Shown here one piece after another: positions 1 to 64,000 of a stretch of 64,000 nucleotides of DNA. Under the pieces are notes generated by a model. The model did no database searches. It was not told the origin of the DNA and saw only the letters and a program-made list of their open reading frames with translations. The stretch spans positions 1 through 64,000 of the forward strand of contig JAGBKI010000066.1 in assembly GCA_017933995.1 (NCBI GenBank), in the 5' to 3' direction. Within the stretch, counting starts at the first letter, position 1. Every line of letters starts with the position of its first letter. Both the position numbers and the translations under genes were made by a program. The DNA is from Bacteroidaceae bacterium. Lineage in GTDB: Bacteria; Bacteroidota; Bacteroidia; Bacteroidales; Bacteroidaceae.

Positions 1-257
1 GCGAGGGCGGCCACGATGCGTTTGTTGGTCAGCCCGGCGTAGGTCATCACGGCCACGTCGAGCGTTTCGGCGTCGGTGACGCGCCGCCCGTCGACCATCC
101 GCGTCTCGATGCCGAGGCGGGCGGACAAGCGCGTGGCCAGTTTGCCGCCGCCGTGCACCAGCACCTTGGGGCCTTCGAGCCGCGCGAAGTCGGCCAGGAA
201 CGTTTCGAGCGCGGCGGCGTCGTCAATGACGTTGCCGCCGATTTTGACTACGAGCAT
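1..257 (-). CDS. argB: Acetyl-/succinylglutamate kinase, N-terminal part (cut by the window edge)
   Basis: This is the second step of arginine synthesis: ATP-dependent phosphorylation of N-acylglutamate in the cytoplasm. The frame opens with MLVVKIGGNVID, followed by VLVHGGGKLATRL and VDGRRVTDAETLD. These are the amino-acid-kinase glycine loops and the substrate segment of ArgB. Only about 85 residues are present; the rest lies beyond position 1. The ATG at 257 sits directly against an AT-rich repeat (257-275). The gene is last in the minus-strand arginine cluster, 64 bases after argF'. In Bacteroides relatives the substrate is thought to be N-succinylglutamate, which suits the neighbouring argF', but this fragment alone cannot show it. 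Confidence 0.93.
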   Translation of the reverse strand, partial: MLVVKIGGNVIDDAAALETFLADFARLEGPKVLVHGGGKLATRLSARLGIETRMVDGRRVTDAETLDVAVMTYAGLTNKRIVAAL

Positions 258-275
258 ATATATTAATACGGAGTG
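257..275 (-). repeat. AT-rich motif, copy 1 (CACTCCGTATTAATATATA)
   Basis: Read on the minus strand, the motif CACTCCGTATTAATATATA runs straight into the argB ATG. It is one of about ten copies of a CCGTATTATATATA-like motif in this window. Whether it acts in argB translation or transcription is unknown. Confidence 0.6.
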
Positions 276-303
276 GCACTGTGAGCGTTTCGGACGCGCG
301 CCC

Positions 304-335
304 AACGTTTATTGTCTAATGTTAATTGTTTAATG
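304..335. repeat. TTTATTGTCTAATG-type intergenic repeat
   Basis: The short phrase AACGTTTATTGTCTAATG is followed by a partial reiteration, TTAATTGTTTAATG. Related phrases occur at 3613-3644, 10961-10990, 12915-12950, 30385-30416 and 34131-34158, always at gene borders. Function unknown. Confidence 0.5.
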
Positions 336-1290
336 TCTCAAGCATACGCTTCAGCACCACGGTGGCCGAAATCTCGCGGTTGGCGGCTTCGGGGATGACG
401 AGGCTGCGCGGGCTTTCAATCACCTCGTCGGTGACAATCATCCCGCGCCGCACGGGCAGGCAGTGCATAAAGGCGGCGTCGTTGGTGAGCGCCATCTTCT
501 GCGCGCTGACCGTCCACGACATGTCCTTGGAAAGCACCTTGCCGTAGTTGGGTTCGGCGTAGGCCGACCAGTTCTTGGCGTATACGAAGTCGGCTCCGGC
601 GAGTGCCTCGTCCTGATTGTGCGTGATGCGCGCGCCGCGAGTGAAGCGCGTGTCGAGTTCGTAGCCCTCGGGGTGGGCGATGGTCAGGTCGTAGCCCGCC
701 GCCACCATCCACTCGGCGAACGAGTTTGGCACGGCCTGGGGCAGGGCTTTGGGGTGGGGCGCCCAGGTCAGCACCACCTTGGGGCGCGCCGTGCGCTTGT
801 GCTCCTCAATGGTGATGAAGTCGGCGAAGGCTTGCAGTGGGTGCACCGTCGCGCTCTCCATACTGAAGACGGGGCGTCCGCTGTGCTCGATGAACTGGCG
901 CAGTATTTGCTCCGTGTAGTCGTCCTCGCGGCTCTCGAAGCGGGCGAACGAGCGCACGCCGATAATGTCGCAGTAGCTGCCCATCACGGGTATGGCCTCC
1001 AGCAGGTGCTCGCTCTTGTCGCCGTCCATAATGACGCCGCGCTCGGTTTCGAGTTTCCACGCGCCCTGGTTCACGTCGAGCACGATGACGTTCATACCGA
1101 GGTTCATGGCGGCTTTCTGCGTGCTGAGGCGTGTGCGCAGGCTGTTGTTGAAGAAGATGAGCAGGGCGGTCTTGTTGCGCCCCAGGCGGCAGTGGCGGAA
1201 GCGGTCGGCCTTTATCTCCTGGGCTTCGCGGAATGCCGCGCCCAAGTCGCCGAGGTCGGAGGGGGAGAGGAATGTTCGCATTTTTGTCAT
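322..1290 (-). CDS. argF': N-succinylornithine carbamoyltransferase
   Basis: It transfers carbamoyl from carbamoyl phosphate to N-acylated ornithine, giving N-acylcitrulline. This replaces the ordinary ornithine step in Bacteroidetes. The 322-residue frame has the phosphate-binding loop SLRTRLSTQ (about 50-58), the long loop GVIMDGDKSEHLLE, HPLQAFAD, the proline-rich stretch WAPHPKALPQAVPNSFAEW and HCLPVRR. As I recall the Bacteroides fragilis enzyme, this matches it closely end to end. At the position that in the family separates succinyl (Pro) from acetyl (Glu) specificity, this protein has Ser93 within GDKSEH. An ATG nine bases inside (MRTFLSP) could also be the start. It lies between the nuclease gene and argB. 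Confidence 0.93.
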   Translation of the reverse strand: MTKMRTFLSPSDLGDLGAAFREAQEIKADRFRHCRLGRNKTALLIFFNNSLRTRLSTQKAAMNLGMNVIVLDVNQGAWKLETERGVIMDGDKSEHLLEAIPVMGSYCDIIGVRSFARFESREDDYTEQILRQFIEHSGRPVFSMESATVHPLQAFADFITIEEHKRTARPKVVLTWAPHPKALPQAVPNSFAEWMVAAGYDLTIAHPEGYELDTRFTRGARITHNQDEALAGADFVYAKNWSAYAEPNYGKVLSKDMSWTVSAQKMALTNDAAFMHCLPVRRGMIVTDEVIESPRSLVIPEAANREISATVVLKRMLETLNN

Positions 1291-1314
1291 TTTTGGGGGA
1301 TGTATTTCTACGTT

Positions 1315-2433
1315 TCAGTCTGCTTCCATCTCGCTGATTTGTGGAAGCGCAGAAGCCACGTCGGCAAATAACTTTTCAGTCTCGTATTGGGCTATACCCA
1401 GTGGCTGCGTGATGCCGCGTAAAGCGAAACGCGCCTTTGTGTCGTTCTTGGAACGGCACAACAAAAGCCCTATCGTAGGTTTGTCTTCGGCTGTCTTCAC
1501 GTACTCGTCGACGGCAGAGATGTAGAAGTTCAGTTTGCTGACAAAATCTGGTACAAACTCAACGGCCTTTAGCTCTACTACCACATAGCAGTGGAGTTGA
1601 AGGTGGTACATCAGGATGTCAATGTAATAGTCGTCGCCGCCTACAGATATGTGGTACTGCCTACCGATAAAGGCGAACCCCTTGCCCATTTCCAGCAGGA
1701 AGTCCGTGACGCGCCTTGCCAGTTCTTTTTCAATGCTCAGTTCGTTTTGCAGGGCAACCGTCCCGAGGAAACTGAAGTTGTAAGGGTCCTTGAACGTGTA
1801 ACGTGCCAAGTCCGAGCGGGCAGGGGGCATCGTGTCCTCGAAGTTCGCGATGGCTCGTCCTTTCGTATGGATGTAGCCGTTTGACACTTGCAGGAGCATC
1901 ACATCGCGGCTCCAACCTTCCTGTGCTGTGGCCATGATGTAGAAAGCCCGCTCTGGCAGTGGCTTGACCTTTGAAATCAACGACTGGTGGTGGTACCAGG
2001 TGATGTTGGAGAGAGGTACCTCGGCATACTCCTTGCCCTCGGCTTGCAATTTGGCAAGTGCCACTTGCCAAATTTCCGTTCCTTTGATGTCTGCCAGCGG
2101 AACACGCAATACTGGGAAGTCCGGGTACTCTTCCGCGAAACGCTTCATATTGCGGAGGTTGCGCTCCGAATATCCCCGGTCGTCGGGAAAACGCCGTGAC
2201 AGGTCGTCAGACAATTGGCCGATGACCTGCGCGCCCCATCCCTGTTGTTGCTGCTGCCTGATGATGTATTTCCCTATTTTCCAATAGAGAGACAACAATT
2301 CGCCATTGACGTTCAGCGCGGCTTGAAGTTTGGAACGCTCTATGAGCGAGACAATCTCTCCGCGCCAGTGTTCGTAGCCAGTGGGGAGAGGCTCTGTAGA
2401 CGGAATTTGGGGCAATGTAACGGCGTTGTTCAT
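1315..2433 (-). CDS. DUF1016 / YhcG-type PDDEXK nuclease
   Basis: This is a 372-residue protein of the DUF1016 family. Its N-terminal half (about 18-180) is the helical DNA-binding-like region, with LLSLYWKIGKYI and YSERNLRNMKRFAEEYP. The C-terminal half has a PDDEXK nuclease core: YYIDILMYHLQLHCYVVVEL followed by KAVEF, in which the Asp and the ExK-type E-L-K are in place. Members are often found near restriction systems or mobile DNA, and their targets are mostly unknown. Here it sits inside the arginine operon, 18 bases after argD and 24 bases before argF'. It is visibly less GC-rich and uses more A/T-ending codons than its neighbours, which suggests a later arrival. Nuclease activity is inferred from the motif only. 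Confidence 0.88.
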   Translation of the reverse strand: MNNAVTLPQIPSTEPLPTGYEHWRGEIVSLIERSKLQAALNVNGELLSLYWKIGKYIIRQQQQQGWGAQVIGQLSDDLSRRFPDDRGYSERNLRNMKRFAEEYPDFPVLRVPLADIKGTEIWQVALAKLQAEGKEYAEVPLSNITWYHHQSLISKVKPLPERAFYIMATAQEGWSRDVMLLQVSNGYIHTKGRAIANFEDTMPPARSDLARYTFKDPYNFSFLGTVALQNELSIEKELARRVTDFLLEMGKGFAFIGRQYHISVGGDDYYIDILMYHLQLHCYVVVELKAVEFVPDFVSKLNFYISAVDEYVKTAEDKPTIGLLLCRSKNDTKARFALRGITQPLGIAQYETEKLFADVASALPQISEMEAD

Positions 2434-2451
2434 ATCAAGATATGTGAGTCT

Positions 2452-3567
2452 TCAGAGCGCGGCCTTGATGGCGGCGAGGCAGGTGTCGGCGTGGGCGGTG
2501 GTGGCGGTGAGGGCGGGGAGAAGGCGCACGGTGTGCTGTCCCGCGCCGCCGGTGAAGACGTGGTGGTCGAAGACGAGGCGGCGGCGCACGTCGCTGGCGC
2601 TGCCGTCGACGTCGAAGCCAATCATCAGGCCGCGTCCGCGCACGTTGTGCACGCCGGGGATTTCAGGCAGGTGCTCCAGCAGGTAGCGGCCCGTGGCGGC
2701 GGCGTTGGCCACGAGGTTCTCGTCGTCGATTACCTCCAGCACGCTGAGGGCTGCGGCGCAGGCGAGGTGGTTGCCGCCGAAAGTGGTGCCGAGCATACCC
2801 GGCCACGCCTCGAAGTGCGGCGCGATGAGCACGCCGCCCACGGGGAAACCGCATCCCATGCCTTTAGCCACGGTGATAAGGTCGGGGCTGATGCCCGCGT
2901 GCTGGTGGGCGAAGAAGCGGCCGGTGCGCCCGTATCCGCTCTGCACCTCGTCGAGGATGAGGCAGGTGCCGGTGGCCTGCGTCAGCACGCGCAGTTCGCG
3001 CAGGAAGGCGTCGTCGGGCACCTGTATGCCCGCCACGCCCTGTATGCCCTCGACGATGGCGGCGCAGTACTGGCCCGTGGCAAGTTCGCGGCGTGCGGCC
3101 TCGATGTCGCCCAACGGCACGAACGTCACCTTGTCGGTGCGGTTGAAGGGGGCGTTGATGCGCGGGTTGTCGGTGATTTCCACGGCTCCGCTGGTGCGCC
3201 CGTGGAACGCGCCGCCGAAGGCCAGCACGCGCTCGCGCCCCGTGTGGAACGAGGCCACCTTGAGGGCGTTCTCGTTGGCCTCGGCCCCGCTGTTTACGAG
3301 GAAGAGGCGGTAGCCGTCGCAGCCGCTGACCTGCCGCAGTTTGTCGGCCAGCCGCTGTTGCAGGGAGTTCTCGACGCTGTTGGAGTAGAACCCGAGGCGC
3401 GCCACTTGTTCGCTGACGGCGCGGACGTAGCGCGGGTGGGCGTGGCCGATGCTGATGACGGCGTGGCCGCCGTAGAAGTCGAGGTAGCGCGTACCGTCGG
3501 CGGTGAAGACGTAGTTGCCCTCGCCGCGCACGGGCTCGATGGGGTAGAGGGAGTAGACGGGGAACAT
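2452..3567 (-). CDS. argD: N-acetyl/succinylornithine aminotransferase
   Basis: A PLP-dependent class III aminotransferase that converts N-acylglutamate semialdehyde to N-acylornithine. The 371-residue frame shows the class features: VNSGAEANENALK (cofactor phosphate region), FGGAFHGRT, EGIQGVAG, LDEVQSGYGRTG and ITVAKGMGCGFPVGG, where Lys235 should form the Schiff base. Length is slightly short of the usual 375-400 but no core motif is missing. The start MFPVYSLYPIEPVRGEGNYV matches the usual family N-terminus. It lies between argC and the nuclease gene in the minus-strand arginine unit. A TTTATTGTCTAATG-type repeat fills most of the 79-base gap to argC. Confidence 0.94.
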   Translation of the reverse strand: MFPVYSLYPIEPVRGEGNYVFTADGTRYLDFYGGHAVISIGHAHPRYVRAVSEQVARLGFYSNSVENSLQQRLADKLRQVSGCDGYRLFLVNSGAEANENALKVASFHTGRERVLAFGGAFHGRTSGAVEITDNPRINAPFNRTDKVTFVPLGDIEAARRELATGQYCAAIVEGIQGVAGIQVPDDAFLRELRVLTQATGTCLILDEVQSGYGRTGRFFAHQHAGISPDLITVAKGMGCGFPVGGVLIAPHFEAWPGMLGTTFGGNHLACAAALSVLEVIDDENLVANAAATGRYLLEHLPEIPGVHNVRGRGLMIGFDVDGSASDVRRRLVFDHHVFTGGAGQHTVRLLPALTATTAHADTCLAAIKAAL

Positions 3568-3612
3568 AGCGTGTGGTGGCCTCGCGTGGGACTTTGGCTC
3601 TGGCGGGGCGCG

Positions 3613-3644
3613 GACGTTTATTGTTTATTGTCTATTGCTAATTG
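3613..3644. repeat. TTTATTGTCTAATG-type intergenic repeat
   Basis: The run ACGTTTATTGTTTATTGTCT followed by ATTGCTAATTG lies between argC and argD. It ends just before the argC stop codon. It is related to the copy at 304-335. Confidence 0.5.
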
Positions 3645-3646
3645 TA

Positions 3647-4606
3647 TCAGAACGCGCTTCCTTTGAGCCTCAGCCCGCTGCGCTCGTCGAGGCCGAAGAG
3701 GAGGTTGAGGTTCTGCACGGCCTGTCCGCTGGCGCCCTTGAGGAGGTTGTCGATGCAGCTCACGACGTGGACCTTGCCCCGGTGGGCCTCGACGGAGAGG
3801 ACGCACTTGTTGGTGTTCACGGCCTGCTTGAGGTTGACGGGGCGGCGCGAGACGACGGTGAAGGGCGCGTCGGCGTAGTAGTCCTCGTAGAGCGCGAGGG
3901 CGTCGGCCTCGGACAGCGCGCAGTCGGTGTAGACGCTGGCCAGGATGCCGCGCGCGAAGTCGCCGCGCATCGGCACGAAGGTGACGCGCGGCGGCGTCTG
4001 TTGCACGAGGCCGAGGTTGCGCGTAATCTCGATGAGGTGCTGGTGCTCGAAGGGTTTGTAGACGCTGAGGTTGTCGGCGCGCCAGCTGAAGTGGGTCGTG
4101 GCGCCGGGTTTCACGCCCGCGCCGGTTGAGCCGGTGAGGGCGGTGACGTGCACCTCGTTTTGCAGCAGTCCCTTTGAGGCGAGCGGCAGCAGGGCGAGCT
4201 GTATGGCCGTGGCGAAGCAGCCGGGGTTGGCCACGAGGCGCGCCTGGCGTATGCGGTCGCGCTGCCATTCGGGCAGGCCGTAGACGTAGCCGTCGGCCTC
4301 GTCGCGGTAGTCCTGCGCCAGGTCGACGACGCGCAGGCTGGCCGGGCGTTGGTGTTCCGCCCAGAATTGCTTACTTTTGCCGTGCCCCATACAGAGGAAC
4401 AGCACGTCGACGCCGCCCAGGTCGGCCTCCGCGCTGAAGCGCAGCGGGGTCTCGCCGATGAGGTTCTCGTGCACGTCGCTGACGGGAAGCCCGGCTTGCG
4501 ACGTGCTGTGGACGAAGGCCACCTCGACGCCGGGGTGCTGGAGCAGGAGGCGCAGCAGTTCGCCCGCCGTGTAGCCCGCGCCGCCTATGATGCCCGCGCG
4601 TATCAT
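3647..4606 (-). CDS. argC: N-acetyl-gamma-glutamyl-phosphate reductase
   Basis: An NADPH-dependent reductase that turns N-acylglutamyl phosphate into the semialdehyde used by ArgD. The 319-residue protein starts MIRAGIIGGAGYTAGELLRL (Rossmann loop) and carries the active-site motif ANPGCFATA with Cys130. It also has GSTGAGVKP and a late histidine-bearing segment, VTFVPMRGDFARG. The open frame runs much further upstream, but that part overlaps argG and is only a GC-rich shadow. The ATG at 4606 overlaps the argG stop as ATGA, so translational coupling is likely. Confidence 0.95.
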   Translation of the reverse strand: MIRAGIIGGAGYTAGELLRLLLQHPGVEVAFVHSTSQAGLPVSDVHENLIGETPLRFSAEADLGGVDVLFLCMGHGKSKQFWAEHQRPASLRVVDLAQDYRDEADGYVYGLPEWQRDRIRQARLVANPGCFATAIQLALLPLASKGLLQNEVHVTALTGSTGAGVKPGATTHFSWRADNLSVYKPFEHQHLIEITRNLGLVQQTPPRVTFVPMRGDFARGILASVYTDCALSEADALALYEDYYADAPFTVVSRRPVNLKQAVNTNKCVLSVEAHRGKVHVVSCIDNLLKGASGQAVQNLNLLFGLDERSGLRLKGSAF

Positions 4607-5817
4607 ACCTCTTCGGGCTGGCCGGCGTGCTGCTGCACGTTGTAGTAAATCTTCATGGGCGTGGCCATCATCTTGATGAAGCCCTTGACGTCGTCGGGCG
4701 TCCACGCTTTCATCACCTCGCCGTACTCGCCGAAGTCGTTGTTCATCAGGTCGTGTTTGGAGCGCACGCCGACGAGCTGGTAACTGTAGGGGCGCAGGTT
4801 CAGTATCACTTCGCCGGTGACGTTTCGCTGCGAGCTTTCGAGGAAACGCTCCATGTCGCGCATCGCGGGGTCGAGGTACTGCGCCTCGTGCAGGAACATG
4901 CCGTACCAGGTGCCTATCTGGTCTTTCCAGTACTGCTGCCACTTGGTGAGGGTGTGCTTTTCGAGCATTTTGTGGGCGGCGATGATGACGACGGGGGCGG
5001 CAGCCTCGAAGCCCACGCGGCCCTTGATGCCCACGATGGTGTCGCCGATGTGCATGTCGCGGCCTATGGCGTAGCGGGCGGCGATGGCCTCGACGGCGCG
5101 TATGGCCGCCACCTTGTCGGCGTAGGGCTTGCCGTTGACGCTGCAGAGTTCGCCCCGCTCGAAGCCCAGGGTCAGTTCCTCCGTACCCGTCTCGACGAGG
5201 GGCGAGGGGTATGCCTCCTCGGGCAGCGTCTGGTCGGAGCGCAGCGTCTCCTTGCCGCCGACGCTGGTGCCCCACAAGCCCTTGTTGATGGAGTACTCCA
5301 GGCGGGTGAAGTCGGCCACGAAGCCGTGTTGGCGCAGGTACTCTATCTCGTACTCGCGCGTCAGGCCGAGGTCGCGCGTGGGGGTGATGATTTCGATTTC
5401 GGGGGCGAGCACCTGGAAGGTGAGGTCGAAGCGCACCTGGTCGTTTCCGGCGCCGGTGGAGCCGTGTGCGACGGCCTGGGCGCCTATCTGCTTGGCGTAG
5501 CGTATGGTGGCGATGGCCTGGAAGATGCGCTCGGAGCTGACGCTGATGGGGTAGGTGCCGCCGCGCAGCACGTTGCCGTAGACCATATAGCGTATGCTGC
5601 GCAGGTAGTAGTCCTGCGTGATGTCGAGCGTGGCGTGGCGCACGGCGCCCAGGGCAAGGGCGCGCTGCTCGATGGCGGCGAGCTCCTTGTCGGTGAAGCC
5701 GCCGGTGTTGGCGATGGCGGTGTAGACGTCGAAGCCCTTTTCTTCGGTGAGGTACTTCACGGCGAACGAGGTGTCAAGCCCGCCGCTGAATGCGAGAACT
5801 ACTTTTTTTCTGTCCAT
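4603..5817 (-). CDS. argG: Argininosuccinate synthase
   Basis: It condenses citrulline with aspartate using ATP. The 404-residue protein begins MDRKKVVLAFSGGLDTS, giving the ATP pyrophosphatase loop at residues 11-17. Further motifs include HGSTGAGNDQVRFDL, YSINKGLWGTSVGG and GRDMHIGDTIVGIKGRVGFE. All are typical of the bacterial enzyme and the length is normal. In the succinyl route, citrulline is released by a deacylase that is not in this window. The stop overlaps the argC ATG by four bases, and the GNAT gene lies 70 bases upstream on the same strand. Confidence 0.96.
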   Translation of the reverse strand: MDRKKVVLAFSGGLDTSFAVKYLTEEKGFDVYTAIANTGGFTDKELAAIEQRALALGAVRHATLDITQDYYLRSIRYMVYGNVLRGGTYPISVSSERIFQAIATIRYAKQIGAQAVAHGSTGAGNDQVRFDLTFQVLAPEIEIITPTRDLGLTREYEIEYLRQHGFVADFTRLEYSINKGLWGTSVGGKETLRSDQTLPEEAYPSPLVETGTEELTLGFERGELCSVNGKPYADKVAAIRAVEAIAARYAIGRDMHIGDTIVGIKGRVGFEAAAPVVIIAAHKMLEKHTLTKWQQYWKDQIGTWYGMFLHEAQYLDPAMRDMERFLESSQRNVTGEVILNLRPYSYQLVGVRSKHDLMNNDFGEYGEVMKAWTPDDVKGFIKMMATPMKIYYNVQQHAGQPEEV

Positions 5818-5887
5818 AGTGGGAAGTGGGGGAAAAGGTGTATTTTTGCTTTTGTACGGTGTGGGGTGTGCCCGGGGCGGGCGCGCT

Positions 5888-6517
5888 TTATTTTTTCAGG
5901 CTGAGGTTCTTGAACCAGTTGGTGGCGGCCATGATGTAGGGGGTGAGACCGCCGCTTTTCTTGGTGTCGGCGGGCTCGGCGGTGGCGGGGTCGAAGAGCA
6001 TACCCGTGCAGAGGCACTTGTCGCGGTGGGTGCGCACGAGGATGTCGTAGTTGGTGCAGCCCTCGCAGCCGCGCCAGTACTCGTCGTCCTGGGTCAGTTC
6101 GGAGAACGTCACGGGCTTGTAGCCCAGTTTCGTGTTGAGTTTCATCACGGCGAGCGACGTGGTGATGCTGAAGATCTTGGCCTGCGGGAATTTTGTCCGC
6201 GCCAGGCGGAACGTCTCCTGCTTGATGCGCGTGGCGATGCCCAGTCCGCGATATTCCGGGTCGACGATGAGGCCGCTGGTGGCCACGAAGTCGCCGTGGC
6301 TCCACGTCTCGATGTAGCTGAAGCCCACGATGCGCTCTCCGTCGAGCGCCACGACGGCCTTTCCGCTCTCCATCTTCTCGCCCACGTACTCGGGCGTGCG
6401 GCGCGCGATGCCGGTGCCGCGCTGCTGCGCGCTCTCGAAGATGAGCGTGCATATTTTCTCGGCGAATCGGGTGTCGGCGGCGGTGGCGTCGCGCACGATG
6501 ATGTTTTTCTTGTCCAT
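5888..6517 (-). CDS. GNAT-family N-acyltransferase, probable glutamate N-acyltransferase (ArgA-like)
   Basis: A 209-residue GNAT protein. The acyl-CoA loop is PEYRGLGIATRIKQET, preceded by VVALDGERIVGFSYIETW; FSITTSLAVMKLNTKLGYKPV is the usual C-terminal GNAT segment. The tail has clustered cysteines (CEGCTNYDILVRTHRDKCLC). Being first in the arginine operon directly before argG, it is the best candidate for the missing first step, N-acylation of glutamate. This is inference from position and from similar clusters in other Bacteroidetes; the donor (acetyl- or succinyl-CoA) cannot be read from sequence. A likely promoter lies about 90 bases upstream. Confidence 0.8.
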   Translation of the reverse strand: MDKKNIIVRDATAADTRFAEKICTLIFESAQQRGTGIARRTPEYVGEKMESGKAVVALDGERIVGFSYIETWSHGDFVATSGLIVDPEYRGLGIATRIKQETFRLARTKFPQAKIFSITTSLAVMKLNTKLGYKPVTFSELTQDDEYWRGCEGCTNYDILVRTHRDKCLCTGMLFDPATAEPADTKKSGGLTPYIMAATNWFKNLSLKK

Positions 6518-6603
6518 GGCGGGGGTGTTTGTTTCTTGGGGTCGGTGGTTGCGGGCGTGGCCGCTGTCGCGCGGTGTGCGCGTGCGTGCGTTTCCCGCGA
6601 GGG

Positions 6604-6611
6604 CAAATTTA
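6604..6611 (-). promoter_or_regulatory. Likely -7 box of the arginine operon
   Basis: The minus strand reads TAAATTTG, matching the Bacteroidetes -7 consensus TAnnTTTG, and lies about 87 bases before the GNAT start. No clear -33 TTTG is seen, so confidence is moderate. I see no ArgR box that I can defend. Confidence 0.45.
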
Positions 6612-6737
6612 GGAAAAAAACGCCCGCGCGCCGTTTTTTCCGCGCTTTACGCTTGATTTCGTGTCGCTGGCGGCGCGCCGCAGGCCGCGTTTGCGCAGTT
6701 GTTGTGGCAAAACGGGCGGTTTCGCCGTCGGCACAGC

Positions 6738-6931
6738 CAACCCCAAAGGGGTTGCAGACGATAGGCCGGGGCAGCGCCCCGGTGACGGCCACACACCAAA
6801 ACCAACCCCGGCGGGGTTGAACAGAGCCGTCGCAGCACCAAGTTTGTGCAACCCCGCTGGGGTTGATTGGGGAGGGGGCGCGAACCCGGGGCGTTGCCCC
6901 GGTCCATCTTCTGTAACCCCCGCTGGGGGTT
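6738..6931. repeat. GC-rich palindrome cluster (REP-like), compound copy
   Basis: There are six short palindromes: CAACCCCAAAGGGGTTG (6738-6754), CCGGGGCAGCGCCCCGG (6766-6782), CAACCCCGGCGGGGTTG (6803-6819), CAACCCCGCTGGGGTTG (6849-6865), CCGGGGCGTTGCCCCGG (6886-6902) and AACCCCCGCTGGGGGTT (6915-6931). The right half (6849-6931) has the same palindrome order and spacing as the single copy at 30276-30359. The left half looks like an inverted partial copy. The arrangement resembles paired REP elements; no transposase is nearby. Confidence 0.7.
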
Positions 6932-6996
6932 GTTGGCACCGTCTGAAAACTTCCCGACGCACCGTCTGAAAACCTCCCGGTGCGAGCTAATTCCCG

Positions 6997-7118
6997 CCCC
7001 GTGGCTTCCAATTCTCCAAACTTAGGCTTAATTTGTAGAAACTTAGACTTAGTTTGTACAAATTAAGGCTTAATTTGGCGAAACTTAGGCTTAATTTGGA
7101 GAATTGAAAGCCACGGGG
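6997..7118. repeat. Array of four 21-bp units inside an inverted repeat (array A)
   Basis: Four contiguous 21-base units (7018-7038, 7039-7059, 7060-7080, 7081-7101) follow the pattern AAACTTAGGCTTAATTTGTAG with variation. Each unit is itself close to palindromic. The array is flanked by an imperfect inverted repeat, CCCCGTGGCTTCCAATTCTC at 6997-7016 and its complement ending at 7118. Sister arrays with exactly four units lie at 18129-18212 and 36138-36221. Confidence 0.8.
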
Positions 7119-7227
7119 CAAGAATTAGTCCGCGACAGACAAGAATTAGTCCACAACAGTGCAGAAAAAGCCCGCAACGGAACGAAGGCGTTGCGGGCGG
7201 TATTTGAAGGGGTGCAAACAATCGGTT

Positions 7228-7350
7228 GCCGGACGTGGGAGCGGAGCGGGTTGGCTGCGGCGGGAGATGGCCGGACGTGGGAGCGGAGCGGGTTGGCTGC
7301 GGCGGGAGATGGCCGGGGCGTGGGAACGGGGCGGATTGGCGGCGGTGAAA
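7228..7350. repeat. 42-bp tandem repeat, about three units
   Basis: A 42-base unit beginning GCCGGACGTGGGAGCGGAGC starts at 7228 and repeats exactly at 7270. A third, diverged copy starts at 7312. It lies just downstream of the symporter gene's 3' end. No coding role is apparent. Confidence 0.75.
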
Positions 7351-7376
7351 AGTTGCTTGGGAGAGGCTTTTGCGGC

Positions 7377-8807
7377 TTACGCTTCGTCGTCAAGACGGTT
7401 CTCCCAAAGGTAGCGGCGCGTTTCGCGGGCGAGGACACCGCTGAGCAGCAACAAGGCGACAAGGTTGGGCAAGGCCATGAGCGCGTTGAGGCTGTCGGCA
7501 ACGTTCCATATCAGGTCGAGGCCCACGACGCTGCCCAAGAAAACAGCGACGACATAGCACCAGCGATAAGCCCTGGTGCTTCGGCTTCCGGCGAGGTACT
7601 CCATGGCCCGCTCGCCGTAGTAGCTCCAGCCGAGTATGGTGCTCAGCGCGAAGGTCAGGATGGCCACAGCCAGCACGTGCTGCCCCATGGGCAGTTTGGC
7701 AAAGGCTGCCTTGGTAAGTGCCGCGCCGTCGCTGCTGCTTACATCGGGGTAGGCCAGAATGGCGCTCACCAGCACGACGCCCGTAAGGGCGCAAATCACG
7801 ACGGTGTCCCAGAAAGTGCCGGTGCTCGACACCAGCGCCTGTCGCACGGGGTTGCGCGTGCGTGCGGCGGCGGCGATAATCGGGGCGCTGCCCATTCCGC
7901 TCTCGTTGCTGAACAGTCCGCGCGCGATGCCATAGCGTGCAGCCATCATCACGCTGGCTCCCACGAAGCCGCCACCCGCTGCCGTGGGCGTGAAAGCCGA
8001 GCGAAAGATGAGGGTCACGGCCTCGCCGACATAGGAACGGTTGAGCCACAGCAGGGCGACGCAGCCCAACACGTAGAACACGGCCATAAACGGCACCAAT
8101 GCGGCACAGACGCTGGCGATGCGCTTCACGCCGCCAAGCAGCACGGCGGCGGCGAGCAGCGTGACGGCAAGGCCGGTCAGCCAGCGTGCCGCGCCGTAGG
8201 TTTCGAACGAAAGGGTGCTGATGGCGTTGGCCTGCACGGTGCAGCCGATGCCAAAGGCGGCCAACGCGGTGAAGAGGGCGAAGAGCACGGCGAGCCACTT
8301 CATGCCCAGCCCGCGCTCCAGGGCGTACATCGGGCCGCCGAGCATTCGTCCGTCGGGGGCTTGCACGCGGTATTTCACGGCCAAGAGTCCCTCGCCGTAC
8401 TTGGTGGCGATGCCGAAGATGCCACACAGCCAGCACCAGAACACGGCACCGGGGCCGCCGGTGCTGACGGCGAGTGCCACGCCGACGATGTTGCCCGTGC
8501 CGATGGTGGCGGCGAGCGCCGTGGCCAGCGCGCCGAACTGGCTCACCTCGCCGTCGGCACCTTTGTCGCGCGAGACGGAGAGACGGATGGCGGTGAGAAT
8601 CTTGCGCTGGGGGAAACGCAGACGGACGGTGAGGAAGATGTGCGTGCCGAGCAGGGCGACAATCATCGGCCAGCCCCACAAGTAGCCGTTCAGCACGGTG
8701 AAAAATTCGTTGATAGTGGCGGTCAAGGGAGCGGAGTGTTGTGGCGGTTCTCTATGGGATAAGTTCTCGTGGTTTGTGTTCGGGCAGTACTGGCAGCGGG
8801 CGCACAC
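7377..8807 (-). CDS. Sodium/alanine-type amino-acid symporter (AGCS family)
   Basis: A polytopic inner-membrane carrier that couples Na+ entry to uptake of alanine, glycine or a similar amino acid. Family marks include GTGNIVGVALAVSTGGPGAV (the conserved TM2-3 segment), FGIATKYGEGLLAVKYR, GGPMYALERGLGMKW and FSNESGMGSAPIIAAAARTRNPVRQALVSS in pieces. The rest is about ten hydrophobic helices. The 5' end is uncertain. The listed start is a GTG two bases after the DUF1573 stop, with a GGAG-like sequence before it, but the family's usual N-terminus begins near a TTG at 8726 (then NEFFTVLNGYLWGWP). It is probably co-transcribed with the DUF1573 gene. Confidence 0.85.
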   Translation of the reverse strand: MCARCQYCPNTNHENLSHREPPQHSAPLTATINEFFTVLNGYLWGWPMIVALLGTHIFLTVRLRFPQRKILTAIRLSVSRDKGADGEVSQFGALATALAATIGTGNIVGVALAVSTGGPGAVFWCWLCGIFGIATKYGEGLLAVKYRVQAPDGRMLGGPMYALERGLGMKWLAVLFALFTALAAFGIGCTVQANAISTLSFETYGAARWLTGLAVTLLAAAVLLGGVKRIASVCAALVPFMAVFYVLGCVALLWLNRSYVGEAVTLIFRSAFTPTAAGGGFVGASVMMAARYGIARGLFSNESGMGSAPIIAAAARTRNPVRQALVSSTGTFWDTVVICALTGVVLVSAILAYPDVSSSDGAALTKAAFAKLPMGQHVLAVAILTFALSTILGWSYYGERAMEYLAGSRSTRAYRWCYVVAVFLGSVVGLDLIWNVADSLNALMALPNLVALLLLSGVLARETRRYLWENRLDDEA

Positions 8808-8808
8808 C

Positions 8809-9894
8809 TCATTTCTCCGCTTGCACCTCGACGATTACCTTGGGGCGGGCGGGGTCGTTGGTGATGAGCAGGATGCGCGGACGGGCGTGGCTGTCGAAGA
8901 GCGCGGGCGTGGCGGTGACGGTGAGTTTTGCCTTGCCGCCCGCTTTGATACGCGTGGTGCTGAGACTGGCCAGGATGCCGGGATTGTAGACCTGCAACTT
9001 GCGGATTTCGAGCGGGGCGGAGCCGGTGTTGCGCACAATGAGGGTGGTCTTGAGTTGCTCCTTACCGCTAAAACGTCCCACGCTCACGGCGGTGTCGCAG
9101 GCCACAGCGGGCACGGGGCCGGCCACAGCGCTGAGGCGGTGGGGCACGATGGTGGCCGACACGCTCATTTCGTTGTCGCCGCCCACGACATCGCCGGGAA
9201 AGCGTTGCAGGTAGACGCTGGTCTGCGTCAGGCCGTAGTCGCCCACGTAGTCGGCGCGCAGGCGGAAGATGATGTCGCCCGTGTGGCCGGGATGCACCAG
9301 TTCGGGCACGGCCTCGGCCTTGAGCCACATCGGCAAGTGCATCACGGTGGGCGCATAGGGCTGGTCGCCCGTATTGAGCAGGCGCACGGCTATAGTGGGG
9401 CTGTCGCCAAGCTGCACGTCGTCGAACTCCAGATGGTCTGTCGAGAGGTGGATGTCGCCCACGGTGTAGTTGAAGTCCTCGGCGTCCACGATGGGAGCGG
9501 GCGACGCGGTGGGAGCGATGGCCTCGGGCTGCATCATGACGCGCCCGCGCATTGTCACGTAGACGGGACGTGGCGAGGCGGTGGTGTAGACGGCCACCTG
9601 TTTTTCGAACGTACCCAGCAGTTCGGCGTCGTAGCGCACCTCAATCTGCGCCTTGCCACCGGGGGCGACGGGCGTCTGGGTGTAGGCCACGGCGGTGCAC
9701 GAGCAGTCGGGGCGCACCTGCGAGATGGAGACGGTGCGCGTGGCTTCGTTGGTGAGCGTGAACTTGGCGGTGACGGGTTGTTTCCACTTCACCTGCCCGC
9801 AGTCCACGCGCGTTTCGAGGAAGCGCACGCCCGACTGGGCGGAGAGCGTCAGGGTGGCCACGAGGGCGAGAAAGAGGGGGAGTATGCGGCGCAT
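8809..9894 (-). CDS. Exported DUF1573-domain protein
   Basis: A 361-residue exported protein. MRRILPLFLALVATLTLSAQ is a signal peptide. The first DUF1573 (ASPM/MSP-like beta-sandwich) domain has FTLTNEATRTVSISQVRPDC then SCTAVAYTQTPVAPGGKA and YDAELLGTFEKQVAVYT. A second similar domain covers the C-terminal third, with VRNTGSAPLEIRKLQVYNPG and ITNDPARPKVIVEVQAEK. DUF1573 proteins are common and poorly characterised in Bacteroidetes; the fold suggests a periplasmic or surface binding role. An open extension upstream of 9894 lacks a signal sequence at its end, so the ATG before MRRIL was chosen. Confidence 0.85.
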   Translation of the reverse strand: MRRILPLFLALVATLTLSAQSGVRFLETRVDCGQVKWKQPVTAKFTLTNEATRTVSISQVRPDCSCTAVAYTQTPVAPGGKAQIEVRYDAELLGTFEKQVAVYTTASPRPVYVTMRGRVMMQPEAIAPTASPAPIVDAEDFNYTVGDIHLSTDHLEFDDVQLGDSPTIAVRLLNTGDQPYAPTVMHLPMWLKAEAVPELVHPGHTGDIIFRLRADYVGDYGLTQTSVYLQRFPGDVVGGDNEMSVSATIVPHRLSAVAGPVPAVACDTAVSVGRFSGKEQLKTTLIVRNTGSAPLEIRKLQVYNPGILASLSTTRIKAGGKAKLTVTATPALFDSHARPRILLITNDPARPKVIVEVQAEK

Positions 9895-9945
9895 AGGGCG
9901 GTCTATTTTGGGATTTGTCGTTTCGGCTTCTTGGCTAAGTCGGCA

Positions 9946-9953
9946 CAAAAGTA
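9946..9953 (-). promoter_or_regulatory. Likely -7 box for the DUF1573 gene
   Basis: The minus strand reads TACTTTTG (TAnnTTTG), about 52 bases before the chosen ATG at 9894, which supports that start. The -33 element is weak. Confidence 0.55.
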
Positions 9954-10018
9954 GCACATTTTTCACAGATAACTTAGGCGCATTGGGCAAACTTGCGTAA
10001 TTTTGCACACGGCGATAT

Positions 10019-10200
10019 AAAAGGTTTAAGAGGTTTAAGGAGGCTTAAGCGGTTTAAGCCTTCCGGCGCAACGACCGCGCTGCCGCTACGTTTCTTGAAC
10101 CTTCCGATTTTTATTGGAACCGCACTCCCCGCCTCCGGCCTTGTTTTTCGCCGGACGGATTAAACCTCTTAAACTTCTTTCAACCTCTTAAACATCATCC
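10019..10200. repeat. GGTTTAAG-armed intergenic cassette
   Basis: The left arm (10019-10062) reiterates GGTTTAAG-like phrases (AGGTTTAAGAGGTTTAAGG). The right arm (10159-10198) carries the complementary TTAAACCTCTTAAACTT phrases, and a GC-rich core of about 95 bases lies between. A cassette with the same build lies at 17049-17176. The rest of the 316-base gap before xth holds the DUF1573 promoter and a plus-strand TAATTTTG near 9998. Confidence 0.6.
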
Positions 10201-10210
10201 GACCTCGTTT

Positions 10211-10963
10211 ATGAAACTGATTTCCTGGAACGTGAACGGCCTGCGCGCCTGTGTGGGCAAAGGCTTTGAGGACACGTTCCGCACGCTGGACGCTGATATG
10301 TTCTGCCTGCAAGAGACCAAGATGCAGGCGGGGCAGCTCGACCTCACACTGGACGGGTATCACGCCTTTTGGAACTACGCCGAAAAGAAAGGCTACAGCG
10401 GCACGGCCATCTTCACGCGCCGCGAACCACAAAGCGTCGCCTACGGCATGGCGCTGCCCGAGCACGACACCGAGGGGCGCGTCATCACGGCGGAGTTTCC
10501 CGACTTCTATCTCGTCACGGTCTATACGCCCAACTCGCAGGACGGCCTGCGCCGCCTCGCCTACCGCATGGAGTGGGAGGACGCTTTCCGCGCCTACCTC
10601 ACGGGGCTTGACGCCAAGAAGCCCGTCGTGGTGTGCGGCGACATGAACGTGGCGCACCAAGAGATTGACCTCAAGAACCCCAAGACCAACCGCCGCAACG
10701 CGGGCTTCACCGACGAGGAGCGCGAGAAGTTCAGCGCGCTGCTCGACAGCGGTTTCACCGACACCTTCCGCCACTTCCACCCCGACGTTGAGGGCGCTTA
10801 CTCCTGGTGGTCCTATCGTTTCCACGCCCGCGAGAAAAACGCGGGCTGGCGCATTGACTACTTCCTGTGCAGCAACCGCCTCGTCCCGTCCCTGCAAGGC
10901 GCGTCGATACATAGCGAGGTGTACGGCTCGGACCACTGCCCGGTGGAACTCATATTACAATAA
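10211..10963 (+). CDS. xth: Exodeoxyribonuclease III / AP endonuclease
   Basis: A DNA-repair enzyme that cuts at abasic sites and removes 3' blocking groups. The 250-residue protein has the exonuclease-endonuclease-phosphatase fold motifs in order: [21 protein letters not shown] (metal-binding Glu), [60 protein letters not shown] and GSDHCPVEL (catalytic His). Nothing is missing. It starts at the only ATG giving the canonical N-terminus. It stands alone on the plus strand, with repeat-bearing gaps on both sides. Confidence 0.95.
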
Positions 10964-10990
10964 ACATTAAACAATAGACAATAAACATTA
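10961..10990. repeat. TTTATTGTCTAATG-type intergenic repeat
   Basis: The run TAAACATTAAACAATAGACA followed by ATAAACATTA begins at the xth stop codon itself. It is the reverse orientation of the phrase seen at 304-335. Confidence 0.5.
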
Positions 10991-11018
10991 TTCCCCGGCG
11001 GCAGGACGTTCGCGCAAG

Positions 11019-11040
11019 CACTCCGTATTTATATATATAA
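11019..11040 (+). repeat. AT-rich motif, copy 2 (CACTCCGTATTTATATATAT)
   Basis: This is one of the recurring CCGTATTATATATA motifs, in a GC-rich gap 90 bases before sppA. The following run of TTTTACC phrases (11094-11125) leads into the sppA start. Confidence 0.6.
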
Positions 11041-11129
11041 AGACCACGCCGAGCCGCATCGCAGCACACCACGCTTGCCACAACATCCTCCACTTTTACC
11101 TTTTACCTTTTAATTTTTCCTTTTTCTCG

Positions 11130-12896
11130 ATGAAGCAGTTCTTCAAATACGTGCTGGCCACGATGGTCGGCATCATGCTCACAGGCATATTCACTTTCGT
11201 GTTGTTCTTCCTGCTTATGACGGTCGTCGCGCTGACCTCAGGCGGCAGCACGGTGCAGAAACACTCCGTCCTGCAACTCACGCTCGACGGCACGCTGGTG
11301 GAGCGCGCACAAGAGCGCATCCCTTTTGCCGAAGTGATGGGTATGGACCAAGGCAACGACATAGGGCTTGACGTGACGCTCAAAGCCATTAAGGCCGCTG
11401 CCGAAAACAACCGCATCGACGGCATCTACATCGAAGGCGGTGCGCTGGCCGCCGACTACGCTTCTATCGAGGAGCTGCGCCGCGCCATCGTCGAGTTCAA
11501 GAAGAGCAAGAAGTTCGTCATCGCCTACGGCGAGCAGTTCTCGCAAGCCGCCTACTATGTGGCCGCCGTGGCCGACACCGTGATGCTCAACCCCTCGGGC
11601 ATGGTCGACGTGCACGGCATCGCATCGCAGCCCATCTTCTACAAGGAAGTGCTCGACAAGGTGGGCGTAAAAATGCAGGTGTTCCGCGTGGGCACCTACA
11701 AGAGTGCCGTCGAGCCGTTCATCGCCACCGAGATGAGCCCCGCCAACCGCGAGCAGGTGACGGCCTACGTGGGCGGAATCTGGGAAGACGTGGCCAAGGA
11801 CATCGCCGACGCGCGCGAAATTTCGACCGAACGGCTCAACCAACTCGTGGACAGCTACATCGCGCTGTCCGAACCCAAGCAACTCGTCATGGAGAAGCTC
11901 GTGGACAAACTGGCCTACATCGACCAAGTGCGCGCCACGCTACGTGCCCTCACGGGGCAGGACAAGGTGCGCTTCGCCCGCCCCGCCGACCTCATGGACA
12001 AGGATGCCGATGCTGTCAAGTCCGTGAGCGACCACATCGCCATCTACTACGCCGAAGGCGAGATTGTGGATCAGGCCAGCACCCGTTCCATTGGCGGTGC
12101 CACCGAAATCGTAGGCAAGAACGTCGTGGAAGACCTCGACAAACTGGCCAACGACGACCACGTGAAGGCTGTCGTGCTACGCGTCAATTCTCCAGGCGGC
12201 AGCGCGTTCGCCAGCGAACAGATGTGGCGCGCCGTTCAACTGCTCAAAGCCAAGAAACCCGTTGTCGTGTCGATGGGCGGGCTGGCTGCAAGCGGCGGCT
12301 ACTACCTCTCGTGCGGCGCGGACTACATCTTCGCCGAACCCACCACACTCACGGGCAGCATCGGCATCTTTGGCCTCGTGCCCGACGTGAGCGGGCTGCT
12401 CACTGAGAAAATCGGCGTCCACTTCGACATCGTGAAGACCAACGAGGCCAGCGACTTTGGCACGGTGTCGCGCGGCTTCAATCCCGGCGAATCCGCCGCT
12501 ATGCAGGCATACGTAGAGCGCGGCTACGCCCAGTTCCTCAACCGTGTGAGCAAGGGTCGCAACAAGTCCGTCGCCGATGTCGACAGCATCGCGCAGGGCC
12601 GCGTATGGACAGGCCGCCAGGCGCTGGGCATCGGACTGGTCGACAAACTCGGGTCGCTCGACGACGCAGTGGCTGAAGCCGCGCGCCGCGCCAAAATTGA
12701 AAAACCTGCCACTGTGGCCTATCCCGCTCCGAAGTCTTGGCTTGACCAGTTTGCCAGCGTGGCTGCCGGTGGCTATATGGAAAACCACCTGCGCCAGAGC
12801 CTCGGCGTCCTTTACCGCCCACTGCGCTTCGCCGCCACCATCGAGGGACGCGACCGCTTGCAGGCACGCATCGCGTTTGAACCGAACCTGAACTGA
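11130..12896 (+). CDS. sppA: Signal peptide peptidase SppA, long (67K) type
   Basis: A membrane-anchored serine protease that degrades cleaved signal peptides. It has an N-terminal membrane helix (about 10-35, VLATMVGIMLTGIFTFVLFF). Two tandem S49 peptidase domains follow. The first includes FVIAYGEQFSQAAYYVAAVAD and VGTYKSAVEPF, which holds the likely general-base Lys. The second includes VLRVNSPGGSAFASEQMW and VVSMGGLAASGGYYLS, with the nucleophilic Ser. The length of 588 residues is normal. It is followed 56 bases later by lpxK, a pairing found in other Bacteroidetes. Confidence 0.94.
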   Translation: MKQFFKYVLATMVGIMLTGIFTFVLFFLLMTVVALTSGGSTVQKHSVLQLTLDGTLVERAQERIPFAEVMGMDQGNDIGLDVTLKAIKAAAENNRIDGIYIEGGALAADYASIEELRRAIVEFKKSKKFVIAYGEQFSQAAYYVAAVADTVMLNPSGMVDVHGIASQPIFYKEVLDKVGVKMQVFRVGTYKSAVEPFIATEMSPANREQVTAYVGGIWEDVAKDIADAREISTERLNQLVDSYIALSEPKQLVMEKLVDKLAYIDQVRATLRALTGQDKVRFARPADLMDKDADAVKSVSDHIAIYYAEGEIVDQASTRSIGGATEIVGKNVVEDLDKLANDDHVKAVVLRVNSPGGSAFASEQMWRAVQLLKAKKPVVVSMGGLAASGGYYLSCGADYIFAEPTTLTGSIGIFGLVPDVSGLLTEKIGVHFDIVKTNEASDFGTVSRGFNPGESAAMQAYVERGYAQFLNRVSKGRNKSVADVDSIAQGRVWTGRQALGIGLVDKLGSLDDAVAEAARRAKIEKPATVAYPAPKSWLDQFASVAAGGYMENHLRQSLGVLYRPLRFAATIEGRDRLQARIAFEPNLN

Positions 12897-12914
12897 CCAA
12901 GCGGCTCACACGCC

Positions 12915-12950
12915 AACATTTAATGTTTCTCGTATAAAGTTTATTGTTCG
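12915..12950. repeat. TTTATTGTCTAATG-type intergenic repeat
   Basis: Phrases ACATTTAATGTTTCT and AAAGTTTATTGTTCG occupy the short sppA-lpxK gap, ending three bases before the lpxK ATG. Confidence 0.4.
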
Positions 12951-12952
12951 CA

Positions 12953-13987
12953 ATGGCCGGCATCTCCATACTTTTCCGCCCTTTCGCCTGGGGCTACAGT
13001 TTCGTGATGGGCTTCCGCAATATGCTCTTCGACGCGGGCGTGCTGCCCGAGAGGCGCTTCGGCGTGCCGGTGGTCACCATCGGCAACCTCGCCGTGGGCG
13101 GCACCGGCAAGACGCCCCACACGGAGTATCTCTACAACCTGCTCAAGTCGCGCGGCAAAGTGGGCATCCTCAGTCGTGGCTACGGACGTAGCACGAAGGG
13201 CTTCCGCTGGGTGCACCCCACCAGCACCGTAGACGAATGCGGCGACGAGCCGTGCCAACTCAAGCGCAAGTGGGGCGAGGCCGTCGTGGCCGTCGACGAG
13301 AACCGCTGCGAGGGCATACAAAAGATGCTCGAAACAGAGAAACTTGCCGCCATCGTGCTCGACGACGCCTACCAGCACCGCTACGTCAAGCCCGACCTCA
13401 ACATCCTGCTCACCGACTACCACCGCCTTTTCAGCGACGACCGCGTGCTGCCCGAGGGACACCTGCGCGAGTCGGTCAGCGGACGGCGGCGCGCCGATTT
13501 TATCATTGTCACAAAATGTCCCGCCGACCTCAAGCCCATTGACTTCAGCCTGCTGGAAAAGCGCGTAGCCCCATTCGCCTCGCAGCACCTCTTCTTCACC
13601 ACGCAGCAGTATAGCCAGCCCTATCCCCTCTTCGGTGAAGACCGTCCTTTTGTTGGCACGAACATACTGGCTGTGACGGGCATATCCAATCCACAGACGC
13701 TTGTAGACCATCTCAAGATGTACGGAGACGTCACGCCACTGCGTTTCTCTGACCACCATCCCTTCGGCGACGAAGACTTGGCCAAGATTAACGCTGCCTT
13801 TTCAGGCCACGACGCCATTATAACGACCGAAAAGGATGCCACGCGCCTCGTTACGGTGCGCGAAAAGTTGTCGCAGGAAGTGCGCCAGGCGCTTTTCGTG
13901 CAGCCCGTCGAGGTGTCCTTCCTGCGCGACCAGGCAGCCGACTTCCGCCGCCTTGCCGAGGAAAGGCTGTTTGCGGTGCGCAAATAG
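12953..13987 (+). CDS. lpxK: Tetraacyldisaccharide 4'-kinase
   Basis: It phosphorylates the lipid A disaccharide precursor at the inner membrane. The 344-residue protein begins MAGISILFRPFAWGYSF, a membrane-associating helix. It has the kinase loop VVTIGNLAVGGTGKTPHTEYL, then GILSRGYGRSTKGF, GDEPCQLKRKW (family motif), VLDDAYQHRYVKPDLNILL and DHHPFGDEDL. The open frame starts nine bases earlier at a TTG, but the ATG at 12953 is the natural start. It lies directly behind sppA. Confidence 0.94.
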   Translation: MAGISILFRPFAWGYSFVMGFRNMLFDAGVLPERRFGVPVVTIGNLAVGGTGKTPHTEYLYNLLKSRGKVGILSRGYGRSTKGFRWVHPTSTVDECGDEPCQLKRKWGEAVVAVDENRCEGIQKMLETEKLAAIVLDDAYQHRYVKPDLNILLTDYHRLFSDDRVLPEGHLRESVSGRRRADFIIVTKCPADLKPIDFSLLEKRVAPFASQHLFFTTQQYSQPYPLFGEDRPFVGTNILAVTGISNPQTLVDHLKMYGDVTPLRFSDHHPFGDEDLAKINAAFSGHDAIITTEKDATRLVTVREKLSQEVRQALFVQPVEVSFLRDQAADFRRLAEERLFAVRK

Positions 13988-14009
13988 CCCGCGCACGAGT
14001 ATAAAAAGC

Positions 14010-15866
14010 TCAGAAGGGGAAGATGGCAGGCAACGCGAACAGCATCACGACGCCCATGACCAGTTGTAAGGGCAACCCCACTTTCACATAGTCCATAAAG
14101 GAATACTGCCCAGCCTTCATCACAAGCGCGTTGGGCGGTGTGGAAAACGGCGAAGCGAAACACATGCTCGCTGCAACAGCCACGGCAAAAAGCATCGGCA
14201 GCGGGCTGACACCTATTGACTGCGCCGACGAGAGCGCGATGGGTGTCATCAGCACGGCTGTGGCTGTATTGGAGATGAAAAGCGTGAGCAGCGACGTAGT
14301 GGCATAGATGCCCGCCAGCAAGGCCAAAGGACCGACGCTGCCCAGCGTCGTGGCCATTGATTGCGACACGAGCGCCGACACACCGGTCTTTTCCAGCGCT
14401 ACAGACATGGGCATCATGGCTGCAATCAGCACAAGGCTCTCCCAGTTTATCGTTTTGTAGGCAGCCTCTACGCTGCGGAAGCAGCCCGTGAGAATCATCA
14501 GCACGGAGGCGGCCAGCACCGCCGTGACGGGAACCACGGGAATGGCCTCTACAGCCATTGCCACCACCATCAGCAACATGATGGCCGCCGCCACCGGCGC
14601 TTTGTAGTCGAGCGTGACGCGAGCGGCCTCTTCGAGCGGCTGTCCCAGCACGACCCAGTGCTCTTCGTCGTTGGACAAACGCCCGATGTTCGCCCACGTG
14701 CCCTGCACCAGCAACACGTCGCCCGCCTGCATTTTGACCTCGGGCAAATCCGTGCGGATGTAGCGCCCGTCGCGGCGCACCGCGAGCACGTTGATGCTGT
14801 ACTTGGAGCGAAATCCCGACTCGGCAAGCCTGCGCCCGACAAACTTAGACTGGCGCAGCAGCACAATCTCGGCAATGCCGATGTGATAGAAGTCGAGACC
14901 GCCGCGCCCACCTTCGCTTGGCTCCAGGCGGGAGCAATCCAGCGCGTACTCGGCAGCGAAACGGGCGGCCTCGTCCTCGCTGCCCGACAAATAGAGCGTG
15001 TCGCCCTCGTGCAGGCGCACATCGGGCGCGGCCACATCTTGGGAAACGTTGCGGATGACGCGGCTGTTGGCCGTCGGCGCGTGGCGCACCTCGATGACTG
15101 TCAGCCCGTAGCGCCCGCGTATGTCCACCTCGGCAATGCTCATGCCCACCAGCGGCGAGCCTTTCTCCACCACGCAGAGGCTCACGTGCTTCAGCAGTCC
15201 GTACTCCTCGACCAGCGCGCTGAGCGAGTTGCCGCGCCGCCGACCTTTGCCGCTTTCCGAGGAATGCGGCGCGAGCAGGCGCTTCGACACGGGCAGCAGG
15301 AACAGCACGCCCGTGGCCAGGCACACGACACCCACGGGCAGGAACGAGAAGAAACCCAACTTGCCATAGCCCGCCTCAATCAGTGCCTCGTCGATGACGA
15401 GGTTGGGCGGCGTGCCGATGAGCGTAAGCATTCCGCCCATGCTGCTGGCAAAGGCTAAAGGCATCAGCAGGCGCGAGGCGGGCACTCTCGTAGCGGCGGC
15501 CATCGAAACGGCGATGGGCAGCATCAGTGCCACCGTGCCCGTGTTGCTGACAAACGCACCGATGACGCCGGTCGTGAGCATCAGTAGCAGGAAAAGACGA
15601 GTTTCCGAACTGCCCGCCAGTCCCACAAGGCGTGTGCCTATCATCCGGGCCAGCCCCGTCTGAAAAATGCCGCCGCCCACGATGAACAAGCCCGCCATCA
15701 TAATGACCACGGGGCTGGAAAAACCCGACAAAGCCTCCTCAGGCGTAAGCACACCGCCGAAAAGCAGTGCCAACACGGCGCAAAGCGCCACAATGTCCGA
15801 ACGAAGTTTGCCCACAGCGAAGAGAATCGCAGTGAGAAAGAGTACAATAAGCGTCAGTGTCATCAT
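14010..15866 (-). CDS. SLC13/DASS-type permease with two RCK-C domains
   Basis: A 618-residue inner-membrane transporter of the divalent anion:Na+ family. Hydrophobic segments at both ends surround a soluble middle part (about 200-380) with two RCK-C (TrkA-C) modules: VVEKGSPLVGMSIAEVDIR and GDTLYLSGSEDEAARFA, then SKFVGRRLAESGFRSKYSIN and MQAGDVLLVQGTWANIGRL. Membrane signatures include GLFIVGGGIFQTGLARMIG, SNTGTVALMLPIAVSMAA, LIGTPPNLVIDEALIEAG and the matching FISNTATAVLMTPIALSSAQ, plus FASPFSTPPNALVMKAG near the end. The anion (sulfate, dicarboxylate or other) cannot be told. Of the double ATG (MMTLTLIVLF), the first was taken. It converges on lpxK. Confidence 0.87.
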   Translation of the reverse strand: MMTLTLIVLFLTAILFAVGKLRSDIVALCAVLALLFGGVLTPEEALSGFSSPVVIMMAGLFIVGGGIFQTGLARMIGTRLVGLAGSSETRLFLLLMLTTGVIGAFVSNTGTVALMLPIAVSMAAATRVPASRLLMPLAFASSMGGMLTLIGTPPNLVIDEALIEAGYGKLGFFSFLPVGVVCLATGVLFLLPVSKRLLAPHSSESGKGRRRGNSLSALVEEYGLLKHVSLCVVEKGSPLVGMSIAEVDIRGRYGLTVIEVRHAPTANSRVIRNVSQDVAAPDVRLHEGDTLYLSGSEDEAARFAAEYALDCSRLEPSEGGRGGLDFYHIGIAEIVLLRQSKFVGRRLAESGFRSKYSINVLAVRRDGRYIRTDLPEVKMQAGDVLLVQGTWANIGRLSNDEEHWVVLGQPLEEAARVTLDYKAPVAAAIMLLMVVAMAVEAIPVVPVTAVLAASVLMILTGCFRSVEAAYKTINWESLVLIAAMMPMSVALEKTGVSALVSQSMATTLGSVGPLALLAGIYATTSLLTLFISNTATAVLMTPIALSSAQSIGVSPLPMLFAVAVAASMCFASPFSTPPNALVMKAGQYSFMDYVKVGLPLQLVMGVVMLFALPAIFPF

Positions 15867-16005
15867 AAGTCCTGTTTTCACGCGAAGATACGCACCGGCA
15901 GCCACCCTCGCAACAATCCGGGCGTTACAAAACGGTTACATCGCTACAAAAGCCCCGTCGAACACAAAAATAGCAGCCCGCAGCAGCATTTCACACAAAA
16001 ATATG

Positions 16006-16013
16006 TACTTTTG
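16006..16013 (+). promoter_or_regulatory. Likely -7 box for punA
   Basis: TACTTTTG fits the Bacteroidetes consensus and lies in the divergent gap between the SLC13 permease and punA, about 225 bases before the chosen start. The long leader carries no fold I can identify. Confidence 0.5.
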
Positions 16014-16237
16014 TCGCTAAAGACAGCCGCGCACCGCTTCGGGCAATCCCCAATCCGCCGTTTGCAGGCGGCGCAGCCCGGCACTTCCGGGAGCGCACAA
16101 CAGAAACACTGAATGCAATTTCGGCGCAATCTCGAACGCACACCGAAAACACCCTAAGACACTTATATATTAATATGTATACCGCTGCGGAGCGAACCGC
16201 CGCCCGCAAGCAGAATCCCCTAAAACCACAACAAGGA

Positions 16238-17050
16238 ATGCTACAGAAAATCCAAGAAACCGCCGCGTGGATAAAGGCCCGCACCACGCTGCGTCCCACC
16301 ACCGCAATCGTGCTCGGCTCCGGCCTGGGTCGCCTTGCCGAAGAAATTGACGTGAAGGACTCGTTCCCCTACGCCGACATTCCGAACTTCCCTGTCAGCA
16401 CCGTCGAGGGCCACAGTGGCCGCCTCATCTTCGGCTACCTCGGCCAGAAAATCGTGCTGGCCATGGAGGGACGCTTCCACTACTACGAGGGCTATTCGAT
16501 GAAGGAGGTGACGTTCCCCATCCGCGTGATGTACGAACTGGGCATCAAGAACCTCTTCGTCAGCAACGCCGCCGGTGGCACTAATCCCGACTTTGAAATC
16601 GGCGACCTTATGCTCATCACCGACCACATCAACTTCCAGCCCGAGCATCCGCTTCGTGGGAAAAACTTTCCCACGGGGTCGCGCTTCCCGGACATGAGCG
16701 AGGCATACGACCGTGCCTTCCTCGACCTGGCGCGCACCATTGCCCGCGAAAAAGGCATCCGCACCGTCGAGGGCGTCTACCTCAGCGACAGCGGCCCCAC
16801 CTATGAAACTCCGGCCGAATACCGCATGTATCGCACGCTGGGCGCCGACGCCGTGGGCATGAGCACCGTGCCCGAAATTATCGTGGCGCGCCACTGCGGC
16901 ATACGCTGTTTCGGCGTGAGCATCATCACCGACCTCGGCGTTGAAGGCAAGATAGTCACCGTTTCGCACGAGGAAGTGCAGCGCGCCGCCGAAGCCGTGC
17001 AGCCGCTCATGGCCGAGATTTTCCGCGAAATGGTGGCACGGATAGACTAA
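16238..17050 (+). CDS. punA: Purine nucleoside phosphorylase
   Basis: It cleaves purine ribonucleosides with phosphate in purine salvage. Motifs are AIVLGSGLGRLAEEI (phosphate loop), VEGHSGRLIFGYL, AMEGRFHYYEGYSMKEV, VSNAAGGTNP, YLSDSGPTYETPAEYRM and DAVGMSTVPEIIVARHCGI, all characteristic of trimeric PNPase. Starting at 16238 (AAGGA just before the ATG) gives 270 residues and the usual N-terminus MLQKIQETAAWIK. An in-frame ATG at 16175 would add 21 poorly conserved-looking residues. The sppA-lpxK-punA grouping is seen in relatives; here the SLC13 gene intervenes on the other strand. Confidence 0.94.
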   Translation: MLQKIQETAAWIKARTTLRPTTAIVLGSGLGRLAEEIDVKDSFPYADIPNFPVSTVEGHSGRLIFGYLGQKIVLAMEGRFHYYEGYSMKEVTFPIRVMYELGIKNLFVSNAAGGTNPDFEIGDLMLITDHINFQPEHPLRGKNFPTGSRFPDMSEAYDRAFLDLARTIAREKGIRTVEGVYLSDSGPTYETPAEYRMYRTLGADAVGMSTVPEIIVARHCGIRCFGVSIITDLGVEGKIVTVSHEEVQRAAEAVQPLMAEIFREMVARID

Positions 17051-17176
17051 AAGGCTTAACGAGGTTAATCGAGGCCTAAGAGGTTTAATCCCTTACGGCC
17101 ATGCGGCATCCCGAACGCCCTTTCGGCCCCACCCGCATTAAACCTTTTCGCCCCTGCGGCCTCTTAGTTTTAGTCC
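17049..17176. repeat. GAGGTTTAAT-armed intergenic cassette
   Basis: AAAAGGCTTAACGAGGTTAA and AAGAGGTTTAATCCC form the left arm, starting at the punA stop. ATTAAACCTTTTCGCC and CTCTTAGTTTTAGTCCC form the right arm. The GC-rich core is about 50 bases. It has the same build as 10019-10200. Confidence 0.5.
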
Positions 17177-17295
17177 CGTTCCCCGCGAGCGGCTCCCCCA
17201 CCCCACCCTACGCCGCTCGGAACGCATTCCATCGCAACCTTTAAGCCACATCAAAACATCTTCAATCCCTATTCATCCCTCACAAAAACGCAACA

Positions 17296-17853
17296 ATGAT
17301 GAAACGACTGCTCACATGCGCCGCCTGCCTCATGCTCTTCGCCGCAGCAGGCTGCGCCGGAAAACCCGCCACCCACGACCTCGACACGCCCGAAAAGGCC
17401 GCCGTCGAAACCACAGCCGATGCCCACAAGGCCGTCCTCAAGACACTCAACGCCAGCATTGCCCCCGCCGAAGTTTTCAGCGCCGTAGCCGCACAGTATA
17501 AGGGCAGCGTGGCGTTTATCGACCTTTGGGCCACGTGGTGTCCCCCTTGCCGCCGCGCCATGGCCGAAGTAGACAAAATCAAACCCGCCCTACAGCAAAA
17601 AGGCTGCAAGTTCGTCTACCTCACCGGGGAGACGTCGCCGCTCGATGACTTCAACGCCATGTACAAGACCATTGAAGGCGACCACTTCCGCCTCACCGAC
17701 GCGCAGTTCAAGGGCGTGATGGAAAAGTTCGAGGTGAGCGGCATCCCCCACTACGTGCTCATCGACCGCCAAGGCAACATCCTGTGGCAGCACACCGGCT
17801 ATCCTGGCAACGACGAAGTGCAGAGCCAAATCGAAGTGGCACTCGCCAAATAA
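17296..17853 (+). CDS. TlpA-like thioredoxin-fold lipoprotein
   Basis: A 185-residue envelope protein. MMKRLLTCAACLMLFAAAGC ends in a lipobox (AAGC), so it should be a lipoprotein. After a short linker comes a thioredoxin domain with VAFIDLWATWCPPCRRAMAE (redox CPPC), VYLTGETSPLDDF, the cis-proline segment VSGIPHYVLIDRQGNILW and a closing helix. This layout matches TlpA/ResA-type thiol-disulfide proteins of the periplasm. It stands alone and is followed by a strong terminator. Its redox partner is not evident. Confidence 0.87.
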   Translation: MMKRLLTCAACLMLFAAAGCAGKPATHDLDTPEKAAVETTADAHKAVLKTLNASIAPAEVFSAVAAQYKGSVAFIDLWATWCPPCRRAMAEVDKIKPALQQKGCKFVYLTGETSPLDDFNAMYKTIEGDHFRLTDAQFKGVMEKFEVSGIPHYVLIDRQGNILWQHTGYPGNDEVQSQIEVALAK

Positions 17854-17881
17854 GCCGCGCCCATTCCGCACCACACATCAA

Positions 17882-17925
17882 GGCGTCCCCGCAACCGCTG
17901 GGGGCGCCTCTTTTTTTGCGTTCCG
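17882..17925 (+). terminator. Intrinsic terminator after the TlpA-like gene
   Basis: AGGCGTCCCC pairs with GGGGGCGCCT around the loop GCAACCGCT, followed by CTTTTTTTG. Confidence 0.85.
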
Positions 17926-17975
17926 TGTCCAGTGAAAACCACAGAGGCACAAAATTATCCGCCAGACGCGGAAAA

Positions 17976-18079
17976 CGTCGCCCCCTCTGTAACCACAGGT
18001 ACGCGAAGTGGAACGGAGCGCACCTGCGGCGGCTACAGAGCGTCAGACGCACGCTGGAAGCGTGCCCCACAAGCGCAGA
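17976..18079 (+). repeat. Dispersed palindromic repeat, copy 1
   Basis: The stretch CCCCCTCTGTAACCACAGGT, ACGCGAAGTGGAACGGAGCG, CACGCTGGAAGCGTGCCCCA is closely matched by the reverse complement of 32008-32112. It contains the palindrome CACGCTGGAAGCGTG. Confidence 0.65.
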
Positions 18080-18120
18080 AATCGCGCGCAAGCCCACGCA
18101 AAAAGTTTCTATGCCCACAC

Positions 18121-18216
18121 AAATCTGCAAACTTAGGCTTAGTTTGTACAAATCAAACCTTAGTTTATACAAATTAAGGCTTAGTTTGTACGAATTAAGC
18201 CTAAGTTTGCAGATTT
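18121..18216. repeat. Array of four 21-bp units (array B)
   Basis: Units at 18129-18149, 18150-18170, 18171-18191 and 18192-18212 follow AAACTTAGGCTTAGTTTGTAC and its near-palindromic variants. AAATCTGC before and GCAGATTT after form inverted flanks. The outer flank (GTGGGCAT, TTTTTGCGTGGGC read in reverse) resembles the downstream flank of array C, in the opposite orientation. Confidence 0.8.
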
Positions 18217-18249
18217 AAGCCCAATTGGTCATTAGTCTCTGCTACAAAG

Positions 18250-18443
18250 AACGGCCTGAAAGGCCAACAAGCGTATAGCCCAGGGCAACGCCCTGGGAAA
18301 TGAACCGCGTTAGCCCTCGCCCTGTAAGGGCAAAAGCATTTATTTTAACGCTTTTGCCCTTACTGGGCGGGTATAGTGTGTGACGCCTGCCCCCAAGGCG
18401 TTGCCCTGGGCTATGTGCTTGTCGGCCTTTCAGGCCGTTTTAG
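18250..18443. repeat. Large inverted repeat of GGCCTGAAAGGCC / CCCAGGGC palindromes
   Basis: The left arm has GGCCTGAAAGGCC (18253-18265) and CCCAGGGCAACGCCCTGGG (18279-18297). The centre pairs GCCCTGTAAGGGCAAAAGC with GCTTTTGCCCTTACTGGGC. The right arm repeats the left in reverse (GGCGTTGCCCTGGGCTATG, CGGCCTTTCAGGCCG). A half copy lies at 44277-44371 before the MmeI-like gene. Similar palindromes are widespread in Bacteroidetes genomes. Confidence 0.7.
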
Positions 18444-18530
18444 CGCATTTATACAACATAACATTGCCAAGAGTTCTGATGAACTGATTTGGGATTAAGC
18501 CGCGCAAAAAGAAATATAGCCGCCCGCGCG

Positions 18531-18567
18531 AGCAACAAATAAGCCACGGCGGGTGGGCCGTGGCTTA
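18531..18567 (-). terminator. Probable terminator after the HMA gene
   Basis: On the minus strand AAGCCACGGC, a loop of about six bases and GCCGTGGCTT are followed by ATTTGTTG. It lies 28 bases after the HMA stop. Confidence 0.65.
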
Positions 18568-18594
18568 TCGGGAGGGAAATTTGTGGCAGCGGGA

Positions 18595-19152
18595 TTACTT
18601 CTTGCCGCCCTGTTTCTTATTCTTCTTTTTAGACTTCGAGGAAGGTGCGGTCTGCGATGCATCGCTGTCGCCCTGCTTCTTGCCACAGGCAGCCTGCTTG
18701 CCACAGCATCCACCCTGGGCGGCACCGTCGGCCTCCTGCTTGGCAGCACCGCAACCTTGGCCCGACTTGGCACAACCTTGCTGGGCGGCACATCCGCTCT
18801 GGCCCGACTTGGCGCAACCTTGCTTGCCACCGCAGCAAGCCTTCTGTCCCTTCCCACCGCAGCAGGCAGAGGCGTTGGCCTCGCGGGCTTCGTAACCGGC
18901 TTTCTTGAGGGCGGCGACAAGGCGTTCGGGAGTGGTCTTGTCGGCATCGTAGGACACGGTGACGGTTTGCGCCTCGATGGACGTGGTGACAGACTTCACG
19001 CCCTTCTCGAAACGCAGGGCGTCCTTGATACGCTTTTCGCACGAGGCGCAGTGCATCTGCGGCGTGGTGGTCAGCACGATTTCCTTGATGTCCTTGGCGG
19101 CGGCGGTGAGGCCGATAAGCAGTGCCAAGAACACGAGAGAGAGTTTTTTCAT
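18595..19152 (-). CDS. Exported heavy-metal-associated (HMA) protein with a cysteine-rich tail
   Basis: A 185-residue exported protein. The signal peptide is MKKLSLVFLALLIGLTAAA. An HMA domain (about 20-90) follows, with the metal motif QMHCASCEKRI and the classic fold segments KGVKSVTTSIEAQTVTVSYD and LVAALKKAGYEA. From about residue 92 the sequence changes to a Gly/Lys/Ala/Gln-rich tail with eleven cysteines, in repeated units such as ACCGGKGQ, ACCGGKQG, GCAKSGQ and GCCGKQ, and a final basic run KSKKKNKKQGGKK. The tail looks like a metal sponge; that is inference. It is the last gene after a TonB receptor and before a terminator, so a role in uptake or buffering of copper or a similar soft metal is plausible. 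Confidence 0.85.
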   Translation of the reverse strand: MKKLSLVFLALLIGLTAAAKDIKEIVLTTTPQMHCASCEKRIKDALRFEKGVKSVTTSIEAQTVTVSYDADKTTPERLVAALKKAGYEAREANASACCGGKGQKACCGGKQGCAKSGQSGCAAQQGCAKSGQGCGAAKQEADGAAQGGCCGKQAACGKKQGDSDASQTAPSSKSKKKNKKQGGKK

Positions 19153-19201
19153 TGCTTTGTGTTTTTGGGGTTAATGGATTTAAGAATTATTGATGTTGTT
19201 T

Positions 19202-21238
19202 TCACTTCAAATTGAAGCGCACACCGGCATAGAACATCGCGCCGGTGGCGGGGGCGTAGGCGAGGGTGGGTTCGAAGGCGGCGGACCACGGCTGGTCGGC
19301 GGCGAGGATGGGCGTGCGCTGGCGGTAGGCGGTGAGGTTCTCGCCGCCGATGTAGACGCTCCAGTGGCGGAACCAGCGCGTCACCTGCGCGTTGAGCTGC
19401 GGAAAGGCGTGGTAGGACGTGCGGCCCAAGCCCACGGCGGCGGGCAGGCGTCCGGGGCCGTTGAGTTGCAGGGTGACGTCGGCCTGCCACAGTTCGAGAG
19501 CGGTTTTGTAGGACAGCGTGAGCAGCCCTTTGTAGCGGCTCGTCAGGGGCTGGCGCATACGATTGCCGCCGTAGGTTGAGCGCACGTCGTTCCAGCGCCA
19601 GGCGGCGGAGACGGTCAGGAGCGTGAAGAAGGGGTAACTGGCCTCAAGCTGCACGGTGTGGGAATAGGAGCGGCCACGGAGGTTGCCGATGAGGATGCGC
19701 GCGGGGTCGCTGTCGTAGTCGACGACGGCCTGGCGCAGAAAGTCGGTGTAGTAGTACTCGGCGCCGAGGTTGAGCACGTGGCCGCCGACGGGCAGGGCGA
19801 GCGTGGCGCTGAGGCCGTAGTTCCACGCGGCTTCCTGCCGCAGCGGCTCCAACTGGAGCGTGCGCCCGCTGGCCAGCAGGTAGTTGTGCTCTGAAAGGGC
19901 ATGGGGCGTGCGGTATCCCTTGCCGATGCTGGCGCGCAGGGAGAGGGGCTTGACGGGGGTGTACTTGATGTGTGCGCGGGGCGTGACGAAGGTGCCGTAG
20001 CGGTTGCTGCGGTCCACGCGCAGGCCGCCCATCAGGATGAGGCGGTCGGCGAGCGTGTAGGTGTACTGCGCGTAGGCGCCGGGCGTGGTCTCGCTCTCGC
20101 GGCGCGCCACGTCGGGGGCGATGTGGGCGGCGCGCTGGCGCAGGCCGTCGTAGTTCAGGGAGAGACCGGCGGAGAGACTGTGGCGCTGCGTGAAGTTGGT
20201 CTCGAAGATGAGCGAGGCGTAGAGGTTGCGCTCGGTGGCGTCGTAGGTCTTGTGGCCGAAGAGGGCGTCGAGGTCGTGGTACGCGCCCGACAGGATGAGG
20301 GCCACGTTGGTGCCGTGGTCGTGGTCGAGGAACACGGCGTTTTTGGCGAATGCCTCGTAGCGCGAGGTTTCCAGGCTGATGCGGTAGGGGTCGGCCATCG
20401 CGCCGCCTGCCGCCGTCGTGGGTATATTGTGGAGTTGGCCGCTCTGCCGCCGCTCGTTCAGCCCGCTGACGGCGGCCTGGAAGATGTAGGCGTCGCTGAC
20501 GTAGGCCCAGCGGTTCATCAGGTGGGTCTGGCGCACCATCGGCTCATCCTCGAAGCCGTCGCCGTTACGGTCGTGGTGGCCCCAGCGGTTCTCGTAGTGT
20601 CCCAGCACGGAGCCGCTGAAGCGGTCGCTGAGGCGGAAGTTGGCGTCGGCGTTGGCCTCGAACTTGCCCATCGTGCCCGCGTAGAGGTTGGCGCGCACGT
20701 TGGGCGTGTCCTGCGGCTTGAGGTATTCCACGTTGATCTGCCCCGTGAGGCTTTCGTAGCCGTTCTTGACGGAGGCGCATCCCTTGCTGACCTGTATGCT
20801 GTGCATCCACGGGCCCGGCACGTAGCCGAGGCCGTAGGGCATGGCCGCGCCACGGAAGTTGGGGATGTTCTCGGTGAGCATCTGGACGTATGCGCCCGCA
20901 AGGCCGAGGAGTTTAATCTGGCGCGCGCCCGTGGCGGCGTCGCTGTAGCTGACGTCGACGCTGGGGTTGGTGGTGAAACTTTCGCCAAGGTTGCAGCAGG
21001 CGGCTTTGAAGAGTTCCGTGCGGTTCATGCGGACGCCGCCCACGGCGGTGCGCTCGTAGGTGACGCCGCGCTGGCGTGCGCTCACCGTGGCCTCGCGGAG
21101 GGAGGCGGTGCGCGTGCTGTCGGTCTGGGCAAGGACGGCGGGCGGGGCAATGAGGCATAGTGCAAGTGCAATCGCACCGCCTGCCAATCCGCTTGTGACT
21201 TTGCTGACTATATTTATAATACGGAGTGTTAGTGCCAT
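19202..21238 (-). CDS. TonB-dependent outer-membrane receptor, probably metal-linked
   Basis: A 678-residue receptor. After a signal peptide (LAGGAIALALCLIAPPAVLA) comes the plug domain: SVDVSYSDAATGARQIKLLG, LTENIPNFRG, QVSKGCASVKNGYESLTGQ. A 22-strand-type barrel follows, ending in AMFYAGVRFNLK with the terminal aromatic-polar pattern. The plug carries an unusual cysteine pair, ELFKAACCNLGESF. No SusD partner is present. The following gene is an HMA metal protein and the preceding one a small exported protein, so the substrate may be a metal complex. The start is uncertain: the first codons overlap an AT-rich motif (21209-21228). Confidence 0.88.
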   Translation of the reverse strand: MALTLRIINIVSKVTSGLAGGAIALALCLIAPPAVLAQTDSTRTASLREATVSARQRGVTYERTAVGGVRMNRTELFKAACCNLGESFTTNPSVDVSYSDAATGARQIKLLGLAGAYVQMLTENIPNFRGAAMPYGLGYVPGPWMHSIQVSKGCASVKNGYESLTGQINVEYLKPQDTPNVRANLYAGTMGKFEANADANFRLSDRFSGSVLGHYENRWGHHDRNGDGFEDEPMVRQTHLMNRWAYVSDAYIFQAAVSGLNERRQSGQLHNIPTTAAGGAMADPYRISLETSRYEAFAKNAVFLDHDHGTNVALILSGAYHDLDALFGHKTYDATERNLYASLIFETNFTQRHSLSAGLSLNYDGLRQRAAHIAPDVARRESETTPGAYAQYTYTLADRLILMGGLRVDRSNRYGTFVTPRAHIKYTPVKPLSLRASIGKGYRTPHALSEHNYLLASGRTLQLEPLRQEAAWNYGLSATLALPVGGHVLNLGAEYYYTDFLRQAVVDYDSDPARILIGNLRGRSYSHTVQLEASYPFFTLLTVSAAWRWNDVRSTYGGNRMRQPLTSRYKGLLTLSYKTALELWQADVTLQLNGPGRLPAAVGLGRTSYHAFPQLNAQVTRWFRHWSVYIGGENLTAYRQRTPILAADQPWSAAFEPTLAYAPATGAMFYAGVRFNLK
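21209..21228 (-). repeat. AT-rich motif, copy within the TonB receptor 5' end
   Basis: On the minus strand CACTCCGTATTATAAATATA covers codons about 4-10 of the receptor. If the motif was inserted here, the true or ancestral start may differ. Confidence 0.6.
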
Positions 21239-21239
21239 C

Positions 21240-21479
21240 TCACTTCATCACTTTATTCCCCCCGACGATGTGGACTCGCCAGCGGGCGGGCGACGCAGCG
21301 ACAAGCGAGGTCGAAAACAGGCTGGGCGCTGTGCCGTCGTCGGTGAGCGAGGCTGCGCCCGCCTGCTGTTGCTGAGGGTAGACTACGGTCTGGGCCAAAG
21401 CACTTGGATTTTCCACTATGCAAGATAGCAGCAGCAGTATAAGCCAAGCCAAGTTTCCAGAATGTTTTTTCGTCCTCAT
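21240..21479 (-). CDS. Small exported protein of unknown function
   Basis: A 79-residue frame starting MRTKKHSGNLAWLILLLLSC with a good signal peptide, probably cleaved after SALA. The mature part (QTVVYPQQQQAGAASLTDDG and on) is short and polar, and I do not recognise it. It ends one base before the TonB receptor ATG, so the two should be co-translated. An AT-rich motif (21479-21497) abuts its ATG and a TAACTTTG promoter lies about 95 bases upstream. Position suggests an accessory of the receptor/HMA unit. It could instead be a leader with no protein role. Confidence 0.55.
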   Translation of the reverse strand: MRTKKHSGNLAWLILLLLSCIVENPSALAQTVVYPQQQQAGAASLTDDGTAPSLFSTSLVAASPARWRVHIVGGNKVMK

Positions 21480-21497
21480 TATATATAATATGGAGTG
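21479..21497 (-). repeat. AT-rich motif abutting the small ORF start
   Basis: The minus strand reads CACTCCATATTATATATAA followed by TGAGG, so the ATG begins at the motif's last A. The geometry is the same as at argB (257-275). Confidence 0.6.
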
Positions 21498-21573
21498 CGG
21501 TGGCAGGTTTCGTGGGCTTTGAAAGAAACTGTTTGGCCACCCGACAGCCGCTATAAGGCTTCAGAATGTCGCA

Positions 21574-21581
21574 CAAAGTTA
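21574..21581 (-). promoter_or_regulatory. Likely -7 box for the TonB/HMA unit
   Basis: The minus strand reads TAACTTTG (TAnnTTTG), about 95 bases before the small ORF. It fits a single promoter for the small ORF, receptor and HMA genes. Confidence 0.55.
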
Positions 21582-21665
21582 CGCCTTTTAGGGAAAGGCG
21601 GATATTTTTTATAGCTTTTTTTACTTTTTGGAGCGTTTTCAGCACAAGTGGGCAAAGGAAAGCAC

Positions 21666-21673
21666 TAACTTTG
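21666..21673 (+). promoter_or_regulatory. Likely -7 box for the tsaC-like gene
   Basis: TAACTTTG lies 51 bases before the ATG at 21724, divergent from the 21574-21581 box. Confidence 0.55.
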
Positions 21674-21723
21674 CTTCGTTAGTGACATTCCCAACACGGT
21701 TACAGCCCATTTGCTGATAATTT

Positions 21724-22365
21724 ATGGCCAGACACGATAACACGATACCAAAAACAAAAGCCGCGCAAGCGCCAGACACCCGCCCCACCCCACTGCCGCA
21801 GGCGTGGCTCGACGACATACGCGAGGCCGCAGCCGTGATACGCCGGGGCGGCCTCGTGCTGATGCCCACCGACACCATCTGGGGCATCGCCTGCGACGCC
21901 ACCAACGAGGAGGCGGTGCGCCGCGTCTTCGCCCTGAAACAGCGCGAGGACGGCAAGGCGCTCATCACGCTGGTGGACAAGGCCGGGCTGGTGAGCCGCT
22001 TCGTGGAGCGTATGCCCGACGTGGCGTGGGACCTCATCGAACTGTCCGACCGCCCGCTCACCGTGGTCTACGACGGCGCGCGCGGCCTCGCCCCGTCGCT
22101 CGTGGCCGAGGACGGCAGCGCGGCCATCCGCGTCACCAAGGAGCCGTTCAGCCGTGCGCTGTGCGGACGCGCGGCGCGCCCGCTCGTCTCCACGTCGGCC
22201 AACATCAGCGGCCAGCCCGCGCCGCGCCGCTTCGCCGACATCGCGCAGGAGGTCATCGACGGCGTGGACTATGTGTGCCGCTCGCGTCGCGGTGAGAAAC
22301 AGCCCGCCCGCCCCAGCGCCATCATCCGCCTGGGCAGCGGCGGCGAGTTCAAGATTATACGCTAA
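21724..22365 (+). CDS. tsaC: YrdC/Sua5-type threonylcarbamoyl-AMP synthase
   Basis: It makes threonylcarbamoyl-AMP from threonine, bicarbonate and ATP for t6A modification of ANN-decoding tRNAs. The 213-residue protein has the YrdC fold motifs: LVLMPTDTIWGIACDATNEE, FALKQREDGKALITLVDK (the KxR-type binding segment), GSAAIRVTKEPFSRALC and RPLVSTSANISGQPAP. There is no C-terminal Sua5 domain. The first 30 residues are a basic extension of low confidence. A YciO-type paralogue of unclear activity would look similar. It is followed 13 bases later by the ClC gene. Confidence 0.85.
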   Translation: MARHDNTIPKTKAAQAPDTRPTPLPQAWLDDIREAAAVIRRGGLVLMPTDTIWGIACDATNEEAVRRVFALKQREDGKALITLVDKAGLVSRFVERMPDVAWDLIELSDRPLTVVYDGARGLAPSLVAEDGSAAIRVTKEPFSRALCGRAARPLVSTSANISGQPAPRRFADIAQEVIDGVDYVCRSRRGEKQPARPSAIIRLGSGGEFKIIR

Positions 22366-22378
22366 GCCTTTCGGAGTG

Positions 22379-24160
22379 ATGTGCCTCGTTCCCGCAAACG
22401 TCTCGTTCCGGCGCGTGCCGCAGTGGTGCGCCCGCCACCTGTCCGAACGGCAGTATTCCGTGCTGCTGGCCTTCATCGTGGGTGTGCTGGCGGCGGCGGG
22501 CGCGCTGGTGCTGAAAGGCGCCATCGAGTTCATCCAGCACACGCTCACGGGCAGCATGGACGTGAGCCGCAGCCAGTGGCTCTTCCTGGTCTACCCCATT
22601 GTGGGCATTGCGCTCAGTGCGCTTTTCATCCGCTACGTCGTGCGCGACGACATCAGCCACGGTGTCACCAAGATACTCTACGCCATTTCGCGCCGCCAGG
22701 GCCACATCAAGCCGCACAACACGTGGTCGAGCATCGTGGCCTCGGCCCTGACCATCGGTTTCGGCGGTTCGGTGGGCGCCGAGTCGCCCATCGCGCTGAC
22801 GGGTTCGGCCATGGGCAGCGACGTGGGGCGCAGGTTCGGCATGGACCACCGCACGACGATGATTCTCATCGGCTGCGGCGCGTCGGCGGCCATCGCGGCC
22901 ATCTTCAAAGCCCCCATCGCCGGGCTGGTCTTCACGCTCGAAGTGCTGATGGTCGACCTGACGATGGCCTCGCTGCTGCCACTGCTCGTGGCGTGTCTGA
23001 CGGCCACCTGCGTCACCTACGCCTTCACCGGCACGGAGGCGATGTTCGACTTCGACACCGCGCTGCGCTTCGAGGTGAGCGACGTGCTGAGCGTGGGGCT
23101 ATTGGGCGTCTTCTGCGGACTGGTGTCGCTCTATTTCACACGCACGATGAGCCGCTTCGAGCAGGTGTTCACCCGCCTGCCCGGCATGTGGACGCGCATC
23201 GTGGCGGGCGGCGCGCTGCTGGCGGGCCTCATCTTCCTGTTCCCGTCGCTCTACGGCGAGGGCTACAACACCGTCGAACTGCTCCTGAACGGGCGCGCCG
23301 ACGAGGTGCTCAACAATTCGCTGTTCTACGGCCAGCGGTCGATGCTCATCCCCTACCTGGGCCTCATTCTCGTGGTCAAGGTGTTCGCCGCCACGGCCAC
23401 CAACGGCGGCGGGGGATGCGGCGGAACGTTCGCGCCCAGTTTGTTCCTGGGCTGCATCGGCGGCTACGTCTTTTCGACCGTGTGGAACGGCTATTTCCCC
23501 TCGCTTGAAGCGCCCGAAACGGTCTTCGCCCTGCTGGGCATGGCGGGCGTGATGAGCGGTGTGTTCCACGCCCCGCTGACGGGCGTCTTCCTCATCGCCG
23601 AACTCACGGGCGGCTACGCGCTGTTCATGCCGCTGATGATTGTCAGCGTGGCGTCCTACCTCACCATCGTGGCCTTCGAGCCGCACAGCATCTACGCCCA
23701 GCGCCTGGCGCGGCGCGGCGAACTGCTGACGCACCACAAGGACAACTCCATCCTGACGCTGATGTCGCTCGACGCCGTGATCGACAAGCGGCAGCCCCAC
23801 TTGCAGCCCGACATGCCGATGGCGCGCATGGTGCAGGTCATCTCGCGCGGCACGGAGTACATGTTCCCCGTCACCGACCCCGCGGGCAAACTGCTGGGCA
23901 TCATCAACATCAACAACCTGCGCCACCTGATGTACCGCACGGAACTCTACCGCCTCTACAATGTGGGGCAGCTGATGGAGCAGCCCGTGCGCGTGCTCCA
24001 CACCGACGACGCCATGCGCCTCGTGATGGACACGTTCGACGACACCGAGGCCACCAAACTCCCCGTCACCGACGCCGACGGGCGCTTTGTGGGCTTCATC
24101 AGCAAGAATACGCTCTACGCCTCCTATCGCAAGATAATGAGGGACTTCTCGGAGGAGTAG
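22379..24160 (+). CDS. ClC-family chloride channel/transporter with CBS pair
   Basis: A 593-residue inner-membrane protein. The ClC ion-pathway motifs are present: GFGGSVGAESPIALTGSAMG (in the usual GSxxGxEGP region), KAPIAGLVFTLEVLM, GGGGCGGTFAPSLFLGCIGG (GxFxP motif) and GVMSGVFHAPLTGVFLIAEL. Two CBS domains follow (about 450-590): MARMVQVISRGTEYMFPVTD and AMRLVMDTFDDTEATKLPVT. At the position of the E. coli gating glutamate the segment reads GAESP, so Glu is retained, consistent with H+-coupled exchange. The open frame extends upstream into tsaC; the ATG at 22379 is the first outside that gene. Confidence 0.9.
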   Translation: MCLVPANVSFRRVPQWCARHLSERQYSVLLAFIVGVLAAAGALVLKGAIEFIQHTLTGSMDVSRSQWLFLVYPIVGIALSALFIRYVVRDDISHGVTKILYAISRRQGHIKPHNTWSSIVASALTIGFGGSVGAESPIALTGSAMGSDVGRRFGMDHRTTMILIGCGASAAIAAIFKAPIAGLVFTLEVLMVDLTMASLLPLLVACLTATCVTYAFTGTEAMFDFDTALRFEVSDVLSVGLLGVFCGLVSLYFTRTMSRFEQVFTRLPGMWTRIVAGGALLAGLIFLFPSLYGEGYNTVELLLNGRADEVLNNSLFYGQRSMLIPYLGLILVVKVFAATATNGGGGCGGTFAPSLFLGCIGGYVFSTVWNGYFPSLEAPETVFALLGMAGVMSGVFHAPLTGVFLIAELTGGYALFMPLMIVSVASYLTIVAFEPHSIYAQRLARRGELLTHHKDNSILTLMSLDAVIDKRQPHLQPDMPMARMVQVISRGTEYMFPVTDPAGKLLGIININNLRHLMYRTELYRLYNVGQLMEQPVRVLHTDDAMRLVMDTFDDTEATKLPVTDADGRFVGFISKNTLYASYRKIMRDFSEE

Positions 24161-24196
24161 AGACCTTAGAGAGTTTAGAGAACTTAGAGACCTTTC
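24161..24196. repeat. TTAGAGAACC-type reiteration between ClC and fmt
   Basis: AGAGACCTTAGAGAGTTTAG and AGAACTTAGAGACC are four loose reiterations of one phrase, filling the 40-base gap. There is no inverted partner. Confidence 0.4.
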
Positions 24197-24200
24197 GCCA

Positions 24201-25148
24201 ATGGAAAAGCTCCGCATAGTCTTTATGGGCACGCCCGAGTTCGCCGTGGCCAGCCTGCGCGCGCTTGTGGAAAGCGGCGCGAACGTGGTGGGCGTCGTCA
24301 CGATGCCCGACAAGGCCATAGGCCGCCACCACGACACGCTCCAGTCCTCGCCCGTCAAGCAGTACGCCGTCAGCCAGGGGCTGCCCGTGCTGCAGCCCGT
24401 GCGCCTCAAGGACGAGGTGTTCGGCGACGAACTGCGCGCCTTGCGTCCCGACCTCGCCGTGGTCGTGGCGTTCCGTATGCTGCCCGAATGCGTGTGGCAA
24501 CTGCCGCGCCTGGGCACCATTAACCTCCACGCTGCGCTGCTGCCGCAGTACCGGGGTGCCGCGCCCATCAACTGGGCCGTCATCAACGGCGACCGCGAGA
24601 CGGGCGTCACCACCTTCTTCCTGAAGCACGCCATCGACACGGGCGACATCATCTACAGCCGCTCCACGCCCATCACCGACGACGACACGGCTGGCACCGT
24701 CCACGACCGCCTGATGGGCATCGGGGCGGAACTCGTCGTGGAGACCGTGTGCGCCATCGCCGCCGGCACCGCGCCGCAGCAGCCGCAGCCCGAAGTGGCC
24801 GACCTGCGCCCCGCGCCGAAAATCTTCAAGGAGACGTGCCGCATCGACTGGTCACAGCCCGCGCGCAGCGTGTTCAACTTCGTGCGCGGCCTGTCGCCCT
24901 ATCCCGCCGCGTGGACGGTGATTGACGACGGCGCGAAGCACACCGAACTGAAAATCTTCCGCACGCGCCTCGTGCCGCCCCTGCCCGGTGTGCCGGTCGG
25001 CACGGTCGACACCACCGAGGGCTTCACCGTGGCGCTGGCCGACGGCGCGCTGCGCGTCGAAGAACTGCAAGCCGCCGGGCGTCGCCGTATGTCCGCCGCC
25101 GACTTTGTGCGCGGGCTGCACACGGGCGGCGTGCTGCGCGTGGAGTAG
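24201..25148 (+). CDS. fmt: Methionyl-tRNA formyltransferase
   Basis: It formylates initiator Met-tRNA using 10-formyltetrahydrofolate. The 315-residue protein has RIVFMGTPEFAVASLRAL at the N-terminus and VVAFRMLPECVWQLPRLGTI. It then has NLHAALLPQYRGAAPINWAV (catalytic Asn/His region) and HAIDTGDIIYS. The C-terminal anticodon-arm-binding domain starts near ETCRIDWSQPARSVFNFVRG. The length is normal and the ATG gives the canonical start. Confidence 0.95.
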   Translation: MEKLRIVFMGTPEFAVASLRALVESGANVVGVVTMPDKAIGRHHDTLQSSPVKQYAVSQGLPVLQPVRLKDEVFGDELRALRPDLAVVVAFRMLPECVWQLPRLGTINLHAALLPQYRGAAPINWAVINGDRETGVTTFFLKHAIDTGDIIYSRSTPITDDDTAGTVHDRLMGIGAELVVETVCAIAAGTAPQQPQPEVADLRPAPKIFKETCRIDWSQPARSVFNFVRGLSPYPAAWTVIDDGAKHTELKIFRTRLVPPLPGVPVGTVDTTEGFTVALADGALRVEELQAAGRRRMSAADFVRGLHTGGVLRVE

Positions 25149-25153
25149 TTCCC

Positions 25154-25172
25154 TATATATAATACGGTATAC
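25154..25172 (+). repeat. AT-rich motif (TATATATAATACGGTATAC)
   Basis: This copy lies between fmt and dnaB and is preceded by AGTTCCC. The copy at 29711-29730 is preceded by the same AGTTCCC but carries the motif in the opposite orientation. Confidence 0.6.
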
Positions 25173-25217
25173 CCGCGCGCCAGGAGTGTTCCCGTGCTGC
25201 GATACGAAATTATTGAC

Positions 25218-25225
25218 TACCTTTG
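25218..25225 (+). promoter_or_regulatory. Likely -7 box for dnaB
   Basis: TACCTTTG lies 55 bases before the dnaB ATG at 25280, which supports that start over the upstream open-frame codons. Confidence 0.6.
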
Positions 25226-25279
25226 CGCGCGGCAACGCCTCCTCCTTTTCCACTAACAACCACAAGACCCACCACAAGG

Positions 25280-26827
25280 ATGCCCACGAAACGCGACAAC
25301 AACCGCAAACCGCCCGCAAAGGGCAACAGCGAAGAACAGAACTTCTCCCACCTGCAACCCCAAGCGCCCGAAATTGAAAAGGCCGTGCTCGGCGCGCTGC
25401 TCATCGAAAAGGAAGCCTACGGACAGATAGCCGAGATACTGCACCCGGAAAGTTTTTACGACCACCGCCACGAACTTATCTACCGCGCCATTGTGTCGCT
25501 CGCCCTGCGCGAACGCCCCATCGACATCCTCACCGTGGCCGAGCAATTGGCGCAGGACGGCACGCTCGAAGAAGCCGGGGGGGCATACTACATCTCTGAG
25601 TTGAGCGGCATGGTCACATCGTCGGCCCACGTGGAATACCACGCCCGCATCATTGCGCAGAAGAGCCTCGCCCGCCAGCTCATCACCTACACCAGCCTCA
25701 TCCAAACCAAGGCGTTCGACGCCCAGGCCGACGTGGACGAACTTATGCAGGAAGCCGAGGGGAAGCTCTTCGAAATTTCGCAGACCAACCTCAAGAAGGA
25801 CTACACGCAAATCGACCCCGTCATCAAGGAAGCCTACGCCGCATTGCAGCGGGCCGCTGCCCAGGACGACGGACTCACGGGCATTTCAAGCGGGTTTGCC
25901 GACCTCGACAAAATCACCAACGGCTGGCAAAACTCCGACCTCATCATCCTCGCCGCGCGCCCCGCCATGGGCAAGACGGCTTTCGCGCTGACCATGGCTA
26001 AGAACATGGCGGTGGACTTGAAAGTGCCTGTGGCGCTGTTCAGCCTGGAAATGTCGAACGTACAGCTCGTGAACCGCATCATCGTGAACGTCTGCGAAAT
26101 TCCCGGCGACAAGATAAAGAGCGGCAACCTCGCCCCGTACGAATGGGGGCAGCTGGATCACAAGATTACTGAACTCTACGGTGCGCCGCTTTTCATCGAT
26201 GACACGCCTTCGCTCTCGGTGTTCGAACTGCGCACCAAGGCACGGCGGCTGGTACGCGAACACGGCGTGCGTATCATCATGATTGACTACCTCCAACTGA
26301 TGAACGCTTCGGGCATGACCTACCACAGCCGTCAGGAGGAGGTGTCCACCATCAGCCGCTCACTCAAAGGGCTGGCTAAGGAACTCAACATCCCCATCAT
26401 CGCCCTCTCCCAGCTCAACCGTGGTGTGGAGAGCCGCGAGGGCGAGCAGGGAAAACGCCCGCAGCTGAGCGACCTGCGCGAGTCGGGAGCCATTGAGCAG
26501 GATGCCGACATCGTTACGTTCATCCACCGCCCGGAGTACTACCACATATACGCCGACGCGCAAGGACGCGACTTGCACGGCATGGCCGAAATCATCATAG
26601 CCAAGCACCGCAACGGCGCAGTGGCCGACGTACTGCTGCGCTTCAAGGCCAAGTTCGCCCGTTTCGAGAACCTCAACTCCGCAGGCGACATCCCCCACCC
26701 CGGCGAGCAAAACGGTGTCATCGCTTCGCGCATGAACACACAGGATGCTCCCGCACCCGCTGGGCTTCCCGCTCCCGACGCAAACGATATGCCCTTCGCC
26801 CCGTCCTCGGAGGAAGTCCCCTTCTGA
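25280..26827 (+). CDS. dnaB: Replicative DNA helicase
   Basis: The hexameric 5'-3' helicase of the replication fork. The 515-residue protein has the N-terminal primase-interacting domain (EIEKAVLGALLIEKEAYGQI, about 36-130). The RecA-like domain has Walker A ILAARPAMGKTAFALTMAKN, the IIMIDYLQLM Walker B, SRQEEVSTISRSLKGLAKEL, PIIALSQLNRGVESREGEQG and DLRESGAIEQDADIV. No intein is present. A Pro-rich tail ends APSSEEVPF. The start at MPTKRDNNRK is supported by AAGG before the ATG and by the upstream -7 box. Confidence 0.96.
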   Translation: MPTKRDNNRKPPAKGNSEEQNFSHLQPQAPEIEKAVLGALLIEKEAYGQIAEILHPESFYDHRHELIYRAIVSLALRERPIDILTVAEQLAQDGTLEEAGGAYYISELSGMVTSSAHVEYHARIIAQKSLARQLITYTSLIQTKAFDAQADVDELMQEAEGKLFEISQTNLKKDYTQIDPVIKEAYAALQRAAAQDDGLTGISSGFADLDKITNGWQNSDLIILAARPAMGKTAFALTMAKNMAVDLKVPVALFSLEMSNVQLVNRIIVNVCEIPGDKIKSGNLAPYEWGQLDHKITELYGAPLFIDDTPSLSVFELRTKARRLVREHGVRIIMIDYLQLMNASGMTYHSRQEEVSTISRSLKGLAKELNIPIIALSQLNRGVESREGEQGKRPQLSDLRESGAIEQDADIVTFIHRPEYYHIYADAQGRDLHGMAEIIIAKHRNGAVADVLLRFKAKFARFENLNSAGDIPHPGEQNGVIASRMNTQDAPAPAGLPAPDANDMPFAPSSEEVPF

Positions 26828-26875
26828 CCGTCCCGCCCGCTGGGCGACAGACTTTAGGAAGCACCAAACGCCGCG

Positions 26876-26909
26876 CGGCCTCCAGCATCGTCATGAATGC
26901 TGGAGGCCG
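26876..26909. terminator. Hairpin between convergent dnaB and lptB
   Basis: A perfect 13-bp stem, CGGCCTCCAGCAT with ATGCTGGAGGCCG, encloses an 8-base loop. There is no clear T-run on either side, so it may end transcription poorly or protect 3' ends. Confidence 0.55.
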
Positions 26910-26949
26910 TGCTGGGTATATTCTGGAGGGGAGGGGACTGTGCGGGGGG

Positions 26950-27738
26950 TCACTCGAAGATGTCCTTTTGCTGGCCCATCAGTTGGAAGTCCTTCTTGCG
27001 CAGCTTGAAGGAGTTGGTGAGGTACTTGTCGCGGACGGTCTGGTTCTCGGAGAGTTCCTCGGGCGTGCCGTGGAAGAGGATGCGCCCCTCGAAAAGCAGG
27101 TAGGCGCGCTCGGTGATGCAGAGCGTCTCCTCGACGTTGTGGTCGGTGATGAGGATGCCGATGTTGCGGTCCTTGAGTTTCCAGACGATGTACTGGATGT
27201 CCTCGACGGCGATGGGATCGACACCCGCGAACGGCTCGTCGAGCATGATGAACTTGGGGTCGATGGCCAGGCAGCGGGCTATCTCGGTGCGCCGCCGCTC
27301 GCCGCCGCTGAGCTGGTCGCCGTTGTTCTTGCGCACTTTGTCGAGGCGGAACTCCTTGATGAGGCTTTCGAGTTTGTCGCGCTGGTAGTCGCGGGGCTTG
27401 CCGGTCATTTCGAGGACGGAGCGTATGTTGTCCTCGACGGACATCTTGCGGAAGACGCTGGCCTCCTGCGCCAGGTAGCCGATGCCGGCCTGTGCGCGGC
27501 GGTAGACGGGGTAGTCGGTGATTTCGCGGTCGTCGAGGTAGATGTGGCCGGCGTTGGGCACGACGAGGCCGGTGGTCATGTAGAACGACGTGGTCTTGCC
27601 CGCGCCGTTGGGGCCGAGCAGGCCGACAATCTCGCCCTGGCGGACGTGGAACGACACGTCGTTGACGACGGTGCGCTTGCCGTAGCGTTTCACCAGCCCC
27701 TCGCTGCGGAGGGTCATCTGTTGCTGTCCGTTATCCAC
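26950..27738 (-). CDS. lptB: LPS export ABC transporter ATP-binding protein
   Basis: The ATPase of the LptB2FG complex that pulls LPS from the inner membrane. The 262-residue protein has Walker [21 protein letters not shown], the Q-loop stretch [20 protein letters not shown], signature [16 protein letters not shown], Walker [21 protein letters not shown] and switch [12 protein letters not shown]. The [10 protein letters not shown] segment is typical of LptB rather than other ABC ATPases. An extra 20-residue C-terminal tail ([20 protein letters not shown]) extends past the usual end, as in many Bacteroidetes. It is co-directional with the acyl-CoA synthetase 21 bases upstream. Confidence 0.92.
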
Positions 27739-27759
27739 CTTTTCTGCCTTTTATTCACT

Positions 27760-29490
27760 TTATACCTCCTCGTTCATATAGAGGTAACGCTTGATGCTGC
27801 GCTTGGGCGTCTTCTCGAACTCCTCGGTGTAGATGCGCACGCCGGCAATCTTCTGGTAGGCGGGGACGATGCCGTTGAGTTCGGCGCGGTTCTGCTCCAT
27901 CTGGCGGGCTATGGCGGCGGCGTCGAGGCCGTCCTTCTGCGCTTCGTCGTAGTCGGGGTGGACGAGGGCGTAGAGCTGGTCGCCCTTCTGGATGACGATG
28001 CTCTCGGCGATGTAGGGCAGCGTGTTGAGCTTGTCCTCGATTTCCTCGGGATAGATGTTGGTGCCGTTGGCGCCGAGCAGCATGTTCTTGCTGCGACCAC
28101 GGATGAAGAGGTTGCCGTCCTCGTCAATCACGCCGAGGTCGCCCGTGTGGTACCAGCCGTCGGCGTCGATGGTTTCGCGTGTGGCCTCCTCGTTCTTGTA
28201 GTAGCCGAGCATCACGTTCATGCCGCGCGCCAGGATTTCGCCGACGACGTTCTGCGGGTCGGGGCTGTCGATGCGTATCTCCATGCGCGGGGCAACCTTG
28301 CCGCACGACCCCGGCACGAACTCGTTCCACGGGGCGTAGCAGATGATGGGTGCGCACTCGGTGGCGCCGTAGCCCACGGTGAAGGGGAAACCGATGCGGT
28401 GGAGGAACTCCTCTATCTCGCTGTTGAAGGCCGCGCCGCCCACTATGATTTCGTTGAACTGGCCGCCGAAGGCTTCGTAGAGCGTCTCGCGTATCTTGTC
28501 GAGAATCTTGTTGTTGAGCAGCGGCACGCGCAGCAGCAGTTTCATACTGGGCGCTTCGAGTTTGGGCCACACCATCTTCTTGATGACCTTCTCGATGATG
28601 AGCGGCACGCTGATGATGACGTGGGGCTTGACGGTGTTGAAGGCGTTGAAGATAATTTTGGGCGAGGGGATGCGGGTGAGGAAGAAGATGTGCCCGCCCC
28701 GGAAGAACTCGTAGATGAACTCGAACGACATGCCGTACATGTGTGCCAGCGGCAGTATGCTGACCACGCGGCCCTCGCCCTCGGGGAAGACGGCGTTGTA
28801 GACTTCGCAGGCGAACATGTAGTTGCTCCACAGCGCGCGGAAGGGCACGAGGACGCCCTTGGAGCGGCTGGTGGTGCCACTGGTGTAGTTGATGAGGGCC
28901 AGCTGCTCGCCGTCCTGGCGGCGGTAGTGGACGTGCTGGGTGCGGAAGTATTTGGGGTACTTGTTGCCGTAGAGGGCGTTGAGGCGTTCGCGGGCGTCGG
29001 TGAGGCGCTCGGAGCGGCTGACGTGCAGCTGGAAGTCCATCACGTTGATGATGCCCTCCAGGTGGGGCATGGCCTCGGGGTCGACGTCCTTCCACACGTG
29101 GTCGCCGACGAAGAGCAGGCGTGCGTCGCTGTGGTTCACGATGTCGTGCACCTGCTGCGCTTTGAACTCGTGGAGGATGGGCACGGCCACGGCGCCGTAG
29201 GTCAGCGTGGCGAGGAAGGCCACGGCCCAGTGGGAGCAGTTGCGCCCGCAGAGGGCCACCTTGTCGCCCGGCTCCAGCCCGGCGTTCTCGAAAAGTATGT
29301 GGAGTTTCTCAATCTTGCGCGCCACGTCCTTGTATTGGAACGTCTCGCCCTGGTAGTCGGTCAGCGCGTCCTTGTTCCAGTGGCGCACGATGGTGTCCTC
29401 TATCAGCCCGATGAAGTCCACCTCGCTCACGTTGTGCTCGAACATCGTGGTGTTATCTTTAATAGGAGTGAGCTTGCTTGTCTCGCTCAT
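27760..29490 (-). CDS. Long-chain acyl-CoA synthetase (AMP-forming)
   Basis: It activates fatty acids to acyl-CoA through an acyl-adenylate. The 576-residue protein has the adenylate-forming motifs LINYTSGTTSRSKGVLVPF (P-loop), VGYGATECAPIICYAPW, ILARGMNVMLGYYKNEEATR, DGWYHTGDLGVIDEDGNLFI and RGRSKNMLLGANGTNIYPEE. The C-terminal catalytic Lys lies in EKTPKRSIKRYLY. The open frame extends to 29700, but the ATG at 29490 (MSETSKLTPIKDN) matches the promoter at 29563-29570. Being next to lptB suggests a link to envelope lipid metabolism, though this is only positional. Confidence 0.91.
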   Translation of the reverse strand: MSETSKLTPIKDNTTMFEHNVSEVDFIGLIEDTIVRHWNKDALTDYQGETFQYKDVARKIEKLHILFENAGLEPGDKVALCGRNCSHWAVAFLATLTYGAVAVPILHEFKAQQVHDIVNHSDARLLFVGDHVWKDVDPEAMPHLEGIINVMDFQLHVSRSERLTDARERLNALYGNKYPKYFRTQHVHYRRQDGEQLALINYTSGTTSRSKGVLVPFRALWSNYMFACEVYNAVFPEGEGRVVSILPLAHMYGMSFEFIYEFFRGGHIFFLTRIPSPKIIFNAFNTVKPHVIISVPLIIEKVIKKMVWPKLEAPSMKLLLRVPLLNNKILDKIRETLYEAFGGQFNEIIVGGAAFNSEIEEFLHRIGFPFTVGYGATECAPIICYAPWNEFVPGSCGKVAPRMEIRIDSPDPQNVVGEILARGMNVMLGYYKNEEATRETIDADGWYHTGDLGVIDEDGNLFIRGRSKNMLLGANGTNIYPEEIEDKLNTLPYIAESIVIQKGDQLYALVHPDYDEAQKDGLDAAAIARQMEQNRAELNGIVPAYQKIAGVRIYTEEFEKTPKRSIKRYLYMNEEV

Positions 29491-29562
29491 TGCGTTACTG
29501 TTTTCTTGTCTAAAATTACGGAAAACCCTAAGCGCGTTTTGCTCATTTCGGTTTTCCGTGTG

Positions 29563-29570
29563 CAAAAGTA
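29563..29570 (-). promoter_or_regulatory. Promoter of the acyl-CoA synthetase gene
   Basis: The minus strand reads TTG, 19 bases, then TACTTTTG. This is a good match to the Bacteroidetes -33/-7 consensus with correct spacing, about 75 bases before the ATG at 29490. Confidence 0.7.
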
Positions 29571-29710
29571 GCAAGAAAAGCGGAAGCGGCAAGCACTGCT
29601 TGTTAATTTTTTGCACACATTGGCCGCCTTTTGGGCAAAAGAGAAGTTTAGGCCACCCTTGGCGCGTATTCAGCCATTGGGCAAACGAATAAACGTGCAA
29701 CAGAGTTCCC

Positions 29711-29730
29711 TATACCGTATTATATATATA
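29711..29730 (+). repeat. AT-rich motif (TATACCGTATTATATATATA)
   Basis: It is flanked by AGTTCCC and AGGGAG. It has the opposite orientation to the copy at 25154-25172 relative to the shared AGTTCCC flank. Confidence 0.6.
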
Positions 29731-29804
29731 AGGGAGACGGAAACGGGAACATGAGTTTCCCAAAAGGCTTCGGGAATGACCCGAAATAGCATGGTGGCTG
29801 CGGC

Positions 29805-30251
29805 TCAGTACTTGCGGAAAGTGAGGCGGGTGGCGGGGCCGATGAGGACGAGGCGGCTGTCGGTGAGGCAGTCGATGGTGAAGGTTTCGGTGGGGGCGGT
29901 GATGCCGAGGGGGGCGAGGGTGAGGGCGTCGGCGGGGTCGGTGACGGGGATGTCGGCCTCGCGCAGGTGGTGGTAGACGGCGGTGAGGGCGAGTGTGCCG
30001 CCGCTGACGCTGACGCGCGCCACTACCTCGCCAGGATCTTGGTCGGCTGGAATGCCGGTGTGGGTGATGAGCAGCAGGCCGAGCTGCATACGCCAGTAGA
30101 CGCCGCTGGACTTGACATCGCGCGCATCGCTACCGTCGGGCTGGGCAATCTCGGTGAGTTGCCACATCCCCTCGTAGTCCTCGTCGCTGTACTTTTGGCA
30201 GGAGGCGAGGGCAAGGAGCAATAGAATAAGAAAGGGGGCGATGCGGTTCAT
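29805..30251 (-). CDS. Small lipoprotein, lipocalin-like fold suspected
   Basis: A 148-residue protein. MNRIAPFLILLLLALASC ends in a lipobox (LASC), so a lipid-anchored envelope protein is likely. The mature part opens YSDEDYEGMWQLTEIAQPDG, the phrase (GxWqL) seen in small lipocalin-like Bacteroidetes proteins. Alternating strands follow: GVYWRMQLGLLLITHTG, VARVSVSGGTLALTAVYHH, SRLVLIGPATRLTFRKY. The fold assignment is from this pattern only and the ligand is unknown. It is separated from the Wzi-like gene by a GC-palindrome repeat. Confidence 0.75.
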   Translation of the reverse strand: MNRIAPFLILLLLALASCQKYSDEDYEGMWQLTEIAQPDGSDARDVKSSGVYWRMQLGLLLITHTGIPADQDPGEVVARVSVSGGTLALTAVYHHLREADIPVTDPADALTLAPLGITAPTETFTIDCLTDSRLVLIGPATRLTFRKY

Positions 30252-30275
30252 AAGCGATTATGCGAATGTTTTGTG

Positions 30276-30359
30276 CAACCCCGTTGGGGTTGGTTTATAT
30301 CGTGTCAGCAGCCCGGGGCGCTGCCCCGGTCTATCTTCTATAACCCCCGCTGGGGGTTA
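30276..30359. repeat. GC-rich palindrome triplet (REP-like), single copy
   Basis: CAACCCCGTTGGGGTTG (30276-30292), CCGGGGCGCTGCCCCGG (30313-30329) and TAACCCCCGCTGGGGGTTA (30341-30359) come in the same order and spacing as 6849-6931. Confidence 0.7.
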
Positions 30360-30384
30360 ATTGCTACGCAATGTGGCGGGCGGC

Positions 30385-30416
30385 AACGTTTAATACTTAA
30401 CGTTTATTGTTCAGTG
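30385..30416. repeat. TTTATTGTCTAATG-type intergenic repeat
   Basis: AACGTTTAATACTTAACG and TTTATTGTTCAGTG overlap the 3' end of the Wzi-like gene by a few bases. Confidence 0.45.
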
Positions 30417-32135
30417 TAGAAGCCCTCGCTTGGTCAAGGTAAGTTGGATGCCGGTGTTGTTGCCGAGGGCGGTACCACGGTCGAAGGCGAAGGCGGCGGT
30501 GACGGCCCAGCCGCGCAGCAGGTCGGCGCGGCGTTTCTTATAGTCGAGGTAGGTGGCGCGGGGCTGCAGCTTGGGCTGTAGCGTGACCTCGGCCATAAGG
30601 CTGCTGTTGCGTCGCGGCTCGGCGTAGGGGCGGGCGTAGGTGCCCCAACTCTTGGTGTGGGAGAAGAGCAGGCGCCACGAGAGCCGCTCGGTGGGGTTAC
30701 CTTCAAAGCCCACGTGGTGGCCGTTGAAGCGGTTGCCGCTGATGTAGAGCGTGCCGTCGTCGCGGTAGAGGCCGGTGTAGTAGAGCGGGTTGCCCACAGG
30801 CTGTCCCCAGTGCATCCAGCCGCTGTAGGAGTCGTGGTTGTAGTAGTTGTCAGCGGCGCTGATCTGGTCAGGCACGGCCTCGGTGTGGTCGTGGTAGACG
30901 GCACCGCTCTGGTTCTTGGTAGTGATGTACTCGTAGACGGCGGAGGTAACAAAGGGGTTGCGCGGCGGCGTGACCTCCAGCCCGATGAGGGCGTCGCGCC
31001 AGCCGTATTCGAGGAACAGCCCGGAGTGGTCCTCGAAGAAATGGTCGGCGTAGGCACTGACTTTCCACTGCCCGGGATAGGCCGTGAGGCGCATCGTCCA
31101 GCTGCCGAGGGAGTTGCCGGCGGCGTTCCCGTAGATACCGTCGCTGGCATCGCTGCCGCCGCCGTAGATGGCTTTGACGAAGCCCATAGGGCCGTAGCCT
31201 TTCTTCTCGTTGTTGCCGGGCACGTCGCTGATGTTCTTAGCCGAGCCGCCGAAGAGGGTGGCCCACTCCAGTCCGCCTTCGAGCGTCAGGGGGAACTTGC
31301 GCGCGTCGCCCAGGCGAATGTAGCCCGCCTTGCTGTGGTAGAGGGGGAAGCGCACGTGGTGCTGCCCGCTCTTGAGGTAGCTGTCCTCAAACCACGTGTC
31401 GGTCAGCGCGCCGTAGCCGAAGTGGCCTTTGACGGCGAGCCACTTCCAGCGCGGCACGACGTTCCACCAATCCTGCACCTCGAAGCGCACCTGCGGCACG
31501 GGGCGGGCGTTGATGCCCAGCGTCTGCGAACCGCTGCTGAGGCGGGTGTTCTTGAGTTCCATAGGCCGCTGTTTGCTGCCCACGGAGAGGGTGAAGCGTC
31601 CAGCGTGGATGTCGGCGTAGAGTTGGTTGATGACGGGGATAGACGTGAAGCCGTAGGCGACGGCCACCTGCGCGCCGTAGCCGATGCGCCACACATAGTC
31701 GCTGTCCATAGCGGCTTCGCGGAAGACGCCGGCCATGGCGTAGCCGTTCTGGTTCTTGACGCTGGAGAGGCCGTGGCGGTTGGCCTGTAGCCACAGCGGG
31801 TTGTTGTGGATGGCGGTGCTGACCTGCCCCTGCAACTCGTAGGTGACGTTTTCGCGGCAGCGGTAGAGCGCGTCCTGCGCTTGGAGCGGGAGGCAAGTAA
31901 AAAGTAAAAGGTAAAAAGTAAAAAAGGAGATACGCTTCAGCGTCGTGCCCGCGCCCGATACGACTACATTGGAAGGTAACGAAAGCCCAAGCGCACGGAT
32001 TGTTCTGTCTGCGTTAGTGGGGCACGCTTTCAGCGTGCATTCAGGGGAGTGCAGCGCGCTGTAGGTGCGCTCCGTTTCACGTCGCGTACCTACAGTTACA
32101 GAGGGGGAGACGCTTTCAGCGTCATAACGCTGCAT
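30411..32135 (-). CDS. Wzi-like capsule-assembly outer-membrane protein, uncertain start
   Basis: A beta-barrel protein of the capsule-assembly Wzi family; in enterics Wzi anchors capsule to the cell surface. Family-like stretches are YELQGQVSTAIHNNPLWLQA, NRHGLSSVKNQNGY, YTLSVGSKQ-type strands (here GRFTLSVGSKQRPMELKNTR), GHFGYGALTDTWFEDSYLKS and FEGNPTERLSWRLLFSHTKS. A signal peptide LKRISFFTFYLLLFTCLPLQ, then AQ, is encoded at about 31876-31940. No ATG, GTG or TTG lies just before it. The nearest standard start in frame is 32135, which would place about 65 residues translated from a dispersed repeat (32008-32112) ahead of the signal peptide. A CTG at 31940 is an alternative. The signal-peptide core comes from a TTTTTAC simple repeat. 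Confidence 0.75.
   Translation of the reverse strand: MQRYDAESVSPSVTVGTRRETERTYSALHSPECTLKACPTNADRTIRALGLSLPSNVVVSGAGTTLKRISFFTFYLLLFTCLPLQAQDALYRCRENVTYELQGQVSTAIHNNPLWLQANRHGLSSVKNQNGYAMAGVFREAAMDSDYVWRIGYGAQVAVAYGFTSIPVINQLYADIHAGRFTLSVGSKQRPMELKNTRLSSGSQTLGINARPVPQVRFEVQDWWNVVPRWKWLAVKGHFGYGALTDTWFEDSYLKSGQHHVRFPLYHSKAGYIRLGDARKFPLTLEGGLEWATLFGGSAKNISDVPGNNEKKGYGPMGFVKAIYGGGSDASDGIYGNAAGNSLGSWTMRLTAYPGQWKVSAYADHFFEDHSGLFLEYGWRDALIGLEVTPPRNPFVTSAVYEYITTKNQSGAVYHDHTEAVPDQISAADNYYNHDSYSGWMHWGQPVGNPLYYTGLYRDDGTLYISGNRFNGHHVGFEGNPTERLSWRLLFSHTKSWGTYARPYAEPRRNSSLMAEVTLQPKLQPRATYLDYKKRRADLLRGWAVTAAFAFDRGTALGNNTGIQLTLTKRGLLH
31895..31926 (-). repeat. TTTTTACC simple repeat forming a signal-peptide core
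   Basis: The minus strand reads TTTTTTACTTTTTACCTTTT, then ACTTTTTACTTG. It is the same phrase found in non-coding cassettes at 11094-11125 and 34503-34606. Here it is in frame and encodes FFTFYLLLFT of the Wzi-like signal peptide. Confidence 0.65.
32008..32112 (-). repeat. Dispersed palindromic repeat, copy 2
   Basis: On the minus strand this matches 17976-18079 over about 100 bases (CCCCCTCTGTAACTGTAGGT, ACGCGACGTGAAACGGAGCG, CACGCTGAAAGCGTGCCCCA). It is bounded by the palindrome GACGCTTTCAGCGTC (32109-32123). Confidence 0.65.
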
Positions 32136-32239
32136 TCTTTCCCACATATACTGAAAGCAAATTGTATTGGATTGTGATGGCGCAGGCAGACGCAGACGTC
32201 TGTGTCTGTGCCATTTATGGTGAACGCCTGCGTGGTTGC

Positions 32240-33796
32240 CTATTTCGCGATGCTGACGGAGCGGGTTTCGCGGATGACGGTGATTTTGACCTGGCCGGGA
32301 TAGGTCATCTCGTCCTGTATGCGGCGCGCGATGTCGGCGCTGAGACCTTCGAGCTGCGCGTCGCCAATCTGGTCGGCGCCCACGATGACACGCAGTTCGC
32401 GCCCGGCCTGTATGGCGTAAGTCTTCGTCACGCCGGGATAGCTGGCGGCGATGCTCTCCAGGTCGTTGAGGCGCTTGACGTAAGCCTCGGCAATCTCGCG
32501 GCGGGCGCCGGGGCGCGCACCGCTGATGGCATCGCAAATCTGCACGATGGGGGCGATGAGCGTCTCCATCTCCACCTCGTCGTGGTGGGCGGCGATGGCG
32601 TTGCAGATTTCGGGCTTCTCCTTGTACTTCTCGGCCAGACGCCCGCCGTAGATGGCGTGGGGCGTCTCCACCTCCTCGTCGGGCACCTTGCCGATGTCGT
32701 GGAGCAGTCCGGCGCGCTTGGCCTTCTTGGTGTTGAGACCCAGTTCGGCGGCCATAACGGCACAGAGGTTGGCCGTCTCGCGGGCGTGCATCAGCAGGTT
32801 TTGGCCATAGCTGGAGCGGTACTTCATCTTGCCGATGATGCGTATGAGTTCGGGGTGCAGGCCGTGGATGCCGAGGTCGATGGCGGTGCGCTTGCCCGTC
32901 TCGACAATCTCCTCCTCTACCTGGTGGCGCACCTTGGAGACGACCTCCTCGATGCGGGCGGGGTGGATGCGCCCGTCGGCGATGAGCTGGTGGAGGGCCA
33001 GGCGGGCAATCTCGCGGCGCACGGGGTCGAAAGCACTGATGACGATGGCCTCGGGCGTGTCGTCCACCACGATTTCGACGCCGGTGGCGGCTTCGAGGGC
33101 GCGGATGTTGCGGCCCTCGCGTCCGATGATGCGGCCTTTCACCTCGTCGTTGTCGATGTGGAAAACGGTGACGCTGTTCTCGATGGCCGTCTCGCTGGCC
33201 ACGCGCTGCATGCTCTGTATGATGATTTTCTTGGCCTCCTTGTTGGCGGTCATCTTGGCATCGTCAATCATTTCGTTGATGAGCGACTGCGCCTCGGTGC
33301 GCGCCTCGTCCTCCATCGACTTGATGAGGCGGTTCTTGGCTTCTTCGGCAGAGAGGCCGCTGAGTTCTTCGAGTTTTTCGCGCTCCTTGCTTTGTAGACG
33401 CGAGAGTTCCTCCTCCTTCTTGACGAGCGCCTGCTTCTGTTGCTCCAGGGCGGCGTGGTGCTGGTCGAGGCGCGACTGCTGGCGGTCGAGTTCCTGCTTG
33501 CGGCGCGAGAGCTCGTCATGGCGCCCGTTGAGGCTGTTCTCGCGCTGCTTGAGTTTGCCCTCAATCTGCGCTATCTTCTGGTTGCGCTGCTGCACTTCCT
33601 TTTCGAGATCGGCCTTTTTGTTGAGGAACTTCTCCTTGACTTCGAGGAGTTTCTTTTCCTTGATGACCTCTGCCTGTCGCTCGGCCTCGGCGAGGCTTTC
33701 CTTGTAGCGTCCGTTGATGACGTATCTTAGGATGAGGTAGCCAGCCGCTGCGCCGATGATGACGGCGGCCAGCCCTACGATGATGTTCACTAACAT
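32240..33796 (-). CDS. rny: Ribonuclease Y
   Basis: A membrane-anchored endoribonuclease that initiates mRNA decay. The 518-residue protein has an N-terminal helix ([20 protein letters not shown]). A long coiled coil follows (about 30-190; Glu/Lys/Gln-rich, e.g. [16 protein letters not shown]). The KH domain has [19 protein letters not shown]. The HD domain has [20 protein letters not shown] with the metal-binding HD and [20 protein letters not shown], and the protein ends [17 protein letters not shown]. All core motifs are intact. It lies 27 bases after zapA on the same strand, linking the RNA-decay gene to a division gene. Confidence 0.95.
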
Positions 33797-33823
33797 AGGT
33801 TTATGGTTGGTTTTTTAGGTTCA

Positions 33824-34120
33824 TTATTTGTTTGCCAGCAGGGTGTCGAGTTCTTGTCCCAGCGTGGCGATGAGTTGTTCGTATGGCTCGGTGTCGCCCG
33901 CCGCCTCGGCCTGGAGTGCGCGCACGGCGAAGTCGACGAGCACGATGGCGAGATAGCGTTCCTCCTCCTGGTCGGGATAGCGCGTGCGGTAGCGTCCCAG
34001 TTTCTCCTCAATGGCGCGGGCGGCGAGGCGGTACACCTCCTCCTTGTCGCGGCTGACGGTGAGCGGGATGATGCTGCGGCCTACCGTGAGGCGTATCTGT
34101 ATCTTTTCGGGGAGAGCCAA
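33824..34120 (-). CDS. zapA: Cell division protein ZapA
   Basis: A 98-residue FtsZ-ring stabiliser. The N-terminal part IQIRLTVGRSIIPLTVSRDK then EEVYRLAARAIEEKLGRYR is the ZapA globular domain. The C-terminal part (LAIVLVDFAVRALQAEAAGD onward) is a helix expected to form the tetrameric coiled coil. The order on the minus strand is a 96-residue coiled-coil protein, zapA, rny, which is the arrangement in other Bacteroidetes. The TTTATTGTCTAATG-type repeat sits just upstream. Confidence 0.85.
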   Translation of the reverse strand: MALPEKIQIRLTVGRSIIPLTVSRDKEEVYRLAARAIEEKLGRYRTRYPDQEEERYLAIVLVDFAVRALQAEAAGDTEPYEQLIATLGQELDTLLANK

Positions 34121-34130
34121 AACTTACAAG

Positions 34131-34158
34131 AAACGTTAGACAATAAACAATAAACGTT
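34131..34158. repeat. TTTATTGTCTAATG-type intergenic repeat
   Basis: AAACGTTAGACAATAAACAA then TAAACGTT fills part of the 73-base gap between the coiled-coil gene and zapA. Confidence 0.5.
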
Positions 34159-34193
34159 GGCGTGCGGACGAGGGGCGCAGGCGGAACGCGGGC

Positions 34194-34484
34194 TTATGCG
34201 CCGATCAGGGCTATGCACTTGTCCACTTCGCGCACCATGCGGTTTATCTTGGCGCGCGCCTCCTTGACGTCGCCCTCTTCCAATCGCACGATGTGGGCCA
34301 TGCGAAGCGAGGCGAGTTCGCGGCGCAGCCCGGCGGCGGCGGCTTTTTCCCCCTCCAGCTGCTGCCCGGCCTCGTCGAGACGGGCGCGCAGCGTGGCGTT
34401 CTCGCCGCGCAGGCGGCGGTAGTCCAGCATCAACTGGCGCACGCGCGTCTCGAAGTCGCGCAAGGGCTGGGGGGAGGGGGACAT
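34194..34484 (-). CDS. Small coiled-coil protein upstream of zapA
   Basis: A 96-residue, almost wholly helical protein. DFETRVRQLMLDYRRLRGEN starts a heptad-rich stretch to about residue 65 (LRARLDEAGQQLEGEKAAAA), then IVRLEEGDVKEARAKINRMV and REVDKCIALI. It has no signal peptide or membrane segment. A short coiled-coil protein in this position, directly before zapA and rny, recurs in Bacteroidetes. A division-related role (ZapB-like partner of ZapA) is reasonable but is inference from position and shape only. Confidence 0.75.
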   Translation of the reverse strand: MSPSPQPLRDFETRVRQLMLDYRRLRGENATLRARLDEAGQQLEGEKAAAAGLRRELASLRMAHIVRLEEGDVKEARAKINRMVREVDKCIALIGA

Positions 34485-34502
34485 CTCTTGGGGTAAGTAA
34501 AA

Positions 34503-34606
34503 ATGAATAATTAAAAAGTAAAAATTGGGTTACGCACACTGGCGGTGTCCCGCAGCATTGCCATCATCATCTTTTACCTTTTAATTTTTAATTATTACTT
34601 GAATGA
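34503..34606. repeat. AATTAAAAAGTAAAA-armed intergenic cassette
   Basis: The left arm AATAATTAAAAAGTAAAAAT (34503-) and the right arm TTTTACCTTTTAATTTTTAA then TTATTA (to 34600) are complementary. They enclose a core of about 60 bases, TTGGGTTACGCACACTGGCG and on. It has the same build as 37537-37709. Confidence 0.6.
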
Positions 34607-34609
34607 AGT

Positions 34610-35251
34610 TTACTTACCCTCGTCGGCATCAGCGGGCTTGGGTTCTTTCTTGGCCAGCATAATGACGTTGAAGGCGTATTCGCTCATCCACTCGGCGGAG
34701 TAGCCCAACTGGTGGTGTCCCTGGCGCACATTGGCCACGGCGGTGCGGACGGCGGCATCCTTCCAGTTGTCCTTGGTGAGGATGTCCTGCACGGTGCGCT
34801 CGGTCATGGCGCGCAACGTGCCTTTCATAAAGCCGGGCAGACGGAACTTCCACTTCATCAGGTTGCCCATCAGCATCATCAGTTCCTGCGAAAAGCCCTG
34901 GAACTGGTACAGGTAGCGTTGCATAGCCTGCAAGTTGCGGCAATTTTTCTTCACGCTGCCGTCAATTTCATGGAAGAAGTTCTCGGACAAGCCGTAGATG
35001 TCGATGAGCATCTTGCGGCTGCGATTTTTCTCGCTCACACCAAGTTTGTTGCCTGCCGTGGGCACCTTGAGGGTGCGCTTGAACTCGCGCAGGTCGGGCA
35101 GTGCGGCGAGGTTCGTTATGCCCAGCGAGGAGGCCATGAGGCTTTGGTAGTACACGCGGATGAGCATCATAAAGTCCTCGATGCCCCCCACGCGCCACCC
35201 GGCCTCGCCGACGCTGGGCTTTCGTCGGAAAAGTTTGCTTAAAAATGACAT
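34610..35251 (-). CDS. Conserved Bacteroidales hypothetical protein
   Basis: A 213-residue soluble protein without a signal peptide. I recall close relatives across Bacteroidales but no function. It begins MSFLSKLFRRKPSVGEAGWR, then IEDFMMLIRVYYQSLMASSL, GITNLAALPDLREFKRTLKV, GVSEKNRSRKMLIDIYGLSE, a helical middle (LYQFQGFSQELMMLMGNLMK) and LGYSAEWMSEYAFNVIMLAK, with a charged tail. It is mainly alpha-helical with no catalytic-looking motif. A promoter 29 bases upstream makes it a single-gene unit. Expression of a conserved housekeeping type is likely; nothing more can be said. Confidence 0.8.
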   Translation of the reverse strand: MSFLSKLFRRKPSVGEAGWRVGGIEDFMMLIRVYYQSLMASSLGITNLAALPDLREFKRTLKVPTAGNKLGVSEKNRSRKMLIDIYGLSENFFHEIDGSVKKNCRNLQAMQRYLYQFQGFSQELMMLMGNLMKWKFRLPGFMKGTLRAMTERTVQDILTKDNWKDAAVRTAVANVRQGHHQLGYSAEWMSEYAFNVIMLAKKEPKPADADEGK

Positions 35252-35279
35252 AAGTTGGGTTTCGGTTTGTGTTTGGCTG

Positions 35280-35287
35280 CGAAAGTA
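35280..35287 (-). promoter_or_regulatory. Promoter of the conserved hypothetical gene
   Basis: The minus strand reads TTG, 20 bases, then TACTTTCG, a near-consensus -7. The ATG follows about 29 bases downstream. Confidence 0.5.
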
Positions 35288-35376
35288 CAGCTTTTTTACC
35301 GAAACGGCAAGCTAAACGTGGGATAAAGTGCGCTTTACCCCACGTCGGCTGAAGTTTCAGGCCAAATGCGGCGCGT

Positions 35377-36081
35377 TCAGAAAAGCGTACAAGCCACGCT
35401 GTCCACAGCGGCGAACTGCCGGAGCAGGCTGGCCGTGTACGCAAGTGCCTCTTCAACCGCTGCACGGTCGCCGTGGTAGCCGTTGATGAGGATGAGCAAG
35501 CGGCGCGTATCGGGCGTGATGCGCGTGCGCATGGAGTCGCTCGTTGGCGTAGCGAAGGCACCGAGCGCGTCGCGGTAGACGGGCATGTTCAAAATATGGA
35601 GCGACCCGCGCCCAATGGCTTCATAGGGTTCTTCGTCGCGTCCCAGGCCAAGCGAAGCCTCGCTGCCCCCTACCCTATCGGCATCGATTACGCCGACGGA
35701 GCAGCCCGTGCGGAGCGAAACCAAATTGCCGAGGTCTACGGCCAAACCGACGCGGAACAAATCCTTGCCCTGTAACAACCGGCGTGCCAGTTGCTCACAC
35801 GAAGGGCGGTAGCGCGAGGGGTCGAGCCCAGCAGCGCGATAGGCTTCGCGCGTTTCGCGGATTCCCTTGCGCTCGCGGACGGAAAGCGTGTCGTAGTGTG
35901 CACGCAACTGCACGGCCTCAGCCTCAATCAAGTCCCAAAGCGGTTGCGGTGTGGCGGCGGCAGCAGCGGGACAGTCGCATTCCAGCGCGCCGCCCACGAA
36001 ACGTGGTGCCACGGCGCGCAGTTCAGTCGCGACCGAAAGCGAGATACGGCCTGCGGCGGCCTTTTTCGTTTCTTCCATCAT
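35377..36081 (-). CDS. Stand-alone B3/B4 (PheRS beta-like) domain protein
   Basis: A 234-residue soluble protein. The core matches the B3/B4 domain of phenylalanyl-tRNA synthetase beta: KGIRETREAYRAAGLDPSRY, RPSCEQLARRLLQGKDLFRV, GLAVDLGNLVSLRTGCSVGV and a closing TPTSDSMRTRITPDTRRLLI, LINGYHG. In the synthetase this domain binds or edits aminoacyl-tRNA; stand-alone copies are thought to act in trans or in other chemistry, and are uncharacterised. It starts with a tandem ATG (MMEE), abutted upstream by an AT-rich motif (36081-36100). There is no partner gene next to it. Confidence 0.82.
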   Translation of the reverse strand: MMEETKKAAAGRISLSVATELRAVAPRFVGGALECDCPAAAAATPQPLWDLIEAEAVQLRAHYDTLSVRERKGIRETREAYRAAGLDPSRYRPSCEQLARRLLQGKDLFRVGLAVDLGNLVSLRTGCSVGVIDADRVGGSEASLGLGRDEEPYEAIGRGSLHILNMPVYRDALGAFATPTSDSMRTRITPDTRRLLILINGYHGDRAAVEEALAYTASLLRQFAAVDSVACTLF

Positions 36082-36100
36082 ATACCTTATTTATATATAG
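36081..36100 (-). repeat. AT-rich motif abutting the B3/B4 gene start
   Basis: The plus strand reads TATACCTTATTTATATATAG; on the minus strand CTATATATAAATAAGGTAT leads into ATGATGG. It differs from the consensus at the CCG (CCT here). Confidence 0.5.
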
Positions 36101-36137
36101 TGCGGGATAAATCTCACGCAGTGTGGGGTAATTCTAC

Positions 36138-36221
36138 AAATTAAGCCTTAATTTGTACAAACTAAGCCTATATTTCGCCAAACTAAGCCTTAATTTGTAG
36201 AAACTTAGGCTTAATTTGGAG
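36138..36221. repeat. Array of four 21-bp units (array C)
   Basis: Units at 36138-36158, 36159-36179, 36180-36200 and 36201-36221 follow AAATTAAGCCTTAATTTGTAC, with the core alternating AAGCCTTAA and TTAGGCTTAA. The downstream flank GATTTGCGTGGG and TTTTTCGTGGGCT resembles the flank of array B. The rest of the gap to the histidine kinase shows nothing else. Confidence 0.8.
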
Positions 36222-36345
36222 ATTTGCGTGGGTTTACGCGAGTTTTTCGTGGGCTCTGTCGGTTTTTATGGGGCGACAAAACCGTCTGACTATGGGAATC
36301 GGAAGCGTCCGAATCCTATGATGAGGCTTGGGAGGAGTGAAACGG

Positions 36346-37530
36346 TCAAACCAAGGCCGTCTCGATGCAGAACGTGGTGCCGTGGCCGGGCTGGCTGTCG
36401 CGGACGTAGATACGCCCGCCGTGGTATTCCTCGACAATGCGCTTGGCCAGCGACAGGCCCAGTCCCCAGCCGCGCTTCTTGGTGGTGAAGCCGGGGCGGA
36501 ACACGTTCTTGAAGTCCTTGCGGGGGATGCCCTTGCCGGTGTCGGTGACGAGGATGACGGCGCGCCCCTCGCGCAGGGCGAGGCTGAGGCTGAGGCGCCC
36601 CATGCCGCCGGGAATGGCGTCGATGGCGTTGCGGCACAGGTTTTCGAGCACCCACTGGTAGAGCGGGGCGCAGAGCATGGCCTTGGCGGCCTCGGCCTCG
36701 GGTTCGATGCGCAGGCTGACCTTGACCTGCTCGGGCGCGCGGCGCCGCATATATTCGTAGGTGGCGCGCAGCGTGTCGCTGAGGCGCGAGGGGACGAGTT
36801 CGGGGCGGCTGCCGATTTTCGAGAAGCGCTCGGCCACGAGTTGCAGCCGCTCGACGTCCTTTTCCATTTCGGGCAGCAGTTCGTCGTCGGGGTACGTCTC
36901 GCGCAGGATTTGGCTCCAGCCCATCAGCGAACTGAGCGGCGTGCCGAGCTGGTGCGCCGTTTCGCGCGACAGACCCACCCACACGCGGTTCTGCTCGGCG
37001 CGCTTGGACGAAAGGATGGCGAAGATGGCCACAAAAAGGAACACGGCCATCACACCGAGCTGTATGTAGGGGTAGCGGGCGAGGCGTTGCAGCATCACGC
37101 TCTCGCCGTAGCAGATTTGCAGCGTGCCGAGGCTTTCGGTGCTGCCCGGCTGCGAGAGGGGGAGGCGCAACACCTGGCCGCTGCGGCGCATGTCGCGCGC
37201 CCGCCGCTGCACGCTGCCCACGCTGTCGGCGCGCTCGGAACGGGTGAGCGACACGTTACGGCAGTCGAGCAGGTTGTCGGCCTCGTCGAGCACAATGACG
37301 GGGATGGTGTGGTTGCTCTCCATTACCTTGAGCACCAGGCTGAGGTCGGTCTCTTCGTCGGCCTCCACCATGGCGCGCATGGCCTCCGCCCACACCTCGA
37401 CGTTGCGCCGCTCCTCGTCCTGGAGGTCGCGCGTGAGGCTGTAGGACACCAGCAGCGACGCCGCCACAATCACCACGGCGGCGGCCACAAGCGCTATCCT
37501 GACGTTGCGCAGGCGGTCGGTCCAGAGCAC
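36346..37530 (-). CDS. Membrane sensor histidine kinase
   Basis: A 394-residue protein. TM1 is at about 10-32 (IALVAAAVVIVAASLLVSYS). A periplasmic sensor part of about 120 residues follows, then TM2 (YIQLGVMAVFLFVAIFAILS) and the HisKA-type phosphoacceptor segment SRETAHQLGTPLSSLMGWSQ (His near residue 190). The ATPase domain has N-box ENLCRNAIDAIPGG, VTDTGKGIPRKDFKNVFRPG and KKRGWGLGLSLAKRIVEEYH. No response regulator is encoded beside it, so its partner is elsewhere. The immediate neighbour downstream of transcription is array C and the B3/B4 gene. The signal is unknown. Confidence 0.9.
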   Translation of the reverse strand: MLWTDRLRNVRIALVAAAVVIVAASLLVSYSLTRDLQDEERRNVEVWAEAMRAMVEADEETDLSLVLKVMESNHTIPVIVLDEADNLLDCRNVSLTRSERADSVGSVQRRARDMRRSGQVLRLPLSQPGSTESLGTLQICYGESVMLQRLARYPYIQLGVMAVFLFVAIFAILSSKRAEQNRVWVGLSRETAHQLGTPLSSLMGWSQILRETYPDDELLPEMEKDVERLQLVAERFSKIGSRPELVPSRLSDTLRATYEYMRRRAPEQVKVSLRIEPEAEAAKAMLCAPLYQWVLENLCRNAIDAIPGGMGRLSLSLALREGRAVILVTDTGKGIPRKDFKNVFRPGFTTKKRGWGLGLSLAKRIVEEYHGGRIYVRDSQPGHGTTFCIETALV

Positions 37531-37536
37531 AGGCTT

Positions 37537-37709
37537 TGAAGTAATAATTAATAATTAAAAATTAAAAAATAAAAGTTGAGTTACTCTTCGTCTCGGTTGC
37601 TGCCTCCGTCTTTTCCATCGTGCAGTTTCGTCGCGAAGCCCGTTGTGTTTGCGGCTGCATCGCAGCCGCCCAAGGGCAAACAGTAACTCAACTTTTACTT
37701 TTTAATTGA
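37537..37709. repeat. AATTAAAAATTAAAA-armed intergenic cassette
   Basis: The left arm AATAATTAATAATTAAAAAT ... AAAAGTTGAGTTACT (37540-37583) pairs with the right arm AGTAACTCAACTTTTACTTT then TTAATTG (37682-37708). The GC-rich core is about 100 bases. It fills the whole gap between the kinase and the Na/Pi gene. Confidence 0.65.
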
Positions 37710-37710
37710 T

Positions 37711-39402
37711 TTACCGCCTCCCCATCCTGGCCTGCAAGACGTTGATGACGTAGTCGCCGAGTTTCTCGCACTCGCTGATGACGTCCATGTACATCGTGCC
37801 GACGGCGTAGTTGTACTCGTGGGCGTCGATGGAGACGATGTTCTGCGTGCGCAGCTGGTCGCGGTAGTTGTTGATTTCGTGCTCGATGTTGTACGAGCGG
37901 TTGATGTCGAAGTCGCTCTTGCGGCCTCCCAGCAGGCGGTTCATCTGTTCGAGGCTGGCGTCCACAAGGAGGAACATCTGGTGCATGTGCTGCTTCTGCG
38001 CGTCGGTGAAGTGCTCGTTGCCGGCCAGCTTGCGGTTGATGGTGCGGGCGATGTTGAAGCACGAGTCGCCGATGCTCTCCAGTTCGCTTATCTGGCGCAG
38101 CATGGAGCGTATCTTCTCCTTCGACTCGGGCGACAGGCGGGCCTCCGAAACCTCGTCGAGGTACTTCGCGATTTCTATCTCCATGTTGTCGCTGATGCCC
38201 TCGTACTTCTGGATGCGCGTGTACTGCTTCACGAAGTCCTCGTTCTTGAGGTCGAGCAGCGTCTTGCAGATGCCGAACATCTTCTGCATCCTTGCGCCGA
38301 ACGAGGCAATCTCCTTCTGCGCGGCCAGCAGCGACAGTTCCGGCGTTTCGAGCATACCACCCGTGATGAACTGCAGTTTGGAATCCTCCTCCTCCTCGGT
38401 GGCCTTCTTGGGCTTGATGACGCGGCAGACGAACTTCTCAATCTGCGGCACGAACCAGATGAGCAGCAGCGTGTTCGACACGTTGAAGGCCGAGTGGAAC
38501 GCCGCCAGCACCATCGACGCCTGCACGGCGAAGCCCGGGTCGGTGGCCTTCATCGCGGGGTCGAAGCCCACGAGGCTGCACACCGCACCGTAGAAAGGCT
38601 TGAGCAGGATGAGCACCCAGATGACGCCCAGCACATTGATGCTCATGTGGGCGAAGGCGGCGCGCCGCGCCTGCGTGTTGGCCGTCATCGCCACGATGTT
38701 CGACGTGATGGTCGTGCCGATGTTCTCGCCCAGCACCAGCATGATGCCCTGGTCGATGTGGAGCACGCCCGTGGAGCACAGCGTCATCGTGATGGCCATA
38801 ATAGCCGCCGACGACTGCACGCAGAGCGTCAGCACCGTGCCCATAAAGAGGAACAGCAGGGAGTTCCAGATGGTCGGCGCGTTGAAGTGGGCGAAGAAGC
38901 CGGTGATGGCGCCCGTCGTGTCGTTCACCACGAGGTCGGAACCCGTCTCTTTCAGCGTCGTGAGGCCCAGGAACAGGAAGGCGATGCCGAACAGGAAGTC
39001 GCCGCCCACGCGCCGCCGCTTCATATAACTGAGGATGATGCCGATAAAGAACGCCGGCCACACGAAGTCGCCGATGTTGAAGCCGAAGCCCAGCGACATG
39101 ATCCAGGCCGTCACCGTCGTGCCGATGTGCGCGCCCATAATCACACTGATGGCCTGCACCAGCGTGAGCAGGCCGGCGTTGACGAACGACACGGTCATCA
39201 GCGTCGTGGCCGTACTCGACTGCACGGCGGCGGTGACGAACATGCCCGTAAGCATACCCGTGAAACGGTTGGTGGTCATCGCGCCCAGCACGTGGCGCAG
39301 CTGCGGGCCGGCCATCTTCTGCAGGGCTTCGCTCATCGACTTCATACCGAACATCAGCAGGGCAAGCGAGCCGAGGAGCTTGAGGATAATCATTAGGGAC
39401 AT
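37711..39402 (-). CDS. Na/Pi cotransporter family protein with PhoU-like tail
   Basis: A 563-residue protein. The first about 370 residues carry the duplicated NaPi-II-type repeat: FVTAAVQSSTATTLMTVSFV and TVLTLCVQSSAAIMAITMTL (the twin QSS motifs), with ISVIMGAHIGTTVTAWIMSL and IMLVLGENIGTTITSNIVAM. The remainder (about 390-560) is a PhoU-like helical bundle (ETPELSLLAAQKEIASFGAR, RQISELESIGDSCFNIARTI, ISECEKLGDYVINVLQAR). This is the usual Bacteroidetes NptA-like layout for phosphate uptake. The open frame starts 19 codons earlier, but MSLMIILKLLGSLALLMFG is the normal start. Confidence 0.9.
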   Translation of the reverse strand: MSLMIILKLLGSLALLMFGMKSMSEALQKMAGPQLRHVLGAMTTNRFTGMLTGMFVTAAVQSSTATTLMTVSFVNAGLLTLVQAISVIMGAHIGTTVTAWIMSLGFGFNIGDFVWPAFFIGIILSYMKRRRVGGDFLFGIAFLFLGLTTLKETGSDLVVNDTTGAITGFFAHFNAPTIWNSLLFLFMGTVLTLCVQSSAAIMAITMTLCSTGVLHIDQGIMLVLGENIGTTITSNIVAMTANTQARRAAFAHMSINVLGVIWVLILLKPFYGAVCSLVGFDPAMKATDPGFAVQASMVLAAFHSAFNVSNTLLLIWFVPQIEKFVCRVIKPKKATEEEEDSKLQFITGGMLETPELSLLAAQKEIASFGARMQKMFGICKTLLDLKNEDFVKQYTRIQKYEGISDNMEIEIAKYLDEVSEARLSPESKEKIRSMLRQISELESIGDSCFNIARTINRKLAGNEHFTDAQKQHMHQMFLLVDASLEQMNRLLGGRKSDFDINRSYNIEHEINNYRDQLRTQNIVSIDAHEYNYAVGTMYMDVISECEKLGDYVINVLQARMGRR

Positions 39403-39815
39403 AAGTGTTTGTGAAAAAGTTGTCAGCGGTGGGGACGCGCGGTTGGTGGTGGCGGGCAAGGTTTTCTTGTTACACCGTTGCTTTGCTCGTGGTGGCTTTT
39501 ACACGGCCATATTGCCGCCGCGCGGTTTGCAGCGTCGCGTACAAAATTACGTCCCCACGCCCCGCCGTGTTAAAGTTTCGTTAAAAAACTTTTACATTCT
39601 TGCAAAAAAAGCCAAGCCCGCGCGCCCAAACCCCTTTGTTTCAGGAAAAAAGCGTACCTTTGCGGGCTGAAATGACGTTAATCCCTCCAATAGACAGCGC
39701 AAAGCGATGTTTGCCAGGCAGTGAGGGGCAGTCAGACGTAAGCGTGATGAGGTATGTCTCGCCCCCTTTGAAGTAGCACGCCACGACCTAGTTTCTGCAA
39801 CGCCTTAAATATACA
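39403..39815. other. Intergenic region between the Na/Pi gene and the toxin-antitoxin pair
   Basis: This 413-base gap contains a minus-strand TAATTTTG (39542-39549), a possible Na/Pi promoter, and a plus-strand TACCTTTG (39655-39662). After the latter a 34-codon frame (39672-39776) is open, but nothing marks it as a gene. The segment 39670-39815 is less GC-rich than the surroundings and may have arrived with the toxin-antitoxin genes. Confidence 0.5.
39655..39662 (+). promoter_or_regulatory. Likely -7 box upstream of the toxin-antitoxin pair
   Basis: TACCTTTG has a TTTG at 39635-39638, 16 bases upstream, slightly short of the usual 19-21 spacing. The antitoxin ATG is 154 bases downstream. 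Confidence 0.45.
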
Positions 39816-40073
39816 ATGAAGATGATAAGGAAAGCAACCACCGTCCGTTTGCCCGACTACCTGCTGGCCGATATGAGTGCGGCAGCACGTCGCAAAGGAG
39901 TATCTGTGAGCCGTTTCATAGAGGAAATCGCTGCTGCGGCTATCTACAAACCTAACGCTGAAACGATGGAGGCATTGCGCGAGTGCCGTTCTGACGCTGA
40001 ACTTGAAGACTTCAACCCCGCCGATCTCGACCAGTATATTTATGCCACGCCTCAAACAGTCCACGCAATTTAA
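39816..40073 (+). CDS. Antitoxin, ribbon-helix-helix type
   Basis: An 85-residue protein. MKMIRKATTVRLPDYLLADM followed by SAAARRKGVSVSRFIEEIAA is a ribbon-helix-helix DNA-binding unit: a beta strand with TVRLP, then two helices around the GVSVSRFI turn. The C-terminal half (NAETMEALRECRSDAELEDF) is the flexible toxin-wrapping part. Such antitoxins also repress their own operon. The downstream toxin overlaps its last 32 bases, as is common. GC content is lower than in neighbouring tig. Confidence 0.85.
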   Translation: MKMIRKATTVRLPDYLLADMSAAARRKGVSVSRFIEEIAAAAIYKPNAETMEALRECRSDAELEDFNPADLDQYIYATPQTVHAI

Positions 40074-40317
40074 GAAAGACCTCAAAAGGTATCTTCGTAG
40101 GCCGTCCAAATTGCGGGCGTTACGCGAGGTTACGGAACACTTGAAGGCGACAGGACATGTACCGCAGGAGTTCAAGCCCCATAAACTTCACGGTGTCTTT
40201 GAAGGTTGTATCGAGTGTCACGTCGAGGATGACTTTTTGTTGATTTGGATAGACATGGCGACAGATGTAATAAAACTGGTTCGCCTCGGCACGCACCACG
40301 AACTCTTCGGAAACTGA
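40042..40317 (+). CDS. YafQ/RelE-family mRNA interferase toxin
   Basis: A 91-residue toxin. MPRLKQSTQFKKDLKRYLRR and LRALREVTEHLKATGHVPQE lead into HKLHGVFEGCIECHVEDDFL, LIWIDMATDVIKLVRLGTHH and ELFGN. The closing KLVRLGTHHELF matches the catalytic end of YafQ-type ribosome-dependent RNases (family GTHSELF, with the active His). The ATG at 40042 was chosen because the 13 codons before it lie in the antitoxin frame overlap and are not family-like. It forms a complete type II module with the antitoxin. Confidence 0.87.
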   Translation: MPRLKQSTQFKKDLKRYLRRPSKLRALREVTEHLKATGHVPQEFKPHKLHGVFEGCIECHVEDDFLLIWIDMATDVIKLVRLGTHHELFGN

Positions 40318-40384
40318 AGCGGATATAGCCTTACTAGAAAATAATTACAACACACATACAAGAATATAAACCACACCAAAACCA

Positions 40385-41743
40385 ATGAAAGTTACGTTTG
40401 AAAAGCCTACGGCCCAGCGCGGCGTTGTCACCGTCAGCATCGAACAGGCCGACTACGCGCCGCAGGTGAAGAAAGCCCTCAAAGACTACCAGAAGAAAGC
40501 CCAACTGCCCGGTTTCCGTCCCGGCAACGTGCCGATGGGCCTCATCCAGAAGCGCGTCGGCCCGGCCATCAAGGCCGAGGAGGTGGACAAGGCCGTGACC
40601 AAGGCCCTCTTCGACTATATCCGCGAGAACAAGGTGGCCGTACTGGGCCAGCCGCTCGGCGACGACAGCCAGGAGCAGCAGAACATCGAGGGGCAGGACA
40701 ACTTCGAGTTCCGCTTCCTGGTGGCCCTGGAGCCGGAGTTCGACGCCACGCTCACGCAGAAGGACAAGATACCGTATTATAATATAACGGTGGACGACGC
40801 CCGCGTGGACGAGCAGGTGAAAGGCTTCCAGCAGCGCGGCTCGCGTCCCGCCGAGGCTTCGGAATACGAGGACGGCGACGTGCTGCGCGGCAACATCAGC
40901 GAGCTCGACGAGACCGGCGCGCCCAAGGAGGGCGGCGTCTATGCCGAGGGTTCCAGCCTGATGCCCAAGTACTTCAAGGCCGACGACCAGAAAGCCTACT
41001 TCGAGGGCGCCAAGAAGGGCGACGCCATCATCTTCAACCCCACCAAGGCCAACGACGGCAACGAGGCCGAACTGGCGGCCATCCTCAAACTGCCCAAGGA
41101 GGAGGTCAAGGAACACACCGGCGACTTCCTCTTCACCATCACCGACATCTCGCGTATGAAGCCCGCCGAAGTCGACCAGGAATTGTTCGACCAGGTGTAC
41201 GGCAAGGACGCCGTGAAGAGCGAGGAGGAGTTCCGCGCCCGCATCAAGGAGGAACTCACCCAGCAGTTCGCCGCCGACAGCGACTTCCGCTTCCTCATCG
41301 ACGTGCGCGAGTACCTGACGAAGCGCGTGGGCAAACTGGAGTTCGACGAGGAACTGCTGCGCCGCATCGTGAAGCAGGGCGAGCAGGACGGCGACAAGGA
41401 GATGAGCGACGAGGACTTCCAGAAGAGCGTCGAGGAACTGCAGTGGCACCTGACGCGCCAGCAGCTCATCGAGAAGCAGGGCCTGAAACTGGAGGCCGAC
41501 GAACTGCAGCAGACCGCCGTGCAGGCCGCCCGTTTCCAGTTCGCGCAATACGGCATGTCGAACATCCCCGACGAGTACCTCCTGGACTACGCCAAGCGTA
41601 TGCTCGACAACGAGGAGCAGCGTCAGAGCCTCGTCCGCCGCGCCCTCGACACCAAGCTCAGCCTCGCGCTGAAGAACGTCGTGACGCTCGACCAGAAGCA
41701 GGTGTCGCTCGACGACTTCAACAAACTCTTTGAAAAGGCGTAA
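40385..41743 (+). CDS. tig: Trigger factor
   Basis: A ribosome-bound chaperone and prolyl isomerase. The 452-residue protein has an N-terminal ribosome-binding domain with KAQLPGFRPGNVPMGLIQKR (the family GFRxGxxP loop). The FKBP-like middle part (about 150-250) is degenerate, as usual in Bacteroidetes (ISELDETGAPKEGGVYAEGS). A helical C-terminal arm ends QVSLDDFNKLFEKA. The stretch encoding IPYYNI contains an AT-rich motif (40769-40786) unlike the surrounding GC-rich codons. It stands with clpP and clpX downstream, the order found in many bacteria. Confidence 0.93.
   Translation: MKVTFEKPTAQRGVVTVSIEQADYAPQVKKALKDYQKKAQLPGFRPGNVPMGLIQKRVGPAIKAEEVDKAVTKALFDYIRENKVAVLGQPLGDDSQEQQNIEGQDNFEFRFLVALEPEFDATLTQKDKIPYYNITVDDARVDEQVKGFQQRGSRPAEASEYEDGDVLRGNISELDETGAPKEGGVYAEGSSLMPKYFKADDQKAYFEGAKKGDAIIFNPTKANDGNEAELAAILKLPKEEVKEHTGDFLFTITDISRMKPAEVDQELFDQVYGKDAVKSEEEFRARIKEELTQQFAADSDFRFLIDVREYLTKRVGKLEFDEELLRRIVKQGEQDGDKEMSDEDFQKSVEELQWHLTRQQLIEKQGLKLEADELQQTAVQAARFQFAQYGMSNIPDEYLLDYAKRMLDNEEQRQSLVRRALDTKLSLALKNVVTLDQKQVSLDDFNKLFEKA
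40769..40786 (+). repeat. AT-rich motif inside tig
   Basis: ATACCGTATTATAATATA encodes IPYYNI in a gene that otherwise strongly prefers GC-ending codons. Confidence 0.5.
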
Positions 41744-41774
41744 GCGCCGTTTGGCACGTTTTTGGCTAAACACA

Positions 41775-41837
41775 GGGCGGGCTTGCGGGTTGGAAGGCTT
41801 TCCGCCGGACACCCGGAAGCCCGCCCCAATGTTTTTT
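41775..41837 (+). terminator. Terminator after tig
   Basis: GGGCGGGCTT pairs with AAGCCCGCCC, extended by CGGG/CCCG across one mismatch, with an inner region of about 20 bases. It is followed by AATGTTTTTTAAC. Confidence 0.75.
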
Positions 41838-41838
41838 A

Positions 41839-42007
41839 ACAAGGAGTTATGGGGAGTTAGAGGTAGTTAGTAGGAGTTAGGGGCCGTTTGGCAAAAGCCA
41901 CGGCAGCCGCCTGAACTCTTCTCCTGCACCACTCTCCCGCCACCACTATCGGCACTTTAACTCCCTCTAACTCCTTCTAACTCCCCTTTAACTCCCCTTT
42001 AACTCCC
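41839..42007. repeat. GGAGTTAG-armed cassette upstream of clpP (copy 1)
   Basis: The left arm reiterates GGAGTTA (GGAGTTATGGGGAGTTAGAG and on) and the right arm reiterates TAACTCC up to the clpP start. The core GCCGTTTGGCAAAAGCC ... CTCTTCTCC, CCCGCCACCAC matches copy 2 at 42689-42853 closely. Confidence 0.75.
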
Positions 42008-42010
42008 CAT

Positions 42011-42682
42011 ATGATTAAAGACTTCAAAAAGTTCGCCCAGGACCGCACGGGAATCAGCGGCCTGGCCCTCGACGGCGTAATCAACGCGCAGAGCCAGTAC
42101 CTCAACCCCTATATCCTTGAGGAGCGCCAGCTCAACGTCACGCAGATGGACGTCTTCTCGCGCCTGATGATGGACCGCATCATCTTCCTCGGCACGCAGA
42201 TTGACGACTACACCGCCAACACCCTCCAGGCGCAGCTCCTCTACCTCGACAGCGCCGACCCCGGCAAGGACATCAGCATCTACATCAACTCCCCCGGCGG
42301 CAGCGTCTACGCCGGCCTGGGCATCTACGACACGATGCAGTTCGTGCAGTCGCCCGTGGCCACCATCTGCACGGGTATGGCCGCCTCGATGGCCGCCGTG
42401 CTGCTTGTCGCCGGCACCGAGGGCAAGCGAAGCGCACTGCCCCACAGCCGCGTGATGATACACCAGCCCCTCGGCGGCGTGCAGGGACAGGCAAGCGACA
42501 TCGAAATCACCGCCCGCGAGATTCAGAAACTCAAGAAAGAACTCTACACCATCATTGCCGACCACTCCCACACCGACTACGACAAGGTATGGGCCGACAG
42601 CGACCGCGACTACTGGATGACGGCGCAGGAGGCACTCGAATACGGCATGATTGACCGCGTGCTCGCCAAGGGCGCGAAGTAA
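42011..42682 (+). CDS. clpP: ATP-dependent Clp protease proteolytic subunit
   Basis: A serine protease that forms the double-heptamer chamber fed by ClpX. The 223-residue protein has SIYINSPGGSVYAGLGIYDT (oxyanion/GG segment), TICTGMAASMAAVLLVAG with nucleophile Ser126, and HSRVMIHQPLGGVQGQASDI with His151. It ends MTAQEALEYGMIDRVLAKGA. No long propeptide is evident. It is followed after a cassette repeat by clpX. Confidence 0.95.
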   Translation: MIKDFKKFAQDRTGISGLALDGVINAQSQYLNPYILEERQLNVTQMDVFSRLMMDRIIFLGTQIDDYTANTLQAQLLYLDSADPGKDISIYINSPGGSVYAGLGIYDTMQFVQSPVATICTGMAASMAAVLLVAGTEGKRSALPHSRVMIHQPLGGVQGQASDIEITAREIQKLKKELYTIIADHSHTDYDKVWADSDRDYWMTAQEALEYGMIDRVLAKGAK

Positions 42683-42688
42683 TTTTTA

Positions 42689-42853
42689 TTGGAGTTAAGG
42701 GGAGTTAGAGGGAGTTGGTAGGAGTTAGGAGCCGTTTGGCAAAAGCCCCGGCTACCGCAATCCGGCTTAAACTCTTCTCCCACACCACTTTCCCGCCACC
42801 ACATACGGCTTTTAACTCCCTCTAACTCCCCCTTAACTCCCCAATAACTCCCT
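42689..42853. repeat. GGAGTTAG-armed cassette upstream of clpX (copy 2)
   Basis: It has the same architecture and core as 41839-42007: arms GGAGTTAAGGGGAGTTAGAG and TAACTCCCCCTTAACTCCCC, core GCCGTTTGGCAAAAGCCCCG ... CCCGCCACCAC. It fills the gap between clpP and clpX. Confidence 0.75.
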
Positions 42854-42861
42854 TTCTCTTT

Positions 42862-44139
42862 ATGTCCAAGGACAATAAGAACCGCTGCAGTTTCTGCGGG
42901 CGCACGGAGAGCGAAGTGCCCATGATGCTCATCGGCAACGACGGCTGCATCTGCTCCGACTGCGTGCAGCAGGCCACCGAGGTGGTGCGCCAGAACGGCA
43001 TCGCCACCGCCCCCGCCAAGCCTGGTGCTGCCGCCAAGTCTGGTGCCACGCCCAGCCTCAAAGACATTCCCCGCCCGCAGGAAATCAAAGCCTATCTCGA
43101 CCAGTACGTCATCGGTCAGGACGACGCCAAGCGCACGCTGGCCGTGGCCGTCTACAACCACTACAAGCGCTTGCAGACGGCGAACAGCCTGCCTGGCGGC
43201 CCCGACGACGACGGCGTGGAACTCGAAAAGTCCAACATCGTGATGCTCGGCCCCACCGGCACGGGCAAGACCCTCCTCGTGCGCTCCATCGCCCGCCTGC
43301 TCAACGTCCCCTTCACCATCGTCGATGCCACCGTCTTCACCGAGGCCGGCTATGTGGGTGAGGATGTCGAGAGCATCCTCTCGCGCCTCCTCCAGGTGTG
43401 CGACTACGATGAGGGACGAGCCGCACAGGGCATCGTCTTCATCGACGAGATTGACAAGATAGCCCGCAAACAGGACAACCCCTCCCTCTCGCGCGAAGTG
43501 GGCGGCGAGGGCGTGCAGCAGTCGCTGCTCAAACTCCTGGAGGGCAGCGTGGTCAACGTGCCGCCAAAGGGCGGGCGCAAGCACCCCGACCAGGAGTACG
43601 TCCACCTCGACACCCGCGAGATACTCTTCATCTGCGGCGGCGCCTTCGAGGGCATCGAGCGGCGCATCGCCCGCCGCCTCGGCTCGCGCACCGTGGGCTA
43701 CAACAGCCTGCGCCACACCGCCCGCTACGACAACGCCGACCTGTTGCGCTACGTCGAGCCGCAGGACCTCCGCTCCTTCGGCCTCATCCCCGAACTGGTG
43801 GGCCGCCTGCCCGTCATCACCTCCCTGCAACCCCTGGGGCGCGAGATGCTGCGCGAAATCCTGCTCACGCCCAGGAACAGCATCGTCAAGCAATACACCA
43901 AGATACTGGCCATCGACGGCGTCGAACTCACCTTCGAGGACGCCGCGCTTGACTACATCGTGGAGCAGGCTATGCAATACAAACTCGGCGCGCGCGGCCT
44001 GCGCAGCATCACCGAGCGCATCATGAACGAGGCCATGTACGACGCCCCCAACCCCGAGGAGGGCAACCGCCACCTCGTCATCACCGCCGACTACTGCCGC
44101 CGCCAGACCGACAAGTTCCGCCCGCCAACGGAGGAATGA
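42862..44139 (+). CDS. clpX: ATP-dependent Clp protease ATP-binding subunit
   Basis: The AAA+ unfoldase for ClpP. The 425-residue protein has an N-terminal C4 zinc finger (CSFCGRTESEV ... CICSDCV, about 6-37). Walker A is VMLGPTGTGKTLLVRSIARL, then AGYVGEDVESILSRLLQVCD (pore region), Walker B GIVFIDEIDKIARKQDN, the arginine-finger segment IPELVGRLPVITSLQPLGRE and sensor 2 YKLGARGLRSITERIMNEAM. The short linker after the zinc finger is Ala/Pro/Lys-rich. Nothing is missing. Confidence 0.96.
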   Translation: MSKDNKNRCSFCGRTESEVPMMLIGNDGCICSDCVQQATEVVRQNGIATAPAKPGAAAKSGATPSLKDIPRPQEIKAYLDQYVIGQDDAKRTLAVAVYNHYKRLQTANSLPGGPDDDGVELEKSNIVMLGPTGTGKTLLVRSIARLLNVPFTIVDATVFTEAGYVGEDVESILSRLLQVCDYDEGRAAQGIVFIDEIDKIARKQDNPSLSREVGGEGVQQSLLKLLEGSVVNVPPKGGRKHPDQEYVHLDTREILFICGGAFEGIERRIARRLGSRTVGYNSLRHTARYDNADLLRYVEPQDLRSFGLIPELVGRLPVITSLQPLGREMLREILLTPRNSIVKQYTKILAIDGVELTFEDAALDYIVEQAMQYKLGARGLRSITERIMNEAMYDAPNPEEGNRHLVITADYCRRQTDKFRPPTEE

Positions 44140-44149
44140 GGTTTTCTCC

Positions 44150-44371
44150 TGTTGTGTTTGCGGCGGTCGCAGGCGTCTCGCCTGCGACCGCCGCGAAACG
44201 TAACAAAAGTTTGCCATAGCCCTCGTCGCAGGCCAGTTGGAGCGCAGGCGTGTTACCGGCGCGAAACGTAACATAAGAACGGCCTGAAAGGCCAACAGCG
44301 ATCAGCCCAGGGCAGCGCCCTGGGGAAACGGCACACACAATAACCCGCCCTGTAAGGGCAAAAGCGTTAAA
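44150..44371. repeat. Palindrome block on the left of the MmeI-like gene
   Basis: GCGGTCGCAGGCGTCTCGCC then TGCGACCGC (44163-44191), GCGAAACGTAACAAAAGTTT (44192-) and CAGTTGGAGCGCAGGCGTG (about 44232-44252) belong to the family at 47338-47516. The half copy GGCCTGAAAGGCC, CCCAGGGCAGCGCCCTGGG (44283-44324) and GCCCTGTAAGGGCAAAAGC (to 44369) belongs to the family at 18250-18443. The MmeI-like GTG follows directly. Confidence 0.7.
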
Positions 44372-44378
44372 ACCTCCC

Positions 44379-47300
44379 GTGAAAAACCCCGTCCTTGACT
44401 TCATCGCCCGCTGGCAAGATAAAGGCTACGAGAAAGGCGAAACCCAGCAGTTCTGGATTGACCTCCTCGCCACCCTTTTCAATGTCGAAAAGCCCGAACA
44501 ATGGTTCACCTTCGAGCAGCACGTCCCCTCCGTCGGCTTCATCGACGCGCGCATACCCCGCACCCGCGTACTCATCGAGCAGAAAGGCGCGGACAAGGAC
44601 CTGCGCAAGCCCGCCCCGCAGAGCGACGGCACGCTCCTCACCCCGTTCCTACAAGCCAAGCGCTACGCCGACTGGCTGCCCACCTCCGAGCGCCCCCGCT
44701 GGATCGTCGTCTGCAACTTCCACGAGTTCCTTATATATAATATGGAGACGCCCCAGGCCGAGCCCGAAAGCGTCCTACTCAAAGACCTCGCCAAGGAGCA
44801 CTACCGCCTCGCCTTTCTCGTCAAGGAGGAGGCCGACCACCTCTCCCGCGAACTGGAAGTCTCTATGCGCGCCGGGGAAATCATCGGCCAGATCCACGAC
44901 GCACTCTTGGAGCAGTACCGACTCGGCGGCGGCGTGGAAAACGCCCGCGCCCTCAACATCCTCTGCACCCGCCTCGTCTTCTGCCTATACGCCGAGGACG
45001 CAGACATCTTCAAGAAAGACCAACTCCACGCTTACCTAAAAGCCCGCGAAACACGCGAGTGGAGGCGCGCGCTTTTAGACCTCTTCCAAACCCTCAACAC
45101 CCCGCAGGACGCCCGCGACCCGTATCTCGAAGAAGACCTCGCCGCCTTCCCCTACGTCAATGGCGGCCTCTTCAAGGAAACTATCCCCGTCCCCCAGTTC
45201 ACCCCCGCCCTCCGCCAACTCATCCTGCAAAACGCCTCGCTCGACTTCGACTGGTCCGAAATCTCACCCACCATCTTCGGCGCCGTCTTCGAGAGCACAC
45301 TCAACCCCGCCACACGGCGCAGCGGCGGCATGCACTACACCAGCATAGAGAACATACACAAGGTCATCGACCCGCTCTTCCTCGACAGCCTCAAAGACGA
45401 GTTCAACGCCATTAAAGCCGAACCCGCCGCCAAGAAGCGCGAACGCCTTTTGGCGGACTTCCAGACCAAACTCGCAGGATTAACTTTCCTCGACCCCGCC
45501 TGCGGCTCCGGCAACTTCCTCACCGAGACCTACCTCTCGTTGCGCCGCCTGGAGAACGAAGTGATCAAAGCCCGCACACAAGGCCAGTCGTTCCTCGGCT
45601 TTGAGGAGACGAACCCGGTTAAGGTGAGCATCCGCCAGTTCCGCGGCATCGAGGTGAACGACTTTGCCGTGACCGTCGCCACCACCGCGCTGTGGATATC
45701 GGAGGCGCAGACGCTGCGCGAGACCGAGGCCATCGTGCGCCGCGACATCGACTTCCTGCCCCTCAAGTCCCACGCCGGCATCGCCGAGGGCAACGCCCTC
45801 GCGCTCGAATGGCCAGCCGCCGATTATATAATAGGCAACCCGCCGTTCATCGGGGCGCGCGTGATGTCAGCGGCGCAGAAGGCCGACATGCTCAGCGTAT
45901 TCGGCAAGAAGTGGAAGAACCTCGGCAATATGGACTACGTCTGCGCGTGGTACAAGCGTGCTGCCGAGCAACTCGCCGCCGCGCCCCGCACCCGCGCCGC
46001 CTTCGTCTCCACCAACTCCATCACGCAGGGCGAGCAGGTGGCCTTGCTGTGGAAACCCCTTGTGGAGCAGTACGGCGTGCAGATTGACTTCGCCCACCGC
46101 ACTTTCCGCTGGGACAGCGAGGCGTCGCAGAAGGCGCACGTGCACTGTGTGATTGTCGGGTTTAGCTCGTCCGCTGTTTCGTCCGCATCCGGGACGCAGG
46201 GAGTTGGGAGCGCGGGCGGCCTCGCCCGCACCAACGCAGATGCCGCGCAGTGCGCCCGCACCAACGCAGCACCCGCGCAGTGCTCCCGCATAGGAGAAGT
46301 TACTTTAAACGCTTCTGCGGGCGAGGCCGCCCGCGCTCCCAGCATGCAGCGCACCGGACGCGGACGGGACAACAAGCGCATCTTCCTCCCCGACGGCACG
46401 GCCATTGCCGCCGCCCACATCAACGCCTACTTGATGGACGCGCCCGAAGTTTTCATTGAGAGCCGCAAGAAGCCGCTCGCAGACGTGCCGGAGATGGGCA
46501 TCGGCAACAAGCCCATTGACGGCGGCCACTACCTCTTCACCACTGAGGAAAAGGAAGCCTTCGTGAAGCGCGAACCTGCTGCCGAGCAATACTTCCGACC
46601 GTGGTACGGGGCGCAGGAGTTCCTCCACAACAGCCCGCGCTGGTGTCTGTGGCTCGGCGACTGTACGTCCGCACAACTGCACGCCATGCCCCGCTGCCTG
46701 GAGCGCGTGCGTGCCGTGCGCGAGTACCGCCTGGCCAGTCCCAGCGAGGGCACGCGACGCCTTGCAGACACGCCCACACGTTTCCATGTGGAGAATATGC
46801 CCGCCTCTGGCCATTACCTCCTTGTCCCCCGCGTTTCCTCCGAACGCCGCCCCTACGTCCCCATCGGCTTTATGGACACCGGTACCATTGCCAGCGACGC
46901 AGTGCAAATCATCCCCTCCGCCACGCTCTCCCACTTCGCCGTTCTCACCTCCTCCGTACACATGGCCTGGATGCGCGCCGTTTGCGGACGCCTCAAAAGT
47001 GATTACCGCTACTCCGCATCCGTCGTATACAACAACTTCCCCTGGCCCGGCGGGATGGCGTCCGCGTCCGAAGCGCAGCAGGCTGGGAGCGCGGGCGGCC
47101 TCGCCCGCACCGCCGAAGACACCGCCGCCCTCGAACGCTGCGCGCAAAACATCCTCGATGCCCGCGCCCTTTACCCCGACTCCTCGCTGGCCGACCTCTA
47201 CGACCCGCTCACCATGCCCGCCGAACTGCGCAAGGCCCACCGCGACAACGACCGCGAGGTGCTCCGCCTCTACGGCCTCCCCGCCGACGCCACCGACGAG

Positions 47301-47381
47301 CAAATCGTAGCCAAGTTGTTCACGATGTACGCCGACCAGTTGGAGCGCAGGCGTCCCGCCTGCGACCATTGCAAAACGTAA
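44379..47381 (+). CDS. MmeI-like type IIG/IIL restriction-modification fusion protein with in-frame palindromic inserts
   Basis: A single polypeptide of 1000 residues with nuclease, methyltransferase and target-recognition parts. The N-terminal nuclease core has FIDARIPRTRVLIEQKGADK (Asp and ExK as in MmeI), then a helical spacer. The adenine methyltransferase has motif I LTFLDPACGSGNFLTETYLS and motif IV YIIGNPPFIGARV. The recognition part starts after AHVHCVIVGFS and continues with KRIFLPDGTAIAAAHINAYL and APEVFIESRKKPL, and the C-terminal part has YNNFPWP and ALYPDSSLADLYDPLTMP. About 60 residues (near 595-655, encoded 46161-46350) and about 25 residues (near 895-920) are low-complexity GSAGGLARTN-type peptide made by inserted palindromes. 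The last 14 codons and the stop lie in a flanking repeat. The start is GTG. Activity may survive, as the inserts fall between conserved blocks. Confidence 0.88.
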   Translation: MKNPVLDFIARWQDKGYEKGETQQFWIDLLATLFNVEKPEQWFTFEQHVPSVGFIDARIPRTRVLIEQKGADKDLRKPAPQSDGTLLTPFLQAKRYADWLPTSERPRWIVVCNFHEFLIYNMETPQAEPESVLLKDLAKEHYRLAFLVKEEADHLSRELEVSMRAGEIIGQIHDALLEQYRLGGGVENARALNILCTRLVFCLYAEDADIFKKDQLHAYLKARETREWRRALLDLFQTLNTPQDARDPYLEEDLAAFPYVNGGLFKETIPVPQFTPALRQLILQNASLDFDWSEISPTIFGAVFESTLNPATRRSGGMHYTSIENIHKVIDPLFLDSLKDEFNAIKAEPAAKKRERLLADFQTKLAGLTFLDPACGSGNFLTETYLSLRRLENEVIKARTQGQSFLGFEETNPVKVSIRQFRGIEVNDFAVTVATTALWISEAQTLRETEAIVRRDIDFLPLKSHAGIAEGNALALEWPAADYIIGNPPFIGARVMSAAQKADMLSVFGKKWKNLGNMDYVCAWYKRAAEQLAAAPRTRAAFVSTNSITQGEQVALLWKPLVEQYGVQIDFAHRTFRWDSEASQKAHVHCVIVGFSSSAVSSASGTQGVGSAGGLARTNADAAQCARTNAAPAQCSRIGEVTLNASAGEAARAPSMQRTGRGRDNKRIFLPDGTAIAAAHINAYLMDAPEVFIESRKKPLADVPEMGIGNKPIDGGHYLFTTEEKEAFVKREPAAEQYFRPWYGAQEFLHNSPRWCLWLGDCTSAQLHAMPRCLERVRAVREYRLASPSEGTRRLADTPTRFHVENMPASGHYLLVPRVSSERRPYVPIGFMDTGTIASDAVQIIPSATLSHFAVLTSSVHMAWMRAVCGRLKSDYRYSASVVYNNFPWPGGMASASEAQQAGSAGGLARTAEDTAALERCAQNILDARALYPDSSLADLYDPLTMPAELRKAHRDNDREVLRLYGLPADATDEQIVAKLFTMYADQLERRRPACDHCKT
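44731..44747 (+). repeat. AT-rich motif inside the MmeI-like gene
   Basis: TTATATATAATATGGAG encodes LIYNME and is preceded by AGTTCC, as at 25154 and 29711. Confidence 0.5.
46161..46345. repeat. Intragenic palindromic insert with 26-bp inverted repeat
   Basis: A perfect 26-bp inverted repeat has its left arm at 46205-46230 (TGGGAGCGCGGGCGGCCTCG and CCCGCA) and its complement at 46316-46341. Between them are two 30-bp direct repeats (46231-46260, 46261-46290; CCAACGCAG ... CCCGCA) and a 25-base spacer. The whole insert keeps the reading frame. Confidence 0.85.
47057..47112 (+). repeat. Intragenic palindromic insert, third copy of the arm
   Basis: The same 26-mer recurs exactly at 47084-47109. 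It is preceded by GCGTCCGCGTCCGAAGCGCA, which resembles the sequence outside the arms of the 46161-46345 insert. It is in frame and encodes ASEAQQAGSAGGLART. Confidence 0.8.
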
Positions 47382-47516
47382 CTAAAGTTTGGTTTAGCCC
47401 TTGTCGCAGGCGAGACGCCTGCGCTCCAACTGGCGTGCGACCCGCGCGAAACGTAACTAAAGTTTGGCACAGCCCTCGTCGCAGGCGGGACACCTGCGCT
47501 CCAACTGGCGCAGCCA
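47338..47516. repeat. Palindrome block on the right of the MmeI-like gene
   Basis: Three units of GTTGGAGCGCAGGCG / CGCCTGCGAC palindromes alternate with GCGAAACGTAACTAAAGTTT. The first unit (47338-47385) contains the last codons and TAA stop of the MmeI-like gene. It is the same family as 44163-44260. Confidence 0.75.
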
Positions 47517-47594
47517 AAACCTCTCCGAGGTTGCTGGCCTGCGCTCCCAAACCAATAATCCCCGCCAAGCCCCTCGTTCCTCTTAAACTTTTTT

Positions 47595-47602
47595 TACCTT
47601 TG
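47595..47602 (+). promoter_or_regulatory. Likely -7 box for the hexosaminidase gene
   Basis: TACCTTTG lies 43 bases before the ATG at 47645. Confidence 0.6.
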
Positions 47603-47644
47603 CGCCGCAAGACGGAAACCGAATTAACAAACACCTAAATACCT

Positions 47645-49699
47645 ATGAAAAAATTCCTTTTGACCCTCCTTGTCGCCCTGGGCGCGCTGAGCGCGGCTGC
47701 GCAGGCCGAAAAACCCTTCACCATCCCTGAGGTGAATGGCTGGATGCCCGCCGAGGGCACGTTCGCCACGACGGGGCGCGTGGTCTATCCCAAGAAGGAC
47801 GCTGCCGCCCTCCACGTGGCAGCCGCCCTCGTCAAGGACGCCAAGGCGCTGATGGGCATCGACCTCGTGCCGGTCACGGGACGCACGCGCCCAGGCGACA
47901 TCGTGCTGCGCAGCGGCGAGGTGCAGACGCTTGGGCAGGAGGGCTACCAGATACGCATCGGCGAACAGGCCGAGTTAGTGGCTCCCACTGAAACCGGCCT
48001 CTATTGGGCCACACGCACGTTGCTACAAATGATGGAGCAGACGAGCGGCCACTTGCTGCCGCGCGGCACGGTGACCGACCGCCCGCAGTACGCTCACCGT
48101 GGTTTCTCAATCGACGTGGCGCGCAAGTTTATCCCCATGAGCTACCTACGCAGCCTTGTCAAGATAATGGGTTACCATAAGATGAATGTGCTGCAAGTGC
48201 ACCTCAATGACAATGGTTACAAGCAGTATTTCGGCAACGACTGGCAGCGCACGCCGTCAGCCTTCCGCCTGGAGTGCGACACGTATCCTGGCCTCACCGC
48301 CCGCGATGGCAGCTACACCAAGCAGGAGTTCCGCGACCTGCAAGCCTTGGCGCGCGAAAACGGCGTGGAGATTATCCCCGAAATCGACGTGCCCGCCCAC
48401 AGTCTGGCCTTTACGCACTACCGTCCCTCGCTGGGCAGCGAGCGCTACGGTGCCGACCACCTTGACTTGGGCAACCCCGAAGTCTACACCTTCCTCGACA
48501 GTCTCTTTGCCGAGTATATCGGCGGCACGAACCCCGTGTTCCAAGGGCCGCGCGTGTGTATCGGCACTGACGAGTACAGCAATGCCGAGCAAAAAGTTGT
48601 GGAGCAGTTCCGCGCCTTCACCGACCACTACATCCGCTATGTCGAGTCGTTCGGCAAGACGGCGGTCGTGTGGGGCGCGCTGACCCACGCCAAGGGCACG
48701 ACGCCCGTCAAGGCAGACGGCGTGCTGATGAACTGCTGGTACAACGGCTACGCCCAGCCCCAGGACATGAAGGAGCAGGGCTACAAACTGGTAAGCATCC
48801 CAGACGGCGCGGTCTACATCGTACCCGCCGCCGGCTACTACTATGACTACCTCAACACCGAGTGGCTCTACGACCACTGGACGCCTGCCAACATCGGCGG
48901 CGTGCAGTTCGCCGAGGGCGACAGCGCGGTGGTGGGCGGTATGTTCGCCGTGTGGAACGACCACGCTGGCAACGGCATCAGCACCAAGGACATCCACCAT
49001 CGCGTGATGCCCGCCTTGCAGGTTCTTGCCGCGAAGTGCTGGAGCGGTAAGGGCGTCACCATTCCCTATAACGTTTGGGAGACCGACCGCCATATCCTCA
49101 GCGAGGCACCTGGTGTGAACGAACTGGGCCGCCCCGTGGCCCTGCAACTCGACCGCCGCAATCCGCACGACACGCTGCTCGCCCTTCCCGCCGTCAAGCC
49201 TGGCGACACGCTCGCACTGGGTGAAATCGGTTGGGACTACAGCGTCTCGTTCACCGTCGACGCCCGCCCCGAGGCGCGCGGCACGGTGCTTTTCGAGAAT
49301 CCCTCGGCCAAATTCTTCCTGGCCGACCCCGTGGAGGGCAAGGTTGGCTTCGCCCGCGATGGCTACCTCAACACCTTCAACTACCGCCTACCCGCCGGAC
49401 AGCGCGTGCGCCTCACCGTGCAGGGCACCAACAAACTGGTGCGCCTGATGGTGGACGACCGCGTGGTTGACGAACTGAAGCCCATCACGCTCACTACGGC
49501 CAACGACGACAAACTCTTCACGCTTCCGCAGGATCCTGCCATCGCCACAGCCGACGGTGCCGTGCAGGCGTGGCCCACGACGGTCTATCGCGAAGGCTCC
49601 AAGATGTACTACCAGCGCACGCTCGTCTTCCCCCTGCGCCATGCCGGGCGTTTCGCCAGCACCGTAACGGGGCTGCAAGTGCTCAACTACATTCCCTAA
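47645..49699 (+). CDS. Exported beta-N-acetylhexosaminidase (GH20)
   Basis: It removes terminal N-acetylglucosamine or N-acetylgalactosamine from glycans. The 684-residue protein has signal peptide MKKFLLTLLVALGALSAAAQ, then the small GH20b domain (about 28-150). The GH20 barrel shows YAHRGFSIDVARKFIPMSYL, NVLQVHLNDNGYKQYF, PEIDVPAHSLAFTHYRPSLG and RVCIGTDEYSN, where Asp-Glu are the expected catalytic pair. FAVWNDHAGNGIS follows later. The C-terminal about 170 residues form a beta-rich domain (SVSFTVDARPEARGTVLFEN) like a concanavalin/laminin-type sugar-binding module. Likely host-glycan or peptidoglycan-sugar scavenging in the periplasm or at the surface. It is a single-gene unit with promoter and terminator. 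Confidence 0.92.
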   Translation: MKKFLLTLLVALGALSAAAQAEKPFTIPEVNGWMPAEGTFATTGRVVYPKKDAAALHVAAALVKDAKALMGIDLVPVTGRTRPGDIVLRSGEVQTLGQEGYQIRIGEQAELVAPTETGLYWATRTLLQMMEQTSGHLLPRGTVTDRPQYAHRGFSIDVARKFIPMSYLRSLVKIMGYHKMNVLQVHLNDNGYKQYFGNDWQRTPSAFRLECDTYPGLTARDGSYTKQEFRDLQALARENGVEIIPEIDVPAHSLAFTHYRPSLGSERYGADHLDLGNPEVYTFLDSLFAEYIGGTNPVFQGPRVCIGTDEYSNAEQKVVEQFRAFTDHYIRYVESFGKTAVVWGALTHAKGTTPVKADGVLMNCWYNGYAQPQDMKEQGYKLVSIPDGAVYIVPAAGYYYDYLNTEWLYDHWTPANIGGVQFAEGDSAVVGGMFAVWNDHAGNGISTKDIHHRVMPALQVLAAKCWSGKGVTIPYNVWETDRHILSEAPGVNELGRPVALQLDRRNPHDTLLALPAVKPGDTLALGEIGWDYSVSFTVDARPEARGTVLFENPSAKFFLADPVEGKVGFARDGYLNTFNYRLPAGQRVRLTVQGTNKLVRLMVDDRVVDELKPITLTTANDDKLFTLPQDPAIATADGAVQAWPTTVYREGSKMYYQRTLVFPLRHAGRFASTVTGLQVLNYIP

Positions 49700-49713
49700 G
49701 TAGTGCCCACAAA

Positions 49714-49755
49714 GAAAAGGCGGGAAACGTCGCTTGACGTTTCCCGCCTTTTTAT
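49714..49755. terminator. Strong terminator after the hexosaminidase gene
   Basis: A 17-bp stem, AAAAGGCGGGAAACGTC with GACGTTTCCCGCCTTTTT, has loop GCTT. It is T-rich on both strands, so it can serve the convergent SPFH gene too. A degenerate palindrome (GGGCGAAGCCGCCCGCGC) related to the MmeI-gene insert lies just after, near 49770-49790. Confidence 0.85.
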
Positions 49756-49825
49756 TTGTCCCTGCGCCGGGTCGGGCGAAGCCGCCCGCGCTTCCGGGGG
49801 TACGCAGCGGCTTTGGGGATAACGG

Positions 49826-50785
49826 CTACTTCTTCTCTTCGAAGAGTTCCTTGATGCCGCCGAGCGAGCCGAGGGTACCAGTGGCTTCGACGGGGAGGAA
49901 GACGGTCTTGCTGCCCTGCTTGCCGGCGGCCACCTCTTGCAACATCTGGATATACTTCTGCGCCAGCAGGTAGTTGGCGGGATTGGTACTCTTGCCCACA
50001 GCCTCGGTCACCTTCTGGATGGCGATGGCTTCGGCCTCGGCCTTGCGCACGCGGGCCTCGGCCTCACCCTCGGCTTCGAGTATGGCTTTTTGCTTCTGTG
50101 CCTCGGCGGTGTTGATGACAGCGGCCTTTTCGCCCTCCGACTGTAGGATGGCGCTGGCTTTTTCGCCTTCGGACTGCAGGATGAGGGCGCGTTTGTTGCG
50201 TTCGGCCTGCATCTGTTTCTCCATGGCCTGGAGCACGGTGACGGGCGGCATGATGTCCGTCAACTCCACGCGGTTCACCTTGACGCCCCACTTGTCGGTG
50301 GCGTCGTCGAGCACGGCGCGCAGTTTGGTGTTGATGGTGTCGCGCGAGGTCAGCGTCTCGTCGAGTTCCAGTTCGCCGATGATGTTACGCAGCGTGGTCT
50401 GCGTGAGTTTCTCGATGGCGTTGGGCAGGTTGTTGATTTCGTAGACAGCCTTGAACGGGTCTACAATCTGGAAGTAGAGCAGGGCGTTGATCTCGGTCTG
50501 CACGTTGTCCTTGGTGATGACGTTCTGCTTGTCGAAGTCATAGACTTGCTCACGCAGGTCGATGGTGGCGGTGTAGACGTAGCGCCCGGCACGGATGGCC
50601 ACGATTTCCTTGGCGCGGTCGATGAAAGGGATGATGATGTTGATGCCGGGGTTGAGCGTGGCGTGGTAGCGCCCGAGGCGCTCAATGATGCGCGTTTCGC
50701 TCTGCGGGATGATTTGGATGCTCTTGGCAATGACGGCAACGGCCACCAGCACGAGGATGAGCAGGAAGATGAGAACGGAGTCCAT
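49826..50785 (-). CDS. SPFH/band-7 membrane protein (QmcA/stomatin-like)
   Basis: A 319-residue protein. The N-terminal membrane helix is VLIFLLILVLVAVAVIAKSI. The SPFH domain follows: IIPQSETRIIERLGRYHATL, NPGINIIIPFIDRAKEIVAI and VITKDNVQTEINALLYFQIV. A long Ala/Glu/Lys-rich helix comes next (about 190-270; RALILQSEGEKASAILQSEG and a repeat of LQSEGEKA). Such proteins form oligomeric microdomain scaffolds in the inner membrane and often pair with NfeD, as here: nfeD lies just upstream on the same strand, separated by a repeat tract. Confidence 0.9.
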   Translation of the reverse strand: MDSVLIFLLILVLVAVAVIAKSIQIIPQSETRIIERLGRYHATLNPGINIIIPFIDRAKEIVAIRAGRYVYTATIDLREQVYDFDKQNVITKDNVQTEINALLYFQIVDPFKAVYEINNLPNAIEKLTQTTLRNIIGELELDETLTSRDTINTKLRAVLDDATDKWGVKVNRVELTDIMPPVTVLQAMEKQMQAERNKRALILQSEGEKASAILQSEGEKAAVINTAEAQKQKAILEAEGEAEARVRKAEAEAIAIQKVTEAVGKSTNPANYLLAQKYIQMLQEVAAGKQGSKTVFLPVEATGTLGSLGGIKELFEEKK

Positions 50786-50786
50786 A

Positions 50787-50900
50787 GTTATTTAGTTAAT
50801 CAGTTGATGAGTTTATCAGTTAATCAGTTATTAGTTGATTAGTTTATGAGTTGATAAGTTATTTAGTTAATCAGTTGATGAGTTTATCAGTTAATCAGTT
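50787..50900. repeat. TTAATCAGTTGATGAG reiteration tract between nfeD and the SPFH gene
   Basis: The phrases AGTTAATCAGTTGATGAGTT and TATCAGTTAATCAGTT recur, with a long direct duplication (TTATTTAGTTAATCAGTTGA at about 50790 and 50860). The tract fills the whole 109-base gap. Confidence 0.65.
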
Positions 50901-51332
50901 TGCTGGCTCGACAGTGACGACGAGGCTCTTGCGCTGGGCTATGCGCACGCGCGTGCCCTTGGCAAGGGGTTGGCCGTCGAGAGTCTGGGCTTTCCAGTCG
51001 TCGCCGTCGAGTGCCACACGTCCGTAGCCATGAGCGGGGATGTCCTGGCTCACTGTGCCAATGCGGCCCAGTATGGCGTCGGCGTTGCTGATGGTGTCAC
51101 GCTCGTCCTTGCGGTGCAGGTAGCGCTTGGCCAGCGGGCGCAGCGTGTAGATGCTGCCCACGGACACGATGACGAAAACCACGATTTGCCACGTCAGGCT
51201 GAGGCCCATGGCGGCAACGGGTATCGCGGCCAGCGCACCCACGGAGAGGCAGATGATGTAGAGGCCGCCCGTGAGCAACTCGAAGAAAGCGCAGACGAGC
51301 ATCAGGATGGCCCAGAAGATTGTTGTTGTCAT
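50895..51332 (-). CDS. NfeD-family membrane protein
   Basis: A 145-residue protein. Two or three membrane helices (IFWAILMLVCAFFELLTGGL, LSVGALAAIPVAAMGLSLTW, IVVFVIVSVGSIYTLRPLAK) are followed by the soluble NfeD OB-fold domain (IGTVSQDIPAHGYGRVALDG, PLAKGTRVRIAQRKSLVVTV). NfeD proteins act with SPFH proteins in membrane microdomains. The pairing with the downstream SPFH gene and equal orientation support this. It is slightly short, of the truncated NfeD1b type without a protease domain. Confidence 0.88.
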   Translation of the reverse strand: MTTTIFWAILMLVCAFFELLTGGLYIICLSVGALAAIPVAAMGLSLTWQIVVFVIVSVGSIYTLRPLAKRYLHRKDERDTISNADAILGRIGTVSQDIPAHGYGRVALDGDDWKAQTLDGQPLAKGTRVRIAQRKSLVVTVEPAN

Positions 51333-51369
51333 TGGTATTAGGATTTGGGATTAAGATTCACCACTTCGT

Positions 51370-51534
51370 TCAGAACGTTTCGCCCATTTCTTCGCTCCAC
51401 TGCATACGGCGCGTCCATTGGTCTGTGACCGGGGTGTCGCCGATGGGCAGTTCAGTTCGGTCGGAATTGAGTGCGAGCGGCTGCAAGCGCACGCTGCATA
51501 CAAGCGAATCCGGGGTGATATATCTTTTTTTCAT
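51370..51534 (-). CDS. Unannotated 54-residue peptide, MKK-Y-xxP type
   Basis: The frame begins MKKRYITPDSLVCSVRLQPL, continues with ALNSDRTELPIGDTPVTDQW and ends RRMQWSEEMGETF (54 residues). It lacks a hydrophobic signal segment. Its layout (MKK, aromatic, xxP, then a polar stretch and an acidic/aromatic W-S-E-E end) resembles many tiny Bacteroidetes/Prevotella frames that I recall near surface-protein genes and that usually go unannotated. It starts 57 bases after the stop of the giant surface protein, on the same strand. Function unknown. Confidence 0.55.
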   Translation of the reverse strand: MKKRYITPDSLVCSVRLQPLALNSDRTELPIGDTPVTDQWTRRMQWSEEMGETF

Positions 51535-51590
51535 TGCGGAGTGTCATATTTAGGAGTTAGCAAACAATGTACCAAAGGGAGGAAAAACTG

Positions 51591-54500
51591 TCAGAAAACG
51601 TACCTTCTCCCGCCAACGATGTAGATGCCACCCTTACGGGGTGTGGCCACACGGCGGCCTTGAAGGTCGTAAACAGGCTGCTGACGAAGAGTTTCGGGCA
51701 GGACGGATGTAGCACCGAGGGCGGTCTGCGTGTCATCGAACACGATGGCCAGACGCTGCACAGCCGAGGTCAGTGTGACGAAAGCGCGGTTGGCGCGGAG
51801 CGTAGTGCCTGCAAACGGATAGAAACCGGCCACACCGCCGACGGCACCGAATACATAAGTACCGGCAGGCACTTCATCGAGTGCCGTGTTCGTGCCTTGC
51901 AGGTCGTTGGGATAGTCCACGTCGTTTTCGCCCCCGATAGTGGCCTCCACGCTGGTTTCGGCCTCGTCGCTGACGAGCAGCACAGCGGTTGCAGCGGGTA
52001 TGACGCACTCGTCGGCGCGTCGGGCCACGAGCGCATCGGCCTCAACCGTGGCGGTGTAGAAGTTGAGCCGTCGTGCGGCCACTTCCGCCGCGTCGAGTGT
52101 CACGGGGAAGGGCAGGTGGAGCGTGGTATAGGAGCGGCTGCCCAGCACGTTGAGCGGCAGGGTGAGCGTCGCGGCGGGCACGAGGTGCCACGCGGCGGCG
52201 GGCTGTGCGGATGTAGCCGCGCCCACCGTGCCGTTGGCCAACAGGGCGATACAGTCCGCACCGCCGCTATTGCCTGCCCGCAAGGCACAGGTGCCTGCAC
52301 GGGAGGTGTCTGTATATATATAATACGGAGTGTCGCCACAAGGCACTTCGTTTGCTCCGGGCACAGTTTCTCCCACGAAGAGTCCCTGTGCGCTCAGCGA
52401 GGCACCGTTGGCTGCCGAGGGGGTGATATAGAAAACGGCGGCGGGGTCGCTCCCGGCCAAAGCGCCTTCCACAGCAACGAGTGCCGATGTGCCGCAGGCC
52501 AGATAGTCTCCGGCGGCAGTGGCGGCGGTGGTATACACACGGTAATAGCCCTCGGTGAGTGCCACGAGGTCGGCCTTCACGTCGTCAAGCAGTGCGGTGT
52601 AGTCGCCCAGCGTAGCGGCTGCGTTGGCGTCGAGCGCCTGCAAGGCTGCTGCAAAGCCGGGCGCACCCGCCAGCGAAACGGCGTTCACGCTGCCCGGCAC
52701 GGCGAGGTAGGCTTCAATCATCGCACGTACCTCGCCCACGCCCTGCACGGCCACGGTGAGGTCGCTCCCCACGACGGTGGCGGCAGTAAATGTGCCGACG
52801 CCGCCCGATGCATCGGTAAACACCAGGACGTCGGCGGCGTCCAGTCCGAATTGTTCGGGAGTAAACGTCCCGAAAGCGCCGCTGTTGCGATAGGCAGTGC
52901 CGACAGCGCTGCCGTTTTTCACAAACGTGACTTTATGGACGCGCAGGGCGCTGTCGGTGGTGGGCAGGGGCTTGTCGTCCGTGCCGAGGCGCTGCCCCCA
53001 GAAAGTTTCGGCGCGCCCGGCCTGTAGGAGGTGGGTCAGCGAACCGTCGGTGAGGACGGACGTGTCGTCAATCTGCGTGCCCTGCTTTTCGCTGAACGAA
53101 TAGAGTTGGTCGCCAAACTTGGCCAGATAGAATCCGTCGGTCAGCGCAACGTTGGCATTGTTGCGGGCGAACGAGGCGCTCCCTTGCAGGAAACCCTGGT
53201 GCCACTCTGCGGGCAGCACAAGTCCGCGTTCGATGGTCACGCTGCCTGCTGCCCAACCCGCGAAGCCACCGCTACAGGTGGTGGAAGTGCCGCCGTACAT
53301 CGTGCCGTCGAAGAGGCAGTCGCTGATGACCACCTGGCCGTCGGCCACACCGATGAAGCCTCCCGCCGTGGCGTCGCCGCTGCGGTCGGGCCAGATGTGG
53401 ACTTCGCTGCGGCAGCCCCGGATGGTCACGCCGCCACTCTGGCTGCGCCCCACAAGGCCGGTGCAGAACTGCGCCTTGCTGCGCACCGAGCCGGTGGTGT
53501 GGAGATTGAGAATGGTCGCGCCGCTGACGTAGGAGAACGGGGCTGTGGCCTCTACGTTCGTGTCGATGCTCAGGTTCAGTGTGTGGCCAGCGCCGTCGAA
53601 CGTGCCGCTATAGGGCACTGACGCGCTACCCACCATGGTGTTGGTGCCGAAAAGATTGATGTCGCAGGCCATGCGCGCATTGGCAGCGGGGACGATGGGC
53701 ACAATCTGCGTGGCAAAGAAAATCCAGTCGGTCATTGAGGCGAGCACGTATGTGCCGTCGGCATCGCGCGCCAGTTCGTAGTCCTGCGCACCGAGGCGCA
53801 CGCTGAGGTCGCCTGCGATGACGGTCTCGGCGGTGAACTCGACGGTGTTGCCCCCGGCGTCGTCAAACACAAGCACGTCGCCCGTGCTGTAGCCGAACTG
53901 CGCAAGGCTGAAGGCGCCGAACGCTCCGGGATTGCGGTAGGTCGTGGCCACCGTCACGCCATACTTGTCGAAGGTCACCTTGTATACGCGCTGGGCAGCG
54001 TCGGTCGTGGGATGGGGCTTGTCGTCCGTGCCGAGGCGCTGCCCCCAGTAGGTGTCGGCGCGGTCGCCTTGCAGGCTGTGGGCCATCGCGCCGCTGGCGA
54101 GCACGGACGTGTCGTCGAGGCGCGTGCCCTGCTCGTACTGGAAGGTGTAGAGAGATGCATCGTAGTAGGCCTGGTAGTAGCCCTCGGTGAGCGTAAGGTT
54201 GCTGCCGTTACGCGCAAACGAAGCGCTCTCGTTATAGAACTGCTGGTGCCACTCTGCGGGCAGCATCAGGCCGCGCGCTATATTCACGCTGCCTGCTGCC
54301 CAGCCCACGAAGCCACCGCTCGACGTGGTGGTGCTGAAACCGTCCATCCGTCCGTCGAAGAGGCAGTCGGTGATGCTGACGTTGCCCTCGGCCACACCGA
54401 TGAAACCACCAGCCGTGGCGTCGCCCGAGCGGGCGGGATAGACCGTCGCTTCGCTGCGACAGCCTGCAATGGTCACACCGCCGCTCAGGCTGCGTCCCAC

Positions 54501-56618
54501 GAGCCCCGTGCAGAATTGCTCGCTGCTGCGCACGGTGCCCGCTGTGTGGAGGTTGCGAATGGTCGCGCCGCTCACTACGGAGAAAGGCGCCGTGGCCTGA
54601 ACCGACGTGTTGTAGTTCAACACGAGTTTGTGGCCGCCTCCGTCGAACGTGCCGCTGTAGGGCACGGCGTTGCTGCCCACCATGTGGGGACTCGACGTGA
54701 GGTCGATGTCGGCAGTGAGACGCGCATTGGCATCAGGACGGGCAGGGGTGATTTGGAGAGCGAACCAGTTCCATTCCCGCTCCGTGCCGAGCAGGTAGAA
54801 ACCGTCGTCATCGGTCTGTAGTTCCACCTCGCTCTGCGTCACGCTGACGGTGAGGTCGCCAAAGACAGACGTTTCCGAGGTGAAAGGCTGCGGGTCGCCC
54901 ATCGCGTCGTTGTAGAAGAACTGTGCGCCAACCGTGCCCATATCGGTGTCGGCGGGAAGTGGGCCATAGACACCGGTGTTGCGGTAGGCGGTGTAGACCA
55001 CATCGCCGCCATCGAGCACAAAGTCCACTTTGTACACCAGTTTCCCCATGTCGGTCGTAAGCACCGGGGCGGCGTCCGTTCCGATAGTCTGTCCCCACAT
55101 CGCCGTGCCGGGTGTCTGTTGCAAGGCATAGGCGGCTTCGCCCGACGCGATGGCGCTGCGGGCGAGTTTTGTGCCTTGCGCGTCGCCCATGTCCTCCACA
55201 TAGTAGGCCGCTGTGAGCGAGGTGGTGCCGTTGCGGCTGAAGGTGGCCGACCCGACGGTGCTGCCCAGGTTCAGCGTGCAGGCATTGAGCACACGGGTGA
55301 GCGTCACGGAAGCGCCATCGCTGCGCCAACCCACGAATCCGCCGCAGTTAGTCGGGGCGTAATAGCCCACGCGGCTCATCGCTCCGAGAACGGCGCAGTC
55401 GGTGAAGGCCACGTCGCCGCCGGCCAGCCCTACAAAGCCGCCGGCGGTGGCGTCGCCCGAAAGGATCATGCTGAGAGTGACGCGGCTGAAGCACCGCTCG
55501 ATAACCGTGGGCTGTCCGCTTGAGGCCGTGGTCTCGCTGATGAGGCCGCCGGCGCGCTGGGCACGGACGGTGAGGGTGCCAGCCGTGGTGAGGTCGGTGA
55601 ACCTGGCACCGCTCACATAGCGGAACGGCGCGTAAAAGCCGTCGCCCGTGCCGCTCCCGATGGTGAGCGTGTGACCCGCGCCGTCGAACGTGCCGCTGAA
55701 AGGCACCGCCGACGTGCCCACCGACACGGCCAGCGGGCTGATGTCCACGTCGGCAGCAAGGCGGGCGCTGGCCGAAGGAGCCGTCTGCGTGAGCAGGCAG
55801 AAGCCCTCCCAGTCAAGCGGCGAGGCGATGAGGTTAAAACCGTCGCTGTCCTCGTCGAGCGACCACACGAACAGGCTGTAGGACAAATCCTTGGCGGCAT
55901 AGTCGCCCGCCTCTGGGCAACTCACCGTGATGGTGGCGTGCCCCTTGCCTCTGAAAGTGACAAGCCCCGTCGCCGCGTCCACCTCGGCCACGTCGGGGTC
56001 GCTCGAGGAATAGACGGGCGCGCCCGTGTAGTCGGCCTGCACGATGGCGGGCGAAGCCATGGTGGACACCGTGCCGAGCCGCACCCTATAGTCCGTCTGC
56101 GCAAGCGCCAACGTTTCCTTCCGCTCGTTGTACACGACGGTGATGCGCTCGATGCAGTAGTTCTTGTTGTAGGCGTAGTTGAAAATGGGCAGGCTCTCGA
56201 ACGTCACCGTGCGCGACGAGCCGTCAAAACTCTGGCTTTTGGAAATTTGCTTGCCCATACGGACGTGGCCAAGTTCGATGTCCACAAACGTGATGTAGCC
56301 CGGCGCCGTGACGGTGAAGTTGTCCGAACCTTTGTTGGCGGGAATCTTGTCGAAATCGACCACGGGCGAGAAAACCCCGTCCAGGCTCTGCACAAAATAC
56401 TGAAGGTTGTAGGCGCTTGAGGGGGCTTGGAAAGTGATGCCCTCGAGCGTGAACTGTTGCCCAAGGTCTTTCCAAAAACCGTCCGTCGTGCCCCATGGCG
56501 TGGAGGTGAAGTCGATGGTGACGGTCGTGCTGTTACCAGCCTTGGCCAGCAAGGCCACCGTGAACGCGAACACAGCAACAAAGTGCCGCAGGAGCGTTCC
56601 AGTCCTGTTGGTTGTCAT
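51591..56618 (-). CDS. Giant modular surface protein (GLUG-like repeats, type IX-like C-terminus)
   Basis: A 1675-residue exported protein. The signal peptide is LLRHFVAVFAFTVALLAKAG. An N-terminal beta domain of about 160 residues has VTIDFTSTPWGTTDGFWKDL. A Big2-like segment follows (SSDPDVAEVDAATGLVTFRG). Three tandem modules of about 348 residues then start near 261, 609 and 958. Each opens with a W-xx-F-Q motif, then SGTFDGAGHTL, GDATAGGFIGVAEGNVSITD, GGFVGWAAGSV and a closing linker. The C-terminal part (about 1310-1675) is a different beta-rich region. It ends QPVYDLQGRRVATPRKGGIY then IVGGRRYVF, the tail typical of Prevotella/Bacteroides surface proteins and similar to type IX secretion signals. 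Likely an adhesin; the ligand is unknown. Confidence 0.85.
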   Translation of the reverse strand: MTTNRTGTLLRHFVAVFAFTVALLAKAGNSTTVTIDFTSTPWGTTDGFWKDLGQQFTLEGITFQAPSSAYNLQYFVQSLDGVFSPVVDFDKIPANKGSDNFTVTAPGYITFVDIELGHVRMGKQISKSQSFDGSSRTVTFESLPIFNYAYNKNYCIERITVVYNERKETLALAQTDYRVRLGTVSTMASPAIVQADYTGAPVYSSSDPDVAEVDAATGLVTFRGKGHATITVSCPEAGDYAAKDLSYSLFVWSLDEDSDGFNLIASPLDWEGFCLLTQTAPSASARLAADVDISPLAVSVGTSAVPFSGTFDGAGHTLTIGSGTGDGFYAPFRYVSGARFTDLTTAGTLTVRAQRAGGLISETTASSGQPTVIERCFSRVTLSMILSGDATAGGFVGLAGGDVAFTDCAVLGAMSRVGYYAPTNCGGFVGWRSDGASVTLTRVLNACTLNLGSTVGSATFSRNGTTSLTAAYYVEDMGDAQGTKLARSAIASGEAAYALQQTPGTAMWGQTIGTDAAPVLTTDMGKLVYKVDFVLDGGDVVYTAYRNTGVYGPLPADTDMGTVGAQFFYNDAMGDPQPFTSETSVFGDLTVSVTQSEVELQTDDDGFYLLGTEREWNWFALQITPARPDANARLTADIDLTSSPHMVGSNAVPYSGTFDGGGHKLVLNYNTSVQATAPFSVVSGATIRNLHTAGTVRSSEQFCTGLVGRSLSGGVTIAGCRSEATVYPARSGDATAGGFIGVAEGNVSITDCLFDGRMDGFSTTTSSGGFVGWAAGSVNIARGLMLPAEWHQQFYNESASFARNGSNLTLTEGYYQAYYDASLYTFQYEQGTRLDDTSVLASGAMAHSLQGDRADTYWGQRLGTDDKPHPTTDAAQRVYKVTFDKYGVTVATTYRNPGAFGAFSLAQFGYSTGDVLVFDDAGGNTVEFTAETVIAGDLSVRLGAQDYELARDADGTYVLASMTDWIFFATQIVPIVPAANARMACDINLFGTNTMVGSASVPYSGTFDGAGHTLNLSIDTNVEATAPFSYVSGATILNLHTTGSVRSKAQFCTGLVGRSQSGGVTIRGCRSEVHIWPDRSGDATAGGFIGVADGQVVISDCLFDGTMYGGTSTTCSGGFAGWAAGSVTIERGLVLPAEWHQGFLQGSASFARNNANVALTDGFYLAKFGDQLYSFSEKQGTQIDDTSVLTDGSLTHLLQAGRAETFWGQRLGTDDKPLPTTDSALRVHKVTFVKNGSAVGTAYRNSGAFGTFTPEQFGLDAADVLVFTDASGGVGTFTAATVVGSDLTVAVQGVGEVRAMIEAYLAVPGSVNAVSLAGAPGFAAALQALDANAAATLGDYTALLDDVKADLVALTEGYYRVYTTAATAAGDYLACGTSALVAVEGALAGSDPAAVFYITPSAANGASLSAQGLFVGETVPGANEVPCGDTPYYIYTDTSRAGTCALRAGNSGGADCIALLANGTVGAATSAQPAAAWHLVPAATLTLPLNVLGSRSYTTLHLPFPVTLDAAEVAARRLNFYTATVEADALVARRADECVIPAATAVLLVSDEAETSVEATIGGENDVDYPNDLQGTNTALDEVPAGTYVFGAVGGVAGFYPFAGTTLRANRAFVTLTSAVQRLAIVFDDTQTALGATSVLPETLRQQPVYDLQGRRVATPRKGGIYIVGGRRYVF
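52313..52332 (-). repeat. AT-rich motif inside the giant surface-protein gene
   Basis: On the minus strand CACTCCGTATTATATATATA encodes TPYYIY. It is an exact consensus copy in a GC-rich coding region. Confidence 0.6.
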
Positions 56619-56671
56619 ATCTATATAAGTTTTGAATGTGTTTTCGGAAAAATCTTCAAGCCCTTGCGGCT

Positions 56672-57751
56672 TTAGCGGAGGTGCCTGGCGTGCTGCTGCA
56701 ACAGGAAGTCGAGCACCGTCATCGCGGCCATAGCCTCGACTATAGGCACTGCGCGCGGCACCACGCAGGCATCGTGGCGCCCCCGTGGCTCTACGACAGC
56801 GGGCTGCCCAGCCACGTCGACGGTGGGCTGTGGGCGCAACAAGGTGGGCACGGGCTTAAAGGCCACGCGGAACACCACGTCCTCGCCGTTGGTAAGCCCG
56901 CCCTGCACGCCGCCGCTATGGTTGGTGGCCGTATGCACACGGCCGTCCTGCCCAGGCACGAAAACGTCGTTCGCCTCGCTGCCGCGCATCGCCGCCAGAG
57001 CGAAACCGTCGCCGATTTCAAAGCCCTTCACGGCGTTGATGCCCAGCATGGCCGCACCCAGTGTGGCGTGGAACTTGTCGAACACCGGCTCGCCCAGTCC
57101 CACAGGCAGCCCCGTGATGACGCCCGTGACGACACCGCCCACGGTGTCGCCCTCGGCTTTCACCTGGCGTATGTGCGCGGCCATCCGCTCCGCCACAGCG
57201 GGGTCGGGACAACGCACGTCGTTGGTTTCGGCAAGGGCGAGGTCGCAGTCCTTGTAGGTTTTTTCGAGCGCAACAGCACCCGCCTGCGAAGTGTAGGCAC
57301 TGACGGCAATTCCGTAGCGGCGCAACACGAGTTTGGCAAAGGCACCGCCCACCACGCGGCTCACGGTTTCGCGCGCCGAGGTGCGCCCCCCGCCACGCGG
57401 GTCGCGCACACCGTATTTATTATAATAGGTGTAGTCGGCGTGCGACGGGCGGAACACGCGCGCCAAGTCGGCATAGTCGCCACTGCGCTGGTCGGTGTTG
57501 CGCACGATGAAGCCGATAGGCGTTCCCGTGCTGCGCCCCTCGAAAATTCCGCTCAGCAGTTCCACGCTGTCGGCCTCTTTGCGCGACGTGCCGAGAGCGC
57601 TCTGCCCCGGACGGCGACGCGCCAGTTCGCGAGCAATGAAGGCTTCGTCGATTTCGATGCCCGGCGGCATCCCGTCGACAACACCGCCGAGAGCCGCGCC
57701 GTGGCTTTCGCCAAAAGTAGTCAGGCGGAAAAGCGTGCCGAAAGTGTTCAT
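56672..57751 (-). CDS. aroC: Chorismate synthase
   Basis: The last step of the shikimate trunk: it converts EPSP to chorismate with reduced FMN. The 359-residue protein has [20 protein letters not shown] at the N-terminus, then GRRRP-type [20 protein letters not shown]. The conserved [20 protein letters not shown] follows, with [40 protein letters not shown] and a closing [20 protein letters not shown]. All conserved blocks are present. The YYNKYG codons overlap an AT-rich motif (57410-57427). It is transcribed from one or two promoters in the duplicated leader. Confidence 0.95.
57410..57427 (-). repeat. AT-rich motif inside aroC
   Basis: The plus strand reads ACCGTATTTATTATAATA, coding on the other strand for the conserved YYNKYG. 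Protein constraint may explain part of it, so confidence is lower. Confidence 0.35.
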
Positions 57752-57830
57752 GCGCTAAACGGTAAGGGAAAAGGAACGACGGCTTCAGTCCACAGCCGTC
57801 CGAATCAGACCTAATAGAAAAATCTCGGTG

Positions 57831-57838
57831 CAAAGTTA
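57831..57838 (-). promoter_or_regulatory. aroC promoter, proximal copy
   Basis: The minus strand reads TTG, 19 bases, then TAACTTTG, about 80 bases before the aroC ATG. The -33 TTG falls in the palindrome of the 85-bp repeat. Confidence 0.65.
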
Positions 57839-57915
57839 CGCAAAAACGAGCGCATAGCAAGCAGAAAACTTGTTTTCGTGCTTGCTATGCCGAGTGCGAG
57901 TGACTTCGGCGGCGC

Positions 57916-57923
57916 CAAAGTTA
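57916..57923 (-). promoter_or_regulatory. aroC promoter, distal copy
   Basis: The minus strand again reads TAACTTTG, 85 bases upstream of the proximal box, created by the tandem duplication. Confidence 0.5.
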
Positions 57924-58107
57924 CGCAAAAACGAGCGCATAGCAAGCAGAAAACTTGTTTTCGTGCTTGCTATGCCGAGTGCAAGTAACTTCGGCGCAAA
58001 CCAGAGTTACGACAAAACGAACGCAGAGCAAAGGCAAAAGGTGTATAGTTCTTGTCGAAAAGCATATAGTTCGTGTTATGGCCGCTTCGCGCGCATTGCA
58101 CAGCCGT

Positions 58108-58217
58108 GTGCAAAAAATTGCTCTACGCTGTGCAAAAAATTGCTGTGCCGTGTGCAAACTTTTGCTCTACGCTGTGCAAAAAATTGCACAGCCCTTTGCA
58201 AGGCATTGCAAAACATG
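58108..58217. repeat. 22-bp tandem array, about five units
   Basis: Units at 58108, 58130, 58152, 58174 and 58196 follow GTGCAAAAAATTGCTCTACG plus CT, the last one degenerate. The GCAAAAAATTGC part is itself a short palindrome. It differs in sequence from the 21-bp arrays but has a similar unit size. Confidence 0.75.
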
Positions 58218-58406
58218 AATGCACAGAGAAAAACAAGCCTCAGTCTGCACGGAACGGGAGTCCGTAGAGACTGAGGCTTAGTTTGAAGTTTTTCGCCCGT
58301 ACAGTGCGGCGCGCAGCAATGGAGTCGTTAAGACGCGAACTGGGCCGACGGGCGTCTATGTAGGGAGTGGAGCGCGCAAAATGCGCGGACAAACGGAGCG
58401 TTCTGC

Positions 58407-58610
58407 TTACTTCAGCGTAACGGCGATGTCCTTGCCTTCCTCGGCCAGGGCAACCTTGTCCTCGCGGAGCAACCAGCCCAGGGCCAGCAGCACGTCCTTC
58501 TCGGTCTTGGCCTTGGCAGCCTTCTTGAGGTCCTTGACGGTGAGTGTGCCCTGGGCGTCGAGAGCGGCCCAAACGGCACCGGCGAGTTCGCCTACCTTTT
58601 CTTGAAACAT
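58407..58610 (-). CDS. Small winged-helix protein (DUF2582-like)
   Basis: A 67-residue protein. MFQEKVGELAGAVWAALDAQ, GTLTVKDLKKAAKAKTEKDV, LLALGWLLREDKVALAEEGK and DIAVTLK form the compact winged helix of the DUF2582 family, common in Bacteroidetes. The start at 58610 was chosen because a near-perfect promoter lies about 50 bases upstream, whereas the open extension to 58703 would cover that promoter. Such small wHTH proteins may bind DNA; the target is unknown. Confidence 0.82.
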   Translation of the reverse strand: MFQEKVGELAGAVWAALDAQGTLTVKDLKKAAKAKTEKDVLLALGWLLREDKVALAEEGKDIAVTLK

Positions 58611-58658
58611 AGCTTTTGTGTCTGTTTGGATTGGAGATGTTCTTGTCTTAAGGCAAGG

Positions 58659-58666
58659 CAAAAGTA
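58659..58666 (-). promoter_or_regulatory. Promoter of the wHTH gene
   Basis: The minus strand reads TTTG, 19 bases, then TACTTTTG. It is the best consensus match in the window. Confidence 0.75.
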
Positions 58667-58834
58667 CTTCCGCGCCAATTTCTTGCAAATGTTTTTGTCG
58701 CAAATTGCGTTTTTTCGCCGCCTGGCGCGCCGCAAAGGCGTGCGAGTGGAAACCTTGCCTTGCAAAACGTGCCGCCGCGCAATTTTCCGCCGTGCGCGTG
58801 CAATAACTTGCGCCCGCGCGCGTTATTATTATGT

Positions 58835-61231
58835 ATGCACAACGCCGCCCGCCGCTGCGCGCTCGTCTGCGCGCTCTTCTTCGCCGCCCTCGCCGCCCTG
58901 GCGCAGGGCGGGCGCACGCGCGTGTTCGGCAGCGTTAAGGACGAGGCGGGCGAGCCGCTCGAACTGGCCAGCGTGCGCCGACAGGGCACGGCGCAACTGG
59001 TACTCACCAACCTGCAGGGCCGCTACGAGATTTTCGTCGAGCAGGGCGACACGTGCACGCTCGTCTACGGCCTCATCGGCTACGAGCAGCGCAAGCGTAA
59101 GTTCACGCCCCTGGGCGACAGCCTGCGCCTTGACGTCACGCTGCCCTCGCTGGCCGCCATGACGGGCGAGGCCGTGGTCAGCGCGCAGCACGTGCAGACC
59201 GACGCCATGCAGCGCCTCCACGCCGAAGACACGCGCCACATGCCCAGCACCACCGGCAACGGCGTCGAGGAACTCGTGGCCACGCAAGCGGGCGTCAGCA
59301 CGCGCAACGAACTCTCCTCGCAATACAACGTGCGCGGCGGCTCGTTCGACGAAAACCTGGTCTACCTCAACGGCGTCGAGATTTACCGCCCGATGCTGGT
59401 GCGCAGCGGCGAGCAGGAAGGTCTCTCGGTCATCAACAGCGACATGGTGGAGCGCATCGACTTCAGCAACGGAGGCTTCGCCGCGCGCTACGCCGACAAG
59501 ATGTCGTCCGTGCTCGACATCACCTACAAGCGCCCGGAGGCGTTCGAGGCCAAACTCGACGCGAGCCTGCTCGGCGCGTCGGCCTATGTCGGCGCGGGCA
59601 ACAAGCACGTCAGTTTCATGACCGGCCTGCGCTACAAAACCACCGAGTACCTCCTCGGCTCCACCGACACCAAGGCCGAGTACGCCCCGCGCTTCCTCGA
59701 CTACCAGGCCTACCTCTCCTGGCGGCCCAACGCGCGCTGGAGCCTCGACCTGCTGGGCAACATCAACGACAACCACTACCTGTTCCGCCCCAAGGACCGC
59801 GAAACGCACTTCGGCACCATCGACAACCCGCGCACGTTCCGCGTCTATTTCGACGGGCAGGAGAAGGACAGCTACCGCACCTACCTCGGCGCGCTCACGC
59901 TGACCCACCATTTCAACCCCGAAACCTACCTGGCCCTCACGGCCTCGGCCTTCACCACCCGCGAGTACGAGAACTACGACATCAGCGGGCAGTACTGGCT
60001 GCAAGAGGCCACGTCGCAGGACGAACTCGGTGTGGGCACCTATATGGAGCACGCCCGCAACCGCCTCCAGGCGCGCGTTGTGCAGGGCGGCCTGACGTTC
60101 CGCACGCGCCTCACCGGCCACACGCTCATGGCGGGCGCGGGCCTCCAGAGCGAGCGCATCCGCGAGCGCGCCCGCGAGTGGGAGATGCGCGACTCGATGG
60201 GCTACAGCCTGCCCTACGACCCGCAGGCACTGCAACTCATCTACAGCCTCGCCGCGCGCGAGGAAATCAGTTCGCGCCGCCTCTCGGCATACGTGCAGGA
60301 CACGTGGCGCATGTACCCCAGCGCCGGCCTCATCAACCTGACCTACGGCGTGCGTGTGAGCCACTGGAGCTGGAACGGCGAAACGCTCATCTCGCCCCGC
60401 GCCTCCGTCGGGTTCATTCCCGCCGCAAACGACCGCTGGACGCTGCGCGCCGCGCTGGGCATGTACTACCAGGCGCCGTTCTACAAGGAACTGCGCGACA
60501 CCACGCTCAACGCCGGCATCGCCACCGTGCGCCTCAACAAGGACATCCGCGCCCAGCGCTCCGTGCAGTTCATCGTGGGCGGCGACTACGCCTTCCGTAT
60601 GCTCGACCGCCCCTTCCGCTTCACCGCCGAGGCGTACTACAAGAGCCTCTCGCGCCTCATCCCCTACAGCGTGTCGGGCGTGCGCACCGTCTACGAGGGC
60701 GAGAACCTCAGCCGGGGCTACGCCGTGGGCGTCGACTTCAAACTCTTCGGCGAATTCGTGCCGGGCACCGACTCGTGGGTGACGCTCTCCGTGATGCAGA
60801 CGCGCGAGCGCATCGCCGGGCAGTGGCTACCGCGACCCACCGACGGACGCTACGCCCTGTCGCTGTTCCTGACCGACTACTTCCCCGGCACCACGCGATG
60901 GAAACTGACGCTCAAGGCCGCCGTGGCCGACGGACTGCCCTTCGGCCCGCCCCACAGCGAGCGCGCACAGCAGCGCTTCCGCGCACCGGCCTACAAGCGC
61001 GTCGACGTCGGCCTCAGCTACCGCCTCTACGGCGGCGAGGACCGCCTGGGGCGCAGCGGGCTGGCGCGCGCCGTCAAGAACGTATGGCTCGGCGTCGACG
61101 CCTTCAACCTGCTCGGCATCAGCAATGTCAGTTCCTACTACTGGGTGACCGACATCACCAACACGCGCTACGCCGTGCCCAACTACCTCACCGGCCGCCT
61201 CATCTCCGCCCGCGTCAGCGTAGAGTTCTGA
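58835..61231 (+). CDS. TonB-dependent receptor with carboxypeptidase-like N-terminal domain
   Basis: A 798-residue outer-membrane receptor. The signal peptide is CALVCALFFAALAALAQGG. A CarboxypepD-reg-like beta domain follows (VFGSVKDEAGEPLELASVRR, LTNLQGRYEIFVEQGDTCTL). The plug has ATQAGVSTRNELSSQYNVRG and GSFDENLVYLNGVEIYRPML. A long beta barrel ends NYLTGRLISARVSVEF. No SusD-type lipoprotein or TonB-box oddity is seen, so the substrate is unknown. The ATG at 58835 gives the signal peptide; the open frame before it is a shadow. The RluA-type gene follows 46 bases later. Confidence 0.9.
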   Translation: MHNAARRCALVCALFFAALAALAQGGRTRVFGSVKDEAGEPLELASVRRQGTAQLVLTNLQGRYEIFVEQGDTCTLVYGLIGYEQRKRKFTPLGDSLRLDVTLPSLAAMTGEAVVSAQHVQTDAMQRLHAEDTRHMPSTTGNGVEELVATQAGVSTRNELSSQYNVRGGSFDENLVYLNGVEIYRPMLVRSGEQEGLSVINSDMVERIDFSNGGFAARYADKMSSVLDITYKRPEAFEAKLDASLLGASAYVGAGNKHVSFMTGLRYKTTEYLLGSTDTKAEYAPRFLDYQAYLSWRPNARWSLDLLGNINDNHYLFRPKDRETHFGTIDNPRTFRVYFDGQEKDSYRTYLGALTLTHHFNPETYLALTASAFTTREYENYDISGQYWLQEATSQDELGVGTYMEHARNRLQARVVQGGLTFRTRLTGHTLMAGAGLQSERIRERAREWEMRDSMGYSLPYDPQALQLIYSLAAREEISSRRLSAYVQDTWRMYPSAGLINLTYGVRVSHWSWNGETLISPRASVGFIPAANDRWTLRAALGMYYQAPFYKELRDTTLNAGIATVRLNKDIRAQRSVQFIVGGDYAFRMLDRPFRFTAEAYYKSLSRLIPYSVSGVRTVYEGENLSRGYAVGVDFKLFGEFVPGTDSWVTLSVMQTRERIAGQWLPRPTDGRYALSLFLTDYFPGTTRWKLTLKAAVADGLPFGPPHSERAQQRFRAPAYKRVDVGLSYRLYGGEDRLGRSGLARAVKNVWLGVDAFNLLGISNVSSYYWVTDITNTRYAVPNYLTGRLISARVSVEF

Positions 61232-61277
61232 GCGCGCGGTTTTCATAGTATTCCCAGTATTCCCCAGTCCTCCCCCA

Positions 61278-62186
61278 ATGAAACGCCCCTCCAACTACAC
61301 CCCCTTCATTGTCCAGCCCGCCGACCACGGCACCGAGTTGTTGCCCTTCCTCATGAAATGCCTCGACGGCGCCAGCCGCACCAAGGTGAAAGGCATCCTC
61401 TCGGGCGGCGGCGTGCGCGTCGACGGCATGAACACCACGCAGTTCGACCTTGTGCTCGCCCGGGGGCAGCGCGTCGAAATCAGCAAGGCCAAGCCCCTCG
61501 CCACGCTCAACAACCGCTACGTGCGCCTCGTCTACGAAGACCACCACCTGCTCGTCGTCGAGAAGCAGCCCGGCATCCTCTCCATGGCCACGCGCGCCCA
61601 CAGCTTCTGCGTCAAGACCCTGCTCGACGACTATCTGCACAAGTGCCACCGCAAGTGCACCGCCCACGTCGTCCACCGCCTCGACCGCGACACCAGCGGC
61701 CTGATGGTCTACGCCAAGACGATGGAGGCCGAGCGCATACTCGAAGAGCATTGGCACGAAATCGTCACCGACCGCCGCTACGTCGCCCTCGTAAGCGGGC
61801 GCATGGAGCGGCAGAAAGGCTCCGTCGAAAGCTGGCTCAAGGAGAACAAGGCTTTCTTCACCTACTCCTCCCACGTGCCCGACGACGGCAAGTACGCCCT
61901 GACGCACTACCGCGTGCTACAGGCGGACAACCGCCACACCCTCGTCGAACTGCAACTGGAGACCGGGCGCAAGAACCAGATACGCGTCCACATGCAGGAC
62001 CTCGGCCACCCCGTCTGCGGCGACCCCAAGTACGGCGGCCACGACGACAACCCCTGCCGCCGCCTCTGCCTCCACGCTTTCCGCCTCTTCCTGCGCCACC
62101 CCGTCACCGGCGAACCCCTCCGCTTCGAAACCCCCATCCCCAAAGCCTTTCGCGAGGTGATGCAGAATACATCCGCCACGCGATGA
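61278..62186 (+). CDS. RluA-family pseudouridine synthase
   Basis: It isomerises uridines in rRNA (RluD/RluA type). The 302-residue protein has an N-terminal S4-like segment (TKVKGILSGGGVRVDGMNTT). The catalytic domain follows: VYEDHHLLVVEKQPGILSMA, AHVVHRLDRDTSGLMVYAKT (with the catalytic Asp in HRLDRDTSG) and ELQLETGRKNQIRVHMQDLG, HPVCGDPKYG. The exact target uridine cannot be told. The stop overlaps the next gene's ATG by four bases (ATGA). Confidence 0.92.
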   Translation: MKRPSNYTPFIVQPADHGTELLPFLMKCLDGASRTKVKGILSGGGVRVDGMNTTQFDLVLARGQRVEISKAKPLATLNNRYVRLVYEDHHLLVVEKQPGILSMATRAHSFCVKTLLDDYLHKCHRKCTAHVVHRLDRDTSGLMVYAKTMEAERILEEHWHEIVTDRRYVALVSGRMERQKGSVESWLKENKAFFTYSSHVPDDGKYALTHYRVLQADNRHTLVELQLETGRKNQIRVHMQDLGHPVCGDPKYGGHDDNPCRRLCLHAFRLFLRHPVTGEPLRFETPIPKAFREVMQNTSATR

Positions 62187-62824
62187 ACCTTGATGCCAAA
62201 AAGCGAGAAGCCACCACCGATATGCTCAACGTACTCCTTGTAACCGCCTTGCAGGCCGAGCAAATTAGTCTGCCAAAATCTTTGTTCCGCACAAGCACGC
62301 TCATCACCGGCGTGGGAAAGGTGCCAGCCACCTACAGTCTGGCGCGCGTACTCAACGTGATGCGCCCGCAGCTGGTGCTCAACGTGGGTAGCGCAGGCAC
62401 CGTGCGCTACGAGCCGGGCGACGTGCTTGTTTGCCGCGACTTCGTAGACCGCAACTTGCTGGGTCTGGAAATAGAGAGCGTACCCGCGCACATAGAAAGC
62501 ACCGTGCCCGACCTCTTTGAGCTGCCGCCCTCCGTGGTAAAGGGTGTTGAAGATCGTGAAGTCTGCCCCGTATGCGCCACAGGCGACAGTTTCGTGACCA
62601 AAGAGGAGGAAGCGTGCGGCGACGTGGTCGACATGGAAGCCTTCGCGATGGCCTACGTATGCCAGCAGGCTGGGATAGACTTCCTCAGCGTGAAGTGCGT
62701 CACCGACGTGGTGGGGCGCAACAGCATCGGACTTTGGGAAGAACGCCTGGCCGAGGCGCGGCACACGCTTCACGAATATTTTGAACGCTACGGCCACGTG
62801 CTCGCGGCCAACTACGGCGACTGA
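62183..62824 (+). CDS. MTAN-like nucleosidase (methylthioadenosine/SAH or related)
   Basis: A 213-residue nucleoside phosphorylase-fold protein. MLNVLLVTALQAEQISLPKS, LITGVGKVPATYSLARVLNV, VLNVGSAGTVRYEPGDVLVC and a closing CGDVVDMEAFAMAYVCQQAG, with DFLSVKCVTDVVGRNS. The Glu in MEAFA and the Asp in VTD are the expected ribose and purine contacts of the family. It is shorter than classical Pfs (about 230). Futalosine hydrolase (MqnB) has the same fold, so the substrate is open. The chosen ATG overlaps the RluA-type stop; an ATG 39 bases inside (MLNVLLV) is equally family-like. Confidence 0.8.
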   Translation: MNLDAKKREATTDMLNVLLVTALQAEQISLPKSLFRTSTLITGVGKVPATYSLARVLNVMRPQLVLNVGSAGTVRYEPGDVLVCRDFVDRNLLGLEIESVPAHIESTVPDLFELPPSVVKGVEDREVCPVCATGDSFVTKEEEACGDVVDMEAFAMAYVCQQAGIDFLSVKCVTDVVGRNSIGLWEERLAEARHTLHEYFERYGHVLAANYGD

Positions 62825-62845
62825 ACCGCCTACATCCACACCGCA

Positions 62846-63784
62846 ATGCCTCCCCTCCCCTCGCGCCATACCTTGCGCGGCTACGCCGTTTGGGCAGCCG
62901 TGTTGTTGGCCGTGGCTGTGGCGGGCATAGCATTGCATCTACACGTCTCCCCCCATCGCGACGCACCCCTCGCTCCCAGCGAAACCGCGTCGCTCGACAG
63001 TTTCCGGCAGGCCGTAGCAGCCGACAGCGCGGCGCGGCAGGCAGCGTGGGAACAGCGCTATCCGCAACACCCCACGCGGAAATACGGAAGCGGGCATCGC
63101 ATAGCCGAGTCCTTTCCCTTTGATCCGAACAAGGCCGACAGCGCCACCTTTTTGCGGCTCGGCCTCGCACCGTGGCAGGCACACAATGCACTGCAATACC
63201 GACGTAAGGGCGGGAAATGGCGCAGCGCGGAGCACTTCAGCCATCTCTATGGTCTCAGCGAGGCCGACTACAAGCGTCTCGCCCCCTATGTGCGCATAGA
63301 CACAACAGCCCTCACGGCAGGGCGGCACACCCACCGTGCCCTTACGGATGCCGCGCAGACCGAACGCCGCTACCCCGAAAAACTTACTCCCGGAAGCGCC
63401 CCGCTTGACCTCAACGAAGCCGACACCACCGACTTGCAGCGCATTCCCGGAATAGGTTCGTACCGCGCGCGGCTCATCGTGCGCTATCGCGAGCAACTCG
63501 GTGGCTTCGTCAGCACGTCGCAACTGGCCGAAATCCAAGGTTTGCCCGAAGACATTGCGCAGTGGGTCGCCGTAGACCCGCAGGCCTCCCCAACCCGCTT
63601 GAACGTGAACCGCGCCACGTTCCAACAATTGGTACGCCACCCATACCTAAGCTACGAACAGGTACGCGAAATAGCCAACTACCGCCGCCGCTACGGTGAT
63701 CTGCGTGCTTGGGACGACTTGCGGCTCTCCCCGTACTTCACTACGGCTGACTTCCAGCGGCTTTCACCCTACTTCGACTTCTGA
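62846..63784 (+). CDS. ComEA-like helix-hairpin-helix membrane protein
   Basis: A 312-residue protein. An N-terminal membrane helix (AVWAAVLLAVAVAGIALHLH) precedes several helix-hairpin-helix units: FDPNKADSATFLRLGLAPWQ, LDLNEADTTDLQRIPGIGSY then RARLIVRYREQLGGF, and LNVNRATFQQLVRHPYLSYE. These are DNA-binding units of the ComEA type. Bacteroidetes versions are longer than Bacillus ComEA and their role in DNA uptake is unproven. It lies 21 bases after the nucleosidase gene and is followed by a terminator. Confidence 0.87.
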   Translation: MPPLPSRHTLRGYAVWAAVLLAVAVAGIALHLHVSPHRDAPLAPSETASLDSFRQAVAADSAARQAAWEQRYPQHPTRKYGSGHRIAESFPFDPNKADSATFLRLGLAPWQAHNALQYRRKGGKWRSAEHFSHLYGLSEADYKRLAPYVRIDTTALTAGRHTHRALTDAAQTERRYPEKLTPGSAPLDLNEADTTDLQRIPGIGSYRARLIVRYREQLGGFVSTSQLAEIQGLPEDIAQWVAVDPQASPTRLNVNRATFQQLVRHPYLSYEQVREIANYRRRYGDLRAWDDLRLSPYFTTADFQRLSPYFDF

Positions 63785-63806
63785 AAGAAACACCCATAAA
63801 GCCTAA

Positions 63807-63856
63807 CGCACCCCCTGGACTCCTACAAGTAATCCAGGGGGTGCGCTCTTTTTCTT
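63807..63856. terminator. Terminator after the ComEA-like gene
   Basis: A perfect 13-bp stem, CGCACCCCCTGGA with TCCAGGGGGTGCG, has a 13-base loop and is followed by CTCTTTTTCTT. Confidence 0.88.
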
Positions 63857-63904
63857 GCTACAAATGTCAGAGAAGTTCCTCAAGCAGCCTGCGGGCACAA
63901 GGGA

Positions 63905-64000
63905 CTATTCAAAGAATCCACCGCGCTCGGCGGCCACAACAGCACTGGCCACTTCGGCCACCTTGGTGGTGTCGCGCAGCACTTCGACGGGCACGGTGTG
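63905..64000 (-). CDS. C-terminal end of an unidentified gene (cut by the window edge)
   Basis: On the minus strand 31 codons are open to a TAG: HTVPVEVLRDTTKVAEVASA then VVAAERGGFFE. The codon pattern is coding-like (G/C-rich third positions). It converges on the ComEA-like gene and its terminator. The fragment is too short to assign a family. Confidence 0.55.
   Translation of the reverse strand, partial: HTVPVEVLRDTTKVAEVASAVVAAERGGFFE

Follow-up and report, generated by a model that had tools for sequence, protein, structure and literature searches.

An in-frame palindromic insert in an MmeI-type restriction-modification gene of a Bacteroidaceae genome is very probably a REPIN, a pair of inverted REPs, belonging to a REP/RAYT mobile system and having landed in the linker between the MTase and the target recognition domain (TRD). 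We put at about even the chances of a wider reading, in which a clade of RAYTs forms in-frame guest domains of anti-phage enzymes in several phyla: intein-like, non-splicing, catalytically intact, under purifying selection, with addictive mobile defence genes as their vehicle and with REP-driven remodelling of the domains around them. The argument is built on the anatomy of the insert, the empty sites in homologues, the recurrence of the embedding, the list of host genes and the intact RAYT motifs, all of which are established below.

A REPIN in the MTase/TRD linker of a type IIL gene

The window, a stretch of 64,000 nucleotides, contains a gene whose 1000 codons (44379-47381) are open throughout and in which all five MmeI Pfam domains are matched. 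Its product carries nuclease (N-terminal), spacer, MTase, TRD and C domains on one chain, the arrangement of type IIL enzymes. PADLOC matched it as a type IIG REase-MTase with 1084 bits, and its sole PDB relative at E 0.001 is MmeI (5hr4, E 6.9e-192). The MTase ends at residue 598 and the TRD starts at 688, with the insert in between. The features of the locus are as follows.

44169..44185, no strand assigned: type B REP palindrome upstream of the gene
44379..47381, forward strand: MmeI-type (type IIL) restriction-modification gene, 1000 codons, with MmeI_N, helicase spacer, MTase, TRD and C domain
46175..46371, no strand assigned: in-frame REPIN in the MTase/TRD linker; two inverted REPs around an 85-nt spacer, adding about 63 residues over empty sites
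46205..46230, forward strand: REP 1; TGGGAGC tag plus 7-bp stem, 4-nt loop
46223..46282, forward strand: pair of 30-bp direct repeats within the REPIN spacer (46223-46252 and 46253-46282), 90% alike and in another order in paralogue C47
46316..46341, reverse strand: REP 2; inverted, the exact complement of REP 1
47060..47109, forward strand: third in-frame REP, in the TRD/C linker; inverted in paralogue C10b at the same junction and absent from PDB 5hr4
47343..47363, forward strand: type B REP overlapping the 3' end of the gene and encoding part of the C-terminal tail LERRRPACDHCKT
47406..47501, reverse strand: two further type B REPs just downstream of the gene (47406-47426; 47481-47501, the latter with one mismatch)

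An earlier note on this DNA had described a 26-bp inverted repeat, two 30-bp direct repeats and an in-frame addition of about 60 residues. The inverted repeat is indeed exact and its arms extend to 56 nt (46175-46230 / 46316-46371) with 82% complementarity; the direct repeats are present, and the addition comes to about 63 residues when measured against the short junctions of homologues. The insert was therefore correctly described, but the REPs at 47060-47109 and 47343-47363 in the same gene had been missed. Folded as a single strand, the REPIN reaches -72.2 kcal/mol (z = -7.8), a value equalled by none of 200 shuffles, so the palindrome is not a product of chance. The type B REPs around the gene (44169-44185, 47343-47501) have in common a conserved spacer resembling CGAAACGTAACTAAAGTTTGG; the repeated unit is therefore longer than the palindrome.

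Most MmeI homologues lack the insert, as the earlier note had expected. MmeI relatives are present in 51 of 301 genomes of the family, and the proteins of the returned loci were aligned with the copies from the window's own genome. In the window gene the junction from VHCVIVGFS to the FLPDG-type motif is 85 residues long. Of the 33 other aligned proteins, 28 have one of 21-29 residues; they are the own-genome paralogue C10b (L009) and 27 of 29 homologues fetched from other genomes. Two of the remaining five (L012, L045) hold an in-frame RAYT at the junction, two (L011, L047) end short of it, and paralogue C10a (L008) begins at a contig end inside the same REPIN and hence carries the insert. 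The MTase/TRD linker of MmeI in PDB 5hr4 is likewise short and empty. The same segment at the same site in homologues from unrelated genomes had been named as a refuting finding. Inserts at this site do exist elsewhere, in C10a and, bearing a RAYT, in C47, in G198 of the same genus (also L081) and in another Bacteroidales record, L121; given the short junctions of 28 other proteins, the junction reads as a recurrent insertion site and not as an ancestral MmeI segment. In 14 MmeI homologues (L050-L060, L062-L064) we also saw a loop of about 50 residues before motif IV, where G019 and L091 hold a RAYT. The idea that this loop is an old REP remnant was dropped, as no REP peptides could be recognised in it by eye.

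The source genome is a bin of 2.48 Mb in 66 contigs, 84% complete. A genome-wide search with the 18-nt core of the REP, GCGGGCGGCCTCGCCCGC, returned 20 exact copies, and 34 at up to two mismatches compared with 2 for a reversed-pattern control. Fourteen of the exact cores lie in MmeI genes or their contig-end fragments (three on C62, five on C47, two in each of two genes on C10, one on C5 and one on C14). A PBP1A-like protein has two more in its C-terminal tail and a DnaG-type zinc-ribbon protein one; a frame without a Pfam match holds one, and two are upstream of genes, as judged from start codons. The family has the stem-loop (7-bp stem, 4-nt loop), the high copy number and the inverted pairing of REPs and REPINs, and the identical core is found on both sides of the RAYT on C47. 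It departs from their mostly extragenic location: 17 of the 20 exact cores are in Pfam-supported genes or MmeI fragments. The many in-frame copies bear out the earlier suggestion of a spreading repeat that proteins tolerate. Most of the 20 copies may have multiplied along with paralogous MmeI genes and not by separate insertions. Several of them are at contig ends.

Within MmeI genes the core copies occupy three linkers at domain junctions, N/helicase, MTase/TRD and TRD/C. In C10b the MTase/TRD site is empty and the N/helicase site filled, the reverse of the window gene, and an MmeI gene from another species of the same genus (L036, G212) has a REP-like peptide at N/helicase. The type B REP (GCAGGCGTCTCGCCTGC) has 21 matches at up to one mismatch. 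Three of these are in frame within an RNase III protein (L014 1789-3738, forward strand, G000:C52), whose long EKPAEKKQ-repeat tail contains them as VAGETPALQL peptides. A plasmid or phage vehicle was considered and dropped: a search of plasmid DNA with the window REPIN gave no match, and the query P0001 gave weak plasmid matches, of less than 40% identity in the 15 of 23 records listed, and none among phages.

RAYTs inside the reading frames of other genes

Five Y1_Tnp domains are encoded in the source genome, and one of them (C47:25192-25413) is inside a second MmeI gene. The open reading frame there (L012:2436-5255, minus strand, 939 aa, its 5' end cut by the contig) runs through MTase, REPIN, RAYT, REPIN, TRD and C domain with no stop. 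Its RAYT scores 89.9 bits against the NCBIfam model REP_Tyr_transpos (REP-associated tyrosine transposase; cut-off 80), and a profile of four such RAYTs has a single match in the PDB, TnpArep (4er8). With NF047646 (cut-off 80) the RAYTs of C47, G198 and G019 are above the cut-off and that of G184 is below it (65.4). The distance from HUH to the tyrosine is about 58 in the C47 RAYT, compared with a published median of 88 for TnpAREP subclass 2.4, where the motif is YIxNNP. A further RAYT, on C12 of the source genome, stands alone between the members of a perfect 32-nt inverted REP pair. Because RAYTs of the same genome have such REPs at both flanks, we assign the window insert to a REP/RAYT system as its REPIN.

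Loss of a RAYT from the window gene by REPIN-REPIN recombination was rejected as a candidate; the right flank of the insert in the window and in C10a resembles the 5' REPIN of C47. Comparison of these sequences makes it more likely, without proving it, that the REPIN-only state came before the RAYT-bearing state. In G198 (L045) a 39-nt stretch of host junction is found at 3330-3368 and at 4101-4139, 79% alike, on the two sides of the embedded RAYT. With this duplicated junction at its flanks and no left hairpin, the G198 unit is unexplained by simple REP-RAYT transposition.

Embedding is a minority state. Among 251 genomes of the family there were 91 Y1_Tnp matches, four of them in frames longer than 900 aa: C47, G198, G019 and G184. 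G198, from the same genus, has an MmeI host with the RAYT at the same MTase/TRD junction as C47; G019, from another genus, also has an MmeI host, with the RAYT just before motif IV and in-frame repeats on both sides; and in G184, from the same genus, the RAYT is a different one and its host is BREX-1 PglX (786 bits against an NCBIfam cut-off of 500). The PglX gene (L077 2231-6199, forward strand) also holds, immediately ahead of its NPPY motif, a REP peptide of the same kind, in addition to the embedded RAYT. A phylum-wide Pfam search placed none of the best-scoring hits listed in a frame longer than 296 aa, the weaker-scoring RAYTs of the embedded type being outside its reach.

The genomes of GTDB species were scanned with an alignment of four RAYTs, three of them embedded, which also served for the Bacteroidales sample described below. 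The scan found at least 496 relatives; of the best 80, which were kept, 23 RAYTs lie embedded in frame between two stretches of host sequence, 18 of them in restriction-modification or defence genes. The hosts of the 23 are as follows.

MmeI (n = 5): L081 (the same locus as G198), L082, L091, L100 (the same locus as G019), L121
HmaB (n = 9): L101, L109, L110, L115, L124, L132, L134, L136, L160
HmaA (n = 1): L097 (PADLOC 1645 bits)
Type IIG (n = 2): L083, L099
Type III Mod (n = 1): L108 (PADLOC Mod match on both sides of the RAYT)
SpoU methylase (n = 2): L114, L119
WYL regulator (n = 3): L123, L126, L127

PADLOC matched HmaB over the whole of L132 and L110; in the other seven the part after the RAYT gave 233-1171 bits and the part before it matched DUF1156. 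Six of the nine HmaB RAYTs follow a TFSDL-type motif (model position about 455-462) and three lie near position 200. Within MmeI the RAYT is found before motif IV (L091, L100), at MTase/TRD (C47, L081, L121) or at TRD/C (L082). The three WYL rows, which are Bacteroidales or Bacteroidetes records, have the RAYT between the WYL and WCX domains, the WCX model that follows the RAYT being below its own cut-off in two of the three. In L114 and L119 it is within a SpoU-type RNA methylase and has REP peptides to its left and right.

A second count with the same query drew genomes evenly and blind to hosts. Among 393 Bacteroidales genomes, 28 yielded 32 rows representing 29 RAYT loci, two of which are in the window's own genome. 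Five of the 29 are embedded (four of 27 when the window's genome is left aside), all in restriction-modification or candidate defence genes: C47 in MmeI, L161, L162 and L164 in type IIG genes, and L165 in a PLD-SNF2 helicase, a PADLOC candidate at 139 bits in which the 207 residues after the RAYT are covered by no model. In this sample the frames examined were the seven others of at least 375 aa. The one-sided cases L163 (HsdR; the RAYT is followed by just 52 codons) and L166 (DapF, C-terminal) were not counted. Nor were L167 (42 codons before the RAYT), L084 (C-terminal fusion only), L125 and L135 (no host domain), L092 (a run of N in the upstream frame), L141 (10 stops; left out of the tree) and L085 (a deletion derivative, given an MmeI label in the tree). 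The RAYT motif filter found no RAYT frame in the 516-aa frame of G026 (L073) or the 370-aa frame of G157 (L074).

The total is 29 embedded RAYTs, the 23 together with C47, G184, L161, L162, L164 and L165. Restriction-modification or anti-phage genes (MmeI, type IIG, type III Mod, BREX PglX, Hma, PLD-helicase) are the hosts of 24, and five are in non-defence genes (two SpoU methylases, three WYL regulators); the apparent bias towards defence hosts is one of raw counts. By their record titles the 29 come from about eight phyla, some of the bins appearing to be misassigned, for example L082; nearly all of the sequences are metagenome bins.

REP-like hairpins (stem of at least 7, loop of 3-4, within 300 bp of the RAYT) are found on both sides of 27 of the 29 embedded RAYTs, whereas in 3305 control pairs taken from these loci the count is 22; the left hairpin is missing in L081 and L161. 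Over 30 RAYT loci, with both flanks of each hairpin scored, the 5' tag was GGAG in 51 of 237 flanks and GTAG and GTGG in one each, so that these hairpins have a variant tag as their commonest one in place of the canonical GTAG/GTGG. According to the available text of PMC8266576, the REP tetranucleotide is most often, and not always, GTAG. HUH and YxxNP-type motifs, the signature of RAYT/TnpAREP proteins, are present in all 82 RAYTs of our tree. The tree requires 14 changes between the embedded and the stand-alone state, with five for MmeI and five for HmaB. Being a quick tree, it leaves 30 forks open, and its starred branches alone force two (alone), two (MmeI) and one (HmaB).

Among pairs of RAYTs embedded at the same site, dN/dS is about 0.07 for L114/L119 (SpoU), about 0.08 for L123/L127 (WYL) and about 0.13 for L123/L126 (WYL); it is about 0.07 for the RAYTs of L082/L085, an MmeI gene and a deletion derivative. 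The RAYTs of C47/G198 (MmeI) have pN 0.20 and pS 0.74 (saturated), and the MTases of their hosts a dN/dS of 0.36. In these pairs, therefore, selection has kept the RAYT as a protein, over and above keeping its frame open; where the hosts are defence genes, the evidence is the two MmeI comparisons, the same-site pairs being from SpoU and WYL hosts.

Possible rearrangements at REPs (REARRANGEMENT)

L082 and L085 have nearly identical RAYTs, and in L082 the RAYT is at TRD/C. In L085 (3424-5800) MmeI_N is followed by a REP array, the RAYT, a second REP array and then MmeI_C in another frame, the spacer, MTase and TRD being gone. From its layout, L085 looks like an internal deletion bounded by REPs.

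The MmeI genes on C62 and C47 form a mosaic at the nucleotide level: 94% identity over the first part of the MTase, 65% just after motif IV and 77% over the rest of the MTase. It falls to 45% in the TRD core and is back at 96% in the TRD/C linker, which bears a REP. An exchange of TRDs via REPs is a possible reading of this pattern. The breakpoint itself does not coincide with a REP, because the divergence starts at motif IV, upstream of the REPIN.

Alternative explanations and relation to known systems

Domestication is one alternative to mobile guests: the defence enzyme would have recruited the RAYT as an HUH nuclease domain and gained from it an activity on single-stranded DNA, with the REPs as leftover substrate sites. 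The motifs intact in 82 of 82 RAYTs, the purifying selection in the same-site pairs (SpoU and WYL hosts), the predominance of defence genes among the hosts and the single site shared by six of nine HmaB RAYTs with titles from several phyla (three being at another) would all suit a fusion of this kind. We nevertheless consider it unlikely, since the RAYT occupies three different places within MmeI, the best tree contains no single MmeI or HmaB RAYT clade (starred branches force two changes for MmeI and one for HmaB), the junction is short in 28 of 33 aligned MmeI homologues and the same linkers also hold REP-only insertions. It is more doubtful still that the REPs are kept as homology arms for the exchange of target recognition domains among MmeI paralogues, with the RAYT incidental. 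REPs at the N/helicase, MTase/TRD and TRD/C junctions, the absence from L085 of everything between two REP sites, and the high identity of C62 and C47 in the first MTase part (94%) and the TRD/C linker (96%) against 45% in the TRD core are in favour of such a role; but these two genes diverge upstream of the REPIN (to 65% past motif IV and 77% in the later portion of the MTase), TRD divergence between conserved flanks arises also without repeats, no case of reciprocal exchange was seen, and RAYT embedding in HmaB, Mod, PglX and SpoU genes would be left unexplained.

The earlier note had taken the Rickettsia palindromic elements as the nearest analogue, which would make the insert an element without its own transposase. 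The insert is palindromic and in frame, and the accessible text of PMC3733652 places RPE-4 and RPE-6 of R. conorii among intragenic REPs; the same text states that the CGTC repeats, which include those elements, are not associated with transposase genes. Here the same repeats flank RAYTs, with identical copies on both sides of the RAYT at the C47 locus of the same genome, so that the analogy has given way to a REP/REPIN and an element of the Rickettsia type is very improbable. An artefact of assembly or binning is hardly credible. In its favour are the contig-end position of several copies and the 84% completeness of the bin; against it, the window copy lies well inside its contig, which is 64 kb long or more, unrelated assemblies contain equivalent fusions, one of them on a 2.19-Mb contig (L110), and the frames are open throughout. 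A frame error in the assembly, raised beforehand as a possible objection, is likewise unlikely with the same arrangement repeated in independent contigs and species.

We therefore return to the proposal that RAYTs are mobile in-frame guests. The RAYT would handle REP hairpins as single-stranded DNA and insert them at many places; the available text of PMC8266576 records single-strand mobility from the biochemistry of other TnpAREPs. Insertions would persist if they fell in frame in loops or linkers of defence enzymes, a persistence that hairpins without stop codons in the frames used, together with expression supplied by the host, could account for. Defence genes that move horizontally or are addictive could then provide the guest with both a vehicle and protection, and the repeated REPs would offer homology for domain rearrangement, of which there is one apparent internal deletion. 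Relaxed constraint, horizontal transfer, addiction and a useful HUH domain are candidate reasons for the choice of defence hosts.

REPs are named for their extragenic location, and the usual view of RAYTs is one of domesticated genes passed on vertically. Their repeated embedding in the frames of defence genes suggests a different lifestyle for RAYTs, offers a reason for their patchy spread and connects transposon biology with the evolution of restriction enzymes. Inteins and homing endonucleases provide a familiar case of a DNA-processing guest in frame within a host enzyme. In contrast to inteins, no splicing domain was found in our family scans, the guest seems to stay in the protein, and the hosts are mostly defence genes. 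With REP/REPIN-RAYT systems (REPtrons) the elements described here share inverted REP pairs, stem-loops, a 5' tag, many copies and a RAYT with HUH and tyrosine motifs; they differ in their mostly intragenic, in-frame copies, in their mainly GGAG tag and in the presence of whole RAYT units inside host frames. The likeness to Rickettsia palindromic elements, drawn from their description and not from RPE sequence, is that proteins tolerate in-frame palindromes in both.

Intragenic REPs are known. PMC3733652, in its accessible text, reports them in frame, single or as dimers, in functional genes of Opitutus terrae, Rickettsia conorii and others, many of them replication and repair genes; its main text contains neither 'restriction' nor words starting with 'methyl', and no embedded transposase is mentioned in the sections consulted. 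For whole REP-RAYT units in frame in defence genes we found no description: the literature consulted, including the available text of PMC3733652, PMC6006769, PMC3116915 and PMC8266576 and with subscription papers and bioRxiv preprints mostly outside its scope, gives no account of RAYTs so nested. In the portions of PMC6006769 at hand, REPs occur in frame within the tnpAREP genes of subclass 2.4 in Bacteroidetes and other phyla, so that there the REPs are inside tnpAREP whereas here tnpAREP is inside another gene. The same portions contain a warning for annotation: in this survey, at least, a few transposase proteins of unexpected length were discarded, being taken for gene fusions or errors of annotation.
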